Shown one piece after another: positions 1-64,000 of a stretch of 64,000 bases of DNA. A program made the translations under genes and the position numbers. Numbering within the stretch: the first letter of the stretch is position 1; each line of letters opens with the position of its first letter. A model generated the notes under the pieces. That model saw only the letters and a program-made list of their open reading frames with translations, was not told the origin of the DNA and did not search any database. The stretch is from Candidatus Gastranaerophilales bacterium (GTDB lineage Bacteria > Cyanobacteriota > Vampirovibrionia > Gastranaerophilales > Gastranaerophilaceae): assembly GCA_947588745.1 (NCBI GenBank), contig CANPYW010000006.1:1-64000 (forward strand), given 5' to 3'.

Positions 1-2580
1 GCTACGCTTGATTTTACTTCTGCGGACAGCGTTACAAATATGCACGACCTCAAATTTTCAGTAAAAGGGAAAGATTTAATAATTACTTATAATAACGACA
101 ATACAATTACTTTATCGGACTATATGTCAAACCCCGAAAAACATTCCGTAAAAGATATACAAATTAAAGACGATTTAAAAAGTTCCTTATATGAATACCT
201 TAACAGCGAAGGATTTAAAGATATTAAATTCAACGGTCAACAAAACAAGAAAAATTCTCTTAAAGGTACTTCTTTAAAAGATGTTATGGATGGTGCCGAG
301 CTTGCAGATACACTGAAAGGCGGCAGCGGAAACGACGAAATTAACGGCAAAGACGGCAACGACAAATTATATGGAGAAGCAGGCAACGACGTTATATCGG
401 GCGGTGACGGCGACGATACAATCTATGGTGGAACCGGAAATGATACAATATATTCCGGCAGCGGTCAAGATAAAATTTATATTGACGGCAACGAAGATTT
501 AATATATTTTGACAATAAAAACAAAGACATAGATACAACGATATACTCAGGTAAAGGCACAGCCACACTTAATTTCGGTTCGTCGGACAATATTTCTAGT
601 ATGAAAAACTTCAGCTTTTCGCAAAACGGCAAAGATTTAATCATTTCTTTTGATTATACAATTTCAGATTATGATAATGCCAATAAAATTACTTTATCGA
701 ACTATATGTCAAATCCCGAAAAACATTCCGTAAAGGATATACAATTTAAAGACGGTTCAAAAAGTTCAATATATGAATATCTAAACAGCACTGAATTTGA
801 AGGTTTTAAATTCAGCGGTCAAGAAAATCAGAAAAATTCGCTTAAAGGTACTTCTTTAAAAGATGTTATGAATGGTGCTGAGCTTGCAGATACACTGAAA
901 GGCGGCGGTGGAAACGACCAAATTATCGGTAATGACGGCAATGACAAATTATATGGAGAGGCCGGCAACGACGTTATAAAAGGTGGCAACGGAAATGATA
1001 CAATCTATGGCGGAGCCGACAATGATTCAATTTACGGTGGAGAAGGCAATGACAAAATATATGTAGATGGCGGTCAGGATACTATTTACTTTGAAGAAAA
1101 TACGAATACAGGTAATGCCGATATTATATATTCAGGAAAAGGCACTGCTACGCTTGATTTTAGTGCTTTAAAATCTAATACAAATTTTGAATTTTTAGAG
1201 TTTGGAAATGATTTAGCAATCTATTATGGAGATGGAATTGAATCGTGGTCTACAAAATATATGAATTTTGATTGGGATGAAGTAGAATTTGACGGAAATA
1301 TGGTTGTTTTAAAAGATTATCTCAAAGACCCTTATAAACATTCTGTAAAGGATGTTAAATTGCCGGACAACAAAGAACTCGACCTTTTAGAATATTTGCA
1401 GACTAAAAATACCTTTTATTTTAATGGTAAAGAAAATAAAAAGAACTCTGTTACGGGCACAAAAGTAAGAGATATCATAACAGGTGGAGAACTTGCGGAC
1501 AAAATACAAGGCAGTGACGGCAATGATAATCTTTACGGTAAAGCAGGGAATGACACTATATACGGCGGGAAACATAACGACAGTATATATGGCGGTAAAG
1601 GTGATGATAAATTATACGGTGATGCCGGTGATGATACATTCTATTTCCAAGCAGGCGACGGAAAAGATGTTGTATATAACGGAACTACAGGCGATAATGA
1701 CACAATTGTCATAGATAAATCATTAACAAGTGATTTCCAAAAATCCGTAAGAAATGCTACGCCGTTTGTAAGAAGCGGCAATGACCTTATCATTACGTAC
1801 AGCGAAAACGATAAACTTACATTAAAAGATTTTTGTCAATCAAAAGGTCATACCGTAAAAAATCTTGTATTTTCGGAATATAACGAAGATAATGGATTTG
1901 AGAGTGCTAATTCAATAGAAGAGGAATACAGCATTGATTTATCTGAATTTATTACCCAATCCGTAAAAGGTATAAAAGAATATTACTACGGACCTGATGA
2001 TTACGATATATTAAAAGGTCAAATTTATACGGGTAACGAAAAAGATAATTACGTGCTAACTGCAAAAGGCAGCAAATATATTGATTCTGGCAGCGGTAAT
2101 GATTATGTTTACTTATCTTCAGGCACTTCTTTTGTAGAAGATAAAGAAGGAGATGATACTTATGTAGTAGCTGATTTAAAATCCAGAACCGAAATATTTG
2201 ATTACCAGGGAAATGATTCAATGATTATTATGGAAAATTCCGATAATATGCATTTTCTTTTTGATGTCGGCAGCGGTTACAGTGAACTTTTGATAGTAAA
2301 CGACAAAGATTTCAAAAATCTTATAAGCGGGAAAAAATATTCGGATACCGGAATATGGATAAATGACTACGATAATCTTTCAAAAAAAGGAGCAATTGAA
2401 ACAATTATTACCAAAGACGGTAAAACAATAACAACGGATACAATTAACAGTATAAAATCTCAAGTAACGAGCTGGTTACAAGGTCACAGCGAATATGACA
2501 GTGCTGTTGATGTATTATACTCAGGTAATAAAAACGACATTAACGAATTACTTCAAATTTATGAGAGTTGGAAATCTTAG
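1..2580 (+). CDS. RTX-type calcium-binding repeat protein, 5' end outside the window
   Basis: The frame is open from base 1: the codons before the first ATG (base 40) encode ATLDF, the same sequence that opens the later repeat modules, so the gene starts upstream. Three modules of about 190-200 residues follow each other. Each has a beta-rich part (GKDLII, then a K-H-S-V-K-D motif) and then a block of RTX nonapeptides of the GGxGxDxUx type, at about 313-483, 892-1075 and 1501-1683. Such blocks fold into calcium-loaded parallel beta rolls in proteins exported by type I secretion; export and calcium binding are inferred from the family. The last 300 residues lack RTX motifs and are not recognised. 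No enzyme domain is visible, so adhesin, surface-layer or hydrolase roles all remain possible. Confidence 0.85.
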   Translation, partial: ATLDFTSADSVTNMHDLKFSVKGKDLIITYNNDNTITLSDYMSNPEKHSVKDIQIKDDLKSSLYEYLNSEGFKDIKFNGQQNKKNSLKGTSLKDVMDGAELADTLKGGSGNDEINGKDGNDKLYGEAGNDVISGGDGDDTIYGGTGNDTIYSGSGQDKIYIDGNEDLIYFDNKNKDIDTTIYSGKGTATLNFGSSDNISSMKNFSFSQNGKDLIISFDYTISDYDNANKITLSNYMSNPEKHSVKDIQFKDGSKSSIYEYLNSTEFEGFKFSGQENQKNSLKGTSLKDVMNGAELADTLKGGGGNDQIIGNDGNDKLYGEAGNDVIKGGNGNDTIYGGADNDSIYGGEGNDKIYVDGGQDTIYFEENTNTGNADIIYSGKGTATLDFSALKSNTNFEFLEFGNDLAIYYGDGIESWSTKYMNFDWDEVEFDGNMVVLKDYLKDPYKHSVKDVKLPDNKELDLLEYLQTKNTFYFNGKENKKNSVTGTKVRDIITGGELADKIQGSDGNDNLYGKAGNDTIYGGKHNDSIYGGKGDDKLYGDAGDDTFYFQAGDGKDVVYNGTTGDNDTIVIDKSLTSDFQKSVRNATPFVRSGNDLIITYSENDKLTLKDFCQSKGHTVKNLVFSEYNEDNGFESANSIEEEYSIDLSEFITQSVKGIKEYYYGPDDYDILKGQIYTGNEKDNYVLTAKGSKYIDSGSGNDYVYLSSGTSFVEDKEGDDTYVVADLKSRTEIFDYQGNDSMIIMENSDNMHFLFDVGSGYSELLIVNDKDFKNLISGKKYSDTGIWINDYDNLSKKGAIETIITKDGKTITTDTINSIKSQVTSWLQGHSEYDSAVDVLYSGNKNDINELLQIYESWKS

Positions 2581-2615
2581 AGATTACAATAAAAGTCTTT
2601 GATTAAATAAATAAC

Positions 2616-2645
2616 TAAGTCCGGAGGAAATCACCTTTGGACTTA
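2616..2645 (+). terminator. hairpin terminator after the RTX gene
   Basis: A 12-bp stem (TAAGTCC...GGACTTA with two G-U pairs) closes a 6-nt loop between two convergent genes. The T-run after it is short and mixed, so termination strength is uncertain. Confidence 0.55.
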
Positions 2646-2676
2646 ATTATTAACGAAGGGATAAATATTTATAATG

Positions 2677-3846
2677 TTATAATTTGTTCTCCATAGATTT
2701 TTGTAATGATTTATATTCATCATCCCTATACATTTTTTCCGTACATTGTTCATCGTCGTACTTTTCCGAATACAATTTAAGATATGAATTAACATATTTC
2801 TTATTATTTTTTATATATTCGTCTACCATATCTTTTTGATGTTTCAGTACGGTATTAATATTATCGGGTGTTATATAGACAGTATATTTTTCATTCATCT
2901 TATTAAATAGAAGTAACTGGGAAATTTCATTTCCGAAGAAGTCATAATTTGCGTGTACAACATCTATAAAATAATACCCTATTGGTTTTATCGTATAATC
3001 ATTGATAAAAGTATAATCATAAAACGGAGTAATTCTCACTGCATTTCTTTTAAATAATTCAACGCAATTATAATTACTTATAAGATATAAAGCATTAACC
3101 GGCGGTATAAAATATATAACATTCAAATTTTTTTGATTTAATAACTCATATATTTTTTTAAATTTATTTATATTTTTATATAAAGTTTTTACATTTGAGT
3201 AATATCTTCTTTTTTTATTGTATAAATAATAATTATTTGAAAACTTAATGTTTGTTCCTGTATCTATAATATTTTCCCGTTTAATATTTTTTTCATTTTT
3301 TTGATTAAATTTTTGATGACATAATAATATTACTTTATGAATTGACTTTTCTGTAGCTGAAAGAGAAAAGAACAAGTTTATAAAATCAGCAAATTTTCCG
3401 GGAGGTTTTTGCAAAATTCCATAACTATCATTATCGTGCATTATAAAAGGGCCATATTCCAAGGAATATAATACATTTTTTGTTTCAGGATGAACTTTAA
3501 AATAATATTTTAATACATCATGCACTTCCGCAAATGACATATTTTCTAATACAAGATAATATGTTTTTTTATCAGAATACTTGCTCAATGCACCAATAAT
3601 TCCCAAAGTATTTGATGAACCTATTAAAATATAATCATATTTATTTTGCCTTGTACAATTTATATGCGTATAAACAAGCTTTTTACAATCAGGCATAGTA
3701 TAAAGCAATTCATTACCTAAATTTTTTAAATTATACGGATCAACCTGTTTGTTAAATATGATAATAATAAGACTTATAAAAACAAGAAATGTTATAAATA
3801 TTAAATTATGATACTTTTTTCGCTTGAAATATTCTTTACTAAACAT
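2677..3846 (-). CDS. membrane-anchored SGNH-like protein next to the MBOAT gene
   Basis: A 389-residue protein counted from the ATG at 3846. A longer frame reaches 3918, but the shorter start places the basic stretch and single membrane helix (about residues 14-31) at the N terminus and leaves room for a divergent promoter. After the helix comes ILIGSSNT (about 74-80), which looks like the block I serine motif of SGNH-fold proteins. A D-x-x-H pair lies at about D295/H298, as in block V. SGNH proteins of this layout (AlgJ/AlgX, DltD types) work with MBOAT acyltransferases to acylate exported glycans. It is divergent from the MBOAT gene at 3945. The family assignment rests on these two short motifs; function is inferred from context. 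Confidence 0.5.
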   Translation of the reverse strand: MFSKEYFKRKKYHNLIFITFLVFISLIIIIFNKQVDPYNLKNLGNELLYTMPDCKKLVYTHINCTRQNKYDYILIGSSNTLGIIGALSKYSDKKTYYLVLENMSFAEVHDVLKYYFKVHPETKNVLYSLEYGPFIMHDNDSYGILQKPPGKFADFINLFFSLSATEKSIHKVILLCHQKFNQKNEKNIKRENIIDTGTNIKFSNNYYLYNKKRRYYSNVKTLYKNINKFKKIYELLNQKNLNVIYFIPPVNALYLISNYNCVELFKRNAVRITPFYDYTFINDYTIKPIGYYFIDVVHANYDFFGNEISQLLLFNKMNEKYTVYITPDNINTVLKHQKDMVDEYIKNNKKYVNSYLKLYSEKYDDEQCTEKMYRDDEYKSLQKSMENKL

Positions 3847-3944
3847 TTTATTATCTTTACTATTTAGGTTTATTATATCATAATATTTATAAGCGGTATA
3901 ACGAACTAAAATATACAAATAACGGACATTATACAGAGGTCAGG

Positions 3945-5381
3945 ATGCTTTTTAATTCACTGGAATTTCTTTTTATATTTTTACCCGTTGTTTTTATCGT
4001 TTATTTTGTATTAAATAAGTTTAAATTATATAAATCTTCAAAGATTTTTTTGATTTTAGCATCTTTCTATTTTTATGGCAGTTATAAAATTGATTATATA
4101 TGGATATTATTATCATCGATAATTTTTAATTACACCATAAGTCATATTTTAAATTCCGATATAAAAAAAGATTTAAAAAAGTATATTTTAATTTTTGGAA
4201 TTACAGGTAATTTATTTTTATTAATATTTTTCAAATACTTTACCTTTTTGGCAGATATATTTCATGCTATGAACATAATCCCATTTGATACAATGAAAAT
4301 AATTATGCCGTTTGGAATAAGCTTTTTCACAATCCAGCAAATATCATATATTATTGACTGTTATAGAAATGAAATAAAAAATTATAATATAATAGATTAC
4401 ATATTATTTATATGCTTTTTTCCGCAACTCATATCCGGCCCAATAGTAAGACATCAAGAAATAATTCCGCAATTTAACGATTTATCTAAAAAGAGTATAA
4501 ATCAAGATAATATTTATTTTGGATTATTTATGATTACAATAGGGCTTGTAAAGAAAGTAATTTTTGCTGATAGTTTAGTAGATTTTATAGACTATTGTTC
4601 ACTAAATTACGCAGTATTTGAATATTTTAATATTTCCTGGACATATTGTATATCAGTTATTCTTCAAGGATATTTCGATTTTTCGGGGTATTGTGATATG
4701 GCAATAGGTATTGCAGTTTTATTTAATATATATTTGCCATGGAATTTCAATTCGCCTTATCAAGCCTCAAGTATAACGGAATTTTGGCAAAGATGGAACA
4801 TGACACTCGTACGTTTTTTAAAATATTATATATATTATCCTTTAGGCGGGGAGAAAAAAGGTTATTTAAGAACATTTATTAATACAATGAGCATATTTTT
4901 ATTATACGGTATTTGGTTTGGAAATAATCCTTTAAAAATATTTTACGGGCTGATAAACGGTGTTTTAGTTTGTATAAACAAAATTTGGGATAAATTTAAC
5001 ATTACAATTCCCAAGGTATTATCAAAAGCAATAACATTTATCACAATTATTTTGATGGTTCCGTTTATTAAAGCGGAAAGATTTAATGATGCATTTAATT
5101 TATTAAAATCACTTTTCGGCATAAATTTTTCATTAATCAATACACAACCTGTTGGTTTATATATGATATTTATGCTTCAGCCTCCCCATAATGCAAAAAT
5201 AAATATATTCATCTTTATAGCCGGATTATTTCTTGTATTGTTTTTTAAAAATTCAACTCAATTAGCAAGGTTATATATAAAATCCACAAACTTTATTTAT
5301 ACTATCATGTTGGTTGTTTTATTTATATTTTCAGCACTTTCAATAACAAAATCACATAGTTTTGTTTATTTCAATTTTTAA
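3945..5381 (+). CDS. MBOAT-family membrane O-acyltransferase-like protein, usual histidines replaced
   Basis: A 478-residue polytopic protein of normal AlgI/DltB length. Family hallmarks are clear: PFGISFFTIQQISY (about 122-135), GPIVRHQE (165-172), FDFSGYCDMAIG (244-255), PWNFNSPY (265-272), and FWQRWNMTL followed by a PLGG motif (280-302). These proteins normally move acyl groups across the membrane to extracellular glycans. The family pattern W-H-x-S-L, L-W-H-G and G-L-x-H-G reads here as WNMTL (N285), IWFGN (F325) and GLING (N338), so the normally invariant L-W-H-G histidine and the two other usual histidines are absent. It may be a pseudoenzyme or use another mechanism. AGAGG lies a few bases before the ATG. 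Flanking SGNH-like genes suggest a surface-glycan modification locus. Confidence 0.85.
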   Translation: MLFNSLEFLFIFLPVVFIVYFVLNKFKLYKSSKIFLILASFYFYGSYKIDYIWILLSSIIFNYTISHILNSDIKKDLKKYILIFGITGNLFLLIFFKYFTFLADIFHAMNIIPFDTMKIIMPFGISFFTIQQISYIIDCYRNEIKNYNIIDYILFICFFPQLISGPIVRHQEIIPQFNDLSKKSINQDNIYFGLFMITIGLVKKVIFADSLVDFIDYCSLNYAVFEYFNISWTYCISVILQGYFDFSGYCDMAIGIAVLFNIYLPWNFNSPYQASSITEFWQRWNMTLVRFLKYYIYYPLGGEKKGYLRTFINTMSIFLLYGIWFGNNPLKIFYGLINGVLVCINKIWDKFNITIPKVLSKAITFITIILMVPFIKAERFNDAFNLLKSLFGINFSLINTQPVGLYMIFMLQPPHNAKINIFIFIAGLFLVLFFKNSTQLARLYIKSTNFIYTIMLVVLFIFSALSITKSHSFVYFNF

Positions 5382-5388
5382 ATCAAGT

Positions 5389-6351
5389 TTATAATTCAAA
5401 TTTTTTAACGAACAACGGCGTAATTGTTTCCCACGCTTTAGCTGAAGGATGAGGATAATTTGGGTCTATACTTTTTGAAATTCTGTCCTCATCTTTATCC
5501 ATTTTTCTGCCAAGAAGTTCCTCCGTAGATACAACCATCATGCCTGCTTGTTCAAGTTCATGTCTAAAAGAGGGAGAATACATAATATCAAATTCTTTTT
5601 GCAAAAAAGCAGGATTACCACCGGCAGCCTCCAAATGTCCTTCGCATAAATCTTTATTAATATCTGAATAAATCAAAAAAATAAATTTGCTGTTCGGAAA
5701 CAGTTTATCGCTTTCATGTTTTATATCTTTAAATGTTCTCATCAATATTTTATAATTTTCTTCAGGATTATTAGAAATATATTCCTTATCTGCAATTATA
5801 TTTTGAAAATATTGAACAATATGTGAGTTATACAAAAAGTTAAATTTTTGAGAAGGGAAATATTTTTGCTGCCGCATAAAATTATACATATATTTAATCC
5901 AGCCAAATCTTTGTATATGACTGAACATATAAACATAAATTATTGTATCGGGCAAATTTTCTTTATCTATAAATCCGTATTTTGTACCTTCATTTTTTAA
6001 AAGAAGTAAAGTAGTAAGCGGACCATGCCCTGCAACTCCATAATTATAAACAAATCGGTGAGTTATATTTGTTAATTGTGCAGAAAAATTTTCATTTTTA
6101 CTAAGCTTTTCCCCTTCTGCATAAGAACATCCTAACAGAAGTATGGGCGGCTGCACAAAATCAGAAATATCAGTAGTTCTTTCATTTTTTTTATAAGAGA
6201 AATCCCATATATAATCTTTGTATTTCTGCATTATAAACGGTAATTTTGTATCAGCCTGTTTACAAAGAAATAAATAAGCCCCCATTTCTGCACTCAAGAG
6301 AATACATATCATTATAAGTAAATTAATAAATATAATTTTCTTAAATTTCAT
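5389..6351 (-). CDS. SGNH/GDSL hydrolase-like membrane-anchored protein
   Basis: A 320-residue protein from the ATG at 6351, preceded by TAAGG; an upstream in-frame ATG at 6405 has no ribosome site. An N-terminal membrane helix (about 7-29) anchors an extracytoplasmic domain. LLLGCSYAEG (72-80) matches block I of the SGNH fold with S76 as nucleophile, YNYGVAGHG (102-110) matches the block II/III region, and D296...H301 near the C terminus fits the Asp-His pair of block V. SGNH enzymes hydrolyse or transfer ester-linked acyl groups. It is convergent with the MBOAT gene (7-bp gap). With the SGNH-like gene at 2677 it probably serves O-acylation or deacylation of a surface polymer; the substrate cannot be told. 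Confidence 0.65.
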   Translation of the reverse strand: MKFKKIIFINLLIMICILLSAEMGAYLFLCKQADTKLPFIMQKYKDYIWDFSYKKNERTTDISDFVQPPILLLGCSYAEGEKLSKNENFSAQLTNITHRFVYNYGVAGHGPLTTLLLLKNEGTKYGFIDKENLPDTIIYVYMFSHIQRFGWIKYMYNFMRQQKYFPSQKFNFLYNSHIVQYFQNIIADKEYISNNPEENYKILMRTFKDIKHESDKLFPNSKFIFLIYSDINKDLCEGHLEAAGGNPAFLQKEFDIMYSPSFRHELEQAGMMVVSTEELLGRKMDKDEDRISKSIDPNYPHPSAKAWETITPLFVKKFEL

Positions 6352-6435
6352 AATTAAAACCTTAATAAATAGTATAATATAAACTGTACAAAAATCTAAT
6401 TTCAATTATAATTTAATCTATAGGTATTTTAAGCT

Positions 6436-6445
6436 GGGGGGGGGG
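6436..6445 (+). repeat. poly-G tract (G10) in the leader of the 6462 gene
   Basis: Ten consecutive G residues followed by six A residues, 16 bases before an ATG, in otherwise A+T-rich DNA. The open frame containing the tract has no usual start codon after the TAA at 6414, so it lies in the 5' leader or promoter, not in the coding part. Confidence 0.8.
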
Positions 6446-6461
6446 AAAAAATACTGTTCCT

Positions 6462-8048
6462 ATGTTAAAGAAGGTGGTATGCAGTAGTTTTTTAAAGGCA
6501 TTATTTTGTTTAATTATTCTAGCCTCATATTTTTGTGTATTTTTTGTACTTCAATATGATGTCTTAACCCAACACGATTTAGTCTTTGCATACGGCAGAA
6601 AATTTCTTCAACCTGAACATGGCAGATATATTGCAAATTTCGTTACAAACTTTTTAACAGAAACTTTACCTGAATATATTAATATACACCCAAATGATTT
6701 ACAACCGACATTAATGGCCTTTATAAAAGGGATATGCGTAATTATACAATGTTTATTAATAGCAAACTCTTTGTTTATTTTTTCAAAGAAAAAAAATAAC
6801 GTATTAAATCCGGCATTTTTAGCAGCATATATTACTGTATTTTTATTATTGTTTAATAAATTTTATTTTTTCCCTCTTGAAGACAAATATTTTGAATCTT
6901 CATTCTTTTTTATATTCGAAAATATGGTATTCTTCGAATATCCGATGAGCATTATGCTATACGTAATATTATTTTCATTTTTAATATATTATCTTGTTAA
7001 TAAACAAGCATTTGCAACAATCCCTCGAAAGTGGTACATTGCTATTTTAATTACGGCATTTTTTACCGGAATAAGCGTTGATCCGGTTAATGTTCCGGTT
7101 TTTGTTATGCTGACAATCATAGGTATTCAATTACTAATAAAACACAAGATTGAGCCTGAAAAATTTGTTTTGAAAAACTTTTTAGGGGTTTATCTTGCCT
7201 TTTTTATCGGATATTTAATATATTTTACACGTCCTATTCATCATGAACTCAATTATCATAATTTAACATTTTTGCAATATGTACACGAATACTTTGTTCC
7301 TTATTGTATTGAATTTTACAACTATTTTATTAAAGTTGAACTTTACATTCCAGCAATTAGTTTACTTTTGCTAATTTCACTTCTGCTTTTCAAACAAATC
7401 GGAAAAAATTACAAAAATAGAAATCAATTTATTTTCATAATTGCTGTTTGTGTTTTTACATACATATTATTTGAATTCAGTATCTTTATACTAGGATTTC
7501 ATTTTGGTAAAAGCTACTTTTATTCTATGGACAAATGGATAATTATATACAGAGTAATTGAACTGTTTAATCTGATTGTAATATTCGGTTATTTAATTGA
7601 TGCAAACCAACATATAAATGAAAAAACTTCTAATATTATAAAGATTGCATTGTGTATAATTGTGCTTTTAATTTTTCGCAATAAATTAATTATAGACTAC
7701 GAACACAATCTTATAACTGCGGCTAATTTGAGTAAAGAAATAAGAATTAGTGCCTATAAACTTGAAAAATTAGCAATTGAAGAAAAGACAAAAGATTATA
7801 TTGTGCCTAAAAAATACAAAGACCCATATTACAATCACATCTTCTTTTTAGAAGAAGATTTTTGCAGTTTTGCAATATACGTCAATAATGTTCATCCAGA
7901 AATAACAAAATCAATATATATAACTTATAGTGATAATATTGACGATGACAGCATATTAACTGAAGATGAATTAAAAGAATTAAAATTCTCAAATTTATTA
8001 CAAAACAAAATGTATAGACACAAGAAAACTATACTTCGTTGTTATTAA
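6462..8048 (+). CDS. polytopic membrane protein, possibly GT-C-like
   Basis: A 528-residue protein with about ten to twelve hydrophobic segments from residue 9 to about 415 and a soluble C-terminal tail of roughly 110 residues. An acidic, histidine-containing loop follows the first helix (TQHDL, then PEHGRY at about 53-58). This layout, a first helix followed by a conserved acidic extracytoplasmic loop, is seen in lipid-linked sugar glycosyltransferases of GT-C type and in related uncharacterised membrane families, but no diagnostic motif settles it. The start is the ATG at 6462; the only G-rich element upstream is the G10 tract, which may act as an unusual ribosome-binding region. Convergent with the next gene (7-bp gap). 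Its place beside SGNH and MBOAT genes favours a surface-glycan role. Confidence 0.6.
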   Translation: MLKKVVCSSFLKALFCLIILASYFCVFFVLQYDVLTQHDLVFAYGRKFLQPEHGRYIANFVTNFLTETLPEYINIHPNDLQPTLMAFIKGICVIIQCLLIANSLFIFSKKKNNVLNPAFLAAYITVFLLLFNKFYFFPLEDKYFESSFFFIFENMVFFEYPMSIMLYVILFSFLIYYLVNKQAFATIPRKWYIAILITAFFTGISVDPVNVPVFVMLTIIGIQLLIKHKIEPEKFVLKNFLGVYLAFFIGYLIYFTRPIHHELNYHNLTFLQYVHEYFVPYCIEFYNYFIKVELYIPAISLLLLISLLLFKQIGKNYKNRNQFIFIIAVCVFTYILFEFSIFILGFHFGKSYFYSMDKWIIIYRVIELFNLIVIFGYLIDANQHINEKTSNIIKIALCIIVLLIFRNKLIIDYEHNLITAANLSKEIRISAYKLEKLAIEEKTKDYIVPKKYKDPYYNHIFFLEEDFCSFAIYVNNVHPEITKSIYITYSDNIDDDSILTEDELKELKFSNLLQNKMYRHKKTILRCY

Positions 8049-8055
8049 AATAAAT

Positions 8056-8919
8056 TTATTTATCAAGAAAAATAAATTTAACACCTAAATCAGCATTATC
8101 TGACGATGAAGCGGGTCTATTTTTCCATAATTTTATATATAACTGCGGTTTTTCGGACGTATTATCACCATAAATCGGTTGGAATTGCAAATCTCTCCTT
8201 GCTATAGACCAATTATTACATCCGCCCTCAACACGACAAGCTCCGCCTGTATGAATAAAATCGGTTATTTCTTTCACAGAAGTACTTATATTATCATCTG
8301 TAATATATTTAAGATTTAATGTGGATTTATCTTTATCAAGATACATATATCTATACCCAAAATCTCTTGCATTAATTGCAGTAACCTGATATGCACTTCT
8401 ATCTGATAAAGCAGGTAGTTTATTATATGTTAACTCTAATTCTTTACGGGATTTTGAATATATAGCCTTTACAGGAAGAGCAGTTTTATTGATTTTTGGA
8501 CACATTTCTTTATCCGGAGATATTTCGGGTATACAAAACGGATAATCTATAAATACCAATAAAGAAGGATTTATTAAGCTTCTGCTATGGTCTGACGGCC
8601 CGCCGATTTTTAAACTCCAATCATCCGGATGTTTAGGATCATATTCAAAACATACATCCGCACGCAACCATGGTTTAAAATCTTCTATTCCGCCAAATAC
8701 TTCTTGCGAGGGTTGATAATCTTCACCTGCAAATATTGAATGCGAAGCATAAAATTTTCTTATTTTAAAAATTTCTTCTTTGGATTTATAACTTAATTCT
8801 ATAGGTTTATTAATCGATATAGTTTTAATATCCCCATATTTATTTTCTAAATAAAATATAATATTTAGTACAGCCCAAATACCTAAAATAATAAATAAAC
8901 CTATTAATACTTTTTTCAT
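8056..8919 (-). CDS. membrane-anchored protein of unknown function
   Basis: 287 residues from the ATG at 8919, chosen because AGAGGA lies just upstream and the basic start plus hydrophobic helix (about residues 4-20) then form a proper signal anchor. A longer frame to 9066 would overlap the start of rnhA. The exported part is rich in Tyr, Pro and Asp, with cysteines at CFEYD, CIPE, EMCPK and a C-R-V-E-G-G-C pair that could form disulfides. I do not recognise the family. It is divergent from rnhA and follows the surface-glycan group; an envelope role is inferred only from the anchor and location. Confidence 0.6.
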   Translation of the reverse strand: MKKVLIGLFIILGIWAVLNIIFYLENKYGDIKTISINKPIELSYKSKEEIFKIRKFYASHSIFAGEDYQPSQEVFGGIEDFKPWLRADVCFEYDPKHPDDWSLKIGGPSDHSRSLINPSLLVFIDYPFCIPEISPDKEMCPKINKTALPVKAIYSKSRKELELTYNKLPALSDRSAYQVTAINARDFGYRYMYLDKDKSTLNLKYITDDNISTSVKEITDFIHTGGACRVEGGCNNWSIARRDLQFQPIYGDNTSEKPQLYIKLWKNRPASSSDNADLGVKFIFLDK

Positions 8920-9010
8920 TTTATTTCCTCTTATTGATAATCTATTATATATTTTTTTTATAATAGTTTCAAATATAATTAATCTGATATAATAATAAAA
9001 AAGGAAATTT

Positions 9011-9496
9011 ATGCCTGAAGAAAAAATGTTTGTTGAAATGTATACAGACGGGGCGTGTAGCGGCAATCCCGGTAATGGCGGTTACGGCTGTATTTTAAGA
9101 TATAAAGATAAAAATTCAAAATATCACGAAAAAGAATTAACTCAAGGTTTTTTTAATACCACAAATAACAGAATGGAGCTTATGGCGGTTATTGTAGGAC
9201 TTGAAGCTTTAAAAAAGCCATGCCGGGTAACAATTACCTCTGACAGTAAATATTTTATTGATGCTTTCGAACAAAAATGGATAGATTTATGGATAAAAAA
9301 TAACTGGAAAAATGCCTCAAAAAAAGCAGTAAAAAATGTTGACTTATGGAAAAGGCTATTAATTGCAATGAAAAATCACGAAGTTAATCTTGTTTGGGTT
9401 AAAGGACACAACGGACACGAATTTAATGAACGCTGTGATAAACTCGCTCAAAATTCTTCTAAAAATCCTCAATTAAAGGATAACATCATTGAATAG
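9011..9496 (+). CDS. rnhA: ribonuclease HI
   Basis: 161 residues, normal length for bacterial RNase HI, which cuts the RNA strand of RNA-DNA hybrids during replication and repair. The N-terminal YTDGACSGNPG strand carries D13; E56 (NRMELMAV), D78 (TSDSKY) and D143 (ERCDKLA) complete the DEDD metal-binding set. The GHNGH segment near residue 132 corresponds to the flexible histidine loop. AAGGAAATTT precedes the ATG with good spacing. It runs divergently from the anchored protein at 8056-8919 and is followed by the ferritin-like gene on the same strand after 60 bases. Confidence 0.97.
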   Translation: MPEEKMFVEMYTDGACSGNPGNGGYGCILRYKDKNSKYHEKELTQGFFNTTNNRMELMAVIVGLEALKKPCRVTITSDSKYFIDAFEQKWIDLWIKNNWKNASKKAVKNVDLWKRLLIAMKNHEVNLVWVKGHNGHEFNERCDKLAQNSSKNPQLKDNIIE

Positions 9497-9522
9497 CCTC
9501 TCAGGTAATATTTTAATCATTC

Positions 9523-9545
9523 TTTTATGTAATCATTACATAAAA
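9523..9545 (+). promoter_or_regulatory. perfect 23-bp palindrome over the ferritin leader
   Basis: TTTTATGTAAT, one C, then the exact reverse complement ATTACATAAAA. It ends directly before the AGGAGG ribosome site of the ferritin gene. The 7-1-7 core ATGTAAT-C-ATTACAT resembles Fur/PerR-type operators (shared TAAT-N-ATTA centre). It could bind a metal-responsive dimeric repressor or fold into an mRNA hairpin next to the ribosome site. Confidence 0.55.
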
Positions 9546-9556
9546 AGGAGGAAATT

Positions 9557-9856
9557 ATGCCTGAATTTTCACATCCGTTTAACGGAAATAAATATCAAAG
9601 AATACTTGATAGAAATGAATTAATAAGAGCAATAAGATATAGTATTGCTGCTGAATTTGAAGCTATACAACTTTATGAACAGCTAAGAGATTCAATCGAC
9701 AATGAAGAAGCAAAAAAATTATTAACAGAAGTTTCGGGTGACGAAAAAGAACACGTGGGTAATTTTATGCACTTACTTAAAATATTAGCTCCGGAAGAAG
9801 AAAAATTTTTTATGAAAGGCTGGGAAGAAGCCGCAGAAGTAATGAATATAGAATAA
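9557..9856 (+). CDS. encapsulated-ferritin-type (EncFtn/Flp) ferroxidase-like protein
   Basis: A 99-residue two-helix ferritin-like protein. Compared with the encapsulated ferritin of Rhodospirillum rubrum (ferroxidase residues E32, Y39, E62, H65, from memory), this sequence has E33, Y40, E63 and H66 with the same spacing, including the E-K-E-H motif. Such proteins form ring-like decamers, oxidise Fe(II) and usually sit inside encapsulin shells. No encapsulin gene is in this window, and the C terminus (ending MNIE) shows no obvious cargo peptide. A very strong AGGAGG site (9546-9551) precedes the ATG, and a 23-bp palindrome abuts it, which suggests iron or peroxide control. Convergent with the HemW-like gene. 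Confidence 0.8.
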   Translation: MPEFSHPFNGNKYQRILDRNELIRAIRYSIAAEFEAIQLYEQLRDSIDNEEAKKLLTEVSGDEKEHVGNFMHLLKILAPEEEKFFMKGWEEAAEVMNIE

Positions 9857-9867
9857 AACTTCCCTAA

Positions 9868-11292
9868 CTATTTTTCGTTTAAAGTATAAGGATTTAACGG
9901 CCCATTATTAAAATATGACTTTTCTTTAGGAATAAATTTTGTATCATAAAACAGACCAACCACCTCATCTGAAAAAAATCCGCCTTTTTCGGTTAATTTT
10001 ATAGTTTTATCATCTTCAACAACTAAATCATATTCTTTTAATTTTTGTATAACAGGATATATTATTGAATTTTCAATATTTATGCCTGTTACTTTTTTAT
10101 AATGCTGTTTTCGTATAAAATAATTTTTTAATGGTAAAATTGCAGCCCAACGCTGCTGTGCTTCTGAATTCCTGACATAACCACGATTAAACGGCAATAA
10201 TCCGTTATTTATTCGTTCATAATATTCATTAAAATCGGGAGTATTTAATACAAACCTGTTTCTTAACGAAGAAAAAGCCGTCAGCCCCAGCCCAATCTGG
10301 TCGTACAACATACAACACTGATTATATGCATAAAGAGAAATATAAGATTTCTTTTTTGTAAATACCCTTCTTAAATTTTCTGTATAACCGTATTCTTTTA
10401 AATAATCAAATACCATTTGTTTCATTCGCATTGTATCTTCAGGTGAAGGCATTTTTGTAGGATTATGTGTCTTATAATATTTTATCGAACCTTGTTGATC
10501 GCCATAGGCTTCAATTTTTAATCTGTAAAATTGAATTTCTTCAGTTCCTAATTCAACAATTTGTTTTAAATCCTCATACCAATTTTTTAATGTCTGACCC
10601 GGATGCCCGTATATAAATTCGATATTGGTCTGAAATCCCATATCAAGAGAATTTTTAATAGACTCTAAAGCCTCACGTTTATTATGAGCTCTATTCATTA
10701 AATTTAATATTTCATCGTTTAATGATTGAATACCTATAGTTAATCTGTTAACTCCAAACTCTTTAAGCAATTTTAATCTGCCTATTCCATCCTTACCTAT
10801 CAAAGTAGAAGGTGAAACATCATAATTAAATTGACGCATTGCCGACATATCACAATTTGCGGTAAAAAATTCCAAAAACAGACTAAGTTGTTTTAATGTT
10901 AAATCAGTCGGAGTTCCGCCACCAATTAAAATAGCCCTTGGCTTTATGCTGCCGCCAAGAACATTTTTATATATATGCATTTCTTTTTCTAATGCTTCAA
11001 GATATTTGTCCTTCTCCTCATCTGTAGAATTATACCTTGAAGGATAATGGCAAAATATACATTTTGATTGACAGAACGGAATATGTACATATACATCAGT
11101 AAAACCGTCATCTGAAATTTTGTATCCTTTAAACATTTCATCATAGTCAATTTTAGGATAATGAGTTATGGGAGGATAATGAACTCCTGCGGGTATAAAC
11201 TCACCGTTATTTGTATGAACCCCAAGATTCTGCATTTCGTGAAAATCTTTAACTCTTTGTTCTGTTAAATTCACCAACCGTTCAAAATCCAT
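9868..11292 (-). CDS. HemW/HemN-family radical SAM protein
   Basis: 474 residues. VHIPFCQSKCIFCHY (about 69-83) gives the C74-x3-C78-x2-C81 motif that binds the radical SAM 4Fe-4S cluster; ILIGGGTPTDLT (about 150-160) is the SAM-binding GGGTP motif of coproporphyrinogen III oxidase-like enzymes, and the C-terminal part resembles the HemN winged-helix region. The cysteine that follows CxxxCxxC in true HemN (CxxxCxxCxC) is replaced by Tyr, so a HemW-like or other porphyrin-related role is more likely than the standard oxidase. The ATG immediately follows the stop codon of the EamA gene, which implies one transcript and coupled translation. Confidence 0.8.
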   Translation of the reverse strand: MDFERLVNLTEQRVKDFHEMQNLGVHTNNGEFIPAGVHYPPITHYPKIDYDEMFKGYKISDDGFTDVYVHIPFCQSKCIFCHYPSRYNSTDEEKDKYLEALEKEMHIYKNVLGGSIKPRAILIGGGTPTDLTLKQLSLFLEFFTANCDMSAMRQFNYDVSPSTLIGKDGIGRLKLLKEFGVNRLTIGIQSLNDEILNLMNRAHNKREALESIKNSLDMGFQTNIEFIYGHPGQTLKNWYEDLKQIVELGTEEIQFYRLKIEAYGDQQGSIKYYKTHNPTKMPSPEDTMRMKQMVFDYLKEYGYTENLRRVFTKKKSYISLYAYNQCCMLYDQIGLGLTAFSSLRNRFVLNTPDFNEYYERINNGLLPFNRGYVRNSEAQQRWAAILPLKNYFIRKQHYKKVTGINIENSIIYPVIQKLKEYDLVVEDDKTIKLTEKGGFFSDEVVGLFYDTKFIPKEKSYFNNGPLNPYTLNEK

Positions 11293-12189
11293 CTACAAAG
11301 CTCCCAAATATACCACAACTATTCCTGTCAGAGTCATAAGTAACCCGATATACTCTTTTATTTTCGGCTTATACATGCAAAATATTATCATAAAAATTGT
11401 TATAAATAAAGGTTCTAATGTCATTAATGCACTGGCTAAAATTAATTGGCAGTATTTTATTGCGGATAAAGACAGCAAAAAACCGCCAAATGTAACAAGT
11501 GCAATAGTTGATGTTAATTTTAAAGTGTACGGTTTATCATTTAATATACATTTCCAATCTTTTAGTCTTTTTGTTACAACACCAAAACCAAATAAAAAAA
11601 TTCCTGCCGCTAACATTCGATACATTGTTGCTGTTATTGTGGAAGTTTCAGCTAATACAGGCTTTATAATTACCATTGAATATGCACTGCACATTAAAGA
11701 CAATATTGCAAATATTACCCCCAGAATTGTAGTTTTGACATTTTGACTGTCTTTTATATGTATGGGAAATATAAAAAATGAAAGCCCCGCAATTATTAAT
11801 AAAATTCCAAGCCAATTTACTAAAGAAGGCATCTCGCTAAGAAATATCAGCCCAAATACACCATTAAATAAATCAGGGCCAACAAATAGAATAATTGATA
11901 ATAACAGCGGCGATAATCTGTTAAGAGAAGCGAAAAATAAGCTATCACCAACTGCTATACCGATTATTCCACTTATTGCTGCAGGAATAAGGACTTCTTT
12001 ATTTATGAGTAAATCTGTTCTTGTGATTACAATTGCAATAAATAAATATATAAAACTTAATAGTGACTTTACACAAGTCATACCAACAGGTTCTAATTTT
12101 TCACCCAGTTTTTTAAATATAATAGAGCATACTGCCCATGAGGCAGTAGATAAAAGAGCAAATGTTATACCTAAGATTGTTTTTTCCAT
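11293..12189 (-). CDS. EamA/DMT-superfamily transporter
   Basis: 298 residues with ten predicted membrane helices in two homologous halves (starting near residue 1 and residue 150), the typical layout of EamA drug/metabolite exporters. The repeated pattern of small residues with GIxGIAVGDSLFFASL in half one and SxxYCQLILASALMTLEPLF in half two fits the family. The substrate is not predictable. The start lies inside the 3' end of the upstream FkbM-like gene (19-bp overlap), and an AAAGGAG site in that gene's coding sequence precedes it, so translation is probably coupled. It is followed without a gap by the HemW-like gene. Confidence 0.85.
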   Translation of the reverse strand: MEKTILGITFALLSTASWAVCSIIFKKLGEKLEPVGMTCVKSLLSFIYLFIAIVITRTDLLINKEVLIPAAISGIIGIAVGDSLFFASLNRLSPLLLSIILFVGPDLFNGVFGLIFLSEMPSLVNWLGILLIIAGLSFFIFPIHIKDSQNVKTTILGVIFAILSLMCSAYSMVIIKPVLAETSTITATMYRMLAAGIFLFGFGVVTKRLKDWKCILNDKPYTLKLTSTIALVTFGGFLLSLSAIKYCQLILASALMTLEPLFITIFMIIFCMYKPKIKEYIGLLMTLTGIVVVYLGAL

Positions 12190-13181
12190 AATTTACAGAT
12201 TTGCTCCTTTAATAATTCTGTAAATGTAACAACATAACTTATATCATTAAATGGTATTAATTCTTTCTCAGCTTCCTTAGCATATTCATAATTTTCACCA
12301 AGTTTAAAAAGTCTTGAAGAATTTTGAACTAATGAAATACCATAGTTACTTACTAAATTTTTATTTATATAAGATAATTCCAAAATATAATCAGGAACAA
12401 TCCCTTTATAGTATTTTGAATTCATAAAGGTATGAACTTTCATTATATGCACAGAAAGAGGTGATCTGGCTACTAAAACAAATTTTTTATTTACTTCTTT
12501 CATTATGCTTATAAATTGAATTATTCTTTGAGGATTATATAAATGCAATGAAAGATTCATTCCGGTTATATTGTCGGAATATTTTAAAATATCAGGCAGA
12601 ACATCAATTTCTGCACCCGCTATATCCATTTTCAGAAATATTTTTTTGTTTTCCAATCCCAGTTCTTTTAATTTATCACCAAAATTATGTATTATTGTTG
12701 ATGATTTTTGATTATTAATAAGATATTTATCAGTGCCGATGCATTCAGGGGCAAAAGTCAACCTCGGATAATTTTCGGGAGATTTTTCAATACCGCAGTC
12801 AAACATATACCCCGGCTGATTCAATGTAAGGACATAAGATTTTTCATATCCCATATCTTTATCAATTCCGTAGGATATTAATGCGGAAGCATTCTCTAAT
12901 GCAACACTAGGAGCTAAACGAGTTTGCCAATCAAAAACAAGAAATTTCAATTTTTTGCCATTTGATTCTGCCTTATTAATTAACAATTCAGGAAGAAGCA
13001 AAGTAAATGCTTTTCCCATACATTCTTCATTATCTTTACTTGTACAAAATTGGCAATTCCTAATTATTTCGTCTTTCTGTGATAAAAAATGAAAATAATC
13101 AAAAAACGGTATTACAACCTTTTCGCCCATTACGGCTATTACAGCGATAGTAAGAACTATAAAAAAGTTTCTCTTGAACAT
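12171..13181 (-). CDS. FkbM-like membrane-anchored methyltransferase-family protein, copy 1
   Basis: 336 residues: a short basic N terminus, a membrane helix (about 5-27), then an extracytoplasmic or anchored domain. FDCGIEKSPE and FLKMDIAGAEIDVLPDIL recall FkbM/METTL24-type SAM methyltransferases, whose hallmark is K-x-D-I-E-G-x-E; here the usual Glu is Ala, which may weaken catalysis. A C-x2-C motif (NCQFCTS, about 43-46) follows the helix. It is the leftmost of three tandem copies and differs by an extended C terminus (KLWKKQS) that overlaps the EamA start. No ribosome site precedes the ATG. The family call rests on the one core motif; substrate unknown. Confidence 0.55.
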   Translation of the reverse strand: MFKRNFFIVLTIAVIAVMGEKVVIPFFDYFHFLSQKDEIIRNCQFCTSKDNEECMGKAFTLLLPELLINKAESNGKKLKFLVFDWQTRLAPSVALENASALISYGIDKDMGYEKSYVLTLNQPGYMFDCGIEKSPENYPRLTFAPECIGTDKYLINNQKSSTIIHNFGDKLKELGLENKKIFLKMDIAGAEIDVLPDILKYSDNITGMNLSLHLYNPQRIIQFISIMKEVNKKFVLVARSPLSVHIMKVHTFMNSKYYKGIVPDYILELSYINKNLVSNYGISLVQNSSRLFKLGENYEYAKEAEKELIPFNDISYVVTFTELLKEQICKLWKKQS

Positions 13182-13187
13182 AGAGTT

Positions 13188-13216
13188 ATGTTATCATACT
13201 AAAAAAGGCGAGTCAA
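13188..13216 (-). promoter_or_regulatory. promoter of FkbM-like copy 1
   Basis: On the minus strand TTGACT, a 17-bp spacer and TAACAT end six bases before the ATG. The expected transcript start falls at or within a base or two of the start codon, so a leaderless mRNA is predicted. The same element precedes all three copies. Confidence 0.6.
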
Positions 13217-13235
13217 TTTAACTATACAAACAAAA

Positions 13236-14228
13236 TTATTTGTGGATTTTCTGCTTTAATAACTCAGTAAGAGTAACAACATAGCTTATATTATTATAGG
13301 TTATTATTCTTTTTTCTACATCTTTGGCATATTCATAGTCTTTACCAATTTTAAAAAGTCTTTTGGAATCCTGAACCAAGGAAATATAATAACGGCTTAC
13401 TAAATTTTTATTTATATAAGACAATTCCAAAGTATAATCACGAATATTTCCGCTATAATACTTTGAATACATAAAACTCTGCTGTCTTATTTCTTCTGAT
13501 AAAGGATGCCGGCCGACTAAAACGAATTTTTTATTTACTTCTTTCATTATGTTTATAAATTGAATTATTCTTTGAGGATTATCTATATGTAAAGCAAGGT
13601 TCATACCTGTTATATTGTCGGAATATTTTAAAATATCAGGCAGAACATCAATTTCTGCACCCGCTATATCCATTTTCAGAAATATTTTTTTGTTTTCCAA
13701 TCCCAGTTCTTTTAATTTATCACCAAAATTATGTATTATTGTTGATGATTTTTGATTATTAATAAGATATTTATCAGTGCCAATGCATTCAGAGGCAAAA
13801 GTTAACCCGGGAAAATACGATTCCGGAGATTTTTCAATACCGCAGTCAAACATATACCCAGGAGGATGAAATGTGCTAACATAAGCTTTTTCAAAGGCTA
13901 TATCTTCAAATATTCCGTATGAGATTAATACAGAAGCATATTCTGCAGCAATTTCAGCTCCAAAACGAACCCGCCAATCATAAACCCAAAATTTCAATTT
14001 CTTACCATTTGCTTCAGCCTTATTAATTAACAATTCAGGAAGTAACAAAGTAAATGTTTTTCCCATACATTCCTTATTTTTGTTACTTGTACAAAACTGG
14101 CAATTTCGAATAATTTCGTCTTTATGTGATAAGATATGAAAATAATCAAAAAACGGTATTACAACCTTTACTCCAATTACGGCTATTACAGCGATAATAA
14201 GAACTATAAAAAAGTTTCTCTTGAACAT
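13236..14228 (-). CDS. FkbM-like membrane-anchored methyltransferase-family protein, copy 2
   Basis: 330 residues with the same layout as its neighbours: N-terminal membrane helix, NCQFCTS cysteine pair, FDCGIEK, and the KMDIAGAE core. The central segment from the pair of core motifs (about 13610-13780 in DNA) is almost base-for-base the same in all three copies, while the flanks differ (for example FKIGKDYEYAKDVEKR here). It is separated from copy 1 by 54 bases that contain its neighbour's promoter. It diverges most from the others around residues 80-125. Likely arose by tandem duplication; function unknown beyond the fold. Confidence 0.55.
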   Translation of the reverse strand: MFKRNFFIVLIIAVIAVIGVKVVIPFFDYFHILSHKDEIIRNCQFCTSNKNKECMGKTFTLLLPELLINKAEANGKKLKFWVYDWRVRFGAEIAAEYASVLISYGIFEDIAFEKAYVSTFHPPGYMFDCGIEKSPESYFPGLTFASECIGTDKYLINNQKSSTIIHNFGDKLKELGLENKKIFLKMDIAGAEIDVLPDILKYSDNITGMNLALHIDNPQRIIQFINIMKEVNKKFVLVGRHPLSEEIRQQSFMYSKYYSGNIRDYTLELSYINKNLVSRYYISLVQDSKRLFKIGKDYEYAKDVEKRIITYNNISYVVTLTELLKQKIHK

Positions 14229-14234
14229 AGAGCT

Positions 14235-14263
14235 ATGTTATCATACTAAAAAAGACTAGTCAA
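14235..14263 (-). promoter_or_regulatory. promoter of FkbM-like copy 2
   Basis: TTGACT-N17-TAACAT on the minus strand, six bases before the ATG. It differs from the other two copies only at a few spacer and leader bases; both hexamers are unchanged. Confidence 0.6.
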
Positions 14264-14282
14264 TTTAACTATACAAAAGAAA

Positions 14283-15272
14283 TTATTTGTGGATTTTTTG
14301 CTTTAATAACTCAGTAAGAGTAACAACATAGCTTATATTATTATAGGGTATTATTCTTTTTTCTACATCTTTGGCATATTCATAATTTTTACCGATTTTA
14401 AAAAGTCTTGAAGAGTTTTGAACTAACGAAATCCAATGGCGGCTTACCAAATTTTTATTAATTAAAGATAATTCCAAAGTATAATCACGAATATTTCCGC
14501 TATAATATTTTGAATACATAAAACTATGCTGGCTTATTTCTTTGGGCAAAGGATGCCTGCCAACTAAAACAAATTTTTTATTTACTTCTTTCATTATGCT
14601 TATAAATTGAATTATTCTTTGAGGATTATATAAATGCAATGAAAGATTCATTCCGGTTATATTGTCGGAATATTTTAAAATATCAGGCAGAACATCAATT
14701 TCTGCACCCGCTATATCCATTTTCAGAAATATTTTTTTGTTTTCCAATCCCAGTTCTTTTAATTTATCACCAAAATTATGTATTATTGTTGATGATTTTT
14801 GATTATTAATAAGATATTTATCAGTGCCGATGCATTCAGGGGCAAAAGTCAACCTCGGATAATTTTCGGGAGATTTTTCAATACCGCAGTCAAACATATA
14901 CCCAGGCTGATATAATGTGTTAACATAAGATTTTTCATATCCCATATCATCAAATATTCCGTATGATATTAATACAGAAGCATTTTCTGCCGCAGTCAAA
15001 GCTCCAAAACGAGACATCCAATCAAAAACAAGAAATTTCAATTTTTTTCCATTTGATTCTGCCTTATTAATTAACAATTCAGGAAGTAACAAAGTAAATG
15101 TTTTTCCCATACATTCTTCATTATCTTTACTTATACAAAATTGACAATTCTGAATTATTTCATCTTTATGTGATAAGATATGAAAATAATCAAAAAACGG
15201 TATTACAACCTTTACTCCAATTACGGCTATTACAGTGATAATAAGAACTATAAAAAAGTTTTTCTTAAACAT
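14283..15272 (-). CDS. FkbM-like membrane-anchored methyltransferase-family protein, copy 3
   Basis: 329 residues. Its N-terminal two thirds are closest to copy 1 (PENYPRLTFAPECIGTDKY is shared), while its C terminus matches copy 2 (KDVEKRIIPYNNISYVV, ending KQKIHK). This mosaic pattern suggests recombination or gene conversion between copies. It keeps the helix, the cysteine pair (NCQFCIS), FDCGIEK and the KMDIAGAE core. It is divergent from the radical SAM gene at 15320, and its promoter occupies the short gap. A shared surface or membrane substrate for the trio is plausible but not shown. Confidence 0.55.
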   Translation of the reverse strand: MFKKNFFIVLIITVIAVIGVKVVIPFFDYFHILSHKDEIIQNCQFCISKDNEECMGKTFTLLLPELLINKAESNGKKLKFLVFDWMSRFGALTAAENASVLISYGIFDDMGYEKSYVNTLYQPGYMFDCGIEKSPENYPRLTFAPECIGTDKYLINNQKSSTIIHNFGDKLKELGLENKKIFLKMDIAGAEIDVLPDILKYSDNITGMNLSLHLYNPQRIIQFISIMKEVNKKFVLVGRHPLPKEISQHSFMYSKYYSGNIRDYTLELSLINKNLVSRHWISLVQNSSRLFKIGKNYEYAKDVEKRIIPYNNISYVVTLTELLKQKIHK

Positions 15273-15278
15273 AGAGTT

Positions 15279-15307
15279 ATGTTATCATACTAAAAAAGGC
15301 GAGTCAA
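15279..15307 (-). promoter_or_regulatory. promoter of FkbM-like copy 3
   Basis: TTGACT-N17-TAACAT on the minus strand, six bases before the ATG and identical to the copy 1 promoter from the -35 hexamer to the start codon. Confidence 0.6.
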
Positions 15308-15319
15308 TTTAAGAACGAT

Positions 15320-16318
15320 ATGAAAAACATTGTTGAAAATATAAGAAACTTAAATAAAGAAAAAATAATTGAATATCTGCAGTATAAAAATGATAATCAC
15401 AAAAATTTGTTAAAACTGGCTCGGGATATTCGAAATAACGGCAAATTTCAAAATAAAGCGGAACTTAGAAGTGTTATTGAAATTTCTAATATATGTGTAC
15501 AAAAATGTAAATATTGTTCAATATGCAGTAACAATAACACATTCATCCTAAGTGAAAAAGACATAATAAACAGAATTAAATTACTGGCTGAAAGAGGAAG
15601 AAGAACTTTTTTGCTTCAATCTGGAGAAAACAGAACTCAAAAATTCATAGATACTATCTCTAATTGCCTCAAAGAAGCAAAAAGGATAAATCCAGATATT
15701 CAAATAATTTTATGTCTCGGCAATTTAACAAGAAAACAGTATGAGCAATTAAAAGATGCAGGAGCAGACAGATATGTTTTGAAATTTGAAACCTCTGATT
15801 CTAAACACCATAAATTTTGCAGACCATCCGACAGCATAGAAAATAGGCTAGAATGCATTAATAATCTGATTGATATAGGTTTTAAAGTTGGAAGCGGTAA
15901 TATTGTCGGGCTTCCGGAACAAACCTATGAAAATTTATATCAAGATTTAGTTTTAATTAACAATCTAAAATTATCAATGGTTAGTGCCACAAAATTTATT
16001 CCGAATGAGAAATCGAAATTCAAAAATTATCCTGCCGGAGATATAAATTTAACACTAAACTTCATTGCAATATTAAGAATTTTAAAACCGGAATGTTTAA
16101 TGCCTTCTACATCTTCACTAGCTGTAAGCAATGAGAACGGACAATATGAAGGTTTAATGGCTGGCTGCAATACCGTAACAATTCACGACGGCACACCAAA
16201 AGAATATGAAAAATATTTTTCAATTTATTCAGAATCAAGATTTACTCCAGCCGAAGAATTTTGCAGACAAATAATAAAAAAGGCTGAAATGTCACCTGAA
16301 AATTTCCTTATTATATAA
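15320..16318 (+). CDS. radical SAM protein of the BioB/HydE/PylB group
   Basis: 332 residues. C59-x3-C63-x2-C66 (ICVQKCKYCSIC) binds the SAM 4Fe-4S cluster, with an extra C69. Other features fit the biotin-synthase-like group: LLQSGE (about 97-102), LKFETSD (154-160), GSGNIVGLPEQT (193-204), and a C-terminal BATS-like end with MPSTSSLA and LMAGCNTVT. The LKFETSD and GSGNIVGLPEQT motifs are most like HydE and PylB. No hydrogenase, pyrrolysine or biotin gene lies nearby, so the reaction is open. The region before the ATG lacks a clear Shine-Dalgarno. Divergent from the FkbM-like array. Confidence 0.75.
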   Translation: MKNIVENIRNLNKEKIIEYLQYKNDNHKNLLKLARDIRNNGKFQNKAELRSVIEISNICVQKCKYCSICSNNNTFILSEKDIINRIKLLAERGRRTFLLQSGENRTQKFIDTISNCLKEAKRINPDIQIILCLGNLTRKQYEQLKDAGADRYVLKFETSDSKHHKFCRPSDSIENRLECINNLIDIGFKVGSGNIVGLPEQTYENLYQDLVLINNLKLSMVSATKFIPNEKSKFKNYPAGDINLTLNFIAILRILKPECLMPSTSSLAVSNENGQYEGLMAGCNTVTIHDGTPKEYEKYFSIYSESRFTPAEEFCRQIIKKAEMSPENFLII

Positions 16319-16411
16319 TAAGTTCAATACTTTAGTAACATTATGTAAAATCATTTATTGAATATCAAATATTCTTTTTATAAAATTACATTATAATTAG
16401 GAGATATAGGG

Positions 16412-18430
16412 ATGAAAAAGTTCATAATTCTTATATTAGCTTTATTTATAATATTTTTCCCTGTGCCATCATCCGTTTTGGCTGATGAAATCAATAATAA
16501 CAATATCAAAATCGAAGAAACATACATAAATCCAAAAATTAAAAAAGAATTAAAAGACTCAATAACGACTTTATACGGGCATGAACGGGCGGAAGAAGTA
16601 TATGAAAACATAATAAAACACGCACAAACCGCTATAAAATCACGTTCCGAAGATTTAAAACAACATGATATAACAAGGCCCTCGGATTGGTATAAAAATG
16701 AAATAATATACATGTTTTATGTTGACCAATTCGGAGTAAGGAAACCAAACACGAACAATACGTTCAAAGATACGACCAAAATGTTTGATTATCTTGAAAA
16801 TCTGGGTGTAACAACATTATATCTGCTTCCGTTTGCGGATAGTCCCATGAAAGATTCGGGATTTGACGTCAAAAATCCCCAAAATGTACGCAAAGATTTA
16901 GGCGGATTATCAGAATTTAAAATGTTCATTACGGAAGCAAAAAAACGGGGGTTTAAAATTAAAGGAGATTTGGTTCTGAACCATTTTTCCGATGAACACG
17001 AATGGTTTAAAAAGCTTGAAGCAGGTGATGAAAGCTATCTTGATTATTTTATATATAAAGAAGAAATGCCCGAATACATTAAATACCGTGATGAAAAACT
17101 TGGAACGGTTATTGAATACTTTGAACCGAACGGCAAGATATCAAAAAGAAGATTGATTTTCCCCGACAATACGGAAAATAACTACAGAAAGATAACAGTA
17201 AACGGCAAAAATTACTATCTTTATCATACATTTTATCCGTTTCAGCTTGATATAAATTGGGAAAATCCAAATGTACTTTATTATATGCTTGATACAATAA
17301 CGAATTGGACAAATATGGGGATTGACATATTCAGAATGGATGCAATACCGTATTTATCAAAAGAGCCGGGAACCAATGCCGAAAATCGTCCGAAAACTCA
17401 CGCCATTGTTAATATATTAAGCAATTATATTCAATTAACCGCCCCATCAACGGTCATTCAAGTAGAAGCATGCCAGGAACCGAAAAATATTCTGCCTTAT
17501 TTTGGGAAAGACAGAGAAGTTGACATAAATATAAATGATAAAACGGTAAAATTAAAACGAAGTTCGGAAGCTCAAATTGCATATCATTTTCCGTATATGA
17601 ATGCTATATGGGCAACGATGATAACAGGTAATAAGAAATATTTTATTGATTTATACAATAAGACACCTGCGATACCGAAAACAGCGGTGTGGGGCAATTT
17701 TTTGCGGGTTCATGATGAATTATCGCTGGAGATGGTCAGTCCGGAAGTAAGGAACATAATATTTAACGATTTAGCACCAAAAGGTGCGGATTTTAGGAAT
17801 GGTTACGGAGTAAGCGGCAGGCTGGCAAATTTTCTTGATAAAAATCCAAACAGAATTATGCAGGCGTTTGCAATACTGTTTTCAATGCCGGGTATTCCGA
17901 TAATATACTATGGTGATGAAGTAGGGGCTGCAAATAATTTTGAGAATGCAAAAAAATCGGCAGAAAAGCGTGCAAAGAAGCAGAAAGAAACATATTTAAC
18001 ATCTGCCTTCGATTCAAGAGATATAAACAGAGGTGAAATTCCGAGAAAATTGTTTTACGGTTCGACAAAAGGGTATTATGAATTTAATTCAAAAGTATAT
18101 AAGCGTGTTAAGCACTTAATTGAGGTTCGAAAATCTATTCCTGTAATGGTAAACGGTGATTTTGAAATCTTGCAGACGAAATCCGAAAGTAATTTTTGTT
18201 ATATAAGAAAGAACAAAGAGCAGCAAATACTGGTTGTGAATAATTTATCAAAAGACAAATCTGTTGCGGAAATAACAATACCTCCGTACATTATTTTAAA
18301 AAATAACGGACATATTACGAGTTTAAAAAATCTTATAAATAATGACAATGTATCGGTTAATATATCGTTAAAAAGCAGAACCATGCATTTAAAAATAGCA
18401 CCGTATCAAGTATTATGGCTTCAATTATAA
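16412..18430 (+). CDS. secreted GH13 enzyme, trehalose-synthase-like
   Basis: 672 residues with a signal peptide (MKKFIILILALF..., cleavage near VLADE, residue 24). GH13 regions are visible: VLNHFSDEH (188-196), the nucleophile D310 in DIFRMDAIPYL, the acid/base E352 in IQVEACQEP, and H434/D435 in NFLRVHDELSLEMV. The last motif closely resembles trehalose synthase (maltose alpha-glucosyltransferase), though H replaces the usual N-H-D order by V-H-D. A C-terminal beta domain follows from about 570. A signal peptide is unusual for trehalose synthase, so an exported amylase or glucosyltransferase acting on dietary or own glucans is possible. AGGAG precedes the ATG; the next gene follows 11 bases after the stop. 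Confidence 0.8.
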   Translation: MKKFIILILALFIIFFPVPSSVLADEINNNNIKIEETYINPKIKKELKDSITTLYGHERAEEVYENIIKHAQTAIKSRSEDLKQHDITRPSDWYKNEIIYMFYVDQFGVRKPNTNNTFKDTTKMFDYLENLGVTTLYLLPFADSPMKDSGFDVKNPQNVRKDLGGLSEFKMFITEAKKRGFKIKGDLVLNHFSDEHEWFKKLEAGDESYLDYFIYKEEMPEYIKYRDEKLGTVIEYFEPNGKISKRRLIFPDNTENNYRKITVNGKNYYLYHTFYPFQLDINWENPNVLYYMLDTITNWTNMGIDIFRMDAIPYLSKEPGTNAENRPKTHAIVNILSNYIQLTAPSTVIQVEACQEPKNILPYFGKDREVDININDKTVKLKRSSEAQIAYHFPYMNAIWATMITGNKKYFIDLYNKTPAIPKTAVWGNFLRVHDELSLEMVSPEVRNIIFNDLAPKGADFRNGYGVSGRLANFLDKNPNRIMQAFAILFSMPGIPIIYYGDEVGAANNFENAKKSAEKRAKKQKETYLTSAFDSRDINRGEIPRKLFYGSTKGYYEFNSKVYKRVKHLIEVRKSIPVMVNGDFEILQTKSESNFCYIRKNKEQQILVVNNLSKDKSVAEITIPPYIILKNNGHITSLKNLINNDNVSVNISLKSRTMHLKIAPYQVLWLQL

Positions 18431-18441
18431 AGGGATTAAGA

Positions 18442-19566
18442 ATGGAAAATAATATTGAAATACAACAAAAACCAAAAAAACAGTTTCTCAACTACATTAA
18501 TGTATTCAGAGGGCTGGCAATTCTGTTAATAATAATGGGGCATACAATGCAATTTGGAACTTCATCAAGCCTTATAAACACAATAAATAAAGAAATTGTA
18601 TGCGGAGGAACGGCTTTATTTATTTTTATTTCAGGATTTTTATTCCAACATTTATCCTATAAATTTGAGTATAAAAATTATCTTTCAAAAAAATGGACAA
18701 ATGTAATTATGCCTTATTTGATTACGGCAATTCCCGGAATTGTATTTTGTTTTTACTTTCCGATAGCGTATAAAAATTCATTTGCGGGATTAAATCCCAT
18801 AATACAAATACCCGCATTGTTATCAATCGGTCGTGTACACAATGTTCCGACCTGGTTTATACCTATGATTGTACTGTTTTTCTTATGTTCTTATTTGCTT
18901 TTAAAACTGGAAAAGAAAAATATACTATATAAACTTTTACCTCTTTTATTTTTAATTACATTTTTTCTGCAAAGAGGTGATATTGAATATAAACAGGTAA
19001 TAAATTTAAGTTATATCGAAAGATATATGCAGTACATTGCATATATCTTTACGGGATTTATTCATTTCTTTTCATTGTACGTTTTTGGAATGTACTGCTC
19101 CAAAAATAAAGATATTATTGATAAATTTTATGATAAAAGACTTCTTTTATGGATATTAATGATTACGTTAAGCATTTTAGACATAATTTTCACTTATAAA
19201 AACATATATTGCAACTATACCGTATCAAAAACAATGCTTACAATGCTTTTGCTCGGTTATTTAAAACATTATGACGAATTTATACTTTCGCACAATAAAA
19301 CAAACAAAACTCTTGATATAATTGCGAAATACAGTTTCGGACTATTTTTTATCCACTGGTATTATTTATTCATAATAAATATGATGTTCAATCTGCCGAA
19401 TGTAATAACTCAATATTACGCAAACGGTTATGCTGCGGTGATTTTAATCGTTACATTAAGATTTTTGGCAGTAACCTTATGTTCATTCATAACTTTATTT
19501 ATAATAAAAAGCATATTGAAAAAAATAAACGAGAACATAAATACCAGAGAGTTTTTGGGCATATAA
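18442..19566 (+). CDS. acyltransferase-3 family membrane protein
   Basis: 374 residues from the ATG at 18442 (AAAGGG upstream); an in-frame ATG at 18415 overlaps the previous gene and lacks a ribosome site. About ten membrane helices. The N-terminal YINVFRGLAILLIIMGHT carries the conserved R and the proposed catalytic His of acyltransferase-3 proteins (OatA/NodX type), which acetylate or acylate surface sugars or peptidoglycan. TWFIPMIVLFFLCSYLL and the late FGLFFIHWYY also fit. It shares the strand with the GH13 gene at an 11-base distance, so co-transcription is likely. Substrate unknown; another candidate for envelope glycan decoration. Confidence 0.85.
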   Translation: MENNIEIQQKPKKQFLNYINVFRGLAILLIIMGHTMQFGTSSSLINTINKEIVCGGTALFIFISGFLFQHLSYKFEYKNYLSKKWTNVIMPYLITAIPGIVFCFYFPIAYKNSFAGLNPIIQIPALLSIGRVHNVPTWFIPMIVLFFLCSYLLLKLEKKNILYKLLPLLFLITFFLQRGDIEYKQVINLSYIERYMQYIAYIFTGFIHFFSLYVFGMYCSKNKDIIDKFYDKRLLLWILMITLSILDIIFTYKNIYCNYTVSKTMLTMLLLGYLKHYDEFILSHNKTNKTLDIIAKYSFGLFFIHWYYLFIINMMFNLPNVITQYYANGYAAVILIVTLRFLAVTLCSFITLFIIKSILKKINENINTREFLGI

Positions 19567-19598
19567 AAACGGTTATGAATTATAAAGTTGTAAGCTGT

Positions 19599-19627
19599 TT
19601 GGAATGTTCAAAATAATGCAGTATAAT
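19599..19627 (+). promoter_or_regulatory. sigma70-like promoter of the MATE gene
   Basis: TTGGAA, a 17-bp spacer and a perfect TATAAT. The predicted start near 19634 gives a leader of about 75 bases, part of which is more G+C-rich than the surroundings. Confidence 0.6.
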
Positions 19628-19708
19628 TTAAGCTGAAAGAGTATACAAAAACAACACTTGCTATATGGAACAGGCTTCCGATACGGGTAAAACGCCAGAT
19701 AAAAATAA

Positions 19709-21064
19709 ATGATAAATACAGCCGGACACAAAATATTTTCAAAAATACTTTTAAAAAAAATACTGTTTTTTGCGATACCGCTTGCAACAAGCAGTATTTT
19801 ACAACAGTTTTTTAATGCCGCAGATATAGCGGTAGCCGGACATTTCGCAGGTGCGGAAGCACTAGCAGCCGTCGGGGCGAATACACCTGTTATAAATCTT
19901 TTAATTAATCTGTTTGTAGGGCTTTCCATAGGTACAAATGTAATTGTTGCCATATTAACAGGAAAAAAAGATTATGAGGGTATACAAAAAGCCGTACATA
20001 CTTCAATTATACTTGCTCTTTCAAGCGGAATTTTTCTTGCTCTTATCGGTATATTTTTTACGAATACAATTCTTAAACTTATCTGTACACCCGATAATAT
20101 AATTGATTTGGCTGAAAAATATTTAAAAATATACTTTATCGGTATGCCTTTCGTAATGCTGTATAACTTTTCATCGGCAATTTTAAGATGCAAAGGAGAT
20201 ACCGAAAGACCGCTTATAGCACTTGTAATTGCGGGTATTATTAATATAATCCTGAATCTGTTCTTTGTAATTAACCTCAAAATGAGCGTTCAGGGGGTCG
20301 CTCTTGCAACAACAATTTCAAACTCGGTAAGTGCAGGCATGTTAATATATTTTCTTATTAAAGAAAAGGGCAATTTGAAATTAAATATAAAAAATTTAAG
20401 ACTTAACCTTAAAATATTATGTCAAATAGCCGCAATCGGTATACCTGCGGGGGTTCAGGGTATGATGTTTTCACTGTCTAACGTATGCGTACAAAGTGCT
20501 TTAAACAAACTCGGTTCTTCAATAATAGCTTCAACAGCAGCGGCAATCAACTATGAATGCATTGTATATTTTATATTCAGTGCGTTTGCACAGGCATGTG
20601 TAACTTTCGTGGGTCAAAATTACGGAGCGGGAAAAATCGACAGATGTATTAAAATTATAAAATCATGCCTGATATGGAGCATTATAACAACAACAATGCT
20701 TTGTTTTGTTATAATAGCATTCGGAAAAACTTTTGCGGGAGTATTCACAAATGATGATTATATAATCAATTTGACAATTATCAGACTAAAATATATTCTT
20801 TCGCTTGAATTTTTGAATATAACCGTTGAAATATTATCGGGTGCAATGAGAGGTTTCGGACACTCTTTAATACCCGCTTTTATATGCGTAATTTTTATAT
20901 GCATACTGCGTGTAATATGGGTTTATACCGTATTTCCGATGTATCCGAAATACGAAACAATACTTCTTGTGTATCCGGTAAGCTGGTTATTTGCCGCAAT
21001 TGCAATAATCGTTGCATATTTAATTACGGTTAAAAACATTAAAAACAAAGAGTTGATAAATTAA
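19709..21064 (+). CDS. MATE-family efflux transporter
   Basis: 451 residues, twelve predicted membrane helices. The N terminus (IPLATSSILQQFFNAADIAVAGHF) and the matching start of the second half (AIGIPAGVQGMMFSLSNVCVQSALNKLG, about 249-276) are typical of NorM/DinF-type MATE proteins, which export cationic or other small compounds using Na+ or H+ gradients. FVGQNYGAGKIDR near residue 305 is a strong family motif. The start codon has no clear Shine-Dalgarno; a structured leader may be involved. It has its own promoter and is not obviously in an operon. The substrate cannot be predicted. Confidence 0.93.
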   Translation: MINTAGHKIFSKILLKKILFFAIPLATSSILQQFFNAADIAVAGHFAGAEALAAVGANTPVINLLINLFVGLSIGTNVIVAILTGKKDYEGIQKAVHTSIILALSSGIFLALIGIFFTNTILKLICTPDNIIDLAEKYLKIYFIGMPFVMLYNFSSAILRCKGDTERPLIALVIAGIINIILNLFFVINLKMSVQGVALATTISNSVSAGMLIYFLIKEKGNLKLNIKNLRLNLKILCQIAAIGIPAGVQGMMFSLSNVCVQSALNKLGSSIIASTAAAINYECIVYFIFSAFAQACVTFVGQNYGAGKIDRCIKIIKSCLIWSIITTTMLCFVIIAFGKTFAGVFTNDDYIINLTIIRLKYILSLEFLNITVEILSGAMRGFGHSLIPAFICVIFICILRVIWVYTVFPMYPKYETILLVYPVSWLFAAIAIIVAYLITVKNIKNKELIN

Positions 21065-21171
21065 AATTTTTCATTAATACATTAAATAGTGTATTCTCAA
21101 TACGGTTAAAAAAGGTCATACTTATAATGTAGAAGGTATGCGGATTAGTGTAACTTATGAGGCAGTAAAAC

Positions 21172-22542
21172 TTGTATAACGGAATTTATCCGAACTATGT
21201 AAAATCTTATTTCGGAACAGCAAATAGCCAAATAAACAGGAAACCTGAAGATAAAGAAAATTCTCAATCTTCAAAAAGTGCTGAAAATAATCTGCAAGAA
21301 AGAAAACCACAAAATCTGCAAACTAATTCAGGTGAAAGTTTTAAAGACTCATATTTCCCTAACGGCGAAAAAGTTGCAATTGATTATACAAAAAGACAGA
21401 TACACATAGAACAAGTTCTTACCGATTTCAAAAATACCGCAAATGCCATCGGTGCACCCGACGACATAAAAGAAGAAGTAAGTTCTTACCTTGAACTTGT
21501 AAAAACTCAAGCAAAAAAAGATATTCCAAACCCCAATATAATTCAGAGCAATTTAAAAAATGCCTCTAAAATATTGGATGAATATATTACAAATACATTA
21601 AAAAAGAAATCTACAGTTGTTGAAAATTGGGTAGATGCACTGTTTCTTCAGCAAATTGACTATAAACTGCCTCAAATAACAGAACAAGAAGAAGTTATAA
21701 ACAGGATTGAAGAACCCGAAACAATTGACAATATTGAATACACAGAAAGTAGGGAAGAAGAAACAAAGCCTCAAATATACATTCCACAAGATAATCAGCT
21801 AAAAAGAATGTTTATTCAGGCAAAAAAATATGAAGCAATAGACCAAAAAGAGAAAGCCTTGTATTCTTTCCAAAATGCAATGGATTATGCCGAAGAAATA
21901 GGCGACACACAAACCTGTGCATTAATTCATTTCGAACAAGGTTCTTTATACGACGATTTTAACCTGGTGGAAGATGCATTATACAATTATAATCGTGCTG
22001 CTAAAACCAGTAATGATAATAATGTCAAAGCAAAATCTCATATTCGCATGGGTAAAATTTATGATGATTATGTAATACTTGAACCCGCCATGGAACATTA
22101 TGCCGCAGCCGTTTCATTCTCCGGTGAAAGCGATAATTTGAAGCTTCAAACTCAGGCATTAAATAACATTGCAAAAATTCATACGGAAAAATACGACAGA
22201 GATAATGCACTGCTTTTTATGTCAATGTCATCAACAATAGCGGATGAAACAAAAGACAATAAAGTAAAAGGAATTATAAACGGAAGAAATGCTAAATTCT
22301 GTGAAAAATTATCGGAAAACGCAAGAGCCTTAAACTATTACGGGAACTCGGCACAAGCTTATTCCGAAAATGACGATAACGAAAGCCTTGCAAAAAATTA
22401 CAGAGATGCCGCAGAAATAATGCTTTCATACGGTAACAAAGCAAAAGCTCAAAAGTTACTTTCAAAAGCCTATGTTGCAGCTTATAAAACGGATAATGAC
22501 GAATTAAAAAGCGAAATTACACAGCAAATAGCAATGTTATAG
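21172..22542 (+). CDS. TPR-repeat protein, TTG start
   Basis: 456 residues. An in-frame TAA at 21166 and no early ATG make the TTG at 21172 the only sensible start; GAGG lies nine bases before it. The first 100 residues are polar and low-complexity, 100-170 are helical, and from about 205 to the end come five or six TPR-like repeats of about 40 residues (for example YEAIDQKEKALYSFQNAMDY and ALYNYNRAAKTS). There is no signal peptide, so it is cytoplasmic, and TPR proteins usually act as protein-binding scaffolds. Convergent with the AI-2E family gene after a 4-base gap. Partner unknown. Confidence 0.75.
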   Translation: MYNGIYPNYVKSYFGTANSQINRKPEDKENSQSSKSAENNLQERKPQNLQTNSGESFKDSYFPNGEKVAIDYTKRQIHIEQVLTDFKNTANAIGAPDDIKEEVSSYLELVKTQAKKDIPNPNIIQSNLKNASKILDEYITNTLKKKSTVVENWVDALFLQQIDYKLPQITEQEEVINRIEEPETIDNIEYTESREEETKPQIYIPQDNQLKRMFIQAKKYEAIDQKEKALYSFQNAMDYAEEIGDTQTCALIHFEQGSLYDDFNLVEDALYNYNRAAKTSNDNNVKAKSHIRMGKIYDDYVILEPAMEHYAAAVSFSGESDNLKLQTQALNNIAKIHTEKYDRDNALLFMSMSSTIADETKDNKVKGIINGRNAKFCEKLSENARALNYYGNSAQAYSENDDNESLAKNYRDAAEIMLSYGNKAKAQKLLSKAYVAAYKTDNDELKSEITQQIAML

Positions 22543-22546
22543 ATTA

Positions 22547-23572
22547 TTATTCTTTTTTATTAATTGTTTTAATATATAATTCATCAAAAAGTGTTAAAAT
22601 AAGAGCCGCAATTGCCGGAGAGAGAATTACACCCCACACACCAATAAATTGAGCGGCAATCAAGAAAGCAAATATTATAACAACGGGATGTAAATCCAAT
22701 AATTTTCCAAACACCAGAGGACGTACAAAATTATTGGATATCCACTGTCCTAACAGATAAACCAATACAGTAAGTACTACAATACCCCAGCTTTGTTGTG
22801 CCGCACACAATGCACCGAGTGCAAGTGCCAATGTAGGCCCTACAATGGGAACTATATCAAGTATGCCGGCAATTAACCCCAATAAAACAGCATATTGAAC
22901 ATTTAATAAAAACAGTCCGAGTGCAGTAAATACGGCAACGGTAGTCATGGAAAGAATTTGAGCCAATACATAGCCGCCTACTTTGCATTCAATGGTTTCA
23001 TACACACATTTTGCCTTATTTTTCAACTTTGGCGGAAACAATAATAAAATAGAATCTCTGATAAGATATTTTTCATTAAGCATATAAAACACAATAACAC
23101 TTATTGTAATAATAATAGTAATTGTTTCAAGAAATCCCATCGTAAAATCTATTGATTTATTTACAATTCCCGTAGCCATTTGTGTAGTACCCGCAGTAAT
23201 CGAATTAATATCAATAAATTCGATAAGCGATTTCCCCATTATGGATTTGTTGCTTAGAAATTTGATAATGTTTGAAGCATAATTTGGAATATTATTAATA
23301 GCCTGATGAATTTCCTGAAAAGATATGGAAACAATCGGAATTAAAAATAACATCAAAACAAGCATTGTAAAAACAATAACCAGCGTTGAAGCCAAAGAAC
23401 GTGGAATTTTGCTGCTTACCTTATCAACAATAGGCATTAACGAACAGGCTATAACATAAGAACCAAAGGCAAGAATGGCAACGTTTTGAATTCTGAAAAT
23501 AAACCACAAAAAGAATATTGCGATAATAAAAAACAATAAATTTTTGTAATTTACATTTTGATTAAAAAACAT
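22547..23572 (-). CDS. AI-2E family permease
   Basis: 341 residues from the ATG at 23572; a TTG at 23614 would add 14 residues but has no ribosome site. Seven to eight membrane helices, the family's usual length, and the typical segments GLIAGILDIVPIVGPTLALALGAL (about 255-278) and the C-terminal FIGVWGVILSPAIAALI. The family includes AI-2 exporters and Na+/H+ antiporter-like proteins; which applies is not visible. It lies 71 bases downstream of the secreted HExxH gene on the same strand, so the two may share a transcript. Confidence 0.85.
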   Translation of the reverse strand: MFFNQNVNYKNLLFFIIAIFFLWFIFRIQNVAILAFGSYVIACSLMPIVDKVSSKIPRSLASTLVIVFTMLVLMLFLIPIVSISFQEIHQAINNIPNYASNIIKFLSNKSIMGKSLIEFIDINSITAGTTQMATGIVNKSIDFTMGFLETITIIITISVIVFYMLNEKYLIRDSILLLFPPKLKNKAKCVYETIECKVGGYVLAQILSMTTVAVFTALGLFLLNVQYAVLLGLIAGILDIVPIVGPTLALALGALCAAQQSWGIVVLTVLVYLLGQWISNNFVRPLVFGKLLDLHPVVIIFAFLIAAQFIGVWGVILSPAIAALILTLFDELYIKTINKKE

Positions 23573-23643
23573 GCCCGCTTCTTTCTTATATTTCCAAAGA
23601 AAAAAATACTTCAAAAAAATAAGAAAAACAATAGTATAATAAG

Positions 23644-24384
23644 CTATAAATCTTCGTCCTCAAACCCGGGAGAACGTGTGGGAAGCTGCTTATATCCGGG
23701 GTTTGTAAAAACGGCTTTTTTAATGTATTTGTTGGTATAGTCACCTTTTTCGTATAATTTTTTTAACATATTTTCTCTTGTAACAAGCGAAGACGGATTT
23801 TTTAAAACGGAGGGATTTTGCTCCGCCAGTTTCATCCAAACACCTGCTTCCAAAGTCCAGGCATAAGTTTCTTCATTTAAAGATGATAGAGCATCTTGAT
23901 GTATGGCTTCATGTGCAAGAACTGCGGCTACCGCTTCAGATGGAGCATTGCGGTATTTTTCATTAACATAGATATACAAATTATAGCTTTTATCAGAAAT
24001 ACTCTGAGATTTAAACCTATCAGGTTTTCTCCAGCCCATAGCTTCATAAGAAGCACACGCAGGGTCTATTTCGGCAAGATTTTTAAATTCAACCTGAATT
24101 GGCTTTCCCGTAATATTATTCCCCATAATCGCATTATAAGAATATTTACCTAAATTAACTGAGCCTAAAAGCTCCAATGCTTTCATAACGGCTCCATCTT
24201 TTGTAACTTTTTTGTACTTTCTAGCGTATTGTTCCGTATCGAATTCGGGCTTATTGACGCTCATGCCCGAATTTTGAAGAACAGCTTCCATTCTTTCTGT
24301 ATCAATATTCATATTTTGGGCAAAAACAGTACTTTGAAACAAAATTTCTGCCGATAAAATTAAAAATAATCCGTACTTTTTCAT
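23644..24384 (-). CDS. secreted HExxH metallopeptidase-like protein
   Basis: 246 residues with a signal peptide (cleavage near VFAQN, residues 20-24). AVLAHEAIHQDALSSLNEETYAW contains a zinc-binding HExxH (H158, E159, H162) and acidic residues E171/E172 nine to ten positions later that could supply the third ligand. The upstream helix is alanine-rich, as in many zincins. I cannot place it in a named peptidase family. TAAGGAATAT before the ATG is a good ribosome site. The last residues (GFEDEDL) are acidic. A role in processing surface proteins or degrading external protein is possible; peptidase activity is inferred from the motif alone. Confidence 0.65.
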   Translation of the reverse strand: MKKYGLFLILSAEILFQSTVFAQNMNIDTERMEAVLQNSGMSVNKPEFDTEQYARKYKKVTKDGAVMKALELLGSVNLGKYSYNAIMGNNITGKPIQVEFKNLAEIDPACASYEAMGWRKPDRFKSQSISDKSYNLYIYVNEKYRNAPSEAVAAVLAHEAIHQDALSSLNEETYAWTLEAGVWMKLAEQNPSVLKNPSSLVTRENMLKKLYEKGDYTNKYIKKAVFTNPGYKQLPTRSPGFEDEDL

Positions 24385-24627
24385 ATATTCCTTACTCTGT
24401 TTAAACTTATAATATATTATGGACTATTTAATTTTTAAGGACAAATTTTTTTTAATCAAATAGATTAAATTTAACCTAAATTTAAAGATTTATTACAATT
24501 TAAAAATTTCGGTTATAAAAGTATACATTATGTTTAGTTTTATTTGAAATAGCAAAAATTTTAGTATATTCTGAAATAAGTATAAGATAAGTTGGGATTA
24601 TACTTATAGTCAGAAGAAAGAGATAAA

Positions 24628-26415
24628 ATGGAAGAACTTCTAAAAGATAATATGTACGTAATAGATTTAAGCAATGTTACTACTCCGGCAGAAATAATAT
24701 TTGAATTAAGCTCCGTTTTAGATACGGAAGAAGCAAAAAATAAAAGAATATGTTTAAAACTCGGAAATGTCGGGTTAAATCAAGCTCAATTACTAAGTAT
24801 AAAATCACTTATCAGCGGAATAGAATCAACTCTTTCAGGCTTAGATACAAAATCAGTTGACACAGAAAAAGTAGCACTATCTTTGGGGATAATTGTTTCT
24901 AATGTATCAGAAGAAAATACATTAGAAATAAAACCAACTATGCCATATAAAACAGCTGAGGAATTAAAAGAAGAATTACACAACATACAATCAGCACAGC
25001 AAAACAAAAAGCAGGATGAACAAATAGTTAGTTCTGAGCATATTGAACAACCGGAAGTTCTTGAGCAGACTGTACAACCGGAAGTTCTTGAGCAGACTGT
25101 ACAACCGGAAGTTCTTGAGCAGACTGTACAACCGGTAGTTCATGAGCATATTGAACAACCGGAAGTTCACGAGCAGGCTGTACAAACAGTAGTTCATGAG
25201 CATATTGAACAACCGGAAGTTCACGAGCAGACTGCACAAACAGTAGTTCAAGAGCATATTGAGCAGCCGGAAGTTCACGAGCAAGCTGTACAAACGGTAG
25301 TTCACGAGCATATTGAACAACCAGCAAACTACGAGCAAACTGCACAAACAGTAGTTCAAGAACATATTGAACAACCAGCAAACTACGAGCAGACTGCACA
25401 AACGGAAGTTCAAGAGCATATTGAACAACCGGAAGTTCTTGAGCAGACTGTACAAACGGTAGTTCATGAGCATATTGAACAACCGGAAGTTCACGAGCAG
25501 ACTGTACAAACAGTAGTTCATGAGCATATTGAACAGCCAGCAAGCTACGAGCAGACTGCACAAACAGTAATTCAAGAGCATATTGAACAGCCGGAAGTTC
25601 ACGAGCAATCTATACAAACAGTAGTTCAAAATACAACTCAAATATATACAAATACTACAACAGAAGAATCATCAGCTTCATCAGACAACAGTTTTGTTCA
25701 AAATTCGTCACATAACTTAAATCAAAATACAAACGAGGAAAAACAATTACAAAATACAGAACTGCATGATACAACAGATAATACGGAAAAACAATCAGAC
25801 ATTCCGTCAAATGTAACATACATAACAAATCTAACAAACAATAAAGAAGAACAATCCACTCACCATGCACCTGAAGAAATAAACAACTCTGTGCCTCAAA
25901 AAGAAGAAATTCAAGACGAATTAGATGTCATATTCGGTTCAAATCCGGTTCAAACAAGTATATTTGAATTTAAAGATACAACAGGGGAACAATACGAACA
26001 ACGTGAAGAACTAAATGATATTATTCCGGAACAGGAATACACAAAAGAAGATATTGAACTTGAAGAATTCCCGACAAAATATATAAAACAAACTATACGT
26101 TCAGGGCAAGTAATCAATTATGATGGAAATATAGTTATTATAGGCGACTGTCACCCCGGAAGTGAAATTACGGCAGCAGGCGATATAACTGTATGGGGTA
26201 TATTAAGCGGAATAGCTCACGCAGGGGCAAACGGAAATCAAAAAGCGAGAGTTCGTGCATTAAAAATGAATGCAATACAATTAAGAATTGCAAATTGCTA
26301 TTCAAGACGTCCGGATTCAATGAATACCGTTTATATAGAGAAAACAAATACATTTATACCGGAAGAAGCAAGAATAGTTAATTTTGAAATAGTAGTATTT
26401 AAAATGAATGATTAA
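24628..26415 (+). CDS. minC: septum site-determining protein MinC with a long repeat linker
   Basis: 595 residues, more than twice the usual 220-260. Residues 1-100 form a MinC N-terminal domain and about 478-595 the beta-helical C-terminal domain, clearly recognisable from RSGQVINYDGNIVIIGD, ITAAGDITVWG, GIAHAGANG and IQLRIANCYSRRP. The N domain blocks FtsZ assembly and the C domain binds MinD at the membrane. Between them lies a roughly 375-residue insert: 11 tandem 18-residue repeats (137-334) and a polar Asn/Thr/Glu-rich stretch. Start is supported by AGAAAGAG upstream. minD follows 12 bases after the stop. Confidence 0.95.
   Translation: MEELLKDNMYVIDLSNVTTPAEIIFELSSVLDTEEAKNKRICLKLGNVGLNQAQLLSIKSLISGIESTLSGLDTKSVDTEKVALSLGIIVSNVSEENTLEIKPTMPYKTAEELKEELHNIQSAQQNKKQDEQIVSSEHIEQPEVLEQTVQPEVLEQTVQPEVLEQTVQPVVHEHIEQPEVHEQAVQTVVHEHIEQPEVHEQTAQTVVQEHIEQPEVHEQAVQTVVHEHIEQPANYEQTAQTVVQEHIEQPANYEQTAQTEVQEHIEQPEVLEQTVQTVVHEHIEQPEVHEQTVQTVVHEHIEQPASYEQTAQTVIQEHIEQPEVHEQSIQTVVQNTTQIYTNTTTEESSASSDNSFVQNSSHNLNQNTNEEKQLQNTELHDTTDNTEKQSDIPSNVTYITNLTNNKEEQSTHHAPEEINNSVPQKEEIQDELDVIFGSNPVQTSIFEFKDTTGEQYEQREELNDIIPEQEYTKEDIELEEFPTKYIKQTIRSGQVINYDGNIVIIGDCHPGSEITAAGDITVWGILSGIAHAGANGNQKARVRALKMNAIQLRIANCYSRRPDSMNTVYIEKTNTFIPEEARIVNFEIVVFKMND
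25036..25629 (+). repeat. 11 x 54-bp tandem repeat inside minC
   Basis: 594 bases encode exactly eleven 18-residue units with the consensus EHIEQPEVHEQTVQTVVH, each made of two related nonapeptides. The first two units use the PEVLEQTVQ variant three times in perfect 27-bp copies. Units differ by third-base and short-block changes, so the array is old enough to diverge but still recombinogenic. Confidence 0.95.
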
Positions 26416-26427
26416 GGAGCGAAATAA

Positions 26428-27246
26428 ATGTCAGGGAGAGTTATTGTTATAACATCCGGCAAGGGAGGAGTAGGTAAGACTACTACAAGTGCAAATATAG
26501 GCAGTGCATTGGCAAAATGCGGACACAGCGTTGTTCTTGTGGATACTGATATCGGTTTAAGAAATTTGGACTTATTGTTAGGACTCGAAAACAGAATAGT
26601 ATACACACTTGTTGATGTAGTAGAAGAAAGATGCAAACTTAAACAAGCACTTGTAAAAGATAAAAAAAATCCTAATTTATGCCTGCTTGCAGCAGCCCAA
26701 ACACGTGATAAATCATCTGTAAGCGGTGAACAAATAAAAAAAATAACAGAAAAACTAAAAAAAGACTTTGATTATATAATAATAGATTGCCCCGCAGGAA
26801 TTGAACAAGGTTTTCAAACCGCAATAGCCGGAGCCTCGGAAGCAATAGTTGTAACGACTCCCGAAATGTCAGCAGTAAGAGATGCCGATAGAATTATCGG
26901 ACTTTTGGAAGCTGCTGATGGTATTGACAGTTATAAGTTATTGATAAATCGTGTAAGACCCAATATGATAAAATCTAACGATATGATGAGCGTTGAAGAT
27001 GTGGAAAATATTCTTTCCTGCCAAAAAATCGGCATAATTCCTGAAGATACCGGAATTATAACATCAACAAACAGAGGTGAACCAATTATAAATAACGAAA
27101 AATCACCCGCAGGTAAAGCATACATTAACGTAGCAAAGAGAATTACAGGTGAAGAAGTTCCCTTTATGGATTTAAATGAACCAAAAGATTTTATTGGAAA
27201 ATTAAAAAAATTCTTTTCCGGGTTGAAGAAACAAGGGAAGGAGTAA
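26428..27246 (+). CDS. minD: septum site-determining ATPase MinD
   Basis: 272 residues. The deviant Walker A motif SGKGGVGKTTT (10-20), the switch regions VLVDTDIGLRNLDLLLG (about 36-52) and IIDCPAGIEQGF (about 118-129) identify MinD. The C-terminal FIGKLKKFFSGLKKQ is an amphipathic membrane-targeting helix. ATP-bound MinD dimerises on the membrane, recruits MinC to inhibit FtsZ away from midcell, and is released by MinE. AAGGAG precedes the ATG. It sits between minC (12-base gap) and minE (3-base gap) in one operon. Confidence 0.98.
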   Translation: MSGRVIVITSGKGGVGKTTTSANIGSALAKCGHSVVLVDTDIGLRNLDLLLGLENRIVYTLVDVVEERCKLKQALVKDKKNPNLCLLAAAQTRDKSSVSGEQIKKITEKLKKDFDYIIIDCPAGIEQGFQTAIAGASEAIVVTTPEMSAVRDADRIIGLLEAADGIDSYKLLINRVRPNMIKSNDMMSVEDVENILSCQKIGIIPEDTGIITSTNRGEPIINNEKSPAGKAYINVAKRITGEEVPFMDLNEPKDFIGKLKKFFSGLKKQGKE

Positions 27247-27249
27247 TTA

Positions 27250-27741
27250 ATGAAAACACTTTTTTCAGAAATTTATAATAAAATAATGGATTTATTCCAG
27301 ATAGAACACTCCGAAAATACGAGTGAGTGTGCTACAAACCGACTCCAAGTTATTTTAATGCACGACAGAACTAAGCTTGACCCGCTTATTATGGGAAAAA
27401 TGAGAGAAGAATTAATTGAAGTCTTTTCAAAATATGTTGTAATAGATAAAGAAGAACTTGAAATAGGCTTAAAAAATGAAGGCGATGCCGTTGCCCTTAT
27501 GTTAAACATCCCGATTGTTCGTGCAAAAACAGAAAAAGAACTTGCAGAAATTAGAAAGAAACTTCAGGCAGAAGAAGAAAAAGTTAACGATAATGATGAG
27601 GATGAAGAAAAACAGAAAGAAGTTATTGTTGAAGGTGAAGTAACAGAAGTAATAATCGAGTCCACTACTCCTCAAACACCGACAGAAACAGCAGAAACAG
27701 AAACTAATGTTCAGGTAATCAACTCAGAAGAACAAAATTAA
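27250..27741 (+). CDS. minE: cell division topological specificity factor MinE, extended C terminus
   Basis: 163 residues, against about 85-105 in most species. The N-terminal part (MKTLFSEIYNKIMDLF, an amphipathic membrane helix) and the NRLQVILMHDRTKLDP anti-MinCD helix/strand, followed by VFSKYVVIDKEELEIGLKNEG, are typical MinE. From about residue 105 a highly acidic, Glu/Thr-rich tail is added with no recognisable fold. MinE stimulates MinD ATP hydrolysis and drives pole-to-pole oscillation. Translation is probably coupled to minD. A strong terminator overlaps its stop codon. Confidence 0.95.
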   Translation: MKTLFSEIYNKIMDLFQIEHSENTSECATNRLQVILMHDRTKLDPLIMGKMREELIEVFSKYVVIDKEELEIGLKNEGDAVALMLNIPIVRAKTEKELAEIRKKLQAEEEKVNDNDEDEEKQKEVIVEGEVTEVIIESTTPQTPTETAETETNVQVINSEEQN

Positions 27742-27767
27742 AAAGAAGCAAATTTGCTTCTTTTTTT
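27740..27767. terminator. bidirectional terminator after minE
   Basis: A near-perfect inverted repeat AAGAAGCAAA/TTTGCTTCTT with an A-run before and a T7 run after. It overlaps both the minE stop and the stop of the convergent HEAT-like gene. Confidence 0.9.
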
Positions 27768-28989
27768 ATAAGCTCTCAACTACAGCTTTTATGTTCAGAT
27801 TGTTTATTTTCTCTGAAATTGACTTTATATCAACACCGTCAAGTTTATTTATACTTTTTAATGTTTGAAGTGCATTACATATAATTATTTCATTATCTGA
27901 ATTTAACAACTTTATTAAATCCGGCTGTGCATTTTCAATATTAAACTCTTGAATTAATTCAAATGCTGTCATAGAAAAATCATCTTTACATTCTAGCTGT
28001 TCTACAACATAATTTTTCTGTAAATTCCAAAAATCATCGTTTTGTTTCTTTAATAGATTATATATGTTTGAAATTTCAGTTTTGACTTCTTTTGATTCAT
28101 CAAAAGTATATTCATTGTTATCGTTAAAAGTAGAAAATTTCGATAAAGCTAACAACAAAATTACGGCTGTTTTTCCCTGGTCTGATGAAGGGAATAAATC
28201 ACTATTAATTAATTTTTCAATAACTTCATATAATTCAAATTGAAATACATCAGCCAAAGGCAAAATTTCGCCTAAACCCGCAATAATATTCAAAATGACA
28301 AGTAATGAATCATCTTTATATTCTGTTTTAAACAGATCAAGTAAACTAATCATATAAGGGATTTGCCCCGAAATATTTTCTTTTAGCTTGGAAGATTTTA
28401 AAGACTGAAATATTTCTTTAAACGGAAAATCACGACCATAAGCAGCAAAAAATTTAACAGCTTTTAATCTTTCAAAATCATCTTCTGAAACCAAATTACC
28501 AAGTGCTAAATCAAAAGAAACATCATCTTGCATTTCACCAAGTGCCGCAGCAGAATTATAACTTAAATATTCATCATCAGAAAAAGCATATTTACCAAGT
28601 AACTCAATTGCTACAGTGTCAGGAATATAAGAAAAATATTTTGCGGCATAAGTTTTTTGAGAAATATTGCCTTTTTCAAGTAAATCAAACATTTCATCTG
28701 TTAAATCCTGATTAGCACGCCTTGATAATATATCAGCAAATAAATCATCATAATATGGTGAATAATAATCGAAAAAATTAATGATGTTCTTATAATTTGT
28801 TTCATCAACGGCATTTTCAATACGTGAATATACATTATTTCTTACAAAATCAAATAAAAAATCCGTTTTATTCACTAATTTTTTAAATAATTCCACATCA
28901 GAAGAATTTATAAGATACAAAGCAGCACTTTCAGCTCTTTTAGTATCTTTACCTGTTAAATTTGTTAAATATGTTTCAATAGTATCCAT
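27766..28989 (-). CDS. HEAT-repeat-like protein of unknown function
   Basis: 407 residues, almost fully alpha-helical and acidic, without signal peptide or membrane helix. Helical pairs with HEAT-like spacing are visible, for instance around residues 120-200 (AIELLGKYAFSDDEYLSYN then SAAALGEMQDDVSFDLALG then LVSEDDFERLKAVKFFAAYG) and again near the C terminus (QPDLIKLLNSDNEIIICNA). HEAT proteins are scaffolds or lyase-like helpers; no active-site motif is seen. Convergent with minE; the SLH gene lies upstream on the same strand behind its own terminator. Confidence 0.65.
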   Translation of the reverse strand: MDTIETYLTNLTGKDTKRAESAALYLINSSDVELFKKLVNKTDFLFDFVRNNVYSRIENAVDETNYKNIINFFDYYSPYYDDLFADILSRRANQDLTDEMFDLLEKGNISQKTYAAKYFSYIPDTVAIELLGKYAFSDDEYLSYNSAAALGEMQDDVSFDLALGNLVSEDDFERLKAVKFFAAYGRDFPFKEIFQSLKSSKLKENISGQIPYMISLLDLFKTEYKDDSLLVILNIIAGLGEILPLADVFQFELYEVIEKLINSDLFPSSDQGKTAVILLLALSKFSTFNDNNEYTFDESKEVKTEISNIYNLLKKQNDDFWNLQKNYVVEQLECKDDFSMTAFELIQEFNIENAQPDLIKLLNSDNEIIICNALQTLKSINKLDGVDIKSISEKINNLNIKAVVESL

Positions 28990-29025
28990 ACCAATATTAT
29001 AAATAGAAACAAAATCTTTTACAAT

Positions 29026-29057
29026 AAAGAAACCTCCTAAAATAGGAGGTTTCTTTT
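29026..29057 (-). terminator. terminator after the SLH gene
   Basis: Perfect 13-bp stem AAAGAAACCTCCT/AGGAGGTTTCTTT with a 5-nt loop, and a U-rich stretch in the minus-strand reading direction. Confidence 0.88.
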
Positions 29058-29076
29058 AATTTTTCTAACTAATAAA

Positions 29077-30444
29077 TTATTCAACCGGATTTGTTGTTGT
29101 AGTGGTGGTTGTTGTAGTTGTTGTCGTATATTGTTGTACATAGTCATTATACAAACTGCAATCAACTTTTAATTCAACAAGAACATCTTCATTAGCTCTT
29201 GCCTTGTAATTAACACCAGGAGTTAAGAAACCAGTAAGTAAACCAACACCAGCACCGGTTGGGAAACCAATTGCCATACCATCACCGGATCTGTCATTAG
29301 CTTCGCCAATAGGAAGACCGATAGCAGCACCACCGATAGCAGCACCTGCTACTGTGTATTCTAATGGTTTTAACCATTTATTTTCCATTAAAACACCTTC
29401 TTGATTGTTTAATACTCTTGCTATAAACGGATATTCATTACCATTCGGGAATACCATTTTAGTAAAATGTAAATAAACTTCAGCATTTTTGTTAATCCAT
29501 CTTTTATCTCTTAATTCTTCGATGGTTGCATATAATTTAGTATTAGCAGGAATAATTAAAGTGCCTTCTTTTGTTACAACATCTTTTTTGAAATAGAAAG
29601 GAATAACATCACCAATTTGATGCTTTGTTGAATTAAACGGTTCAACAAAAGAAACTTTAAATACGTTCTTAGCTAAAATAATTCTTCTTAAATTAGTTAT
29701 TGAAACTCTGTCCACAACTGCAAGTTTGTAATCATCCAAATGTTCTACAGATAATACATATTCTTTCGGTTCTTCGGGAACAGGAGTTTCATCAGCAGCT
29801 TTATATTGATCTTCAACTATAGATAAAGCTTTCATTAATCTTGCCAAAAGAACGGCAGCTTCTGCTCTGTTTAATTCTCTATTCGGATTTAACTCTGTTT
29901 CTAAAGGATAGTTTACATACAAACCATATTTAATAGCCTTTGAAAAAGGAATTCTACCCCAATCAGGAATTTGTGCAGAATCTGCAAACTGATCTAAAAC
30001 AGCGGTATTAACTTCGGTATCTTTTGTAATATGACTCATTATTGAAGCTGTTTCTACTTTTGTAATAAATCTTTGAGGTTTAAATTCGCCATCAGTATAA
30101 CCATAAATCAAACCAAATTGATCAGATCTTGCGATATACGGATAACCGTACGTTGCTGTTGTAACGTCCGAATAATCAGGTTCTGATGTTATTGGTGCTT
30201 CACTTAAACCTAAAGCTCTTAGCAACATGCCTGTCCATTCAACACGAGGAACTTTTTCCAACGGACGATAAGTATTATCGCCATACAAAGGAATAATTTT
30301 CTTTGTGACAACGTCATCTATTTCTTCTGCAGCCCAGTAATCATCCGGAACATCGGTATAATCTTTAGCTATAGCAGTAGAAATACTTGTTAACAACAAT
30401 GCAAAACTAAAAAAGATTGCTGCTAAATTCTTTCTAATGTTCAT
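29077..30444 (-). CDS. SLH-domain envelope protein with glycine zipper and poly-Thr tail
   Basis: 455 residues, signal peptide cleaved near AIAKD (residue 26). Three S-layer homology domains (about 28-80, 87-140, 150-205: YTDVPDDYWAAEEI, GLIYGYTDGEFKPQRFITKVE, RELNRAEAAVLLARL) bind pyruvylated or other secondary cell-wall polymers. A linker leads to a beta-rich region (about 245-350) and then a glycine-zipper segment (GAAIGGAAIGLPIGE, about 365-420) that could enter a membrane. The protein ends in twelve consecutive Thr followed by NPVE. SLH proteins with outer-membrane parts are typical of cyanobacteria and relatives, tethering envelope layers. GAGGT precedes the ATG. Confidence 0.85.
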   Translation of the reverse strand: MNIRKNLAAIFFSFALLLTSISTAIAKDYTDVPDDYWAAEEIDDVVTKKIIPLYGDNTYRPLEKVPRVEWTGMLLRALGLSEAPITSEPDYSDVTTATYGYPYIARSDQFGLIYGYTDGEFKPQRFITKVETASIMSHITKDTEVNTAVLDQFADSAQIPDWGRIPFSKAIKYGLYVNYPLETELNPNRELNRAEAAVLLARLMKALSIVEDQYKAADETPVPEEPKEYVLSVEHLDDYKLAVVDRVSITNLRRIILAKNVFKVSFVEPFNSTKHQIGDVIPFYFKKDVVTKEGTLIIPANTKLYATIEELRDKRWINKNAEVYLHFTKMVFPNGNEYPFIARVLNNQEGVLMENKWLKPLEYTVAGAAIGGAAIGLPIGEANDRSGDGMAIGFPTGAGVGLLTGFLTPGVNYKARANEDVLVELKVDCSLYNDYVQQYTTTTTTTTTTTTNPVE

Positions 30445-30659
30445 TTGTACCTCACTTAAACTATAAACTATTTGTTATTTTATTCCACTATAAAAAATTA
30501 TATTCCTAAAACGGTATTTAGGCAATATAACTACATTTAACAATGTAGAAAATTAAACTTTTATAACAATCTTTACAAAAAAATGTTACGATATATTACG
30601 GAGTATGATATGAAATAAAATATATTGGGTATACTAATAGCATAAGGAGTATGAAATAA

Positions 30660-32510
30660 ATGAATAAAAAGAACAAGCACTTTTTTAAATTTTTTGCTTA
30701 CTGTTTTGCGGCATATTTACTATTAAATAATATAACATTTGCTGAAGAAGTAAATAATCCGGCAACAAATATTAAAGCTATCAAACAAGAGATAAAAGAA
30801 AATATAAGGAATAAAGAGCAAGACCGCCAGAAAATAATAGATTTATACTGGCAATTGTTCATTTCACAAATGGATTCAAAACTGTATGATGATGCGATTA
30901 AAACATCATTAAAACTTGAAGCTTTGAATGCAGATTTACACGGCGAAAACTCAAACGAAGCGTTTAATTCCAAAATGGAAACGATACATTTGTATACAAT
31001 TACAAAAAATGAACCGTTAAGAAAACAAAAAATTGAAGAAGTAGGTAATTTAGTTACAGATGCAGACAACAATCTAAAATATGCATATTATAATGCATTA
31101 TATGAATTGTATGCCACACAGGAAAATGAATACGAAGGAAATAAAGTCTTAAAAAAGATGTATGATATGCCTTCTCTTACTAAAGAGGAGAAATATAACG
31201 TTATTTCTAAATATATTAACAATTATTCATACATGCGGGATATAAAAAATACAAATAAATATATTGAAGAATATTTAAAACTTGTAAATACTTATGATAA
31301 AAATGACCATTTAAAATATAGTTACATTTTTGAAAAACAAATATATTTGAATAACGACGTACAACATTTATATAAAAATTTTATGCGTATATATACAAAA
31401 GCATACAATTATATTTCACAATTTTCTGATGCAGAATCAAAAGACTATCTTGTAAGATTAGACTCTTCACTTATTAATAACTATTTGATTTTAGGAGAAC
31501 TAGATAAAGCAAAAGCAAAAATTGAACAATATCCGGAAAGAAATAAAGATGATATTTATACCAAAAATTTCCTAAATTATGCATATTATAGTGCATTAAG
31601 AGATGATAAAAAGCAAGAAGAGATTCTTAATAATTTAGAAAAATTATATAAAGCAAATAATGATTACAAATACAGTGAAGAATTATTGCTAAATGAATTG
31701 AGAAGCAATATTTATATGTCAAGACGTGACTATAATGCTGCAAAAAGATTATATTTAAAGAATGTTAATATCATTAATAAAACCTTAAACGGAAGTCCTG
31801 ATAAAAAATTAACAAATTATTTATACCTTGCTGAATTATACATATCACTTAAAGATAACGATAAAGCTGAACAATATCTGGATATGGCAGCAAATTGTTG
31901 CAACGGCACTGATACTCTTGAATATTCAAGAATTCTGGCACTTAAAAGCAAGATTGCAAAAGATAACAAAGATATTGATAATGCTATTAAATATTCTTTA
32001 AGAGCAGAAAAAATACGTTCAAAAGTACCTACAAGCTCAGATATAACAGCAACATACGAAGAATTATTTGATTTATATATGGATAAAAAGAACAGAGAAA
32101 AAGCTGCAGAATATTTAGACAAAATACTTAAAGTAAAAGCATTACAATATGGAACAAATAATGTAACTTATTATTGCAACTTAATAAGAGAAGCTCAGTT
32201 CTTAAATGTAGGAGAAACAAAAGCTGAGGCTGAAGCTATAATGAATAAAATTTATTCAGATTATTTAAATAACAAAATTCAAGGCAAAAATTATGATTTT
32301 GACTTCTGCATAAATTACTCATTGGCTGATAAAAATTATAAACAAGGTAATTACAATCAAGCTATCAACTTTGCTGACGATGCAGTAGAATATGCATACT
32401 CCTCAAGCTTAAAGAAGCAGATATATACTTTAATGGCTACAATATACAAAAGACTGGGCAATAAAAACCAAGAAGATAAATACAAAACATTGGTAAAAAA
32501 ATTAACATAA
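30660..32510 (+). CDS. exported TPR-repeat protein
   Basis: 616 residues with a basic N terminus and signal peptide (about 1-28, cleavage near TFAEE). The mature part is all-helical with many degenerate TPR units; the clearest are near residues 375-470 (LTNYLYLAELYISLKDNDKAEQYL, LKSKIAKDNKDIDNAIKYS, YEELFDLYMDKKNREKAAEYLD) and the final NQAINFADDAVEY. It likely acts as a periplasmic scaffold for protein assembly. AAGGAG lies about a dozen bases before the ATG, behind a TATACT -10-like element. It is divergent from the SLH gene and convergent with glyS through a shared terminator. Confidence 0.75.
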   Translation: MNKKNKHFFKFFAYCFAAYLLLNNITFAEEVNNPATNIKAIKQEIKENIRNKEQDRQKIIDLYWQLFISQMDSKLYDDAIKTSLKLEALNADLHGENSNEAFNSKMETIHLYTITKNEPLRKQKIEEVGNLVTDADNNLKYAYYNALYELYATQENEYEGNKVLKKMYDMPSLTKEEKYNVISKYINNYSYMRDIKNTNKYIEEYLKLVNTYDKNDHLKYSYIFEKQIYLNNDVQHLYKNFMRIYTKAYNYISQFSDAESKDYLVRLDSSLINNYLILGELDKAKAKIEQYPERNKDDIYTKNFLNYAYYSALRDDKKQEEILNNLEKLYKANNDYKYSEELLLNELRSNIYMSRRDYNAAKRLYLKNVNIINKTLNGSPDKKLTNYLYLAELYISLKDNDKAEQYLDMAANCCNGTDTLEYSRILALKSKIAKDNKDIDNAIKYSLRAEKIRSKVPTSSDITATYEELFDLYMDKKNREKAAEYLDKILKVKALQYGTNNVTYYCNLIREAQFLNVGETKAEAEAIMNKIYSDYLNNKIQGKNYDFDFCINYSLADKNYKQGNYNQAINFADDAVEYAYSSSLKKQIYTLMATIYKRLGNKNQEDKYKTLVKKLT

Positions 32511-32536
32511 AAGAGGATTTAAAATCCTCTTTTTTT
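32509..32536. terminator. bidirectional terminator between TPR gene and glyS
   Basis: Inverted repeat AAGAGGATTT/AAATCCTCTT flanked by A-rich and T7 runs, between two convergent genes. Confidence 0.88.
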
Positions 32537-32554
32537 ATCTTTTTAATTTATAAT

Positions 32555-34585
32555 TTATATCACCAATTTACTAAAATCTGCGATTTTCGCAAATTTAGTT
32601 TTAGTCAAATTTAAAAGATTAACTCTGTTTTGTTTTATAGTTTCATCTTTATCCATTACAAGCACTTTATCAAAAAATGCAGTAATATATGGAACAATTT
32701 TAAATAATTTAGTTGAAAGTTCCTGATAAGATAATTTTGTTTCATCAATCGATTTCACAGCATTCCATAAATCATTTTCTTCATCCAAAATAAACAGCTC
32801 CGGATTAACATTTGAGAATATAGTTTCATTTTTAATTATTCGTATAATCCGATTAATGCCTTCAAGAAAATAAGTAAAATTTTCTGTTTTTATCATATCA
32901 GAAACCAAGTTCAATCTGATAATAAAATCTTTTAAATCATCAAGAACATTTTTTTCACTTATACAAGCCTCAATAACAGAATATTGATACTTATCTGACA
33001 AAAGAACAATTAATCTTTGTTCGAAAAATTCCTTAATGTATTTATACAATTTGTCTTTATCATCAATCTGAACAGGTAAAAGATTAATAGAATATTTAAT
33101 TAAATCAGATAAATTAATATCAAGATTTTTTTGAATGACGGTTTTTAGAATACCCAAAGTTGCACGCCTTATACCTAAAGGATCTTGAGAACCGGAAATT
33201 TTCCTGCCATCTGCAAAGACAGCAGTAACAGTGTCAGTTTTATCCGCAATTCCGACAACCTGTCCTTCAATTCCTTCTGCCGTTTCAGACTCAGCATTCA
33301 AAGGGAAATAATGCTCTTTAATACCAAATGCAACTTCTTTTGCTTCTCCATTTCTTATCGCATAATCCGACCCGATATAGCCTTGAAGTTCAGTAAATTC
33401 AAAAACAAGCTTTGTAACTAAGTCTGCTTTGCAAAGAAGTGCTGTTCTTTCTATTGTTTCAAGCGGAGCGTTAATTCTCTTTGCAATAAACTTTGAAAGT
33501 TCCAATATTCTGTTGGTTTTATCATAAACAGAACCTAATCCCTTTTGGAAAGTTACGCCTTTTAAGTCATCTAAATAAGCAATTAAAGGTTTTTGAGTAT
33601 CTTCTTGTACGAAGAATACGGCATCTTCAAGCCTTGCTCTTACAACACGTTCATTCCCTGCTTTTATATTTTCAAAATCGTTGCCGAGGTAATTGCTTAC
33701 GGTAATAAATTTATTAATAAGTTTGCCGTTTTTATATAAGGGGAAATACCTTTGATGAACAGCCATAACTGTAACGGTAACTTTTTCCGGAATTTGCAGA
33801 TATTTTTCATCAAAAGAGCAGATAACAGGTACGGGCCATTCAGTAATAAAAGTTATTTCATCCAAAAGACCTTCATCCATAACAATATCCGCACCGATTT
33901 CTTTTGCTTTTTCACGTGAGGTTTGTATAATTTTATTTCTGCGTTCTTCAGCGTCGGCTATAACATTTACCGTTTTTAATTTTTCAATATATTCATCTGG
34001 AGAATTTATAACAATCTCAGTATGAGCAGAAAATCTATGCCCTTTTGAAATATTCGATGCGGTAACATTTGCAAGTTCAAATTCCAATACTTCATGATTA
34101 TAAACGGAAACAATCCACCTTATGGGGCGTTGAAACTTAATATCCAAATCAGCCCAACGCATAAAATGAGTACCTTTAAGGTTTAAAATAATTTGAGGTA
34201 CAATAGTTTTTAAAATATCTTTCGTTGAATTGCCTTTTTGTTCTATTTTTGCCCAAATATAATTATCTTTGGTAATAAGAGCATCACTTGAAATATTATT
34301 TTTTGCTGCAAAACCTATAGCCGCCTTAGAAAAGTTACCGGAAGCATCGTAAGCAATAGAAACAATAGGCCCTTTGACTAATTTTTCAACATCATTTTGT
34401 TTATCAGGCAGACCTTCAATTATAACTGCTAAACGACGGGGAGTTGCATATACTTTAATATCCGAAAAAGAAATTTTATAATCTTCCAATAATTTTGAAA
34501 AATCAGATTTTAACTGTTCCATAGCGGAAGGAATAAATTTATAAGCAAGTTCTTCCGTACCTATTTCTAATAAATATTTATTCAT
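32555..34585 (-). CDS. glyS: glycyl-tRNA synthetase beta subunit
   Basis: 676 residues, normal for GlyS. MNKYLLEIGTEEL, the RRLAV segment, KGP and HFMRWADLDIKFQRPIRWI are characteristic. GlyS supplies the tRNA-binding half of the bacterial alpha2beta2 enzyme that charges tRNA-Gly; catalysis needs GlyQ, whose gene is not in this window, so the two subunits are not adjacent on the downstream side. AAGGGG precedes the ATG with good spacing. The gene is divergent from tRNA-Asp and convergent with the TPR gene. Confidence 0.97.
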   Translation of the reverse strand: MNKYLLEIGTEELAYKFIPSAMEQLKSDFSKLLEDYKISFSDIKVYATPRRLAVIIEGLPDKQNDVEKLVKGPIVSIAYDASGNFSKAAIGFAAKNNISSDALITKDNYIWAKIEQKGNSTKDILKTIVPQIILNLKGTHFMRWADLDIKFQRPIRWIVSVYNHEVLEFELANVTASNISKGHRFSAHTEIVINSPDEYIEKLKTVNVIADAEERRNKIIQTSREKAKEIGADIVMDEGLLDEITFITEWPVPVICSFDEKYLQIPEKVTVTVMAVHQRYFPLYKNGKLINKFITVSNYLGNDFENIKAGNERVVRARLEDAVFFVQEDTQKPLIAYLDDLKGVTFQKGLGSVYDKTNRILELSKFIAKRINAPLETIERTALLCKADLVTKLVFEFTELQGYIGSDYAIRNGEAKEVAFGIKEHYFPLNAESETAEGIEGQVVGIADKTDTVTAVFADGRKISGSQDPLGIRRATLGILKTVIQKNLDINLSDLIKYSINLLPVQIDDKDKLYKYIKEFFEQRLIVLLSDKYQYSVIEACISEKNVLDDLKDFIIRLNLVSDMIKTENFTYFLEGINRIIRIIKNETIFSNVNPELFILDEENDLWNAVKSIDETKLSYQELSTKLFKIVPYITAFFDKVLVMDKDETIKQNRVNLLNLTKTKFAKIADFSKLVI

Positions 34586-34664
34586 ACTGCCCCTTTTATA
34601 ATGTATTAATACTTAAATTATATTGCAAAAAGAATATTAGTAAAATATTAATAAATAATTATTG

Positions 34665-34693
34665 TTGCAATTTTTTTTTTCTTAGCATATAAT
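34665..34693 (+). promoter_or_regulatory. promoter of tRNA-Asp
   Basis: TTGCAA, a 17-bp spacer containing a T10 tract, and a perfect TATAAT ending 12 bases before the mature tRNA 5' end. Confidence 0.7.
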
Positions 34694-34705
34694 AATTTTG
34701 CAGTT

Positions 34706-34783
34706 GGGATCATAGCTCAGTCTGGTTAGAGCGTCTGCCTGTCACGCAGAAGGTCGCGAGTTCGAGCCTCGTTGGTCCCGCCA
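34706..34783 (+). tRNA. tRNA-Asp (GTC)
   Basis: Acceptor stem GGGATCA/TGGTCCC, a 5-bp anticodon stem TCTGC/GCAGA with loop CTGTCAC (anticodon GTC at 34741-34743), a T-arm with TTCGAGCC, and G discriminator. CCA is encoded. It reads GAC/GAU codons. It has its own promoter and terminator, so it is a single-gene unit between glyS and the lysozyme-like gene. Confidence 0.98.
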
Positions 34784-34790
34784 TTTACCA

Positions 34791-34816
34791 AAAGGCACTA
34801 TATGGTGTCTTTTTTA
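34791..34816 (+). terminator. terminator of tRNA-Asp
   Basis: Stem AAGGCAC/GTGTCTT with a G-U pair, a small ATAT-containing loop and a T6 run, starting eight bases after the CCA end. Confidence 0.8.
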
Positions 34817-35048
34817 TTGTTCAAATTTCGTTTTTGCATTTTTGATTTAACAATTTTAAATTGCAAACTTTTTTTAATTCATTAAAATCACATCAAGCTA
34901 ATTTACACAACTAAAAAGTAATATTTTATTTCATCATAAATCGAAATTATAAAACTAAATCAAATTTTTTGTAAAAAAATGTAACGAAGAATAAAGTTTT
35001 TGTTTAAAAATTCCGATAAAAAAATAGGTAAGAGAAAAGGAAAAAGTT

Positions 35049-37613
35049 GTGAATTTAGAGTCATTAAAAGCGGGCTTCATGTCCTATTTAGCTGAAAAAC
35101 TTGAAGAAGAAGGAAAACCGGTTTCACCGGAGAATTTAAAAGCTTCAGCAGCAAGTATTTTTATGAACGGCGATGAATTTAAAGAATACCTTGTTCAGGA
35201 GTACAATGCAGATGCATCTATATTTTCAAAAAGCATTAATGAAATAATGAACATGGATTTTGTGAACGGAGAACTTGTGGAGTCATTTGATGACGGAAGT
35301 TCACCGAAAATATCTAATGAAGATATTGCCGCATTCTTAGAGATTATGAATGATTTTAATAATACCTCATTTGATATAAATGCTGATGAAAGTCCGCTTT
35401 TAGGCTCTCAAGCACTTGAAAGCGAAGCACAAAATCTTTTTGCTTCAGATTTTGAAGCGGCAGCTCAGGGTGAAACACCCGCAGAACAATCGTTTGACTC
35501 TGCACCTGATGTAAACGGAGAAGCCGTTCCAAACGAAATTTTACCCGAAGTAAATTCGGATATCGCCTCTGAAGAAGTATCTGGATTTGAAAGTGCAGAT
35601 GTAAATTCCGACGGTTCCGCAGTCGATGAAACAAATACTGCGGAAGGTGAGATTGCCGGAAGCGAAATTACGGAAGGTGAAATCGCTGAAGGAGAGATTA
35701 CAGAAGGTGAAATCACTGACGGAGAAATTACGGAAGGTGAGATTACTGAGGGTGAAATCACTGATGAAGAAATTACGGAAGGTGAGATTACTGAGGGTGA
35801 AATCACTGATGAAGAAATTATTGACGATGAATTTTCAGACGGTGAAATCGAAGAAGATGCCTTAGCGGAAAAACTTGAAGAATTTTATTCAAATCCGGAT
35901 GTTCTTAATGCACTCGACTATGATAAAGACGGTGTTTTGAGCGATGAAGAAAAATCGAGATTTGAAGATTATGTAAAAAATAATTACGATGAAACTGGCA
36001 AAATTTCGGAAGAAGATTTGGATAAAATACTAAAAGAAATAGAGGACGGTGAATTTAATTATGATAATGCACCGGTTGAAAACGGAGAAATTTCAACAGA
36101 CGAAGAATTAAAAGCGGATGATGAGGCTGAAGATAATAAAGAAGTTGAAAAAGCTGACGAAACAGCTAACGCTGCACCTTCTACAAGCCCTGCTGCCGCA
36201 GGCGGGAGTAGCGGAGGCGGCGGTGTTGGCGGAGGAGGAGGAATTTCCTCCGGAGGTTCATCAGTAACACCGGCTAAAATTGATGACGGTATGTCACTTG
36301 AAGAATTGGAAGCTGAAAAAGACACAAAAGAAAGTGAACTTTCAGATGCTCAAAGTGAATTATCCGACGTATATTCGGGCAATGACAGCGAAGTAAGTGA
36401 AGCCCAAGGTGATTTGGACGACAAAGAACAGGCTTATAAAGAAGCAGCAGAAAGAGATCCTGCATTGGAAGAATATAAAGATGATATTGCCGCAAATTTG
36501 GAAGAAATAGATAATGCACAAAAAGATATAGATACATCAAAAGGACTAATAAGTGAATGTGATGCGAATATCAACGACCAGAAAGGTGTTATTTCAGGGT
36601 TAGAATCTCAGCTTGCCGGAGCTAAAGCGGCTGTAGCAAGTTATTCCGGAGATTTAAGCGACGAACAAAAAGCCAATTTGGATGCCGCTCAAGCGGAAGT
36701 AACAAGATTGGAAAATGAAATAAAAGCAGCAAATACGAAGTTGAATAAATACGAAAAAGATAAAGAAGATGCGGAAAAGAAATTATCCGATGCAGAAACA
36801 AGATTATCCGAAGCGGAGGACAGAAAAGCCGAATTGGATAAAATCGTAAGTGAAACGGCAAGTGAAGAAACAAAAGAAGCACTTGATGCATATAATGAAG
36901 CAAAAGATAATCTTGCGGAAGTAAAAGAATCGAGAGCTTCGGAAATTCAATCAACGATAGACTCGGTTCAAGACGAAATTTCAGAATTGGATGCACAAAT
37001 TAACGAATTAAAACAAAAAGAAACGGAAAGAAAATTCTCTAATTCGTCAATTGATATGGATATTGACCTGCAAGAAAATCTGACCGACGCACAAAAAGCG
37101 GAATTATCACAAATTAAAGGAATATATAAAGAAAATGAAGATTTATATAAAGATATAGCAGAACAGGTTAAAGCGGATACAGGTATATCCGTTCCTCCGG
37201 AAGCGATTTGTGCAATCCACTACAGAGAATCAAGCTGTAATTTCGGAACATATCTTCACAACGGTCAAAAATTGGGTCAGGTTACCACAATTGAGCCAAA
37301 AGGTATATGTTTTAATAATTTCAGAGATGCTGCAGTTGATGCACTTGAAAGAGAACTCGACTCAACATACAATAATTACTGCACAAAATACGGTACAAAG
37401 AATGACTGTTCGACAATGTCAAGTGTCTTATTGTATACGGAAAGGTTTAACGGTTTCGGATACAGAGATAACGGGCGTACATCGGCTTATGTTTATTCCG
37501 GAACAACCGAATATCAAGGCGGTATGTACGTGAGCGACGGAAATTACTCGGCCTCTGCAAAAGACCCAAGATGCGGAACTGCGGTAATTATAAAAGAATT
37601 AATGAACGCATAA
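35049..37613 (+). CDS. repeat/EF-hand/coiled-coil protein with C-terminal lysozyme-like domain
   Basis: 854 residues from a GTG start preceded by AAAAGGAAAA. Regions in order: helical N terminus (1-110); acidic linker; EGEIT pentapeptide repeats (199-257); an EF-hand loop D290-x-D292-x-D294-G...E301 and a second degenerate one (about 311-324); Gly-rich hinge (385-404); long coiled coil (415-660); and a C-terminal domain (700-854) with PPEAICAIHYRESSCNFGTYLHNG, a pattern I associate with phage-type lysozyme/endolysin domains, E727 being the candidate catalytic Glu. No signal peptide is visible, so export would need another route. It is the first gene before yidD. Peptidoglycan cleavage is inferred from the C-terminal motif. 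Confidence 0.65.
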   Translation: MNLESLKAGFMSYLAEKLEEEGKPVSPENLKASAASIFMNGDEFKEYLVQEYNADASIFSKSINEIMNMDFVNGELVESFDDGSSPKISNEDIAAFLEIMNDFNNTSFDINADESPLLGSQALESEAQNLFASDFEAAAQGETPAEQSFDSAPDVNGEAVPNEILPEVNSDIASEEVSGFESADVNSDGSAVDETNTAEGEIAGSEITEGEIAEGEITEGEITDGEITEGEITEGEITDEEITEGEITEGEITDEEIIDDEFSDGEIEEDALAEKLEEFYSNPDVLNALDYDKDGVLSDEEKSRFEDYVKNNYDETGKISEEDLDKILKEIEDGEFNYDNAPVENGEISTDEELKADDEAEDNKEVEKADETANAAPSTSPAAAGGSSGGGGVGGGGGISSGGSSVTPAKIDDGMSLEELEAEKDTKESELSDAQSELSDVYSGNDSEVSEAQGDLDDKEQAYKEAAERDPALEEYKDDIAANLEEIDNAQKDIDTSKGLISECDANINDQKGVISGLESQLAGAKAAVASYSGDLSDEQKANLDAAQAEVTRLENEIKAANTKLNKYEKDKEDAEKKLSDAETRLSEAEDRKAELDKIVSETASEETKEALDAYNEAKDNLAEVKESRASEIQSTIDSVQDEISELDAQINELKQKETERKFSNSSIDMDIDLQENLTDAQKAELSQIKGIYKENEDLYKDIAEQVKADTGISVPPEAICAIHYRESSCNFGTYLHNGQKLGQVTTIEPKGICFNNFRDAAVDALERELDSTYNNYCTKYGTKNDCSTMSSVLLYTERFNGFGYRDNGRTSAYVYSGTTEYQGGMYVSDGNYSASAKDPRCGTAVIIKELMNA
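35643..35819 (+). repeat. EGEIT pentapeptide repeat region
   Basis: About twelve imperfect 15-bp units encode EGEIT/DGEIT/DEEIT pentapeptides (residues 199-257 of the lysozyme-like protein). Larger 60-bp blocks repeat nearly exactly, which points to recent slippage or unequal recombination. Confidence 0.85.
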
Positions 37614-37648
37614 TAAACATTTTAATAAAAATATGTTAAAGTATTGAT

Positions 37649-37858
37649 ATGATTAAGAAATTTTTAATAAAATTAATTAATATATATCAATACTTTTCCA
37701 AATTTAAACCGCCCGTATGCAGGTTTTATCCGACTTGTTCCGAATATACAAAACAGGCAATAATTAAATACGGCATTTTTAAAGGCTTATATTTGGGCAT
37801 AAAAAGAATATTAAAATGTCATCCGTTCCATCCGGGAGGCTACGACCCCGTACCATGA
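37649..37858 (+). CDS. yidD: membrane protein insertion efficiency factor YidD
   Basis: 69 residues, the usual size. [20 protein letters not shown] and [14 protein letters not shown] are the conserved motifs, with the paired cysteines and an N-terminal amphipathic helix that holds it at the inner membrane. YidD assists YidC-dependent insertion of membrane proteins. It is usually next to rnpA and yidC; here neither is present, and it is instead joined to a TPR gene by an ATGA stop/start overlap. Confidence 0.95.
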
Positions 37859-38535
37859 AAAAGAATATTTTAACGGTTGTATCTTTTATACTTATATTTA
37901 TATACGGCTCCGATTATGCGTATTGTGATAATTTCAGCTCTGCGGACGAATTGGTACGAAAAGCGAGTACGGCTTCATCCCAGGAAGAAAGCTATGATTA
38001 TTTGCATAAAGCGGAAAGATATTATTTGGAAGAATACAATAAAAATCCGACAGATATAAGAGCGTTGCTCGGAATTTCAAAGGTTAATCAAATGCTTCAA
38101 AACAGGAGCGAAGCAAAATTGTATGTTTTAAAAGCGTATAATATGAAACCCGATAATCCGAAGCTTCAAAAGGAAATGGGGGATTTTTACTACAGTTTTC
38201 AGGAATATTCAACCGCTGTCGAATATTATAAACTTGCACTTGCCTCGGGTTTATTAAAGGATTTCGAAACCAATTTGCAAACAGCTAAATGCTACGAAAA
38301 ACTGGGCGATAAAAAGAATGCCGAGCTGTATTACAAAATCAGTCTGCACGTAAACAAAAAATCAAGAGAAGTTTTAAACAAATTAAATGAATATGACTCA
38401 GAAAAACATCCCGATAACACTCAAGAGCTTGAAAATGCAAGATATAAATATCTTTTCAAAGATAAAAAACCGACGGAACAGGAACAAATCGAAAAAGATA
38501 CAAATGAAATCATAAATAATTTAAACGGAGAATGA
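37855..38535 (+). CDS. secreted TPR-repeat protein
   Basis: 226 residues from the ATG at 37855, which overlaps the yidD stop as ATGA; this start gives a clean signal peptide ([18 protein letters not shown], cleavage near YAYCD, residues 24-26). An upstream in-frame ATG at 37816 lies inside yidD and would bury the signal. The mature part has TPR-like pairs: [33 protein letters not shown] and [14 protein letters not shown]. It should act as a periplasmic scaffold. Translational coupling to yidD suggests co-expression rather than a shared reaction. Confidence 0.75.
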
Positions 38536-38572
38536 TAAAAATACAATCCCGCTTGATAAATGTTTGTGTTTT

Positions 38573-38594
38573 AACTAATATCATTATGTTAGTT
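38573..38594 (+). promoter_or_regulatory. inverted repeat upstream of tpiA
   Basis: AACTAATAT and ATGTTAGTT form a 9-bp stem (one G-T pair) around CATT, about 10 bases before the GAAGG ribosome site of tpiA. It may be an operator or a leader hairpin; there is no T-run for termination. Confidence 0.3.
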
Positions 38595-38616
38595 ACAAAT
38601 GAAAGAAGGTAGTATT

Positions 38617-39393
38617 ATGGCAAGAAGACCCGTTATTGCAGGGAATTGGAAAATGCACAATTTACAACAGGAAGCCGCAAATTTAACAAACGAAATTATG
38701 CAGGCATTAAAAACCGAAGATAAAGAAAAATTACCGGAAGTTATTATTGCACCAACCTTTACATCATTATATGCGGCAAATAAAGCATTAAAAGATTGCG
38801 GATGCGGAAAAGTAAGATTGGCTGCACAAAATTGTTTTTATGAAACAAAAGGTGCATTTACGGGTGAATGTTCCGTAGAAATGCTTAAAGATGCCGGATG
38901 TGAATATATAATTATAGGACACTCTGAAAGACGTCAATATTTTGGCGAAACCGATGAAATGGTTAATAAAAAAGCAAAAGCAATTTTGGCAAACGGATTA
39001 ATTCCTATCATTTGCTGCGGAGAATCTTTGGAACAAAGAGAAGCAGGTGTTACCGATTATCATATAGCTTCTCAAATAACAAAAGCATTAAGGGATTTAT
39101 CAAAAGAAGAAGTTGCAAAATCCATTATAGCTTATGAACCCATTTGGGCTATCGGAACAGGTAAAACTTGCGATGCGACGGAAGCAAACAGAGTTATAGC
39201 AATGATAAGAAATACAGTAAAAGGTTTATACGATACAACAACCTCGGAATCAATCAGAATATTATACGGTGGAAGCGTAAAACCCGAAACAATAAAAGAA
39301 CAAATGTCTAAATCTGATATTGATGGGGCATTGGTAGGCGGTGCAAGTTTAAAAGCCGACAGCTTTGCTCAAATAATAAAAGGTGCTATGTAA
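38617..39393 (+). CDS. tpiA: triosephosphate isomerase
   Basis: 258 residues from the ATG at 38617 with GAAGG just upstream; an earlier in-frame ATG at 38599 is less likely because the protein should begin just before RRPVIAGNWKMH. Family motifs: the catalytic Lys in NWKMH, the catalytic His in IIGHSERR, the catalytic Glu in AYEPIWAIGTGKT with the mobile loop, and the phosphate-binding LYGGSVKPE and DGALVGGASL. It interconverts dihydroxyacetone phosphate and glyceraldehyde 3-phosphate in central carbon metabolism. No other glycolytic gene is adjacent; a terminator closes the unit. Confidence 0.97.
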   Translation: MARRPVIAGNWKMHNLQQEAANLTNEIMQALKTEDKEKLPEVIIAPTFTSLYAANKALKDCGCGKVRLAAQNCFYETKGAFTGECSVEMLKDAGCEYIIIGHSERRQYFGETDEMVNKKAKAILANGLIPIICCGESLEQREAGVTDYHIASQITKALRDLSKEEVAKSIIAYEPIWAIGTGKTCDATEANRVIAMIRNTVKGLYDTTTSESIRILYGGSVKPETIKEQMSKSDIDGALVGGASLKADSFAQIIKGAM

Positions 39394-39410
39394 AAAAAAT
39401 TATTTAAGAT

Positions 39411-39443
39411 AAAAAACAGAGGTATTAAAGCCTCTGTTTTTTT
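39411..39443 (+). terminator. terminator of tpiA
   Basis: Stem AAACAGAGG/CCTCTGTTT with an 8-nt loop followed by T7. Confidence 0.9.
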
Positions 39444-39527
39444 GTTGAATTATTAATTTTACACTCTTTTTGAAGTATTTTATTTAATATTCAAATTTGA
39501 TACAATTTATAAAAACGGAGGATTAAT

Positions 39528-40205
39528 ATGCGAAAATTAACATATTTGGGGCACAGTGCATTTTTTATTGAAAAAGACTGGGACGGTATATTAATCGACC
39601 CTTTTATAACAGGCAACCCGGTTGCAAAATTTGATTATACAAAAAAACGAATAACACATATAATTGTAACACATGCTCATTTAGACCATTTGGGAGATGC
39701 AATTGCAATTTCAAAAAATACCGGTGCTGAAATTATAGCTGTTTTTGAACTTGCAAATTATTGCATAGAAAAAGGAGCAAAAGCTATAGGTGTAAATATA
39801 GGCGGGAAACTTGAATTTTCCTGGGGAAAAGTAAAATTTCTTCCTGCCCTGCATACAAGTTCAAACCCTGATTTACCGTACGGAGGCTTAGCAGCAAGTG
39901 TTCTTATTGATATAGAAGGAACAACAATATATCATGCCGGCGATACGGCATTAATGTCGGAATTTTCATTAATAGGAGAGCTTTATAATCCGTATTTTGC
40001 ACTACTTCCGATAGGTGGATACTACACCATGGATATGGAAGATGCTGCGGTAGCGGCAAAAATGCTGTTTTCAATGGAAATAATTCCAATGCATTATAAT
40101 ACATTTAATAATATAAAAGTAGATATTCAAAAATTTGTTGATTTAATTGAATCACAAGGGCAAAAGTGCTTACCTTTGAAAGCTAATGAATATGTTGAAC
40201 TTTAA
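39528..40205 (+). CDS. UPF0173-type metal-dependent hydrolase
   Basis: 225 residues with a metallo-beta-lactamase fold: LTYLGHSAFFIE start, the THAHLDHLGD metal motif (about 48-57), HTSSNP, YHAGDTALM (about 130-138) and the final MHYNTF. The match to the UPF0173 family (YtkL) is strong; those proteins are conserved hydrolases whose substrate is not known to me. CGGAGG gives an excellent ribosome site. Its 3' end overlaps the DUF3326 gene by 20 bases, so the two are co-translated. Confidence 0.9.
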   Translation: MRKLTYLGHSAFFIEKDWDGILIDPFITGNPVAKFDYTKKRITHIIVTHAHLDHLGDAIAISKNTGAEIIAVFELANYCIEKGAKAIGVNIGGKLEFSWGKVKFLPALHTSSNPDLPYGGLAASVLIDIEGTTIYHAGDTALMSEFSLIGELYNPYFALLPIGGYYTMDMEDAAVAAKMLFSMEIIPMHYNTFNNIKVDIQKFVDLIESQGQKCLPLKANEYVEL

Positions 40206-41184
40206 AGATAAACCGATAGTCGCATTTGTAGTTCCAACGGGGATTGGAGCTTCCATAGGCGGGTTTGCGGGAGATGCTTCGCAGGCGGCAAGGGAGTTTG
40301 CAAAGTATTTTAATTTAATAGTAAATCCGAATACTGTTAATGCGGCTTGTTTTTCGGGTATAACGGAAAATATGTTATATACTGAGGGTTGGGCATTAAG
40401 CCAATTATTTAAAGGAAATATCACATTAAAACCGGCAGAGAATAACAAAATAGGTATTATATTCGATAAAGAGATATCACAAGAGATATTAAACGTACAC
40501 ATTAACACAATCAATGCCGTAAAAACCGTATATGGTTGCGATTTAGCAGAATATGAAATAACAGATGAACCCTGTAAAATAAAATTTTTTAATACATCCG
40601 AAGGAATTTCATCAGGAAGTGTATTAAATGAAAAAACGCTTGTTAATGCAGGGAGAAAACTTATAGATAAAGGAGCGGATGTTCTTGCCGTAGTATGTAA
40701 ATTTGAAGAACCGCCCGAAGATAATTATCAAAACGGAGAAGGAGTTGATATTGTAGGTGGAGTTGAAGCCATAATTTCTCATTATCTTTCAAGAGAACTT
40801 CAAGTTCCTGTTGTACATGCTCCCGCCTTTGAAGATATAACAATTACAACGGATATTGTAGATGCTAAAGCGGCGGCAGAATATATAACTCCGACATTTT
40901 TACCTTGTTTGTTACAAGGCTTAAAAAATGCACCGTTAATTTCCAGAGAAAAAGTGGAATATAATATTAGTAGAAAAGATATCAAAGCTTTAGTAATGCC
41001 ATATAACGCACTTGGTTCTTCAATAGTTATTGATGCAATTAACAGCGGTATAAAAGTATATGGAGTAAAAGAAAATAAAAGTATACTTAATATTACTAAA
41101 GAAGTTATAAAATATGACGACATTATTATCGTAAACACATATAGAGAATGTATAAAAATATTAAAGGATTCATTATATGAATAA
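40186..41184 (+). CDS. DUF3326 family protein
   Basis: 332 residues. The opening (FVVPTGIGASIGGFAGDA) and the NxVNAACFSGITENMLYTEGWALSQLF stretch (about 50-78) match the DUF3326 family, which I know mainly from cyanobacteria and plastid-bearing relatives; its reaction is not established. The glycine-rich start could bind a nucleotide. Two candidate starts (40186, 40192) lie six bases apart. It overlaps the hydrolase gene upstream by 20 bases and the prepilin gene downstream by 8, so the three genes form one tight unit. Confidence 0.8.
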   Translation: MNMLNFKDKPIVAFVVPTGIGASIGGFAGDASQAAREFAKYFNLIVNPNTVNAACFSGITENMLYTEGWALSQLFKGNITLKPAENNKIGIIFDKEISQEILNVHINTINAVKTVYGCDLAEYEITDEPCKIKFFNTSEGISSGSVLNEKTLVNAGRKLIDKGADVLAVVCKFEEPPEDNYQNGEGVDIVGGVEAIISHYLSRELQVPVVHAPAFEDITITTDIVDAKAAAEYITPTFLPCLLQGLKNAPLISREKVEYNISRKDIKALVMPYNALGSSIVIDAINSGIKVYGVKENKSILNITKEVIKYDDIIIVNTYRECIKILKDSLYE

Positions 41185-42298
41185 AAATAAATTAGGTTTT
41201 ACAATGGCTGAAGTACTTGTCAGTATGGTTATAATTGGTGTAGTAATGGCACTATCAGTTCAAACAATTAATGTGGTTAGAGCCTCTTATACATCTTTAA
41301 CATATTATACATTAGAGAATGTAAAATCAATGATTACAGCTATATATGCTGGTGATACACCCGACACACAAAGCGGTAAATCAGGGATTTTCAAAACAAA
41401 CGCAGATGGTTCTACGCAAGAAATTGATTCTCCAATTACAAAATGTAAAATGAGTAGCGGTCAAGTTAAAAGTGTATTAAAAGGCGTTGAGACAAATTCT
41501 CCGGCATGGGACATTCCAAGTTGCAATAATATAAAAGGTACACAATCTAATATATTTTGCGAAGCTATAGCAGCCGTTTCAAATACATCAGGTAAAGTTA
41601 ATTGTTCCAAAACATATCCTATACAAATGGTAAATGGCGAACCACTTATTAATGCAAATTTTGAAAGCGACCAACCCAACTTTAAGACTACAAATGGTCA
41701 AAAATACTATATATCCGATTGGAAAATAGACAATTCAATATCAAATACTTTTGGTTTTAGAGTTATGGCAATTGATTTAAACGGAAACAGTAAACCAAAT
41801 ATAGGGAAACAAAAAGGAAGACAATATCCCGATGTTGTTAATTTTGTAATTTTTGATGACGGAGAAGTATTCCCCGTTGGTGTTGCCGCCGATAATATTA
41901 AAATAGGTACAAAAAAAATCAGTTATCTGGCTGCAAGAGTAAAAGGATATTATTATAGCTACAATCCGGCAAGGAAAAACAACGTTCCAACAGAATGTAC
42001 TTTCACAACAGCAACCGGAGAAAAGAAATCATCCTGCAATTTCGGTGTTGTACTTATTGGGAATGATAATGAAGTTTCTTCCTTACAATCAGATGCAGTC
42101 GTCAGAGTATTTACATACAGACAAGCTTATTGCACAGTTTTGGGTACAAAACAAAATGACACAATTTATAATAATTACTGTTCCAGTGTAGTAATGTCAT
42201 CAAAAGCAAAATACTGCCCGCCGTCAAACGATCCGAGTGCATTTGATTTATGCCTCGTAGATACAATTAAACCTGCCTTCAGATTTAACCTTAAATAA
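41177..42298 (+). CDS. type IV pilin-like prepilin
   Basis: 373 residues. KNKLGFTMAEVLVSMVIIGVVMAL is a classic prepilin leader: a short basic peptide, cleavage between G8 and F9, E at mature position 5 and a hydrophobic assembly helix. The remaining 330 residues form a large globular head with several cysteines that may pair (CKMSS, PSCNN, NIFCEA, NCSK). This is long for a major pilin and fits a minor pilin, pseudopilin or a surface-displayed substrate. AAGGA precedes the ATG. The export and assembly genes are not in this window. A hairpin terminator follows. Confidence 0.88.
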   Translation: MNKNKLGFTMAEVLVSMVIIGVVMALSVQTINVVRASYTSLTYYTLENVKSMITAIYAGDTPDTQSGKSGIFKTNADGSTQEIDSPITKCKMSSGQVKSVLKGVETNSPAWDIPSCNNIKGTQSNIFCEAIAAVSNTSGKVNCSKTYPIQMVNGEPLINANFESDQPNFKTTNGQKYYISDWKIDNSISNTFGFRVMAIDLNGNSKPNIGKQKGRQYPDVVNFVIFDDGEVFPVGVAADNIKIGTKKISYLAARVKGYYYSYNPARKNNVPTECTFTTATGEKKSSCNFGVVLIGNDNEVSSLQSDAVVRVFTYRQAYCTVLGTKQNDTIYNNYCSSVVMSSKAKYCPPSNDPSAFDLCLVDTIKPAFRFNLK

Positions 42299-42320
42299 CA
42301 AAAATTATTAGATATATAAA

Positions 42321-42356
42321 AAATCCCGATTAAACAGTTTGAGTTAATCGGGATTT
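42321..42356 (+). terminator. hairpin after the prepilin gene
   Basis: Perfect 13-bp stem AAATCCCGATTAA/TTAATCGGGATTT with a 10-nt loop; only a short T-run follows, but the stem is strong. Confidence 0.75.
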
Positions 42357-42385
42357 AACTATACTTAACATACAATAAACGGCTA

Positions 42386-42414
42386 TTGACAACAATTTTA
42401 TTAAAATATAAAAT
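42386..42414 (+). promoter_or_regulatory. strong sigma70-like promoter before the 42489 gene
   Basis: Perfect TTGACA, 17-bp A+T-rich spacer and TAAAAT. The best match to consensus seen in the window; the transcript should start near 42421. Confidence 0.75.
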
Positions 42415-42488
42415 GTCAAAGTAGAGTATCACACTGGCTTCTATTTGGGGAAGATAATAAGGTTCTCTTTTGAGAGATGGATTTTCAA

Positions 42489-43061
42489 ATGAATACTACA
42501 ATATCAAAAATTGAAAACGAAAAATTAACAACATCTATTGAACAATTATTTCAAGATGCATATAATCTTTCAAAATGGGAAAAAATCAAAGAATTTTCCA
42601 TTGCAGGACACTCCTTAATCTTTCAAAATAAAATTATTGATATTTCATTATACAGAAAATTCTCTAATAAAAATTATATTGAAAAATATATGCTTAAAGA
42701 TTCAAAAGAAAAACTTCTTGCTAAAATGGATGTAAAAGTATATAAGGATTCTTTATACATAATTAGTTTGCAAATATATACACGTAAATTTTTTGACCAG
42801 GTATTGCTTGCATTGTTACAGGTTTCTGTTGAAAAATCCATGTATAATACAACAAAAAAAGAAGTTTATATTAATATTCAAAAATCGTTCTTTAAAAGCA
42901 GAAGATTAAGGAAGGCAATAATTGCAAATTCGTTTATACCTTTAAATAATCAAAGTAATTATGAAAAAGAATTATTTGGTGAAGCTTTTCAATTGAACAT
43001 TTCGAATTCGCCCAGCTGGTTAAATAAAATCAAATATTTTCAGTTATTGACCAATAAATAA
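42489..43061 (+). CDS. unknown cytoplasmic protein upstream of the sigma factor
   Basis: 190 residues from the ATG at 42489, where TGAGAG sits a usable distance upstream; the ATG at 42477 touches the same element with no spacing. The protein is basic, with alternating strands and helices (HSLIFQNKIIDISLYRKF; KMDVKVYKDSLYIISLQIY; then the helix FFDQVLLALLQVSVEKS). The order loosely resembles a GNAT acetyltransferase, but the acetyl-CoA loop is not visible. I do not recognise the family. It is driven by the strongest promoter seen here and lies 91 bases before the sigma-factor gene on the same strand. Confidence 0.6.
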   Translation: MNTTISKIENEKLTTSIEQLFQDAYNLSKWEKIKEFSIAGHSLIFQNKIIDISLYRKFSNKNYIEKYMLKDSKEKLLAKMDVKVYKDSLYIISLQIYTRKFFDQVLLALLQVSVEKSMYNTTKKEVYINIQKSFFKSRRLRKAIIANSFIPLNNQSNYEKELFGEAFQLNISNSPSWLNKIKYFQLLTNK

Positions 43062-43152
43062 ATTTAAACTTCATATATATATATGATTTAATACTTGCGT
43101 TATATGAATACAATTTAAGTAGGCTTGTTATATCAGCTTAAAGAGATAAATA

Positions 43153-43959
43153 ATGAGTGAAAATACAGCATACAATTCATATAACAATATAAAAAGATTA
43201 TCCGACGAGGAGTTGGAATTATTATGGCATAATTATCTTGCAGATAGAACAAATAAACAATTCAGAGATAAACTTATTGTTCAATATATCTATCTGACAA
43301 AATATGTTATTAACAGAATAAAACTAAATCTGCCTCCTAATATTGCTGTGGAAGATATTTCAAGTTTCAGTGTGGAAGGTTTAATTGATGCAATAGAAAA
43401 ATTTTCACCTGAGAAAGGCTTAAGATTTGAAACATACGCAATCATGAGAATAAGAGGGTCTATTATAGACAGAATACGCTCTCAAGATTGGATTCCACGC
43501 AGCAGAAGAAAAAAAATAAAAGATATAAAAAATGCAACAGAAACATTAAGACAAGAATTGGGACGAACCCCAACAACTCAAGAATTATCAGAATACTTAG
43601 ATATTCCAGCAGATAAAATAACCGCCATAATGTCTGAAGATACATCCGTCGGTTCATTATACGATAAAAAATATGCGGGAGATGAAGGCATTGAACTTAT
43701 CGATACTATTGAGGATACAAATTCCGTAAATCCGCTGGAGAAACTTGAAGAAAAAGATGTTAAAAATGAGCTTCAGGCTGCATTAAAAAAATTGCCCGAA
43801 CGTGAAAGAATGGTTATGGTTCTTTATTATCACGAGAATATGACTTTAAAAGAAATAGGTAAAAATATAGATGTGTCGGAATCAAGAGTATGTCAAATAC
43901 ACGCACAGGCAATTATGAAACTGAGAAATATTCTTAACGAGAATAAAAAAGGTAAATAA
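43153..43959 (+). CDS. FliA/WhiG-type alternative sigma factor
   Basis: 268 residues with sigma regions 2 (LIVQYIYLTKYVINRI, then ISSFSVEGLIDAIEKFSPEKGLRFETYAIMRIRGSIID), 3 (RSRRKKIKDI through TTQELSEYLDIP) and 4 (LPERERMVMVLYYHENMTLKEIGKNIDVSESRVCQIHAQA). The region 2 motif and spacing match the SigD/FliA/WhiG group, which usually directs motility or envelope genes together with an anti-sigma factor. No flagellar or anti-sigma gene is in the window, so its regulon is unknown. AAAGAG precedes the ATG. Convergent with pyrG through a shared terminator. Confidence 0.9.
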   Translation: MSENTAYNSYNNIKRLSDEELELLWHNYLADRTNKQFRDKLIVQYIYLTKYVINRIKLNLPPNIAVEDISSFSVEGLIDAIEKFSPEKGLRFETYAIMRIRGSIIDRIRSQDWIPRSRRKKIKDIKNATETLRQELGRTPTTQELSEYLDIPADKITAIMSEDTSVGSLYDKKYAGDEGIELIDTIEDTNSVNPLEKLEEKDVKNELQAALKKLPERERMVMVLYYHENMTLKEIGKNIDVSESRVCQIHAQAIMKLRNILNENKKGK

Positions 43960-43961
43960 AT

Positions 43962-43991
43962 AAAAAAAGGAAGCTTAAACTTCCTTTTTTA
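43962..43991. terminator. bidirectional terminator between sigma gene and pyrG
   Basis: AAAAAAGGAAG/CTTCCTTTTTT stem, six-base loop, T-run in both directions; it overlaps the pyrG stop. Confidence 0.9.
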
Positions 43992-45623
43992 TACACTTGT
44001 CAATTGTTTTGATTTTAATTCATAATTTTTATTAACGGCATTAATCAAACCTAAAAATAACGGGTGAGGTCTTTCGGGTCTTGATTTAAACTCCGGATGG
44101 AATTGGCAAGCCACAAACCAATCATTTTTAGGCAACTCTACCATTTCACAGAGCATTCCGTCAGGAGATAATCCTGAGAATACAAGACCTGCTTTTTCTA
44201 TCTGGCGGCGATACTCATTATTTACTTCATATCTGTGTCTGTGTCTTTCCCATATAGTATCAGCATTATACGCCTCATGAGCTTTTGTACCTTGCTTTAT
44301 ATTACAAGCAAATTTTCCTAAACGCATTGTTCCGCCATAACCTTCCACATTTTTCTGCTCTGTCATTAAATCAATGACCGGATATGGAGTATTTTCGTTA
44401 AATTCCATAGAATTTGCCTCTTTAAGCCCCACAACATTTCTGGCATATTCGATTACGGCACATTGCATACCTAAACACAAGCCTAAAAACGGAAGATTGT
44501 TCTCTCTTGCATATCTTATTACGTTTAACTTGCCTTCTATGCCTCTTATGCCGAACCCGCCCGGAACAACCAGACCGTCAACATCAACCAGTGCTTCTTT
44601 TGCTTTTTGAAAATCAATACATTCTTCCGAATTTATCCATTTTATTTCAATTTGTGCATCGTGGGTATAGCCGGCATGTTTTAGTGATTCCACAACAGAA
44701 ATATAAGCGTCGGATAATTTTGTATATTTACCTGCGATAGCTATTTTAAAAGTTTTTTGAGGATTTTTAATTTTATATACAAGCTTTTTCCAATTTTCCA
44801 AATCAGGTTTTACATCTTGAATAAACAAACGCTGAAGAACAACACCCGCAAGATTTTGTTCTTCAAGTGCAAGCGGAACTTCGTAAATACTTTTCATATC
44901 TCTGCATTCGATAACCGCATCTTTAGGAACAGAGCAGAAAAGAGCCAGTTTTTCTTTTTCTTTTTTGGGAATAGGTTTTGTTGTTCTGCAAACAAGAATT
45001 TCCGGCTGAATGCCATAGCTTCTTAAATTAGTAACACTATGCTGAGAAGGCTTTGTTTTCAATTCACCGGAAGTAGGAAGATAAGGAAGCAGAGTAACAT
45101 GAATGGAAAGACTGTTTCCAAAGCCTGCTTCACTTCTAAACTGCCTTATAGACTCAATAAACGGTAAACTTTCGATATCGCCTATCGTTCCGCCTATTTC
45201 GGCAATAATAAAATCTGGTTTAAATTGCTGGGTAGCCTTTTTAATTCTTGATTTTATCTCATTGGTAATATGGGGGATAGTTTGAACGGTAGCACCCAAA
45301 TAATCTCCGTGGCGTTCTTTATTGATAACCGTTTGATAAATACTGCCCGATGTAACGTTATTGATTTGTCCGAGGTTGGTATCGGTAAATCTTTCATAAT
45401 GACCGAGGTCCAAATCGGTTTCGGCTCCGTCATCGGTAACAAAGACTTCACCATGCTGAAAAGGACTCATTGTTCCGGGGTCAACATTAATATACGGGTC
45501 AAATTTTTGAATAACAACGCTGAAGCCTCTTGCTTTAAGCAGACGCCCCAAAGAAGCGGCTACAATCCCCTTCCCCAAAGAGGACACAACACCGCCTGTA
45601 ACAAATATATATTTTGTACTCAT
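43989..45623 (-). CDS. pyrG: CTP synthase
   Basis: 544 residues from the ATG at 45623 with GAGGG upstream; a TTG codon just before it is not needed. The N-terminal synthase domain has [13 protein letters not shown] (P-loop), [21 protein letters not shown] and [14 protein letters not shown]. The C-terminal class I glutamine amidotransferase domain has VPGGFGIRG, the nucleophile Cys in FLGLCLGMQ, and the HPE of FHPEFKSRP. It makes CTP from UTP, ATP and glutamine, the last step of pyrimidine nucleotide synthesis. It follows gatC by 14 bases in an apparent operon. Confidence 0.98.
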
Positions 45624-45637
45624 CAAACCCTCAATTC

Positions 45638-45919
45638 TTAATTTATTTTCGGTACTCTGAAGAACCCGTCTTCTTCATAAGGTGCATTTGCCATCATTTC
45701 TTCTTTTGTTTGTTCATATTTAACAACATCTTCTCTCATCACATTATAAACAGGTATAGGATGAGGCATAGGCTCAATATTTGTTGTATCAACTTCATTC
45801 ATTTGTTCAACGTATTTTAATATATCACCCAATTGTTTTGAATATTTATTTATTTCATCTTCCGTAAGCTCAAGTCTTGCCAATTTAGCAACATGCTTTA
45901 CATCATCAGTGCTAATCAT
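45638..45919 (-). CDS. gatC: aspartyl/glutamyl-tRNA amidotransferase subunit C
   Basis: 93 residues from the ATG at 45919, preceded by a textbook [39 protein letters not shown] and the C-terminal MREDVV...[15 protein letters not shown] are typical GatC. In GatCAB it stabilises the enzyme that amidates Glu-tRNA(Gln) or Asp-tRNA(Asn); gatA and gatB are not nearby, which is common. Same strand as pyrG with 14 bases between. Confidence 0.95.
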
Positions 45920-45972
45920 CAATTACCTCCAAATATACTCTATAAAATTCTATCATGATAATATTCAATTTG

Positions 45973-47010
45973 CTAATTATATCTGATATTGCTTTGAATT
46001 CTATAAGCTTTAAATTTTTCAAGGGATTGTTTAAGTTCATCTTTATTAAAAACGGAAGTTTTTTCAAATGTTCTTTCTTTATCAGCATAAAGAGCAGAAT
46101 CATATAAATCGTACGTAATACCGTTTTCCTTGCAAAAATGTTCTATATAATCCATAAGAATGTAAACGTGAGGAGAAATATTACCTTTATTTGTATTAGC
46201 ATAAGCATATTCAACATCAACAATAACGCTTTTTATATCGAGCTGTTTAATTTTTTCCAAAAACAAAGTAACTTCTTCATAAGTATCATTAACCCCCGGA
46301 ATGATAATATACTTTACTTTTACCAATGATTGTAAATCACCTTTAAGATTACGTCTGTAGTGTTTTATATTTGCCCATACTTTATCCGATTTATCAACAC
46401 GTTTAACAGTTTTATAAACATCTTTTGAAGCGGAATCAGGGGATATAACAACAGTAACCTGTCCTTTTTTTATACCATCTCTGATTGAACGGCTGAACAA
46501 AATACCGGATGAATGAATTCTTATTTTAACACCTTCATTTATAAACAATTTAAGAAGCTGGTCAAATTCTTTCAATATAGTAGGCTCGCCGCCCTGAAAT
46601 GTTATTTCACCGGTATTTCTGAATTTCTTTTGTTTTATTAATTCTTTTATTGCATTTAAAACATTATTTTTTGTTTTAGGCTTATATCTTTGAACACCGC
46701 AGTATATACAATTAGAATTACATTGACTCCAATGGTCAAAATTTATGTATGAAATGTAATCTTCTTCATCCCAATCTTCTTCTCTTAGATTATAACAGCC
46801 TTCGCAAGCATCTAAATCACTTTCTTTCTGCAATAAACGCTGATATCTTTTTATTTCAAAGAGTTTATCCCATATTATAATGTTATCATAATAAGAAGGA
46901 ACAATCATTAATTGACCTTTATTAAAATCCCTTGATAAACAACAAGCTTTAATTGAACTTACATCAATGGATATTCCATGCTCTATCAAATGACAACTTC
47001 TATATTTCAT
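45973..47010 (-). CDS. radical SAM protein with extra cysteine pairs
   Basis: 345 residues. SQCNSNCIYCGVQR gives C97-x3-C101-x2-C104 for the SAM cluster, ITFQGGEPTILKEF (about 134-147) is the GGE/SAM-binding motif, and IIPGVNDTYEE later supports the fold. N-terminal cysteines (C6; C23-C24) and the C69-x2-C72 pair could hold a second cluster, as in SPASM/twitch enzymes, though the spacing is not the standard C-terminal form. A similar class includes peptide-modifying and wall-modifying enzymes. No precursor peptide is obvious next door. It lies 51 bases upstream of gatC on the same strand. Confidence 0.8.
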   Translation of the reverse strand: MKYRSCHLIEHGISIDVSSIKACCLSRDFNKGQLMIVPSYYDNIIIWDKLFEIKRYQRLLQKESDLDACEGCYNLREEDWDEEDYISYINFDHWSQCNSNCIYCGVQRYKPKTKNNVLNAIKELIKQKKFRNTGEITFQGGEPTILKEFDQLLKLFINEGVKIRIHSSGILFSRSIRDGIKKGQVTVVISPDSASKDVYKTVKRVDKSDKVWANIKHYRRNLKGDLQSLVKVKYIIIPGVNDTYEEVTLFLEKIKQLDIKSVIVDVEYAYANTNKGNISPHVYILMDYIEHFCKENGITYDLYDSALYADKERTFEKTSVFNKDELKQSLEKFKAYRIQSNIRYN

Positions 47011-47166
47011 AATAATTCCTTTAAACTTATAAACATTATATTACATAATATTTATTATAATATTGAAATATTGTAAAGATTATTGTAAAGTTAATAAAGA
47101 TTTAGCAAAATTTTTTTTCACGGTTTTTAAAAGAAGTGTAGCAATAATAATTCTAGGAGTATAAAT

Positions 47167-47613
47167 ATGACACCAATGCCAGTTTCATCAGTTAAGGAAA
47201 ATGTTAAAACACCGGATTTATCCGTTGCAAAAAAAGGTTCAAAGGTAAAAACAGCCGCTAAATTGGCTGCGGGTGCCGCAGTTATCGGCGGTGCCGTTTA
47301 CTTGGCTAAAACAGGTAAATTTAATGCCGCAAAGAATTTGGTTGAAGATACGTTCCAATCTGTTGCAAAAGGCAATCCGAACGTAACGGAAGCTCAACAT
47401 AATGCTAAAGTTTTAGCAGAACGTGCCGGAAAGATTTCAAAACAAGTCGGCAAAGTCGGCAAAGAAGTCGGGAAAAAAGCTTTTAATGTTGCAAAGAATG
47501 TTTTTGAAAAAGCATCAAATGCAGTAAAAGGAATTACACCCGAAAAAATCAATCCTGATATAGCAGATGAAGCAGCAAAAGCAGCTGAAACATTTAACAA
47601 CTTTGTTAAATAG
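47167..47613 (+). CDS. small Ala/Lys-rich protein with a hydrophobic hairpin
   Basis: 148 residues, no enzyme motif. Residues 25-50 (KTAAKLAAGAAVIGGAVYLAKTG) form a glycine-zipper-like hydrophobic helix between lysines; the rest is an amphipathic Ala/Lys/Val coiled segment with repeated K-x-A-x-x-V-x-K spacing (AGKISKQVGKVGKEVGKKAFNVAKNVF). It resembles membrane-peripheral or apolipoprotein-like helices. Excellent AGGAG site and a strong terminator on the far side show it is a real, separately transcribed gene. The function is unknown; the N-terminal hydrophobic part recalls the one in the 53441 gene. Confidence 0.7.
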   Translation: MTPMPVSSVKENVKTPDLSVAKKGSKVKTAAKLAAGAAVIGGAVYLAKTGKFNAAKNLVEDTFQSVAKGNPNVTEAQHNAKVLAERAGKISKQVGKVGKEVGKKAFNVAKNVFEKASNAVKGITPEKINPDIADEAAKAAETFNNFVK

Positions 47614-47624
47614 AATAAAATTAT

Positions 47625-47657
47625 AAAAAGAAGAAGCCTGTTGTGCTTCTTCTTTTT
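47625..47657. terminator. bidirectional terminator between 47167 gene and pheA
   Basis: AAAAGAAGAAGC/GCTTCTTCTTTT stem with a short loop and T-run; convergent genes on both sides. Confidence 0.88.
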
Positions 47658-47662
47658 ATTGA

Positions 47663-48514
47663 CTAATAAATATAAAAGCTTCCAAGATTTTTAAAATATT
47701 CGACGTGTTTTAAAAGTTCTTCTATAGCGAGTTTTATTTTATAATCGTTTTCAAATCCTTCCAATTCCATAAAGAAAAGATATTCACCCAAATGTTTTTT
47801 ATTCGGTCTTGAATCAATATAAGCAAGATTAATGTTATATCGTGCCAAAACGGTTAATACATCGCATAAAGCACCGGGTTTATTTTTTGTGGCAAAAATT
47901 ATTGCTGTTTTACCTTTTTCTTTATTCAGCAATTCTTCTCTGCTTAAAATATAAAACCTTGTTTTGTTATCGTGTTCATCATTAATTTCTTCATCCAAAA
48001 TATTAAGACTAAATATGGAAGCACAGGCGATATTTGCGATTGCCGCCATATCGGAAGATTGCTCCACAGCTGTTTTTTGAGCGGCATAGCTTGTGGAGGA
48101 AACCTCTTTTAATTCGGCATGCGGGAAATTTTTATGAATATAATCTGAGCATTGAGCAAGTGCCTGCGGATGAGATATAATTTTTTTAATATCATTTTTA
48201 TTTTTGGTATTTGCAAGGAGATAGTGTTTAATCGGGATGGTAATCTCTCCTCTTATTTTGATATTATTATCTTTAAGATTTTGAATATTATCAATTGTTT
48301 CTCTAACAAGCCCTTCCATGGAATTTTCAATGGGGAGTACACATATTGAAGAATAATCGAAAGATATATTTTCCAATGCAGATTTAATTGTACGCTGAGG
48401 AAAATAATTTTTTATTTTAATATCGGCGATTTTTAAGAATTCCATAACCGCAAAATGAGCATTAGAGCCATCAGGGCCTAAATAGTACATATTTTCAAAT
48501 TCATTGGCGGGCAT
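47663..48514 (-). CDS. pheA: prephenate dehydratase
   Basis: 283 residues from the ATG at 48514 (AAGGA upstream); earlier in-frame starts lack a ribosome site. YYLGPDGSNAHFAV opens the catalytic part, CVLPIENSMEGLVRET is the conserved substrate-binding motif, and TAIIFATKNKPGALCDVLTVLARYNINLAYIDSRP starts the C-terminal ACT domain for phenylalanine feedback control. It converts prephenate to phenylpyruvate. The chorismate mutase part found in fused PheA is absent. Divergent from the phosphohexomutase gene. Confidence 0.93.
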   Translation of the reverse strand: MPANEFENMYYLGPDGSNAHFAVMEFLKIADIKIKNYFPQRTIKSALENISFDYSSICVLPIENSMEGLVRETIDNIQNLKDNNIKIRGEITIPIKHYLLANTKNKNDIKKIISHPQALAQCSDYIHKNFPHAELKEVSSTSYAAQKTAVEQSSDMAAIANIACASIFSLNILDEEINDEHDNKTRFYILSREELLNKEKGKTAIIFATKNKPGALCDVLTVLARYNINLAYIDSRPNKKHLGEYLFFMELEGFENDYKIKLAIEELLKHVEYFKNLGSFYIY

Positions 48515-48582
48515 ATTAAAATCCTTTTTAATATATAATGGAATTATATTTATTTTACACAAAAATCAAGGAAATATGAATA

Positions 48583-49968
48583 ATGGCACAAATCAAATTC
48601 GGTACGGACGGCTGGAGGGCAATAGTCGGAAAAGATTTTAATTATTATAATACAAACAAAGTTATTTGCGGAATTGCTCATTATATATATAATTCCGATA
48701 AATATGACAAAAAAATCCTTATAGGATATGACCCTCGTAATAAAGCGGACGAATTTGCGTTTTATATTGCAGAAAAGCTTGCCTCATACGGTTTTGACGT
48801 TGAAATAAGCAATAATATTGTTGCAACACCGGTTCTTGCATATTCCGCATTAAGAAACAATGCTTATGCCGTTATGCTTACGGCTTCTCATAATCCGCCC
48901 GAATATCTGGGAATAAAATTTATACCTCCTTACGGCGGGCCGGCAGAAGATTTCATGGTCGAACAAATAGTTTTAAACTCGGAAAATGAATTTATAACAA
49001 AAAGAGAAGCAAAAAAATATACAAAAGTTTCGTTTGAAGATGATTATATCGAACATATAAAATCATTAATTAATTTTGAGATTATAAAAAAATCGGGGTT
49101 AAAAATAAATTATGACGGACATAACGGAGCTGCGGCAAAAATATTTGTTAAAATTTTAGAAATGAATAACATTGAATACAATGCAATTAATCTTGAACGT
49201 GATATCAATTTCGGCGGAACAATGCCCGACCCGAAAGAAAAATACCTGCCCGAACTTAAAGCATTATGCAAACAAAATAACCTGACAGGATATAGTAATG
49301 ACGGCGACGGTGACAGATTCGGAGTATTTGATGAAACGGGAGCTTATATAAATGCGAATGATATTATAGCAATGCTTCTTAAACACCTTATCAAAAATAA
49401 AAAACTTACGGGTAAACTTGCAAAAACGGTCGGAGCAAGTTTAATGCTTGATATTTACGCCGATAAACTCGGCATTAAAACGGTGGAAACACCTGTAGGC
49501 TTTAAATGGCTGGGGTCGGCAATGAGAAAAGAAGATATAATTATTGCGGGAGAAGAATCGGGCGGATTAAGCATAAAAGGACATATTCCCGAAAAAGACG
49601 GAATACTTGCAAATCTTTTGATAACGGAAATGACGGCTTATGCAAAGAAATCATTACATGAGCTTCATAAAGAGTTTTTAAACGGGTTAAATCGCACATT
49701 TTTAACGGACAGAACGGATATTGAACTTGAAAATGACGGTGAAAAAGATTTAATAATAGATAAATTCAAGTCATATTCGATGATAGGGGGATATAATATT
49801 ATACGAAAGAACACACTGGACGGATTAAAGTTATATTTAGACGACGGAAGCACCGTTTTAATAAGAAAAAGCGGTACGGAACCGCTTTTAAGAGTGTATT
49901 TTGAATCGGATAAGGAAGAAAAAATGTGCAAATTAAAAACAGAAATTAAACAATTGTGCAATATATAA
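48583..49968 (+). CDS. alpha-D-phosphohexomutase (phosphoglucomutase/phosphomannomutase)
   Basis: 461 residues. FGTDGWRAIVGKDF, the phosphoserine loop LTASHNPPEYLGIK (Ser near residue 102), the Mg-binding DGDGDRFGV, the sugar-selecting GEESGG and the C-terminal RKSGTEPLLRVYFES are all present. It moves phosphate between C1 and C6 of hexoses, feeding glycogen, lipopolysaccharide or exopolysaccharide precursors; GEESGG is compatible with glucose or mannose, and the exact substrate cannot be told. With malQ and the GH13 gene it supports glucan metabolism. Divergent from pheA. Confidence 0.92.
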   Translation: MAQIKFGTDGWRAIVGKDFNYYNTNKVICGIAHYIYNSDKYDKKILIGYDPRNKADEFAFYIAEKLASYGFDVEISNNIVATPVLAYSALRNNAYAVMLTASHNPPEYLGIKFIPPYGGPAEDFMVEQIVLNSENEFITKREAKKYTKVSFEDDYIEHIKSLINFEIIKKSGLKINYDGHNGAAAKIFVKILEMNNIEYNAINLERDINFGGTMPDPKEKYLPELKALCKQNNLTGYSNDGDGDRFGVFDETGAYINANDIIAMLLKHLIKNKKLTGKLAKTVGASLMLDIYADKLGIKTVETPVGFKWLGSAMRKEDIIIAGEESGGLSIKGHIPEKDGILANLLITEMTAYAKKSLHELHKEFLNGLNRTFLTDRTDIELENDGEKDLIIDKFKSYSMIGGYNIIRKNTLDGLKLYLDDGSTVLIRKSGTEPLLRVYFESDKEEKMCKLKTEIKQLCNI

Positions 49969-50001
49969 AAATACTCGAAGTTCATTCTTGTTTTTTGTTT
50001 T

Positions 50002-50385
50002 TTAAAGCCCGATTTTGATATTTTTATCGTTTTTTGGTTTATCGGATTTTAATGATTTTTTCTGATTTATTTTATCGGTATTTCCCGCTTTTTCACGTAC
50101 TTTGGGGATTGGCGGCTGCTTTAACTCTTTATTTTGCGGATTTTCAATCATCAAATCGGATATTTTACACGCCGTTTCACTGTGGCACGAAGCATATACG
50201 GGCGAATAAAACATGGTTAAAGAAGTTAATAAAGCAAAAATCATAACCGATTTTTTTAATTGTTTGGGAAATATCGGGCAGAGTAAATTCCGCCTTAATA
50301 TTTCTTTTGATTTGGCTTTTGTTTGTTTTTTATACTCTTTTGCAAATAAAATTAAATATAAAATTATACCCGCTAAAACTTTCAT
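50002..50385 (-). CDS. small protein with two membrane helices and a Lys/Pro-rich tail
   Basis: 127 residues. A perfect AAAGGAG site before the ATG argues it is real even though two plus-strand frames overlap it. A first hydrophobic stretch (about 2-14) and a second (about 45-63, ending YASC) would anchor the protein; the remaining 60 residues are Lys/Asn/Pro-rich and unstructured. I do not recognise it. Alternatively translation could begin at the internal Met before SVMIFALLTSLTMF as an ordinary signal peptide, but no ribosome site supports that. Convergent with the phosphohexomutase gene. Confidence 0.5.
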   Translation of the reverse strand: MKVLAGIILYLILFAKEYKKQTKAKSKEILRRNLLCPIFPKQLKKSVMIFALLTSLTMFYSPVYASCHSETACKISDLMIENPQNKELKQPPIPKVREKAGNTDKINQKKSLKSDKPKNDKNIKIGL

Positions 50386-50574
50386 ATTCTACTCCTTTAA
50401 AATTTATAACCGGTCTCCTTTCTATATTTTGGAGTACATTGTAAAGATTTTCATTGGACTTAAGGGGTAATTGTTTTATCGGAAAAAAGTTTAATGTAAA
50501 ATAAAAATATTACAAAAAGATAAAAAATTTCGAATAAAGTAGAAAAAAAATTTTTTTGGAGCATTATAATAAGT

Positions 50575-51444
50575 ATGAATTTCCTGTTAGAAAAAGAATT
50601 TGAGAACAGCCCTAAAATATCTAAACCTGATTTTTCTACTCTGTCAGGACGTGAGCTGTTGGGTGTATATTTATATTCAAAATTTAAACAAATTTTAGAA
50701 TATGACAAGGAAAGCGAGACACCTGTTTTTCAAAGCATAAAAGCAGATTTTATGCCTAAATTTACAAAAAGATTAATCCACTATCCCGAAAAAAGAATAC
50801 TTATAGGAATCAGCGGAGAATCGGCAAGCGGGAAAACAACAATCTGCAACACAATAAAAAGCGTTACGGAGCTTTTAAACATGCCTGTCGAAATAATGAG
50901 TGCGGATAACTATTTTCGTGATATTTCGGCATTAATTAAAGAATACGGTTCTTTTGACAAATTATTGGCTTCGGGGTTTGACGTTGACTCTCCCGATAAT
51001 TTTGATATGGAACAATTATATACGGATTTGGAAATGTTATCGTCCGGTCTGGATGTAAAAATACCTCAATATCTTGTAAACGGAACAGGTATAGTAGTAC
51101 CGAAAGCGATACAAAAACGTTCCAAAAAAATCATAGTAGTAGAAGGTATGGCCACAATGCATGGTAAAGCCGCCGATTTATTCGATATCAAAATATATGT
51201 GGATATTGACCCCAAAATACAGGAAAAATGGTTTATTTACAGGGCAAAGACATCCAGAAATCAAAACGAAGAAAACGCAAGAAAACAATTAGCTTATGTT
51301 CGTGAGGCTTCAAAAAAATACATTCTTCCCAAAAAAGATAATTCGGATATTATAATTAACGGTGCGGTATCTCTTGACTATTTTAAAATTATTATTAATT
51401 ACATATACAAAATAACAAATAATTATTCGGGTGACCGTAAATAA
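50575..51444 (+). CDS. uridine kinase-like P-loop kinase
   Basis: 289 residues. An N-terminal helical extension (about 1-70) precedes ILIGISGESASGKTT, a P-loop at about 81-88, then MSADNYFRD (the substrate-binding D-N-Y of uridine kinases and phosphoribulokinases), SPDNFDME and the VVEGMATM Walker B-like strand. The family phosphorylates uridine/cytidine or ribulose-5-phosphate; the extension and altered lid (RAKTSRNQNEENARKQL) leave the substrate open. GGAG sits 13 bases before the ATG, a little far. A strong terminator follows. Confidence 0.8.
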   Translation: MNFLLEKEFENSPKISKPDFSTLSGRELLGVYLYSKFKQILEYDKESETPVFQSIKADFMPKFTKRLIHYPEKRILIGISGESASGKTTICNTIKSVTELLNMPVEIMSADNYFRDISALIKEYGSFDKLLASGFDVDSPDNFDMEQLYTDLEMLSSGLDVKIPQYLVNGTGIVVPKAIQKRSKKIIVVEGMATMHGKAADLFDIKIYVDIDPKIQEKWFIYRAKTSRNQNEENARKQLAYVREASKKYILPKKDNSDIIINGAVSLDYFKIIINYIYKITNNYSGDRK

Positions 51445-51455
51445 ATTAAAATAAG

Positions 51456-51483
51456 AGAAAAGCCCCTAAACAGGGGCTTTTTA
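51456..51483 (+). terminator. terminator after the uridine kinase-like gene
   Basis: AAAAGCCCCT/AGGGGCTTTT stem with a 4-nt loop and T5. Confidence 0.93.
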
Positions 51484-51591
51484 TATTATATGAAAAGAAG
51501 AATTAATTTGTATTGGTATAAAATTTCAAACAAAAAATTATTTGTTAAACACAAATATATTCTTTACAATTCTTTAAATTGAACAATTTTT

Positions 51592-52503
51592 CTAAAAATT
51601 ATTAAGATTTTTTAAAATTTTATCTTTGATTTTATCAACGGATAAAGACTGAATATCAAACCAATTAATATCTTTATTTGCATTAAACCAGCTTATTTGC
51701 CGTTTTGAATAACGACGTGTATTTTGTTTTAAAAGTGAAACAGCTTCATCAAGCGTCACTTCGCCGTTAAAATACGGGTAAAATTCCTGATAACCGATTG
51801 TATTAAGCAAAATTTTATTATTTTTATACTTGTTAAAGAGTTGTTCTGCTTCGGTCAAAAGCCCGGAACCCATCATTTTATCGACTCTTAAATTAAGCCT
51901 GTCATACAAAAAATCCCTGTCGGTTGCATTTAATCCGCACCAATACACATTATAAAAGGTATCTTTTTTCTTTTGAGCTTTACTCATCGGAATACCCGAT
52001 TTAATGCATACTTCAAGAGCCCTTATTATTTTAACTTTGTTATTATAATGGATTTTTTGAGCATATTCGCTGTCTTTTTCAATCAGCATATTATATAATT
52101 CTTCGGATGTTTTTTGTTCGAGTTTATTTCGCAATTCAATATCGGGAGGGATACGGGGCAAATCAAAGTCTTGAAGCAAAACTCTGTAATATAAACCGGT
52201 ACCGCCTGCCAGTACGGGTATTTTATTATTATCAATAATTTGTTTTATTTTCAGATTGGCATCGTCACAAAAATCGACAACCGTATAATTTTTTGTAACA
52301 TCGGTAACATCAATAAGATGATGCGGAATGTTTTCACGTTCTTTCAAATCGGGCTTAGCCGTACCGATATCAAGTTCTTTATATATCTGCCTCGAGTCAA
52401 CGGATATTATTTCGCCGTTAATTTCCTTGGCAATTTCAATCGCCAACTTGGTTTTGCCCGTCCCGCTCGGCCCCGTTACAGCTATTATTTTCGGATTTCT
52501 CAT
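51592..52503 (-). CDS. miaA: tRNA dimethylallyltransferase
   Basis: 303 residues. The P-loop VTGPSGTGKTKLA (about 9-21), VDSRQIYKELDIGTAKP, HHLIDV, AGGTGLYYR and NTIGYQEF are typical MiaA. It adds dimethylallyl to A37 of tRNAs reading codons that begin with U. No Shine-Dalgarno precedes the ATG, and the first 68 bases overlap the upstream membrane-protein gene in another frame, so translation probably depends on coupling to it. Confidence 0.97.
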   Translation of the reverse strand: MRNPKIIAVTGPSGTGKTKLAIEIAKEINGEIISVDSRQIYKELDIGTAKPDLKERENIPHHLIDVTDVTKNYTVVDFCDDANLKIKQIIDNNKIPVLAGGTGLYYRVLLQDFDLPRIPPDIELRNKLEQKTSEELYNMLIEKDSEYAQKIHYNNKVKIIRALEVCIKSGIPMSKAQKKKDTFYNVYWCGLNATDRDFLYDRLNLRVDKMMGSGLLTEAEQLFNKYKNNKILLNTIGYQEFYPYFNGEVTLDEAVSLLKQNTRRYSKRQISWFNANKDINWFDIQSLSVDKIKDKILKNLNNF

Positions 52504-53302
52504 AATAAAAACAGAATATCAAAAGCAAATAGTAATTTAAATATATTGTAAACAGTAATATAAGAATTACAAAAGAAATTATGCCGGAACTCAATATCGG
52601 AACAAGTAAATACCAAACAAGATATAAAAATCCCGTAAATAATATTAAAAATATTGCATTAAAAATATTTTTTAATAAAAACTTTAAAAATTTAAAAAAG
52701 ACAGTAAATTTATTTTCAAATATTAAAACGGCAAAGAACAAAATCACACCGAAATTCAAAAATGCATTTAATGTAACAACACTTAAAACCCATGCTGAAA
52801 AAGATATTTTATCGCTATCCGTAATTGTGTTAATAAACTGAATTAATTCTTTTTCCGAAGTCGGATTTTGCAACTCTGCCAATTGATAAATAAATTGAGG
52901 TATGCCTATATAATGTTTTAATCCTTTATACAGACAGTAATAAGAAACGGCATATAAACAGGTAATTAAGATAAGAGCCACCAAAACACGAATAAAATTA
53001 CAACCTACGCCTTCAAAAAATTTTTTAAAATTTTGAATTGATTTTATTGTAACGGTTTCTTTATCATCGGAGTCGGAATAATTTAAAATGCCTTCTTTAT
53101 TAATATAAAACCAACCTGATAAAAAAGCACAGGTAAGCAAAAAGACGGAAAGTGCCAACATATAATGTGCAATTGTAAAAGCTTTTACCCCGACAGTATA
53201 AGATAAAGCAGTTAAAATTATGAGCATAAACAGCATCGGAGGCTGTATAAAAATCATATTATTTTGTAAAATTTTAAAAGATTTTTTTATAATGTTAATC
53301 AT
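52436..53302 (-). CDS. polytopic membrane protein of unknown family
   Basis: 288 residues with about six membrane helices (for example LFMLIILTALSYTVGV, FIRVLVALILITCLYAVSYY, AFLNFGVILFFAVLIFENKF, FLILFTGFLYLVWYLLV) and a short soluble C terminus. It is similar in layout to glycerophosphoryl-diester-associated or YihY-like membrane families, but I cannot name one. Its last 23 codons run over the miaA start in a different frame; because both reading frames look intact, this is a true overlap unless a frameshift lies near 52500. Confidence 0.65.
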   Translation of the reverse strand: MINIIKKSFKILQNNMIFIQPPMLFMLIILTALSYTVGVKAFTIAHYMLALSVFLLTCAFLSGWFYINKEGILNYSDSDDKETVTIKSIQNFKKFFEGVGCNFIRVLVALILITCLYAVSYYCLYKGLKHYIGIPQFIYQLAELQNPTSEKELIQFINTITDSDKISFSAWVLSVVTLNAFLNFGVILFFAVLIFENKFTVFFKFLKFLLKNIFNAIFLILFTGFLYLVWYLLVPILSSGIISFVILILLFTIYLNYYLLLIFCFYYEKSENNSCNGAERDGQNQVGD

Positions 53303-53440
53303 TGAATAATTATAACATAATTTTTATAAATGTTTATTTTACCCGAAATGCTATATTTTTTACATTTATAAATAAATTTTAAAGTTTTTCAAAAAAATAT
53401 CGATAATATTAATAAATATCGTATTTTAAAAGGAATTGTT

Positions 53441-55975
53441 ATGACGGACGGAATTCATAATATTCAAGGCGGAAAAGGATTATGGAACCGGCAAAATATG
53501 GAAGCCTCAATTGAAAATGAAAATGACATAACACTTTTCAACTCAAATAATATAGAAAATGTGAATAATGACTTTGAATATTACGAAAATGAAAATGAGC
53601 CTGCGGAGGAGAATAACACACAAACAACAATTGATGAACAGGCAGAAGAATTGTATTCAATGCTTGGTGATATCAAAGAAAAGCAAGGTGTTGTAAGTTC
53701 CGTTTGGAATTCGTTAAAATCATTTGTCGGGGCGGGTACAAGCACTAAAAAATGCGAAAAGGCAATAGAAGATTTTAAATCGGGCAAATTGTCTTTTGAA
53801 GAAGCACAAAGTAAAATTTCGGAATTTGAATCTAAACAGGAAAGTTCCGTAAATATGTTTTCAAATATTGTAAGCGGTATCGCCGTAACCGCAGCAGTCG
53901 GTTCCGCAATAGCGACAGGCGGTCTGAGTTTAGCGGTGGTAGGCGGTTCTGCACTATTGGGTGGTGCAACAAAAGCAGGACTAAAATTTGCGGACAGAGC
54001 AACAAACAGAGTAAAAGGTGATGCTCTGAATAAGAAACAGCTTGCAAAAGACGGACTTTCGGGTGCTGTTGAAGGTGTTGCAACGGCAGTAACAATGGGT
54101 GTGGGAACTGCGGCAAAAACGGCGGGAACAGTTGCGGAAGCAGCAAGTTCAACGGCAAAAGCGACACTGGGTCAAACACTGAAAACAGGAATAAAAGAAG
54201 GAGCAAAAGCCGGCGGAATTGCAGGTGCCGTAACAGGTGCGGGAGAATATACGATTGATGCGGCACTTGAAGAAGATGTTGAATTTGATACGGGTGATAT
54301 GTTTGAAAATACGGCAAAAACCGCATTCGCAGGAGCAATTACGGGTGGAGTTATGGGCGGTATTACAAGCGGAATAGGCTATGCGAAATCAAATTTGACC
54401 GGCGAAAATAATTTACATAACGAAGCAGCAGATATAGAGGCAGAAACAAGACTTAAAAAGCCTGAAAATGGAGATGTAAAAGCCACAGCGGAAGAAATTT
54501 CCGCTAAACTTGACGATACAGCCGCCATGGGGAATAATACAGCAGACGTTTTGGAAGATGTAAAAACTTCTGCAGATGAAATTTCTGCTAAGTTTGACAA
54601 TACAGCCGCCATGGGGAATAATACAGCAGACGTTTTGGAAGATGTAAACGCCACAGCGGAAAAAGTTCAAACAAAAGATAACAATATCAGCGGAAATAAC
54701 GACGAAGCCGTAATAACCCCCAATGTTGAACAGGAGCTTAACGAAAACACTTTGGCTATTTCGGAACAAACCAAAGCACATATACATGAAGCAAAAGAAC
54801 AGGTCACCGATATATTTAAAGATGTAAAACAGGTTAAAGAGGGCGGTAAAATAACAGCAAGAGCAAAAACCGACAAATCAATCATGGCAAAACTCATCAA
54901 AAAGTTTAAAAATCATAAACTTAAATCAACGGATTATTATGATTCCGAAGCTGCAATTGCCGATGCTTACGGTTCTCGTGTTCAGCTCAGGAGTTTAACG
55001 CCCCAAGAATCAAAAAGCATAATTGATGACTGCCTTTACGGATATGATATAAATTATGATGATTTCATCAAATATATGCATGGTGAAACAACATCACTAA
55101 ACGCTTCTCAAATTGAAACTTTGGATGAAATAAGCGATACCGTTATTGATTTATTGAAAGAAAAACAAACACAAGACGCCGTTGACAGTCTGATAAAAGC
55201 AATAACCGACCCCGATAATCCGATATCAATAACGGAACTGAATAACTATGGAGATAATTTATCTTCATATTTTACAAATCGTCAGAACCAACAAATTGCG
55301 GATGCTTATGCAAAAGCAAACCCGGGTAAGAAGCTTGATATAGTAACAAAATTTGATGCCGATACAAAAGAATTTACATTCACACCACAATATGATTCGG
55401 AAACAGGTAATTTATTATGCTGTAACGATACACAAGGAAATATATTCATTCCCGATAAAGACGGAAATCTTGTATCACCTTCGGGAGATTTATACACTCC
55501 GGAGGGAAAACTAATACGAAAGAACGGGAAAAATGCCGTATTCACAAATAAAGGGGCTGAAAAAGATTCCGGTTATTCATCATCCCACCTTAATACCGTT
55601 CATAAATTTAAAGACGGAAGAACCGGATTGGGCGAACTTCAAATCAGAGGTACGGAAGTTAATGCATTTGCGGATGCAGAACATATTCCTTATGATATCA
55701 GGATGGGAAAAATTACCGAAACGGATGCGAAATACGCCGATGTTTGGAAAACAATAATCAGCATGGACGAAAACAGTTATAAACTGTATAATCAATATAT
55801 AAATGATACTTACAAGGCCTTAAGATTAAATGAACTCGGTATTCATACCGAACTTCCGACACTTGATAATATGAAATTTACTGCAGATATTCAATTCGGA
55901 GGTCATGACATAACCAAAGCGGTACAAAAACTCGATATGAACGGTTTAATAGAATTAAGTAAACGTCACGATTAA
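53441..55975 (+). CDS. large glycine-zipper protein with C-terminal RelA/SpoT-like synthetase domain
   Basis: 844 residues, no signal peptide, AAGGA site. Order: acidic N terminus (1-130), glycine-zipper hydrophobic segments (about 140-175, 205-270, 293-315), two near-identical 28-residue units (about 350-405), helical region, then a RelA/SpoT-like core. Synthetase motifs: ITARAKTDKSIMAKL (471-485; compare G-R-x-K-x-x-x-S-I-x-x-K), D508 with SR (compare D-L-x-x-I-R), GYSSSHL (711-717; compare GYxSxH) and GELQIRG with E732 (compare E-x-Q-I-R-T), then ADAEH. Asp and Glu of the pyrophosphate-transfer site are thus kept, while the R-F-K-D-Y segment is not evident. It could make a (p)ppGpp/ppApp-type nucleotide or pyrophosphorylate RNA; toxin, regulator or structural role are all possible. 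The gene at 56034 follows after 58 bases. Confidence 0.65.
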   Translation: MTDGIHNIQGGKGLWNRQNMEASIENENDITLFNSNNIENVNNDFEYYENENEPAEENNTQTTIDEQAEELYSMLGDIKEKQGVVSSVWNSLKSFVGAGTSTKKCEKAIEDFKSGKLSFEEAQSKISEFESKQESSVNMFSNIVSGIAVTAAVGSAIATGGLSLAVVGGSALLGGATKAGLKFADRATNRVKGDALNKKQLAKDGLSGAVEGVATAVTMGVGTAAKTAGTVAEAASSTAKATLGQTLKTGIKEGAKAGGIAGAVTGAGEYTIDAALEEDVEFDTGDMFENTAKTAFAGAITGGVMGGITSGIGYAKSNLTGENNLHNEAADIEAETRLKKPENGDVKATAEEISAKLDDTAAMGNNTADVLEDVKTSADEISAKFDNTAAMGNNTADVLEDVNATAEKVQTKDNNISGNNDEAVITPNVEQELNENTLAISEQTKAHIHEAKEQVTDIFKDVKQVKEGGKITARAKTDKSIMAKLIKKFKNHKLKSTDYYDSEAAIADAYGSRVQLRSLTPQESKSIIDDCLYGYDINYDDFIKYMHGETTSLNASQIETLDEISDTVIDLLKEKQTQDAVDSLIKAITDPDNPISITELNNYGDNLSSYFTNRQNQQIADAYAKANPGKKLDIVTKFDADTKEFTFTPQYDSETGNLLCCNDTQGNIFIPDKDGNLVSPSGDLYTPEGKLIRKNGKNAVFTNKGAEKDSGYSSSHLNTVHKFKDGRTGLGELQIRGTEVNAFADAEHIPYDIRMGKITETDAKYADVWKTIISMDENSYKLYNQYINDTYKALRLNELGIHTELPTLDNMKFTADIQFGGHDITKAVQKLDMNGLIELSKRHD

Positions 55976-56033
55976 AAGGCAATAAAAATTTTTCTCTGTG
56001 TTTATACAAATAAATAGGAGTTCAATAACAAGT

Positions 56034-56486
56034 ATGGTAAGATTAAATAATAACGGAGATAATAATTACAATAATTATGCAAACTCGCTCGGAAAATTGA
56101 ACAAAGGTGATATCGTAATGGAAAACAATGAACAGGTTTTCAAAAAAATCGTAAATACAAGTAATGAAATGCTTGCAAATCTGGCAGAACGCCTGGTTCC
56201 CGAAAACGGTAAATTTAATTCTGTAGCAATCGATTATAAGCTTCCGAAATCAAATAACATGGCAAAAGTTATGATTGAATGCGATTTGGAAGACCCTAAA
56301 ACACAAAGAAGAATTTCAGTAGGAGTTCACCACAAAGACAGGGACAGGCTCATATCCAATTACATCTGCAAAGGTACGAAAAAAGAAGTATTGGATTATC
56401 TGAAAGCGGAAGAAAATAAACAAACCTTTTTCGATACGATAAATGAACTTTCAGCTAAAACGAACGAATATTACGATAATATATAA
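56034..56486 (+). CDS. small partner of the RelA/SpoT-domain protein
   Basis: 150 residues from the ATG at 56034; a shorter start at 56118 has a good AAGGTG site and would give 122 residues, and a GTG at 55998 would give 162. The first 40 residues are Asn-rich and low-complexity; the rest has mixed strands and helices (FNSVAIDYKLPKSNNMAKVMIECDLED; RRISVGVHHKDRDRLISNYICKGTKKEVLDYL). No known domain is seen. Its position after the RelA/SpoT-domain gene, with a shared terminator, suggests a binding partner, such as an antidote or chaperone; that is inference from position only. Confidence 0.6.
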   Translation: MVRLNNNGDNNYNNYANSLGKLNKGDIVMENNEQVFKKIVNTSNEMLANLAERLVPENGKFNSVAIDYKLPKSNNMAKVMIECDLEDPKTQRRISVGVHHKDRDRLISNYICKGTKKEVLDYLKAEENKQTFFDTINELSAKTNEYYDNI

Positions 56487-56502
56487 TAAAAATTTTTTAA
56501 TC

Positions 56503-56535
56503 CGAAAGCAGGGAAATTTATATCCCTGCTTTTTA
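56503..56535 (+). terminator. terminator after the 53441-56486 pair
   Basis: AAAGCAGGGA/TCCCTGCTTT stem, 8-nt loop, T-rich tail. Confidence 0.9.
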
Positions 56536-56610
56536 TATTGTTACATCTTGTAAAAACGAATTAAAGCATATAAAATAAAATGGTAGGTAGTTTTTAAGGA
56601 TATGTGAATT

Positions 56611-58527
56611 ATGACTTATTGCGATGAACAAAAAACATCACCATTTTTAAATGTTGAGGCTAAAAATATCATTAAGGAAGCTTTAAATGTATTAGGGAAA
56701 AAACACTTTGCATTTATTTCGCATGCCAACAGTTTTCCCGCAGAAAACGGTAAAAATACGGGGTTCGGAACATCAAACAGCAATGCCGCAAAAAATTTAA
56801 TCGATTATCTTTCGGGAATTTTCACCGATATACAGTTAGGGCCGTCGGGTAAAACAAAATCCATTGATGCTTCACCGTACACAGGCACAATTTTTTCAAA
56901 TAATCCTTTATTCATTGACTTGGAGCAATTAACAACGGATGAATGGCACAATATTCTTTCTTATGAAACATATAACAAAATAACTCAAAATAATCCGAAC
57001 AAAGATACAAACAGAACAGCATATTCATATATCTTTAATGCACAGGAAGAAGCACTTAAAGAAGCATTTGAGAATTTTAAGAAAGCGGATTGCCCGCAAT
57101 TAAAATCAAAATTCGAAACATATAAGCAGGAAAATCAATTTTGGCTTGAAAAAGATTCTTTATATGAAGCATTGACCGTTGAACATAAAAACGATTACTG
57201 GCCGATGTGGAAATCGGAAACAGATAAGTCACTGTATAATCCTCAAACGGAAGAACAAAAAGCAGAATATGCAAACAGAATTAACGAATTAAAATCAAAA
57301 TATGCCGATGTAATCGAGTTTTATTCGTTCTGTCAGTTCGTAATATCAGAACAGAACACAAAAACAAGAGAATATGCCCAATCAAAAGGAATGAAAATGA
57401 TTGCGGACAGGCAAGTAGCATTTTCCGATCGTGATAACTGGGCATATCAGTCATATTTCTTAAAAGGATGGTATTTGGGCTGCCCTCCGGATTATTTTTC
57501 AAAAGACGGTCAAATGTGGGGTTTCCCCGTTATGGATCCCGAAAAACTGTTCAATAAAGACGGTTCTTTGGGTGAGGGCGGCTTACTGATGAAAGAACTT
57601 TATAAAAAAATGTTCAAAGAAAATCCGGGCGGTGTGCGAATTGACCACATGGTAGGTTTAATTGACCCCTGGGTATATGTTGCGGGTAAAAAACCGAAAA
57701 TAGAAGAAGGTGCGGGAAGATTATATTCTTCACCCGAACATCCTGTCTTATCAAAATATGCCATAGCAACTACGGATGACTTAAATGACGAAGTTGAGGC
57801 CGATAAAGAAGAACGTATACTAAAACTTACAAAAGAACAGATAAAAAGATACGGAGCCTTGGTTGAAAAAATTGTTATAGCTGCAGCTCAAGAGGTCGGG
57901 CTTGATAAAGACTCAATTGTATGCGAGGACTTAGGCACTTTAACTTATCCCGTTGTAAGCGTTATGAAAGAATACGATTTACAGGGCATGAAGTTAATTC
58001 AGTTTGTAGTACCCGAAAAACCCGAACATCCCTACAGATGTAAAAATATTACACCGAGAAGCTGGGCAATGGTTGGTACTCATGACAACGAGCCTATTGC
58101 AATGTGGGCCGATTCAACCGTATTTAGTGAAGCGGGATATTTAAACGGTAAAAATCTCGCCGAAGATTTATACCCCGATGCAACGGATGAAGAAAGAGAA
58201 GAAATAGCCGTCAGAATATCAAAAGATGCAAAATTCTTAACTCAAAATAAATTTGTAGAATTGTTTGCGTGCAAGGCGGAAAATATTCAAATATTCTTTA
58301 CAGATTTATTCGGATTATATGAAGTATATAACCGCCCCGGAACATCAGGCGATTCAAATTGGTCATTGAGAATACCCGACAATTATGAAGAAGTATATTG
58401 CAATAACCTGAAAGAAGGTAAAGCTTTAAACTTACCGTACATTTTAAAACTGGCTATTGAGGCAAGAGGTCATGAGTTTGCTGCCGACCACAGGGAAACA
58501 ATAATGAAATTGGAAAGCATAATGTAA
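56611..58527 (+). CDS. malQ: 4-alpha-glucanotransferase (GH77)
   Basis: 638 residues. The GH77 pattern is clear: IQLGPSGKTKS and DASPYTGTIFSNNPLFID (about 74-103), the nucleophile D345 in GGVRIDHMVGLIDPW, acid/base E439 in VCEDLGTLT, and the transition-state Asp in THDNEPIAMW (H491, D492). It moves maltodextrin segments between glucans and works with phosphorylase and phosphoglucomutase on glycogen or starch. It is longer than many MalQ proteins (about 500) because of a helical insert near residues 110-240. AAGGAT precedes the ATG. Confidence 0.95.
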   Translation: MTYCDEQKTSPFLNVEAKNIIKEALNVLGKKHFAFISHANSFPAENGKNTGFGTSNSNAAKNLIDYLSGIFTDIQLGPSGKTKSIDASPYTGTIFSNNPLFIDLEQLTTDEWHNILSYETYNKITQNNPNKDTNRTAYSYIFNAQEEALKEAFENFKKADCPQLKSKFETYKQENQFWLEKDSLYEALTVEHKNDYWPMWKSETDKSLYNPQTEEQKAEYANRINELKSKYADVIEFYSFCQFVISEQNTKTREYAQSKGMKMIADRQVAFSDRDNWAYQSYFLKGWYLGCPPDYFSKDGQMWGFPVMDPEKLFNKDGSLGEGGLLMKELYKKMFKENPGGVRIDHMVGLIDPWVYVAGKKPKIEEGAGRLYSSPEHPVLSKYAIATTDDLNDEVEADKEERILKLTKEQIKRYGALVEKIVIAAAQEVGLDKDSIVCEDLGTLTYPVVSVMKEYDLQGMKLIQFVVPEKPEHPYRCKNITPRSWAMVGTHDNEPIAMWADSTVFSEAGYLNGKNLAEDLYPDATDEEREEIAVRISKDAKFLTQNKFVELFACKAENIQIFFTDLFGLYEVYNRPGTSGDSNWSLRIPDNYEEVYCNNLKEGKALNLPYILKLAIEARGHEFAADHRETIMKLESIM

Positions 58528-58535
58528 AAGTTTAA

Positions 58536-58563
58536 GAGGGAAGCTTCTAAAACGGCTTCCCTC
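58536..58563 (+). terminator. hairpin between malQ and queD
   Basis: GAGGGAAGC/GCTTCCCTC stem around a 10-nt loop. No T-run follows, so it may be a processing or attenuating hairpin rather than a full terminator. Confidence 0.45.
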
Positions 58564-58581
58564 CTTTCGGGAGATTGTATA

Positions 58582-58944
58582 ATGTACGAATTAAAAGTTG
58601 AAAGTTATTTTTCCGCAGCACATCACCTGCTGAATTATAACGGAGAATGCGAAAATCAACACGGGCATAACTGGAAAGTTGAAGCATATATAAAGGGCGA
58701 TAAACTTGATAAATCAAATCTTTTGGTTGATTTCAAAGTATTAAAAAAAGAGCTTAACGCAATTTTAAAAATGCTTGACCATAAAGACATAAATAATTTG
58801 GAAGAATTTCAAAATATCAGTCCGTCGAGCGAAATTATTTCAAAATTTATTTATGATAAACTAAAACAAGTAATACCGAATGTATCCAAAATTTCGGTGT
58901 GGGAAACACAAAATTCGTGTGCAAGTTATTTTGAGGAAGAATAA
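58582..58944 (+). CDS. queD: 6-pyruvoyltetrahydropterin synthase/QueD-family protein
   Basis: 120 residues. ESYFSAAHHL carries one zinc His, and GECENQHGHNWKVEAY has the catalytic Cys with the H-G-H zinc pair; LVDFKVLKK, LDHKDINN (with the His-Asp) and ISVWETQNSCASY complete the fold. QueD makes 6-carboxy-tetrahydropterin for queuosine; the biopterin enzyme is a close relative, so the reaction is probable, not certain. GGGAGA lies before the ATG. Its stop overlaps the next start (TAATG). Confidence 0.9.
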   Translation: MYELKVESYFSAAHHLLNYNGECENQHGHNWKVEAYIKGDKLDKSNLLVDFKVLKKELNAILKMLDHKDINNLEEFQNISPSSEIISKFIYDKLKQVIPNVSKISVWETQNSCASYFEEE

Positions 58945-59798
58945 TGCATATAATACAAGCAATAATAATGGGAATTGTACAGGGTTTGAGCGAGTTTTTA
59001 CCCGTATCAAGTTCGGGACATCTTGTGATTGCCTCAAACTTATATAAAGTATTCAGTGCAAACGAGCTTCAAGCACAGTCATCCCAAGAAGTATTTCTTG
59101 ATATAATGCTTCATTTAGGTACTTTAATAGCGGTTTTAATATATTTCAGGGAAGATGTTTTTCAAATAATAAAAGCCTTATTCAATGCGGTTAAAACAAG
59201 AAATTTTTCCGATAATAATGCAAAAATGGGTATTTATATAACTATAGGAACAATAATTACAATAGGAGTTGCTTTGCCGATTTCGGATATTGCGGAAAAA
59301 TTACTTTTTAACCCGATAGCAGTCGGATTTCTGTTAATCGGAACAGGGGTTTTACTTTGTTTAAGTGAATTCTATTCTAAAAGGTTACCCGAAAAACAGG
59401 ATAATATCGATTTAAAAACCTCAATTATAATGGGAATAGCACAAGGATTAGCGGCTTTTCCGGGATTTTCCCGTTCGGGGTTAACGATATCATCCGCACT
59501 GTTTAATAAGAAATCAAGAGTTGCGGCTGCAAGATACTCGTTTCTTTTAAGTATTCCCATAATTTTGGGAGCTTCAATGGTTTATCCTCTTTTTAAACTT
59601 GATTTAAAAGAAACGCTTACTTTTAATTGGACGGCAATTATACTCGGAACAATTGTATCGGGTGTTGTGGGCTATTTGTGCATTAAATATTTTCTTCAAT
59701 TTGTAGGTAAATACTCATTATCATTTTTCGGGTATTACTGTTTAATAACGGGGGCTTTAACATCGGCATTTTTCTTATTTATATCTGTGGGGTTATGA
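58944..59798 (+). CDS. uppP: undecaprenyl-diphosphatase
   Basis: 284 residues, seven to eight membrane helices. GIVQGLSEFLPVSSSGHLVI (about 12-31) and GIAQGLAAFPGFSRSGLTISSAL (about 165-187) hold the two conserved active-site regions (E in the first; S-R-S-G in the second). It recycles undecaprenyl diphosphate for wall and glycan synthesis. The start overlaps the queD stop by one base, and the nucleoside phosphorylase gene follows after one base, so three genes form one operon. Confidence 0.95.
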   Translation: MHIIQAIIMGIVQGLSEFLPVSSSGHLVIASNLYKVFSANELQAQSSQEVFLDIMLHLGTLIAVLIYFREDVFQIIKALFNAVKTRNFSDNNAKMGIYITIGTIITIGVALPISDIAEKLLFNPIAVGFLLIGTGVLLCLSEFYSKRLPEKQDNIDLKTSIIMGIAQGLAAFPGFSRSGLTISSALFNKKSRVAAARYSFLLSIPIILGASMVYPLFKLDLKETLTFNWTAIILGTIVSGVVGYLCIKYFLQFVGKYSLSFFGYYCLITGALTSAFFLFISVGL

Positions 59799-59799
59799 T

Positions 59800-60600
59800 A
59801 TGGAAACAGCAGTAAATTACATTAAATCCAAAATAAATGATTTTTTGCCCGAAATCGGAATTATTTTAGGTTCAGGGCTGGGTGATTTTGCGGATTCATT
59901 CAAATCAGAGGCTATTCCTTATAAAGATATTGAAGGATTTGAAAGCTCAAATGTGTTAGGACACAAAGGCAGGCTTGTTTTTGCCGAAATTAACGGTAAA
60001 AATGTTGTAATGATGCAGGGCAGATATCATTTTTACGAGGGATATTCCATGGCTACAATTACTTTCCCGATAAAAGTGTTAAAAATGCTCGGTATTAAGA
60101 CATTAATAATAACAAATGCGGCAGGTGCGGTTAATAAAAATTTTACTCCGGGTGATTTAATGTTTATTACCGACCATATTAATTTTATGGGTACTAATCC
60201 TTTAATAGGAAAGAATGACGAAACATTAGGCGTAAGATTTCCTGATATGACAAAGGTTTATTCGGAGCAATTGATTAATATAGCGGAAAATTCTGCCGAA
60301 AAATTAAATATTAAGTATCAAAAAGGTATTTATGCAGCCACTACGGGGCCGAGTTATGAAACTCCGGCTGAAATAAATATGTTCGGTATTTTAGGTGCGG
60401 ATGCCGTAGGTATGTCAACTGTTCCCGAAGCTATTGTAGCAAATTATGCGGGAATAAGTGTTCTCGGCATAAGCTGCATTACAAATTATGCGGCAGGAGT
60501 GACGAATAATCCCCTAAATCATCAGGAGGTAATTCAAACGGCAGAAAAAGTTAAATTAAATTTTAAAAATCTGCTTTTGGAAATTATCGGACGATTATAA
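59800..60600 (+). CDS. punA: purine-nucleoside phosphorylase
   Basis: 266 residues of the trimeric PNP type. IILGSGLGDFADS (about 21-33, phosphate loop), GHKGRLV, MMQGRYHFYEGY, ITNAAGAVN and the purine site TTGPSYETPAEI ... GADAVGMSTVPE (about 186-213) are present. It splits purine nucleosides with phosphate in salvage. Its start is one base after uppP's stop, and no clear ribosome site is needed if coupled. Confidence 0.94.
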   Translation: METAVNYIKSKINDFLPEIGIILGSGLGDFADSFKSEAIPYKDIEGFESSNVLGHKGRLVFAEINGKNVVMMQGRYHFYEGYSMATITFPIKVLKMLGIKTLIITNAAGAVNKNFTPGDLMFITDHINFMGTNPLIGKNDETLGVRFPDMTKVYSEQLINIAENSAEKLNIKYQKGIYAATTGPSYETPAEINMFGILGADAVGMSTVPEAIVANYAGISVLGISCITNYAAGVTNNPLNHQEVIQTAEKVKLNFKNLLLEIIGRL

Positions 60601-60624
60601 TCTATTAACTTTTGTATAATAAAT

Positions 60625-60653
60625 TTGACTAATAAATATTATCTCATTATTAT
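60625..60653 (+). promoter_or_regulatory. sigma70-like promoter before the 60678 gene
   Basis: TTGACT, 17-bp spacer and TATTAT. The expected start near 60660 excludes the GTG at 60666 and supports the ATG at 60678. Confidence 0.65.
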
Positions 60654-60677
60654 ATTAGTAGATATGTGGAGATAAAT

Positions 60678-60953
60678 ATGCGACTGGTAGATAAATTAAA
60701 ATTATTTGAAAGACAGCTTGTATTTATGAAATGGGGTGCAAGCGAGGGATACGGAAGAATAAACTATGTCGGTGCGGATTTTCTCGAATTTGAAATTTTT
60801 GATACCGATACATTGGAATACACCGATAAAATTTTAATTAATGCACAGCTTATTCTTGAAGTTGTAATAAAAGGCTCCGATATTGCAAGAATTTTAGCCG
60901 AATATTCGGCATCTCTTCCTTTTGATAAAGATAAAGACGAAACAACCAATTAA
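60678..60953 (+). CDS. small conserved-looking protein, LSm/Hfq-like layout
   Basis: 91 residues from the ATG at 60678 with GTGGAG six bases upstream. A short N-terminal helix (KLKLFERQLVFMKW) is followed by four to five strands (EGYGRINYVGADFLEFEIFDTDTLEYTDKILINAQLILEVVI), a small beta-barrel-like order that recalls LSm or similar folds; the tail is acidic and rich in Lys and Asp. The resemblance is structural guesswork. It has its own promoter and is convergent with the exported protein at 60965. Confidence 0.6.
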   Translation: MRLVDKLKLFERQLVFMKWGASEGYGRINYVGADFLEFEIFDTDTLEYTDKILINAQLILEVVIKGSDIARILAEYSASLPFDKDKDETTN

Positions 60954-60964
60954 ATAATATAAAT

Positions 60965-61636
60965 CTAATTTTGGTCTTTAAAGTTAGGAAACATGTTTAA
61001 TGTTCCGTCATCGTTACGCCAATTAAACCAGCCGACTTTGGCTTGTTTTGTCATATCGTTAACGGAAACGAGCATCCAATTGCCTCTTATTACCGTAAAG
61101 GTAATAAATTTGGGATACGTTAATTTTTCAATTATTTGAGAGTCTGTGTCTTCTTTTGCATATAATACTTTTTCATCATTGGTTAAATCACTGAACATTC
61201 TTATGCCGTATTTTTTACCAAAGGTATAAAACAGTTTTCTGTACGTATAAAAAGCATTGGGACTGTCATTATATACCCAGCCCGTTTCGCCGGTTTCCTG
61301 ATTTAAAAATACACAGTACCAATCGTTACCAGGGTTTAAATCAACCGTTAAAAGAGCTACGTTTTCGGACGGGACATAAGCCACATAAGATACTTTCCTC
61401 ATATCAACCGAGTTTACAATGGCTGATTTTTTCAGATTATCATAATTTACTTCCCGCAATATTTTTGAATCCCAATAAGGATATTGATAAACTTTATAGC
61501 TTTGCGGCATATTTAAAACGCCTATTCCGTAATGCTTAATATTTTGGGAACTCAAAGGAATTATATCCGCCCTTGCGGGTAATACAACCAAACAAGAAAA
61601 TATAAAAAATATTATGCATACAATAAATTTTTTCAT
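60965..61636 (-). CDS. secreted SH3b-like protein
   Basis: 223 residues with a signal peptide (cleavage near ARADI, residues 22-24). The mature part is beta-rich with segments such as WYCVFLNQETGETGWVYN and GNWMLVSVNDMTKQAKVGWFNW, the alternating W-x-V pattern of bacterial SH3 domains that bind wall peptides or other surface partners. At least two such modules seem present. No catalytic motif. The upstream gene spmB ends 26 bases away on the same strand. Confidence 0.65.
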   Translation of the reverse strand: MKKFIVCIIFFIFSCLVVLPARADIIPLSSQNIKHYGIGVLNMPQSYKVYQYPYWDSKILREVNYDNLKKSAIVNSVDMRKVSYVAYVPSENVALLTVDLNPGNDWYCVFLNQETGETGWVYNDSPNAFYTYRKLFYTFGKKYGIRMFSDLTNDEKVLYAKEDTDSQIIEKLTYPKFITFTVIRGNWMLVSVNDMTKQAKVGWFNWRNDDGTLNMFPNFKDQN

Positions 61637-61662
61637 AGTTCAATTATATCAAAATTTTTTAT

Positions 61663-62202
61663 CTAAGAAAAGAAACATCTTGCAACAACAACGGACATAA
61701 TAATTCCGACTAAATCGGCAGATAATCCGCATATCAACGAATAGCGATATTTTTTTATACCAACGGCACCAAAATAGACCGTCAAGACATAAAAAGTAGT
61801 TTCTGAACTGCCCAGCATTATGGCTGCAAGTTTTGACGTGTAAGAATTAATATCGTTATTGGCTATTATGTCGGAAAAAATTCCTATGGCGGCACTTCCC
61901 GATAACGAACGGATAAATGCAAGTGGAAGAATTTCCGCAGGCAAATTAATTTTATTCAATAATGTTGAAAAAATCGCCGCAACGGATTCTAAAGCCCCTG
62001 ATGCTCTCAGCATTGATATTGCAACAATCATTGCAACAAGATACGGTATTACATTAAAACTTACTTTCACCCCGTCTTTAGCACCTTCAATAAAAACCTC
62101 ATAAACGGGAACTTTTCTTACAAGTGCAACCGTCAAAATTATCAGGATTACTGACGGAAGAAGTAAAACGGATATTAAATCAATAACTGCTTTAACCGAC
62201 AT
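61663..62202 (-). CDS. spmB: spore maturation protein B-type membrane protein
   Basis: 179 residues with four to five membrane helices. VSFNVIPYLVAMIVAISMLRASGALE and PLAFIRSLSGSAAIGIFSDI followed by AIMLGSSETTFYVLTVYFGAVGIKKYRYS are the nucleoside-transporter gate-like motifs of SpmB. It overlaps spmA by 11 bases. In sporulating firmicutes SpmA/B affect spore core dehydration; homologs occur in many non-sporulating bacteria, where their role is not known. Confidence 0.9.
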   Translation of the reverse strand: MSVKAVIDLISVLLLPSVILIILTVALVRKVPVYEVFIEGAKDGVKVSFNVIPYLVAMIVAISMLRASGALESVAAIFSTLLNKINLPAEILPLAFIRSLSGSAAIGIFSDIIANNDINSYTSKLAAIMLGSSETTFYVLTVYFGAVGIKKYRYSLICGLSADLVGIIMSVVVARCFFS

Positions 62203-62800
62203 CGCTTACCTCTTGCCGGTTTTGCGGCGGAAATATTTTTTGCAAAAATCGTGATAACAAAATTGCAGAAATAAATGCACTGCCGGTAACAATAAGAGTC
62301 GGCACAATTATTGACGTGGGATTTTTACATCCGTTGGCGGCAAGTATTGCAATAACAGTGGCAGGGATTAATTGAAACCCCGCAGTATTCATTGCCAAAA
62401 GCATGCACATAGAATTTGAAGCACTCTCTTTATCGATATTTATTTCCTGCAGTTTTTCCATGGCTTTTATGCCTATGGGAGTCGCCGCATTGGCTAACCC
62501 TAAAGCATTAGCGGAAAAATTCATTGCAATATCACCTATAACGTTGTTGTGTTTATCAATTTCGGGGAAAATCTTAATGGCAAGAGGTGTAATAAGTTTG
62601 GAAATAAACTCTGCCAAACCTGATTTCTCGGCAACCTTCATTATTCCGAGCCAAAAAGTCATAATGCCGATTAAAGTAAGTGCTATCCGAACGGCAAGTT
62701 CCGTTCCCGAAAAAATAGCCAGTGCAACTTCATTAAGTTTACCGTTAATCACACCAAAAACAATTGATACCAATATTAAAAAATACCAAATATAATTCAT
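62192..62800 (-). CDS. spmA: spore maturation protein A-type membrane protein
   Basis: 202 residues. AVRIALTLIGIMTFWLGIMKVAEKSGL, IAMNFSANALGLANAATPIGIKAMEKL and SMCMLLAMNTAGFQLIPATVIAI are characteristic SpmA motifs, with the N-A-T-P loop. It is the partner of SpmB and the first gene of the overlapping pair. No sporulation gene is seen in the window, so a general envelope or transport role is more likely here. Confidence 0.92.
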   Translation of the reverse strand: MNYIWYFLILVSIVFGVINGKLNEVALAIFSGTELAVRIALTLIGIMTFWLGIMKVAEKSGLAEFISKLITPLAIKIFPEIDKHNNVIGDIAMNFSANALGLANAATPIGIKAMEKLQEINIDKESASNSMCMLLAMNTAGFQLIPATVIAILAANGCKNPTSIIVPTLIVTGSAFISAILLSRFLQKIFPPQNRQEVSDVG

Positions 62801-62851
62801 ACCCTGTATCCCATAATAATTTTATTTGATATAGCTCATAATGTAAAGTTT

Positions 62852-63817
62852 TTAATCAGACAGATTTATTTTTTTATTTTTAAAGACTTTAAGATAAAAA
62901 GAATATAATTTAACCATATCAATAATAATTAACTGATGTTTCGGTGGCGTATTTATAATTTTTTTATCGGGAAAAGAGTCTTGAGAATACAGGTTTAAAA
63001 TAACAACTTCAGGGATATTCCCAAAACGAACGGGCATCCAGCTTCCTAAACCGCTTGTAACATAGATATGTTTATTATTCTCGACAACATAACCTTTTAT
63101 AAAACGCTGTTTATACATGGAAGAACAAAACAATCCACCGATTAAAGGCAAATATACCTGACCGCCGTGAGTATGCCCGCTGAGTACCAGTGAAACATTT
63201 GGGGGAATAAAAGGAAATGCATCTGGATTATGAGATAATACAATAATTGAACCATTTTGATTAGTTTTATCTATAAGCCTCTTCTTATAAGCTATATGCC
63301 AAAAGTCGTCTAATCCATAAATATATATATCCTTACCGTTAACTTTTACTTTTGCTAAAGCACCTTTTAGTAAAGTTATATCGGATTTTTTTAGCAATTT
63401 ATCTATTGTTTTATCTCCGTTATAATCATGATTTCCCAAAACGGAATATACCCCGTATTTAGCATGATATTTAGAAAAACTGTCAATTAAACTGTTTTGG
63501 TCAATTTTATATTTAAGAATAGTTTTGCAATCAATATCACCAAGTATAAAAATAAAATCGGGATTTTGGGCATTGGTTTTTTCTACGATTTTTTTAATTT
63601 TGCTCTCGTTAATACCGTATTTTAAAACATGAAAATCCGAAACAATCGCAATTTTAAGTCCGTTATGTTCTTTATTAAAATTCGGCAGGTAAAGGTCTTT
63701 GGAATAAACCCTTAATAAATTGGGCTCGATAAGTATAGAATAAATGATTAATAATATAGCAACAACGCATAGTGCTTTAACTATTATCGTACAAATTTTT
63801 CTAAATTTATTTTTCAT
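62852..63817 (-). CDS. membrane-anchored metallophosphoesterase, YkuE-like
   Basis: 321 residues with an N-terminal membrane helix (about 13-31). Calcineurin-like motifs: IVSDFHVLKYG (D61, H63), ILGDIDC, VLGNHDYNG, LSHNPDAF and LSGHTHGGQVYLP. Two metals are expected. YkuE-type proteins act at the membrane or wall side on phosphoester or lipid substrates (UDP-2,3-diacylglucosamine hydrolase is a relative). Divergent from the tRNA-Leu promoter region. Confidence 0.9.
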   Translation of the reverse strand: MKNKFRKICTIIVKALCVVAILLIIYSILIEPNLLRVYSKDLYLPNFNKEHNGLKIAIVSDFHVLKYGINESKIKKIVEKTNAQNPDFIFILGDIDCKTILKYKIDQNSLIDSFSKYHAKYGVYSVLGNHDYNGDKTIDKLLKKSDITLLKGALAKVKVNGKDIYIYGLDDFWHIAYKKRLIDKTNQNGSIIVLSHNPDAFPFIPPNVSLVLSGHTHGGQVYLPLIGGLFCSSMYKQRFIKGYVVENNKHIYVTSGLGSWMPVRFGNIPEVVILNLYSQDSFPDKKIINTPPKHQLIIIDMVKLYSFYLKVFKNKKINLSD

Positions 63818-63839
63818 ATTATTATTTTAACATAATCTA

Positions 63840-63868
63840 TTGACGAAAGTGAACTATCATTTTAATAT
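63840..63868 (+). promoter_or_regulatory. promoter of tRNA-Leu
   Basis: TTGACG, 17-bp spacer and TAATAT, ending 11 bases before the mature tRNA. Confidence 0.6.
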
Positions 63869-63879
63869 ATTAATATAAC

Positions 63880-63960
63880 GTCGATGTGGCGGAATTGGTA
63901 TACGCGCACGTTTGAGGGGCGTGTGGATTTTCCTTGCGGGTTCAAGTCCCGCCATCGACA
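63880..63960 (+). tRNA. tRNA-Leu (GAG)
   Basis: Acceptor GTCGATG/CATCGAC with A discriminator, D-arm GCGGAATTGGTATACGC, anticodon loop TTGAGGG with GAG at 63914-63916 between CACGT/GCGTG, a variable arm (GGATTTTCC) as in tRNA-Leu, and a T-arm with TTCAAGTC. CCA is not encoded and must be added, unlike tRNA-Asp here. It reads CUC/CUU. Confidence 0.96.
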
Positions 63961-64000
63961 GTTTCTTTTAAAAAAATAAAATTAATGATTTGGGACTTTC

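Follow-up and report, generated by a model that had tools for sequence, protein, structure and literature searches.

A RelA/SpoT-like synthetase domain and a linked partner gene in a candidate polymorphic effector family of the Gastranaerophilales

Polymorphic toxin systems join one N-terminal module to several catalytic C-termini, and candidate antidote genes adjoin them. The Pfam family Tc-R-P is named for such systems. A 2025 survey describes approximately 600 exported alarmone synthetases (EAS) with several secretion pathways; in the sections of the survey used here, these are linked to Sec, type III (XopAD), type IV, type VI and type VII secretion and to MuF and contractile-injection proteins (PMC12691689). 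The EAS named in these sections are Apk1/Tas1 (type VI), Apk2 (MuF), SaEAS, VpEAS and AaEAS, and the survey set was gathered starting from Apk1. The words "Cyanobacteri" and "Melainabacteria" are absent from its main text (PMC12691689). As described in the relevant part of PMC11782079, Tox-SAS neutralisers are either Tis1-like or of a pseudo-Zn-finger type.

The locus described here is from a Candidatus Gastranaerophilales bacterium. The whole stretch of DNA analysed, 64,000 nucleotides in length, is termed the window, and its 844 amino acid open reading frame is termed the window protein (Table 1). The first-pass annotation, made from the letters of the sequence, had assigned the same open reading frame and read it as a fusion of glycine-zipper segments with a RelA/SpoT-like synthetase domain, perhaps a delivered or membrane-gated effector. 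The observation was right and the interpretation half right: the putative delivery has indirect support from a shared module, a partner gene and export genes. Its remark that toxic alarmone synthetases are short or fused to secretion parts was correct, but the exported ones of the survey cited above had already been reported (PMC12691689, in the sections used). Features that go beyond that annotation are the partner gene (termed S), the architecture of swappable modules, and flagellar-type export genes in a genome with no flagellin, VirB4 or VipB match. The reading preferred here, with a probability of roughly 0.53, is that the window protein is a secreted or injected effector of the toxSAS type and that S is its neutralising partner.

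Table 1. Positions in the window of the effector-like gene, its segments and motifs, and the partner gene
Feature	Position	Strand	Basis or remark
Modular effector-like gene, 844 aa	53441..55975	+	Open reading frame and translation; AAGGA just 5' of ATG
Polar Asn/Glu-rich N-terminal segment, residues 1-134	53441..53842	+	Possible export signal region (putative function)
Glycine-zipper hydrophobic module, residues ~135-314	53843..54382	+	Composition; homologous modules elsewhere
RelA/SpoT-like synthetase domain, residues 460-844	54818..55972	+	Pfam, PDB profile, alignment, AlphaFold2/Foldseek
R474-x-K476-x3-S480-x3-K484, pyrophosphate-donor (ATP) motif	54860..54892	+	63/63 rows; role by analogy with SAS enzymes
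D508-x-x-G511-x-R513, metal-binding Asp motif	54962..54979	+	63/63 rows; role by analogy
Region from Asp motif to G-loop with family-specific insertions (N602, Y603, Y610)	54980..55561	+	Alignments
G-loop, K708-x-S710-G711-Y712-...-H716-x-N718	55562..55594	+	Alignment of 63 rows
E732-L-Q734-I-R736, catalytic Glu motif	55634..55648	+	63/63 rows; role by analogy
Partner gene S, 150 aa from ATG 56034	56034..56486	+	AGGAG 13 nt upstream; probable antidote

The last ~385 residues of the window protein are homologous to RelA/SpoT synthetases, and this homology is well supported. The whole 844 aa sequence gives no RelA_SpoT match in Pfam (E ≤ 1), PHROGs or NCBIfam, and a PDB search with the single domain sequence gives no match. 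A Pfam scan of 31 family members shows RelA_SpoT (PF04607) in 20 of them, the window included, at E ≤ 1 (best E = 3.5e-8). The domain of the window protein scores 21.7 bits (E = 2.5e-4) against a curated cut-off of 27, which two relatives pass, L157 (30.3 bits) and L177 (29.9 bits). These two are among ten additional relatives scanned, nine of which have RelA_SpoT at E ≤ 0.1. When the PDB is searched with a profile of the 31-member alignment, six sequences of alarmone synthetases match with whole-sequence E-values between 2.7e-4 and 0.01 (the individual printed stretches are weak), and in the profile alignment the motifs of the domain are in register with solved SAS sequences.

The fold points the same way. 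The first-pass annotation had proposed a structural comparison as a check, and with an AlphaFold2 model of the domain (63 rows; pLDDT 89.9, pTM 0.87) Foldseek ranks 1–18 in the PDB are small alarmone synthetases, other GTP pyrophosphokinases and CapRel (best probability 1.00, best E = 2.2e-3). TM values are at most 0.49 by target length and 0.26 by query length; such modest values are expected because of the large insertions in the domain. Alignment by hhalign with 28 long-RSH segments yields two colinear pieces, with E = 2.7e-4 (probability 41%) and E = 0.014 (probability 3%). These E-values refer to a single comparison and are weak; the homology claim rests instead on Pfam, the PDB profile and the fold.

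The catalytic residues are conserved. An alignment of 63 rows (A3) comprises the window and 62 of 63 related loci; L093 is omitted, though its domain is visible. Twelve positions from the donor motif to the G-loop are invariant in 63/63 rows (R474, K476, S480, K484, D508, G511, R513, N602, Y610, G711, Y712 and N718), as are E732, Q734, R736, E747 and H748; K708 (61/63) and Y603 (62/63) are nearly so. Thus D508 and E732, whose loss in close homologs the annotation had named as evidence against its reading, are retained throughout. The donor Arg/Lys, metal Asp, G-loop Tyr and the Glu of ExQ[IV]R are all present and in the order first described, in the window protein as R474-A-K476...S480-I-M-A-K484, D508-A-Y-G511-S-R513, G711-Y-S-S-S-H716 and E732-L-Q-I-R736. 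The GYSSSH form of the G-loop does occur in the window protein, but it is not typical of the family: the His of GYxSxH (H716) is Gln in 62 of 63 rows and His in the window protein only. In the part of the alarmone synthetase literature used here, a conserved Tyr near the G-loop touches the acceptor base (PMC11782079). Because of this neighbouring Tyr and the His to Gln change, the acceptor choice of the family may, by analogy, differ from that of known alarmone synthetases.

The N-terminal half is of a different composition. Residues 130–330 contain nine GxxxG motifs and 35% Gly+Ala, versus none and 14% in residues 331–844, which bears out the glycine-zipper description; hydrophobic stretches are at positions 135–182, 205–231 and 294–314. 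No Pfam-recognised export domain is found in the window protein at E ≤ 1, and this includes WXG/LXG, XopAD, MuF, DUF4157 and Rhs/PAAR domains insofar as Pfam models them. An N-terminal F-x-G tag was considered as a proven export signal and was dropped: F.G occurs 46 times in residues 11–20 versus 5–42 times in the other 19 bins, but many of the 858 open reading frames counted are S proteins themselves.

The glycine-zipper module is found with other C-termini as well as alone. A homologous module stands alone as a 330 aa protein (G000:C7). Fifteen regions were fetched (L215–L229), and in 14 of these a module-matching protein is seen by blastp. Ten proteins were scanned with Pfam, eight from these regions and two from L149. 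After the module, two proteins have an ADPrib_exo_Tox C-terminus (L218 and L220; E = 8.3e-13 and 7.3e-17), one has an ABC1-like C-terminus (L219, E = 2.5e-14), and one is weakly phosphatase-like (L227, DSPc, E = 4e-4, below cut-off). The remaining six show nothing convincing in Pfam. At L218, an ADP-ribosylglycohydrolase gene (E = 1.2e-68) is convergent to the ADP-ribosyltransferase gene; this kind of enzyme reverses ADP-ribosylation. Genes beside L215 and L226 were considered as NADAR proteins and rejected; their Pfam match is Phage_30_3.

The RelA domain in its turn is preceded by N-termini of 96 to 1518 aa that form nine classes. Complete open reading frames of the 63-locus set are 434 to 1865 aa in length, and the domain is found in complete open reading frames of up to 3330 aa. 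In some giant proteins (L147, L155) the domain is internal and S lies behind the gene. As read from these sequences, a single N-terminal module is thus joined to a number of unrelated enzyme domains at the C-terminus, which is the architecture of polymorphic toxins.

The partner gene S begins 58 nt past the stop codon of the 844 aa open reading frame; its mechanical open reading frame starts farther upstream, at GTG 55998 (162 aa). S is present once in the window's genome. An S homolog lies downstream of the RelA domain on the same strand, at a distance of −14 to 79 nt, in 63/63 loci, a count made with an S model derived from an overlapping set of loci. Two of these have a short S, L097 (contig end) and L118 (104 aa). 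Of 29 loci in the overlapping set whose next gene can be read, 28 have S; the exception, L060, has a gene on the opposite strand, and L059 runs off its contig with no S visible.

The linkage holds across the order. RelA domain matches are present in 125 of 192 genomes and S in 105. For 105 of 109 S matches, the same contig carries a RelA match upstream in the same orientation; this lies within 700 nt in 86 cases and farther away (0.9–5.3 kb) in 19. Two of the four other S matches are at contig starts. Four of the 19 distant cases were read: in L147, L155 and L181, S follows the end of the RelA-bearing gene, and in L172 a 102 aa open reading frame separates the two. Conversely, 26 of 131 RelA places have no S match. 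Fourteen of these were inspected, and eleven (L173–L180, L182–L184) are weaker RelA matches, five of them followed by another small gene. Ten of the eleven have 317–376 aa, and the other is truncated where its contig ends. The three remaining places are L059 and L060, described above, and L153, which has a full-length RelA domain (E = 2.3e-50) without S.

The structure model of S (pLDDT 95) has an alpha-beta4-alpha2 order. Foldseek ranks Whirly and PUR-alpha proteins nearest to it, with E-values no better than 0.016, which is no clear match. There is no Pfam match for S at E ≤ 0.01 and no relevant PDB match with an S profile. No Tis1-like or pseudo-Zn-finger protein is among its 50 Foldseek matches listed, a comparison that could miss a weak relation. 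S homologs are also found behind three proteins with no RelA match (L149, L150, L170), whose C-termini display a kinase-like set of motifs when read by eye; Pfam gives nothing convincing for these three, and a PDB sequence search with the C-terminus of L149 gives no match. The proposal that S is an antitoxin of RelA domains only was rejected on account of these loci.

The small size of S and its place directly behind the effector gene would also suit a dedicated secretion chaperone of the same effector, in place of an antidote. Export genes are present in the genome, S homologs are found with C-termini of at least two kinds, and S also follows the giant genes with an internal RelA domain. Against a chaperone, the identity of S between loci rises with that of the domain across the N-terminal classes (Spearman rho = 0.79); the comparison covers 1540 pairs among 56 loci whose N-terminus is complete and which form nine such classes. 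When pairs of matched domain identity are compared, those of the same N-terminal class have a slightly more similar S in six of seven comparable bins, a point for a chaperone that makes some tie of S to the N-terminus conceivable. The excess is 0.01 to 0.04, except in the highest bin (9 and 6 pairs), where it reaches 0.18.

One example shows the pattern. L123/L124 and L125–L127 have domains that are 83%–89% identical and S sequences that are 71%–75% identical. The 97 residues preceding the domain are 81%–84% identical between L124 and L125–L127; farther upstream, identity is 20%–21% over 250–350 residues. Domain and S travel together partly because they are physically linked, and the cassette pattern is thus no proof of binding. 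Other observations also weigh against a chaperone. No S match is found around the glycine-zipper proteins with other C-termini (open reading frames of at least 75 aa, 15 loci, L215–L229), and no type III chaperone is among the 50 Foldseek matches listed for S. Class I type III chaperones are acidic, unlike S (median pI 6.9; 6.1 for S of the window). The covariation is somewhat easier to reconcile with S as an antidote to the domain than with S as a chaperone of the N-terminus, and the chaperone reading is considered rather unlikely, though it is the most serious alternative.

Less probable still is a cytoplasmic toxin-antitoxin or anti-phage module of the toxSAS type, in which the long N-terminus would be a sensor or membrane anchor and nothing would be exported. 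Published Tox-SAS pairs include cytoplasmic toxin-antitoxin and anti-phage systems, in the part of the source used (PMC11782079), and RelA-like proteins of 317–337 aa with a different small neighbour do exist (L173, L174, L182–L184). Against this, PADLOC gives no match for the window protein, S, L157 or L177, and no relative is found in IMG/VR or, by tblastn, in phages and plasmids. In addition, the N-terminal module is common to ADP-ribosyltransferase and other enzyme C-termini, and the RelA domain is also carried by the giant proteins. (PADLOC run on relatives gave one weak LeoBC match, at L218 only.) A membrane-tethered housekeeping (p)ppGpp synthetase with S as its regulator would explain the intact catalytic motifs but is very improbable, in view of the separate long RSH encoded in the window's genome, the patchy presence in the order, the range of lengths and N-terminal classes and the replaced G-loop His.

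The family appears confined to one lineage. A single-sequence query yielded no relatives; an alignment-based search yielded the 63 loci. Their records are named Candidatus Gastranaerophilales, Galligastranaerophilus, Avigastranaerophilus, Adamsella avium, Cyanobacteria MAG or unclassified bacteria. Adamsella avium belongs to the Cyanobacteriota/Melainabacteria group, and some of the records are named for gut or rumen samples. Among the literature matches listed, titles and abstract openings mention no such system for Gastranaerophilales or Melainabacteria.

A possible exit is offered by export genes of the flagellar type. The FHIPEP gate protein is present in all 28 genomes examined. Next to the single full-length FHIPEP of the window's genome are genes for an ATPase that bears the T3SS ATPase C-domain, for YscJ/FliF (MS-ring) and for FliE, together with rod-type genes; a lytic transglycosylase is with this gate cluster and FliR is elsewhere. 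The export genes identified are flagellar in type, the search having covered flagellar-type rather than injectisome-specific parts. Flagellin is matched in 2 of 17 genus members and in 11 of 11 genomes of other families; the window's genome, like 15 of the 17 genus members, has no match. VirB4 is found in 1 of 28 genomes and VipB in none, and neither is matched in the window's genome; type IV and type VI delivery were rejected on this basis. The sections of the literature used describe a flagellar gene subset insufficient for a flagellum in six of nine Gastranaerophilales genomes then known (PMC4040986), and a termite-gut member interpreted as motile (PMC5877343).

An outgroup genome (G045) has a cluster with matching genes (gate 74% and ATPase 80% identical) besides another gate (37%), which by its higher score is taken as the flagellar one. 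Because G045 holds the matching cluster in addition to this presumed flagellar gate, the comparison suggests that the retained export cluster is a second system and not a decayed copy of the flagellar one. The gate is also present in genomes with no match to the window protein, e.g. G015, G035–G037 and G041–G044, so its presence does not link gate and effector, and no gene-level linkage between effectors and export apparatus was found. Delivered use of the effector is likely; export through the flagellar-type type III apparatus is a tentative proposal and the weakest step of the reading.

The preferred reading, of a delivered effector with a neutralising partner, can be set out as follows. The producer would be a Gastranaerophilales-type gut bacterium, probably non-motile, in which S, a small alpha/beta protein, would bind the C-terminal domain and keep it inactive. 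The polar segment and the glycine-zipper module would serve in export and in passage through or into a membrane, and the likeliest exit would be the retained flagellar-type type III export apparatus. In the target cell, the C-terminal domain would transfer pyrophosphate from ATP to the 3'-hydroxyl of an adenine or guanine nucleotide, or to tRNA, and growth or translation arrest would result.

A wider proposal may be entertained tentatively and with some doubt: that filament-less Gastranaerophilales deliver lineage-wide polymorphic effectors with glycine-zipper modules by a second, flagellum-related type III apparatus, and that the RelA/SpoT-type warhead has an extended, family-specific acceptor loop (His to Gln) and a new antidote family that is Whirly/PUR-like in shape. 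If true, non-photosynthetic Cyanobacteriota would possess a contact-toxin system, and an apparatus so far interpreted as a flagellum with parts missing would have a role in secretion. The class of toxic and exported alarmone synthetases is recent and still expanding; to it belongs this family, matched in 125 of 192 sampled genomes of the order, with its own partner gene and a delivery-type module.

Several known systems share features with this locus. EAS proteins also have a domain of the SYNTH fold, often behind an export-linked N-terminus, and in some clusters an immunity gene follows, according to the sections of the survey used (PMC12691689). The window protein, however, is without their export domains by Pfam and has insertions before the G-loop, and S belongs to a partner family with no Pfam name. 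The toxSAS pairs (FaRel/AT2faRel, FaRel2/ATfaRel2, CapRel) likewise pair a RelA-type domain with a small neighbouring gene, which in CapRel is fused to it, as described in the part of PMC11782079 used; S differs in showing no Tis1-like or pseudo-Zn-finger match (Pfam, 50 Foldseek matches listed), and the proteins here are long and modular. Candidate type III effectors of the XopAD type also carry a RelA-like domain, but the relevant part of the survey describes SKWP repeats in these (PMC12691689), whereas the present locus has a glycine-zipper module, and the export genes identified in its genome are flagellar-type, not injectisome-type.

The family resembles polymorphic toxins in that one N-terminal module occurs with several C-termini and candidate antidote genes are neighbours; it differs in that the glycine-zipper module has no Pfam name and relatives are found in this lineage only. 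The idea of a delivered RelA-type toxin is already known. The novelty lies in the lineage that carries it, in the trafficking-type module, in the family of partner genes and in the insertion at the G-loop.

Behind the cassette (the RelA domain gene and S, its probable antidote) is a 4-alpha-glucanotransferase gene, and a similar open reading frame of 638–641 aa is found at the same position in six relatives. This site may be an exchange hotspot.

S homologs are also located downstream of three proteins that end in a set of kinase-like motifs (GSGxxGxGYK, VLKxFHK, IIDYG); these proteins gave no convincing match in Pfam or PDB. RelA-like proteins of 317–337 aa (L173, L174, L182, L183, L184) are followed by a different small gene (122–138 aa), the C-terminal half of which is S-like as judged by eye. 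Giant proteins of 2517 to >3900 aa (L141, L143, L156) carry the RelA domain internally or terminally, and that of L156 has a GNAT acetyltransferase domain in addition. Two convergent genes of L218, encoding an ADP-ribosylglycohydrolase and a glycine-zipper ADP-ribosyltransferase, are likely a toxin-antidote pair.

Features of the window and of compared loci
Feature	Location
4-alpha-glucanotransferase	window 56611-58527
Kinase-like-motif proteins	L149:8153-10072, L150:2-2092, L170:6050-9001
Giant RelA-domain protein	L141:117-10109
ADP-ribosylglycohydrolase	L218:4436-5707
ADP-ribosyltransferase	L218:1749-4427
F-x-G-tagged proteins other than S (examples)	L086:3922-4629, L107:1698-2555, L063:10097-12043
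Export genes (FliI-, FlhA-, FliF-, FliE- and rod-type, a lytic transglycosylase and, at another site, FliR)	L164, L163 (G000:C2), L063 (G000:C7)
Partial FHIPEP protein	L165:8905-10356 (G000:C3)

An F-x-G-type tag following a polar stretch at the N-terminus is common to S and several unrelated proteins of the lineage, and is possibly a sorting signal.

The genome of the window (G000) has flagellar-type export genes and shows no flagellin match. The outgroup genome G045 displays a second cluster matching these genes (L166), in addition to its presumed flagellar gate. A separate 483-aa protein of G000 matches the FHIPEP gate in its cytoplasmic part only (positions 313–653); a similar partial match is present in 28/28 genomes. 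In known systems, this cytoplasmic part is the docking place for chaperone-substrate pairs.
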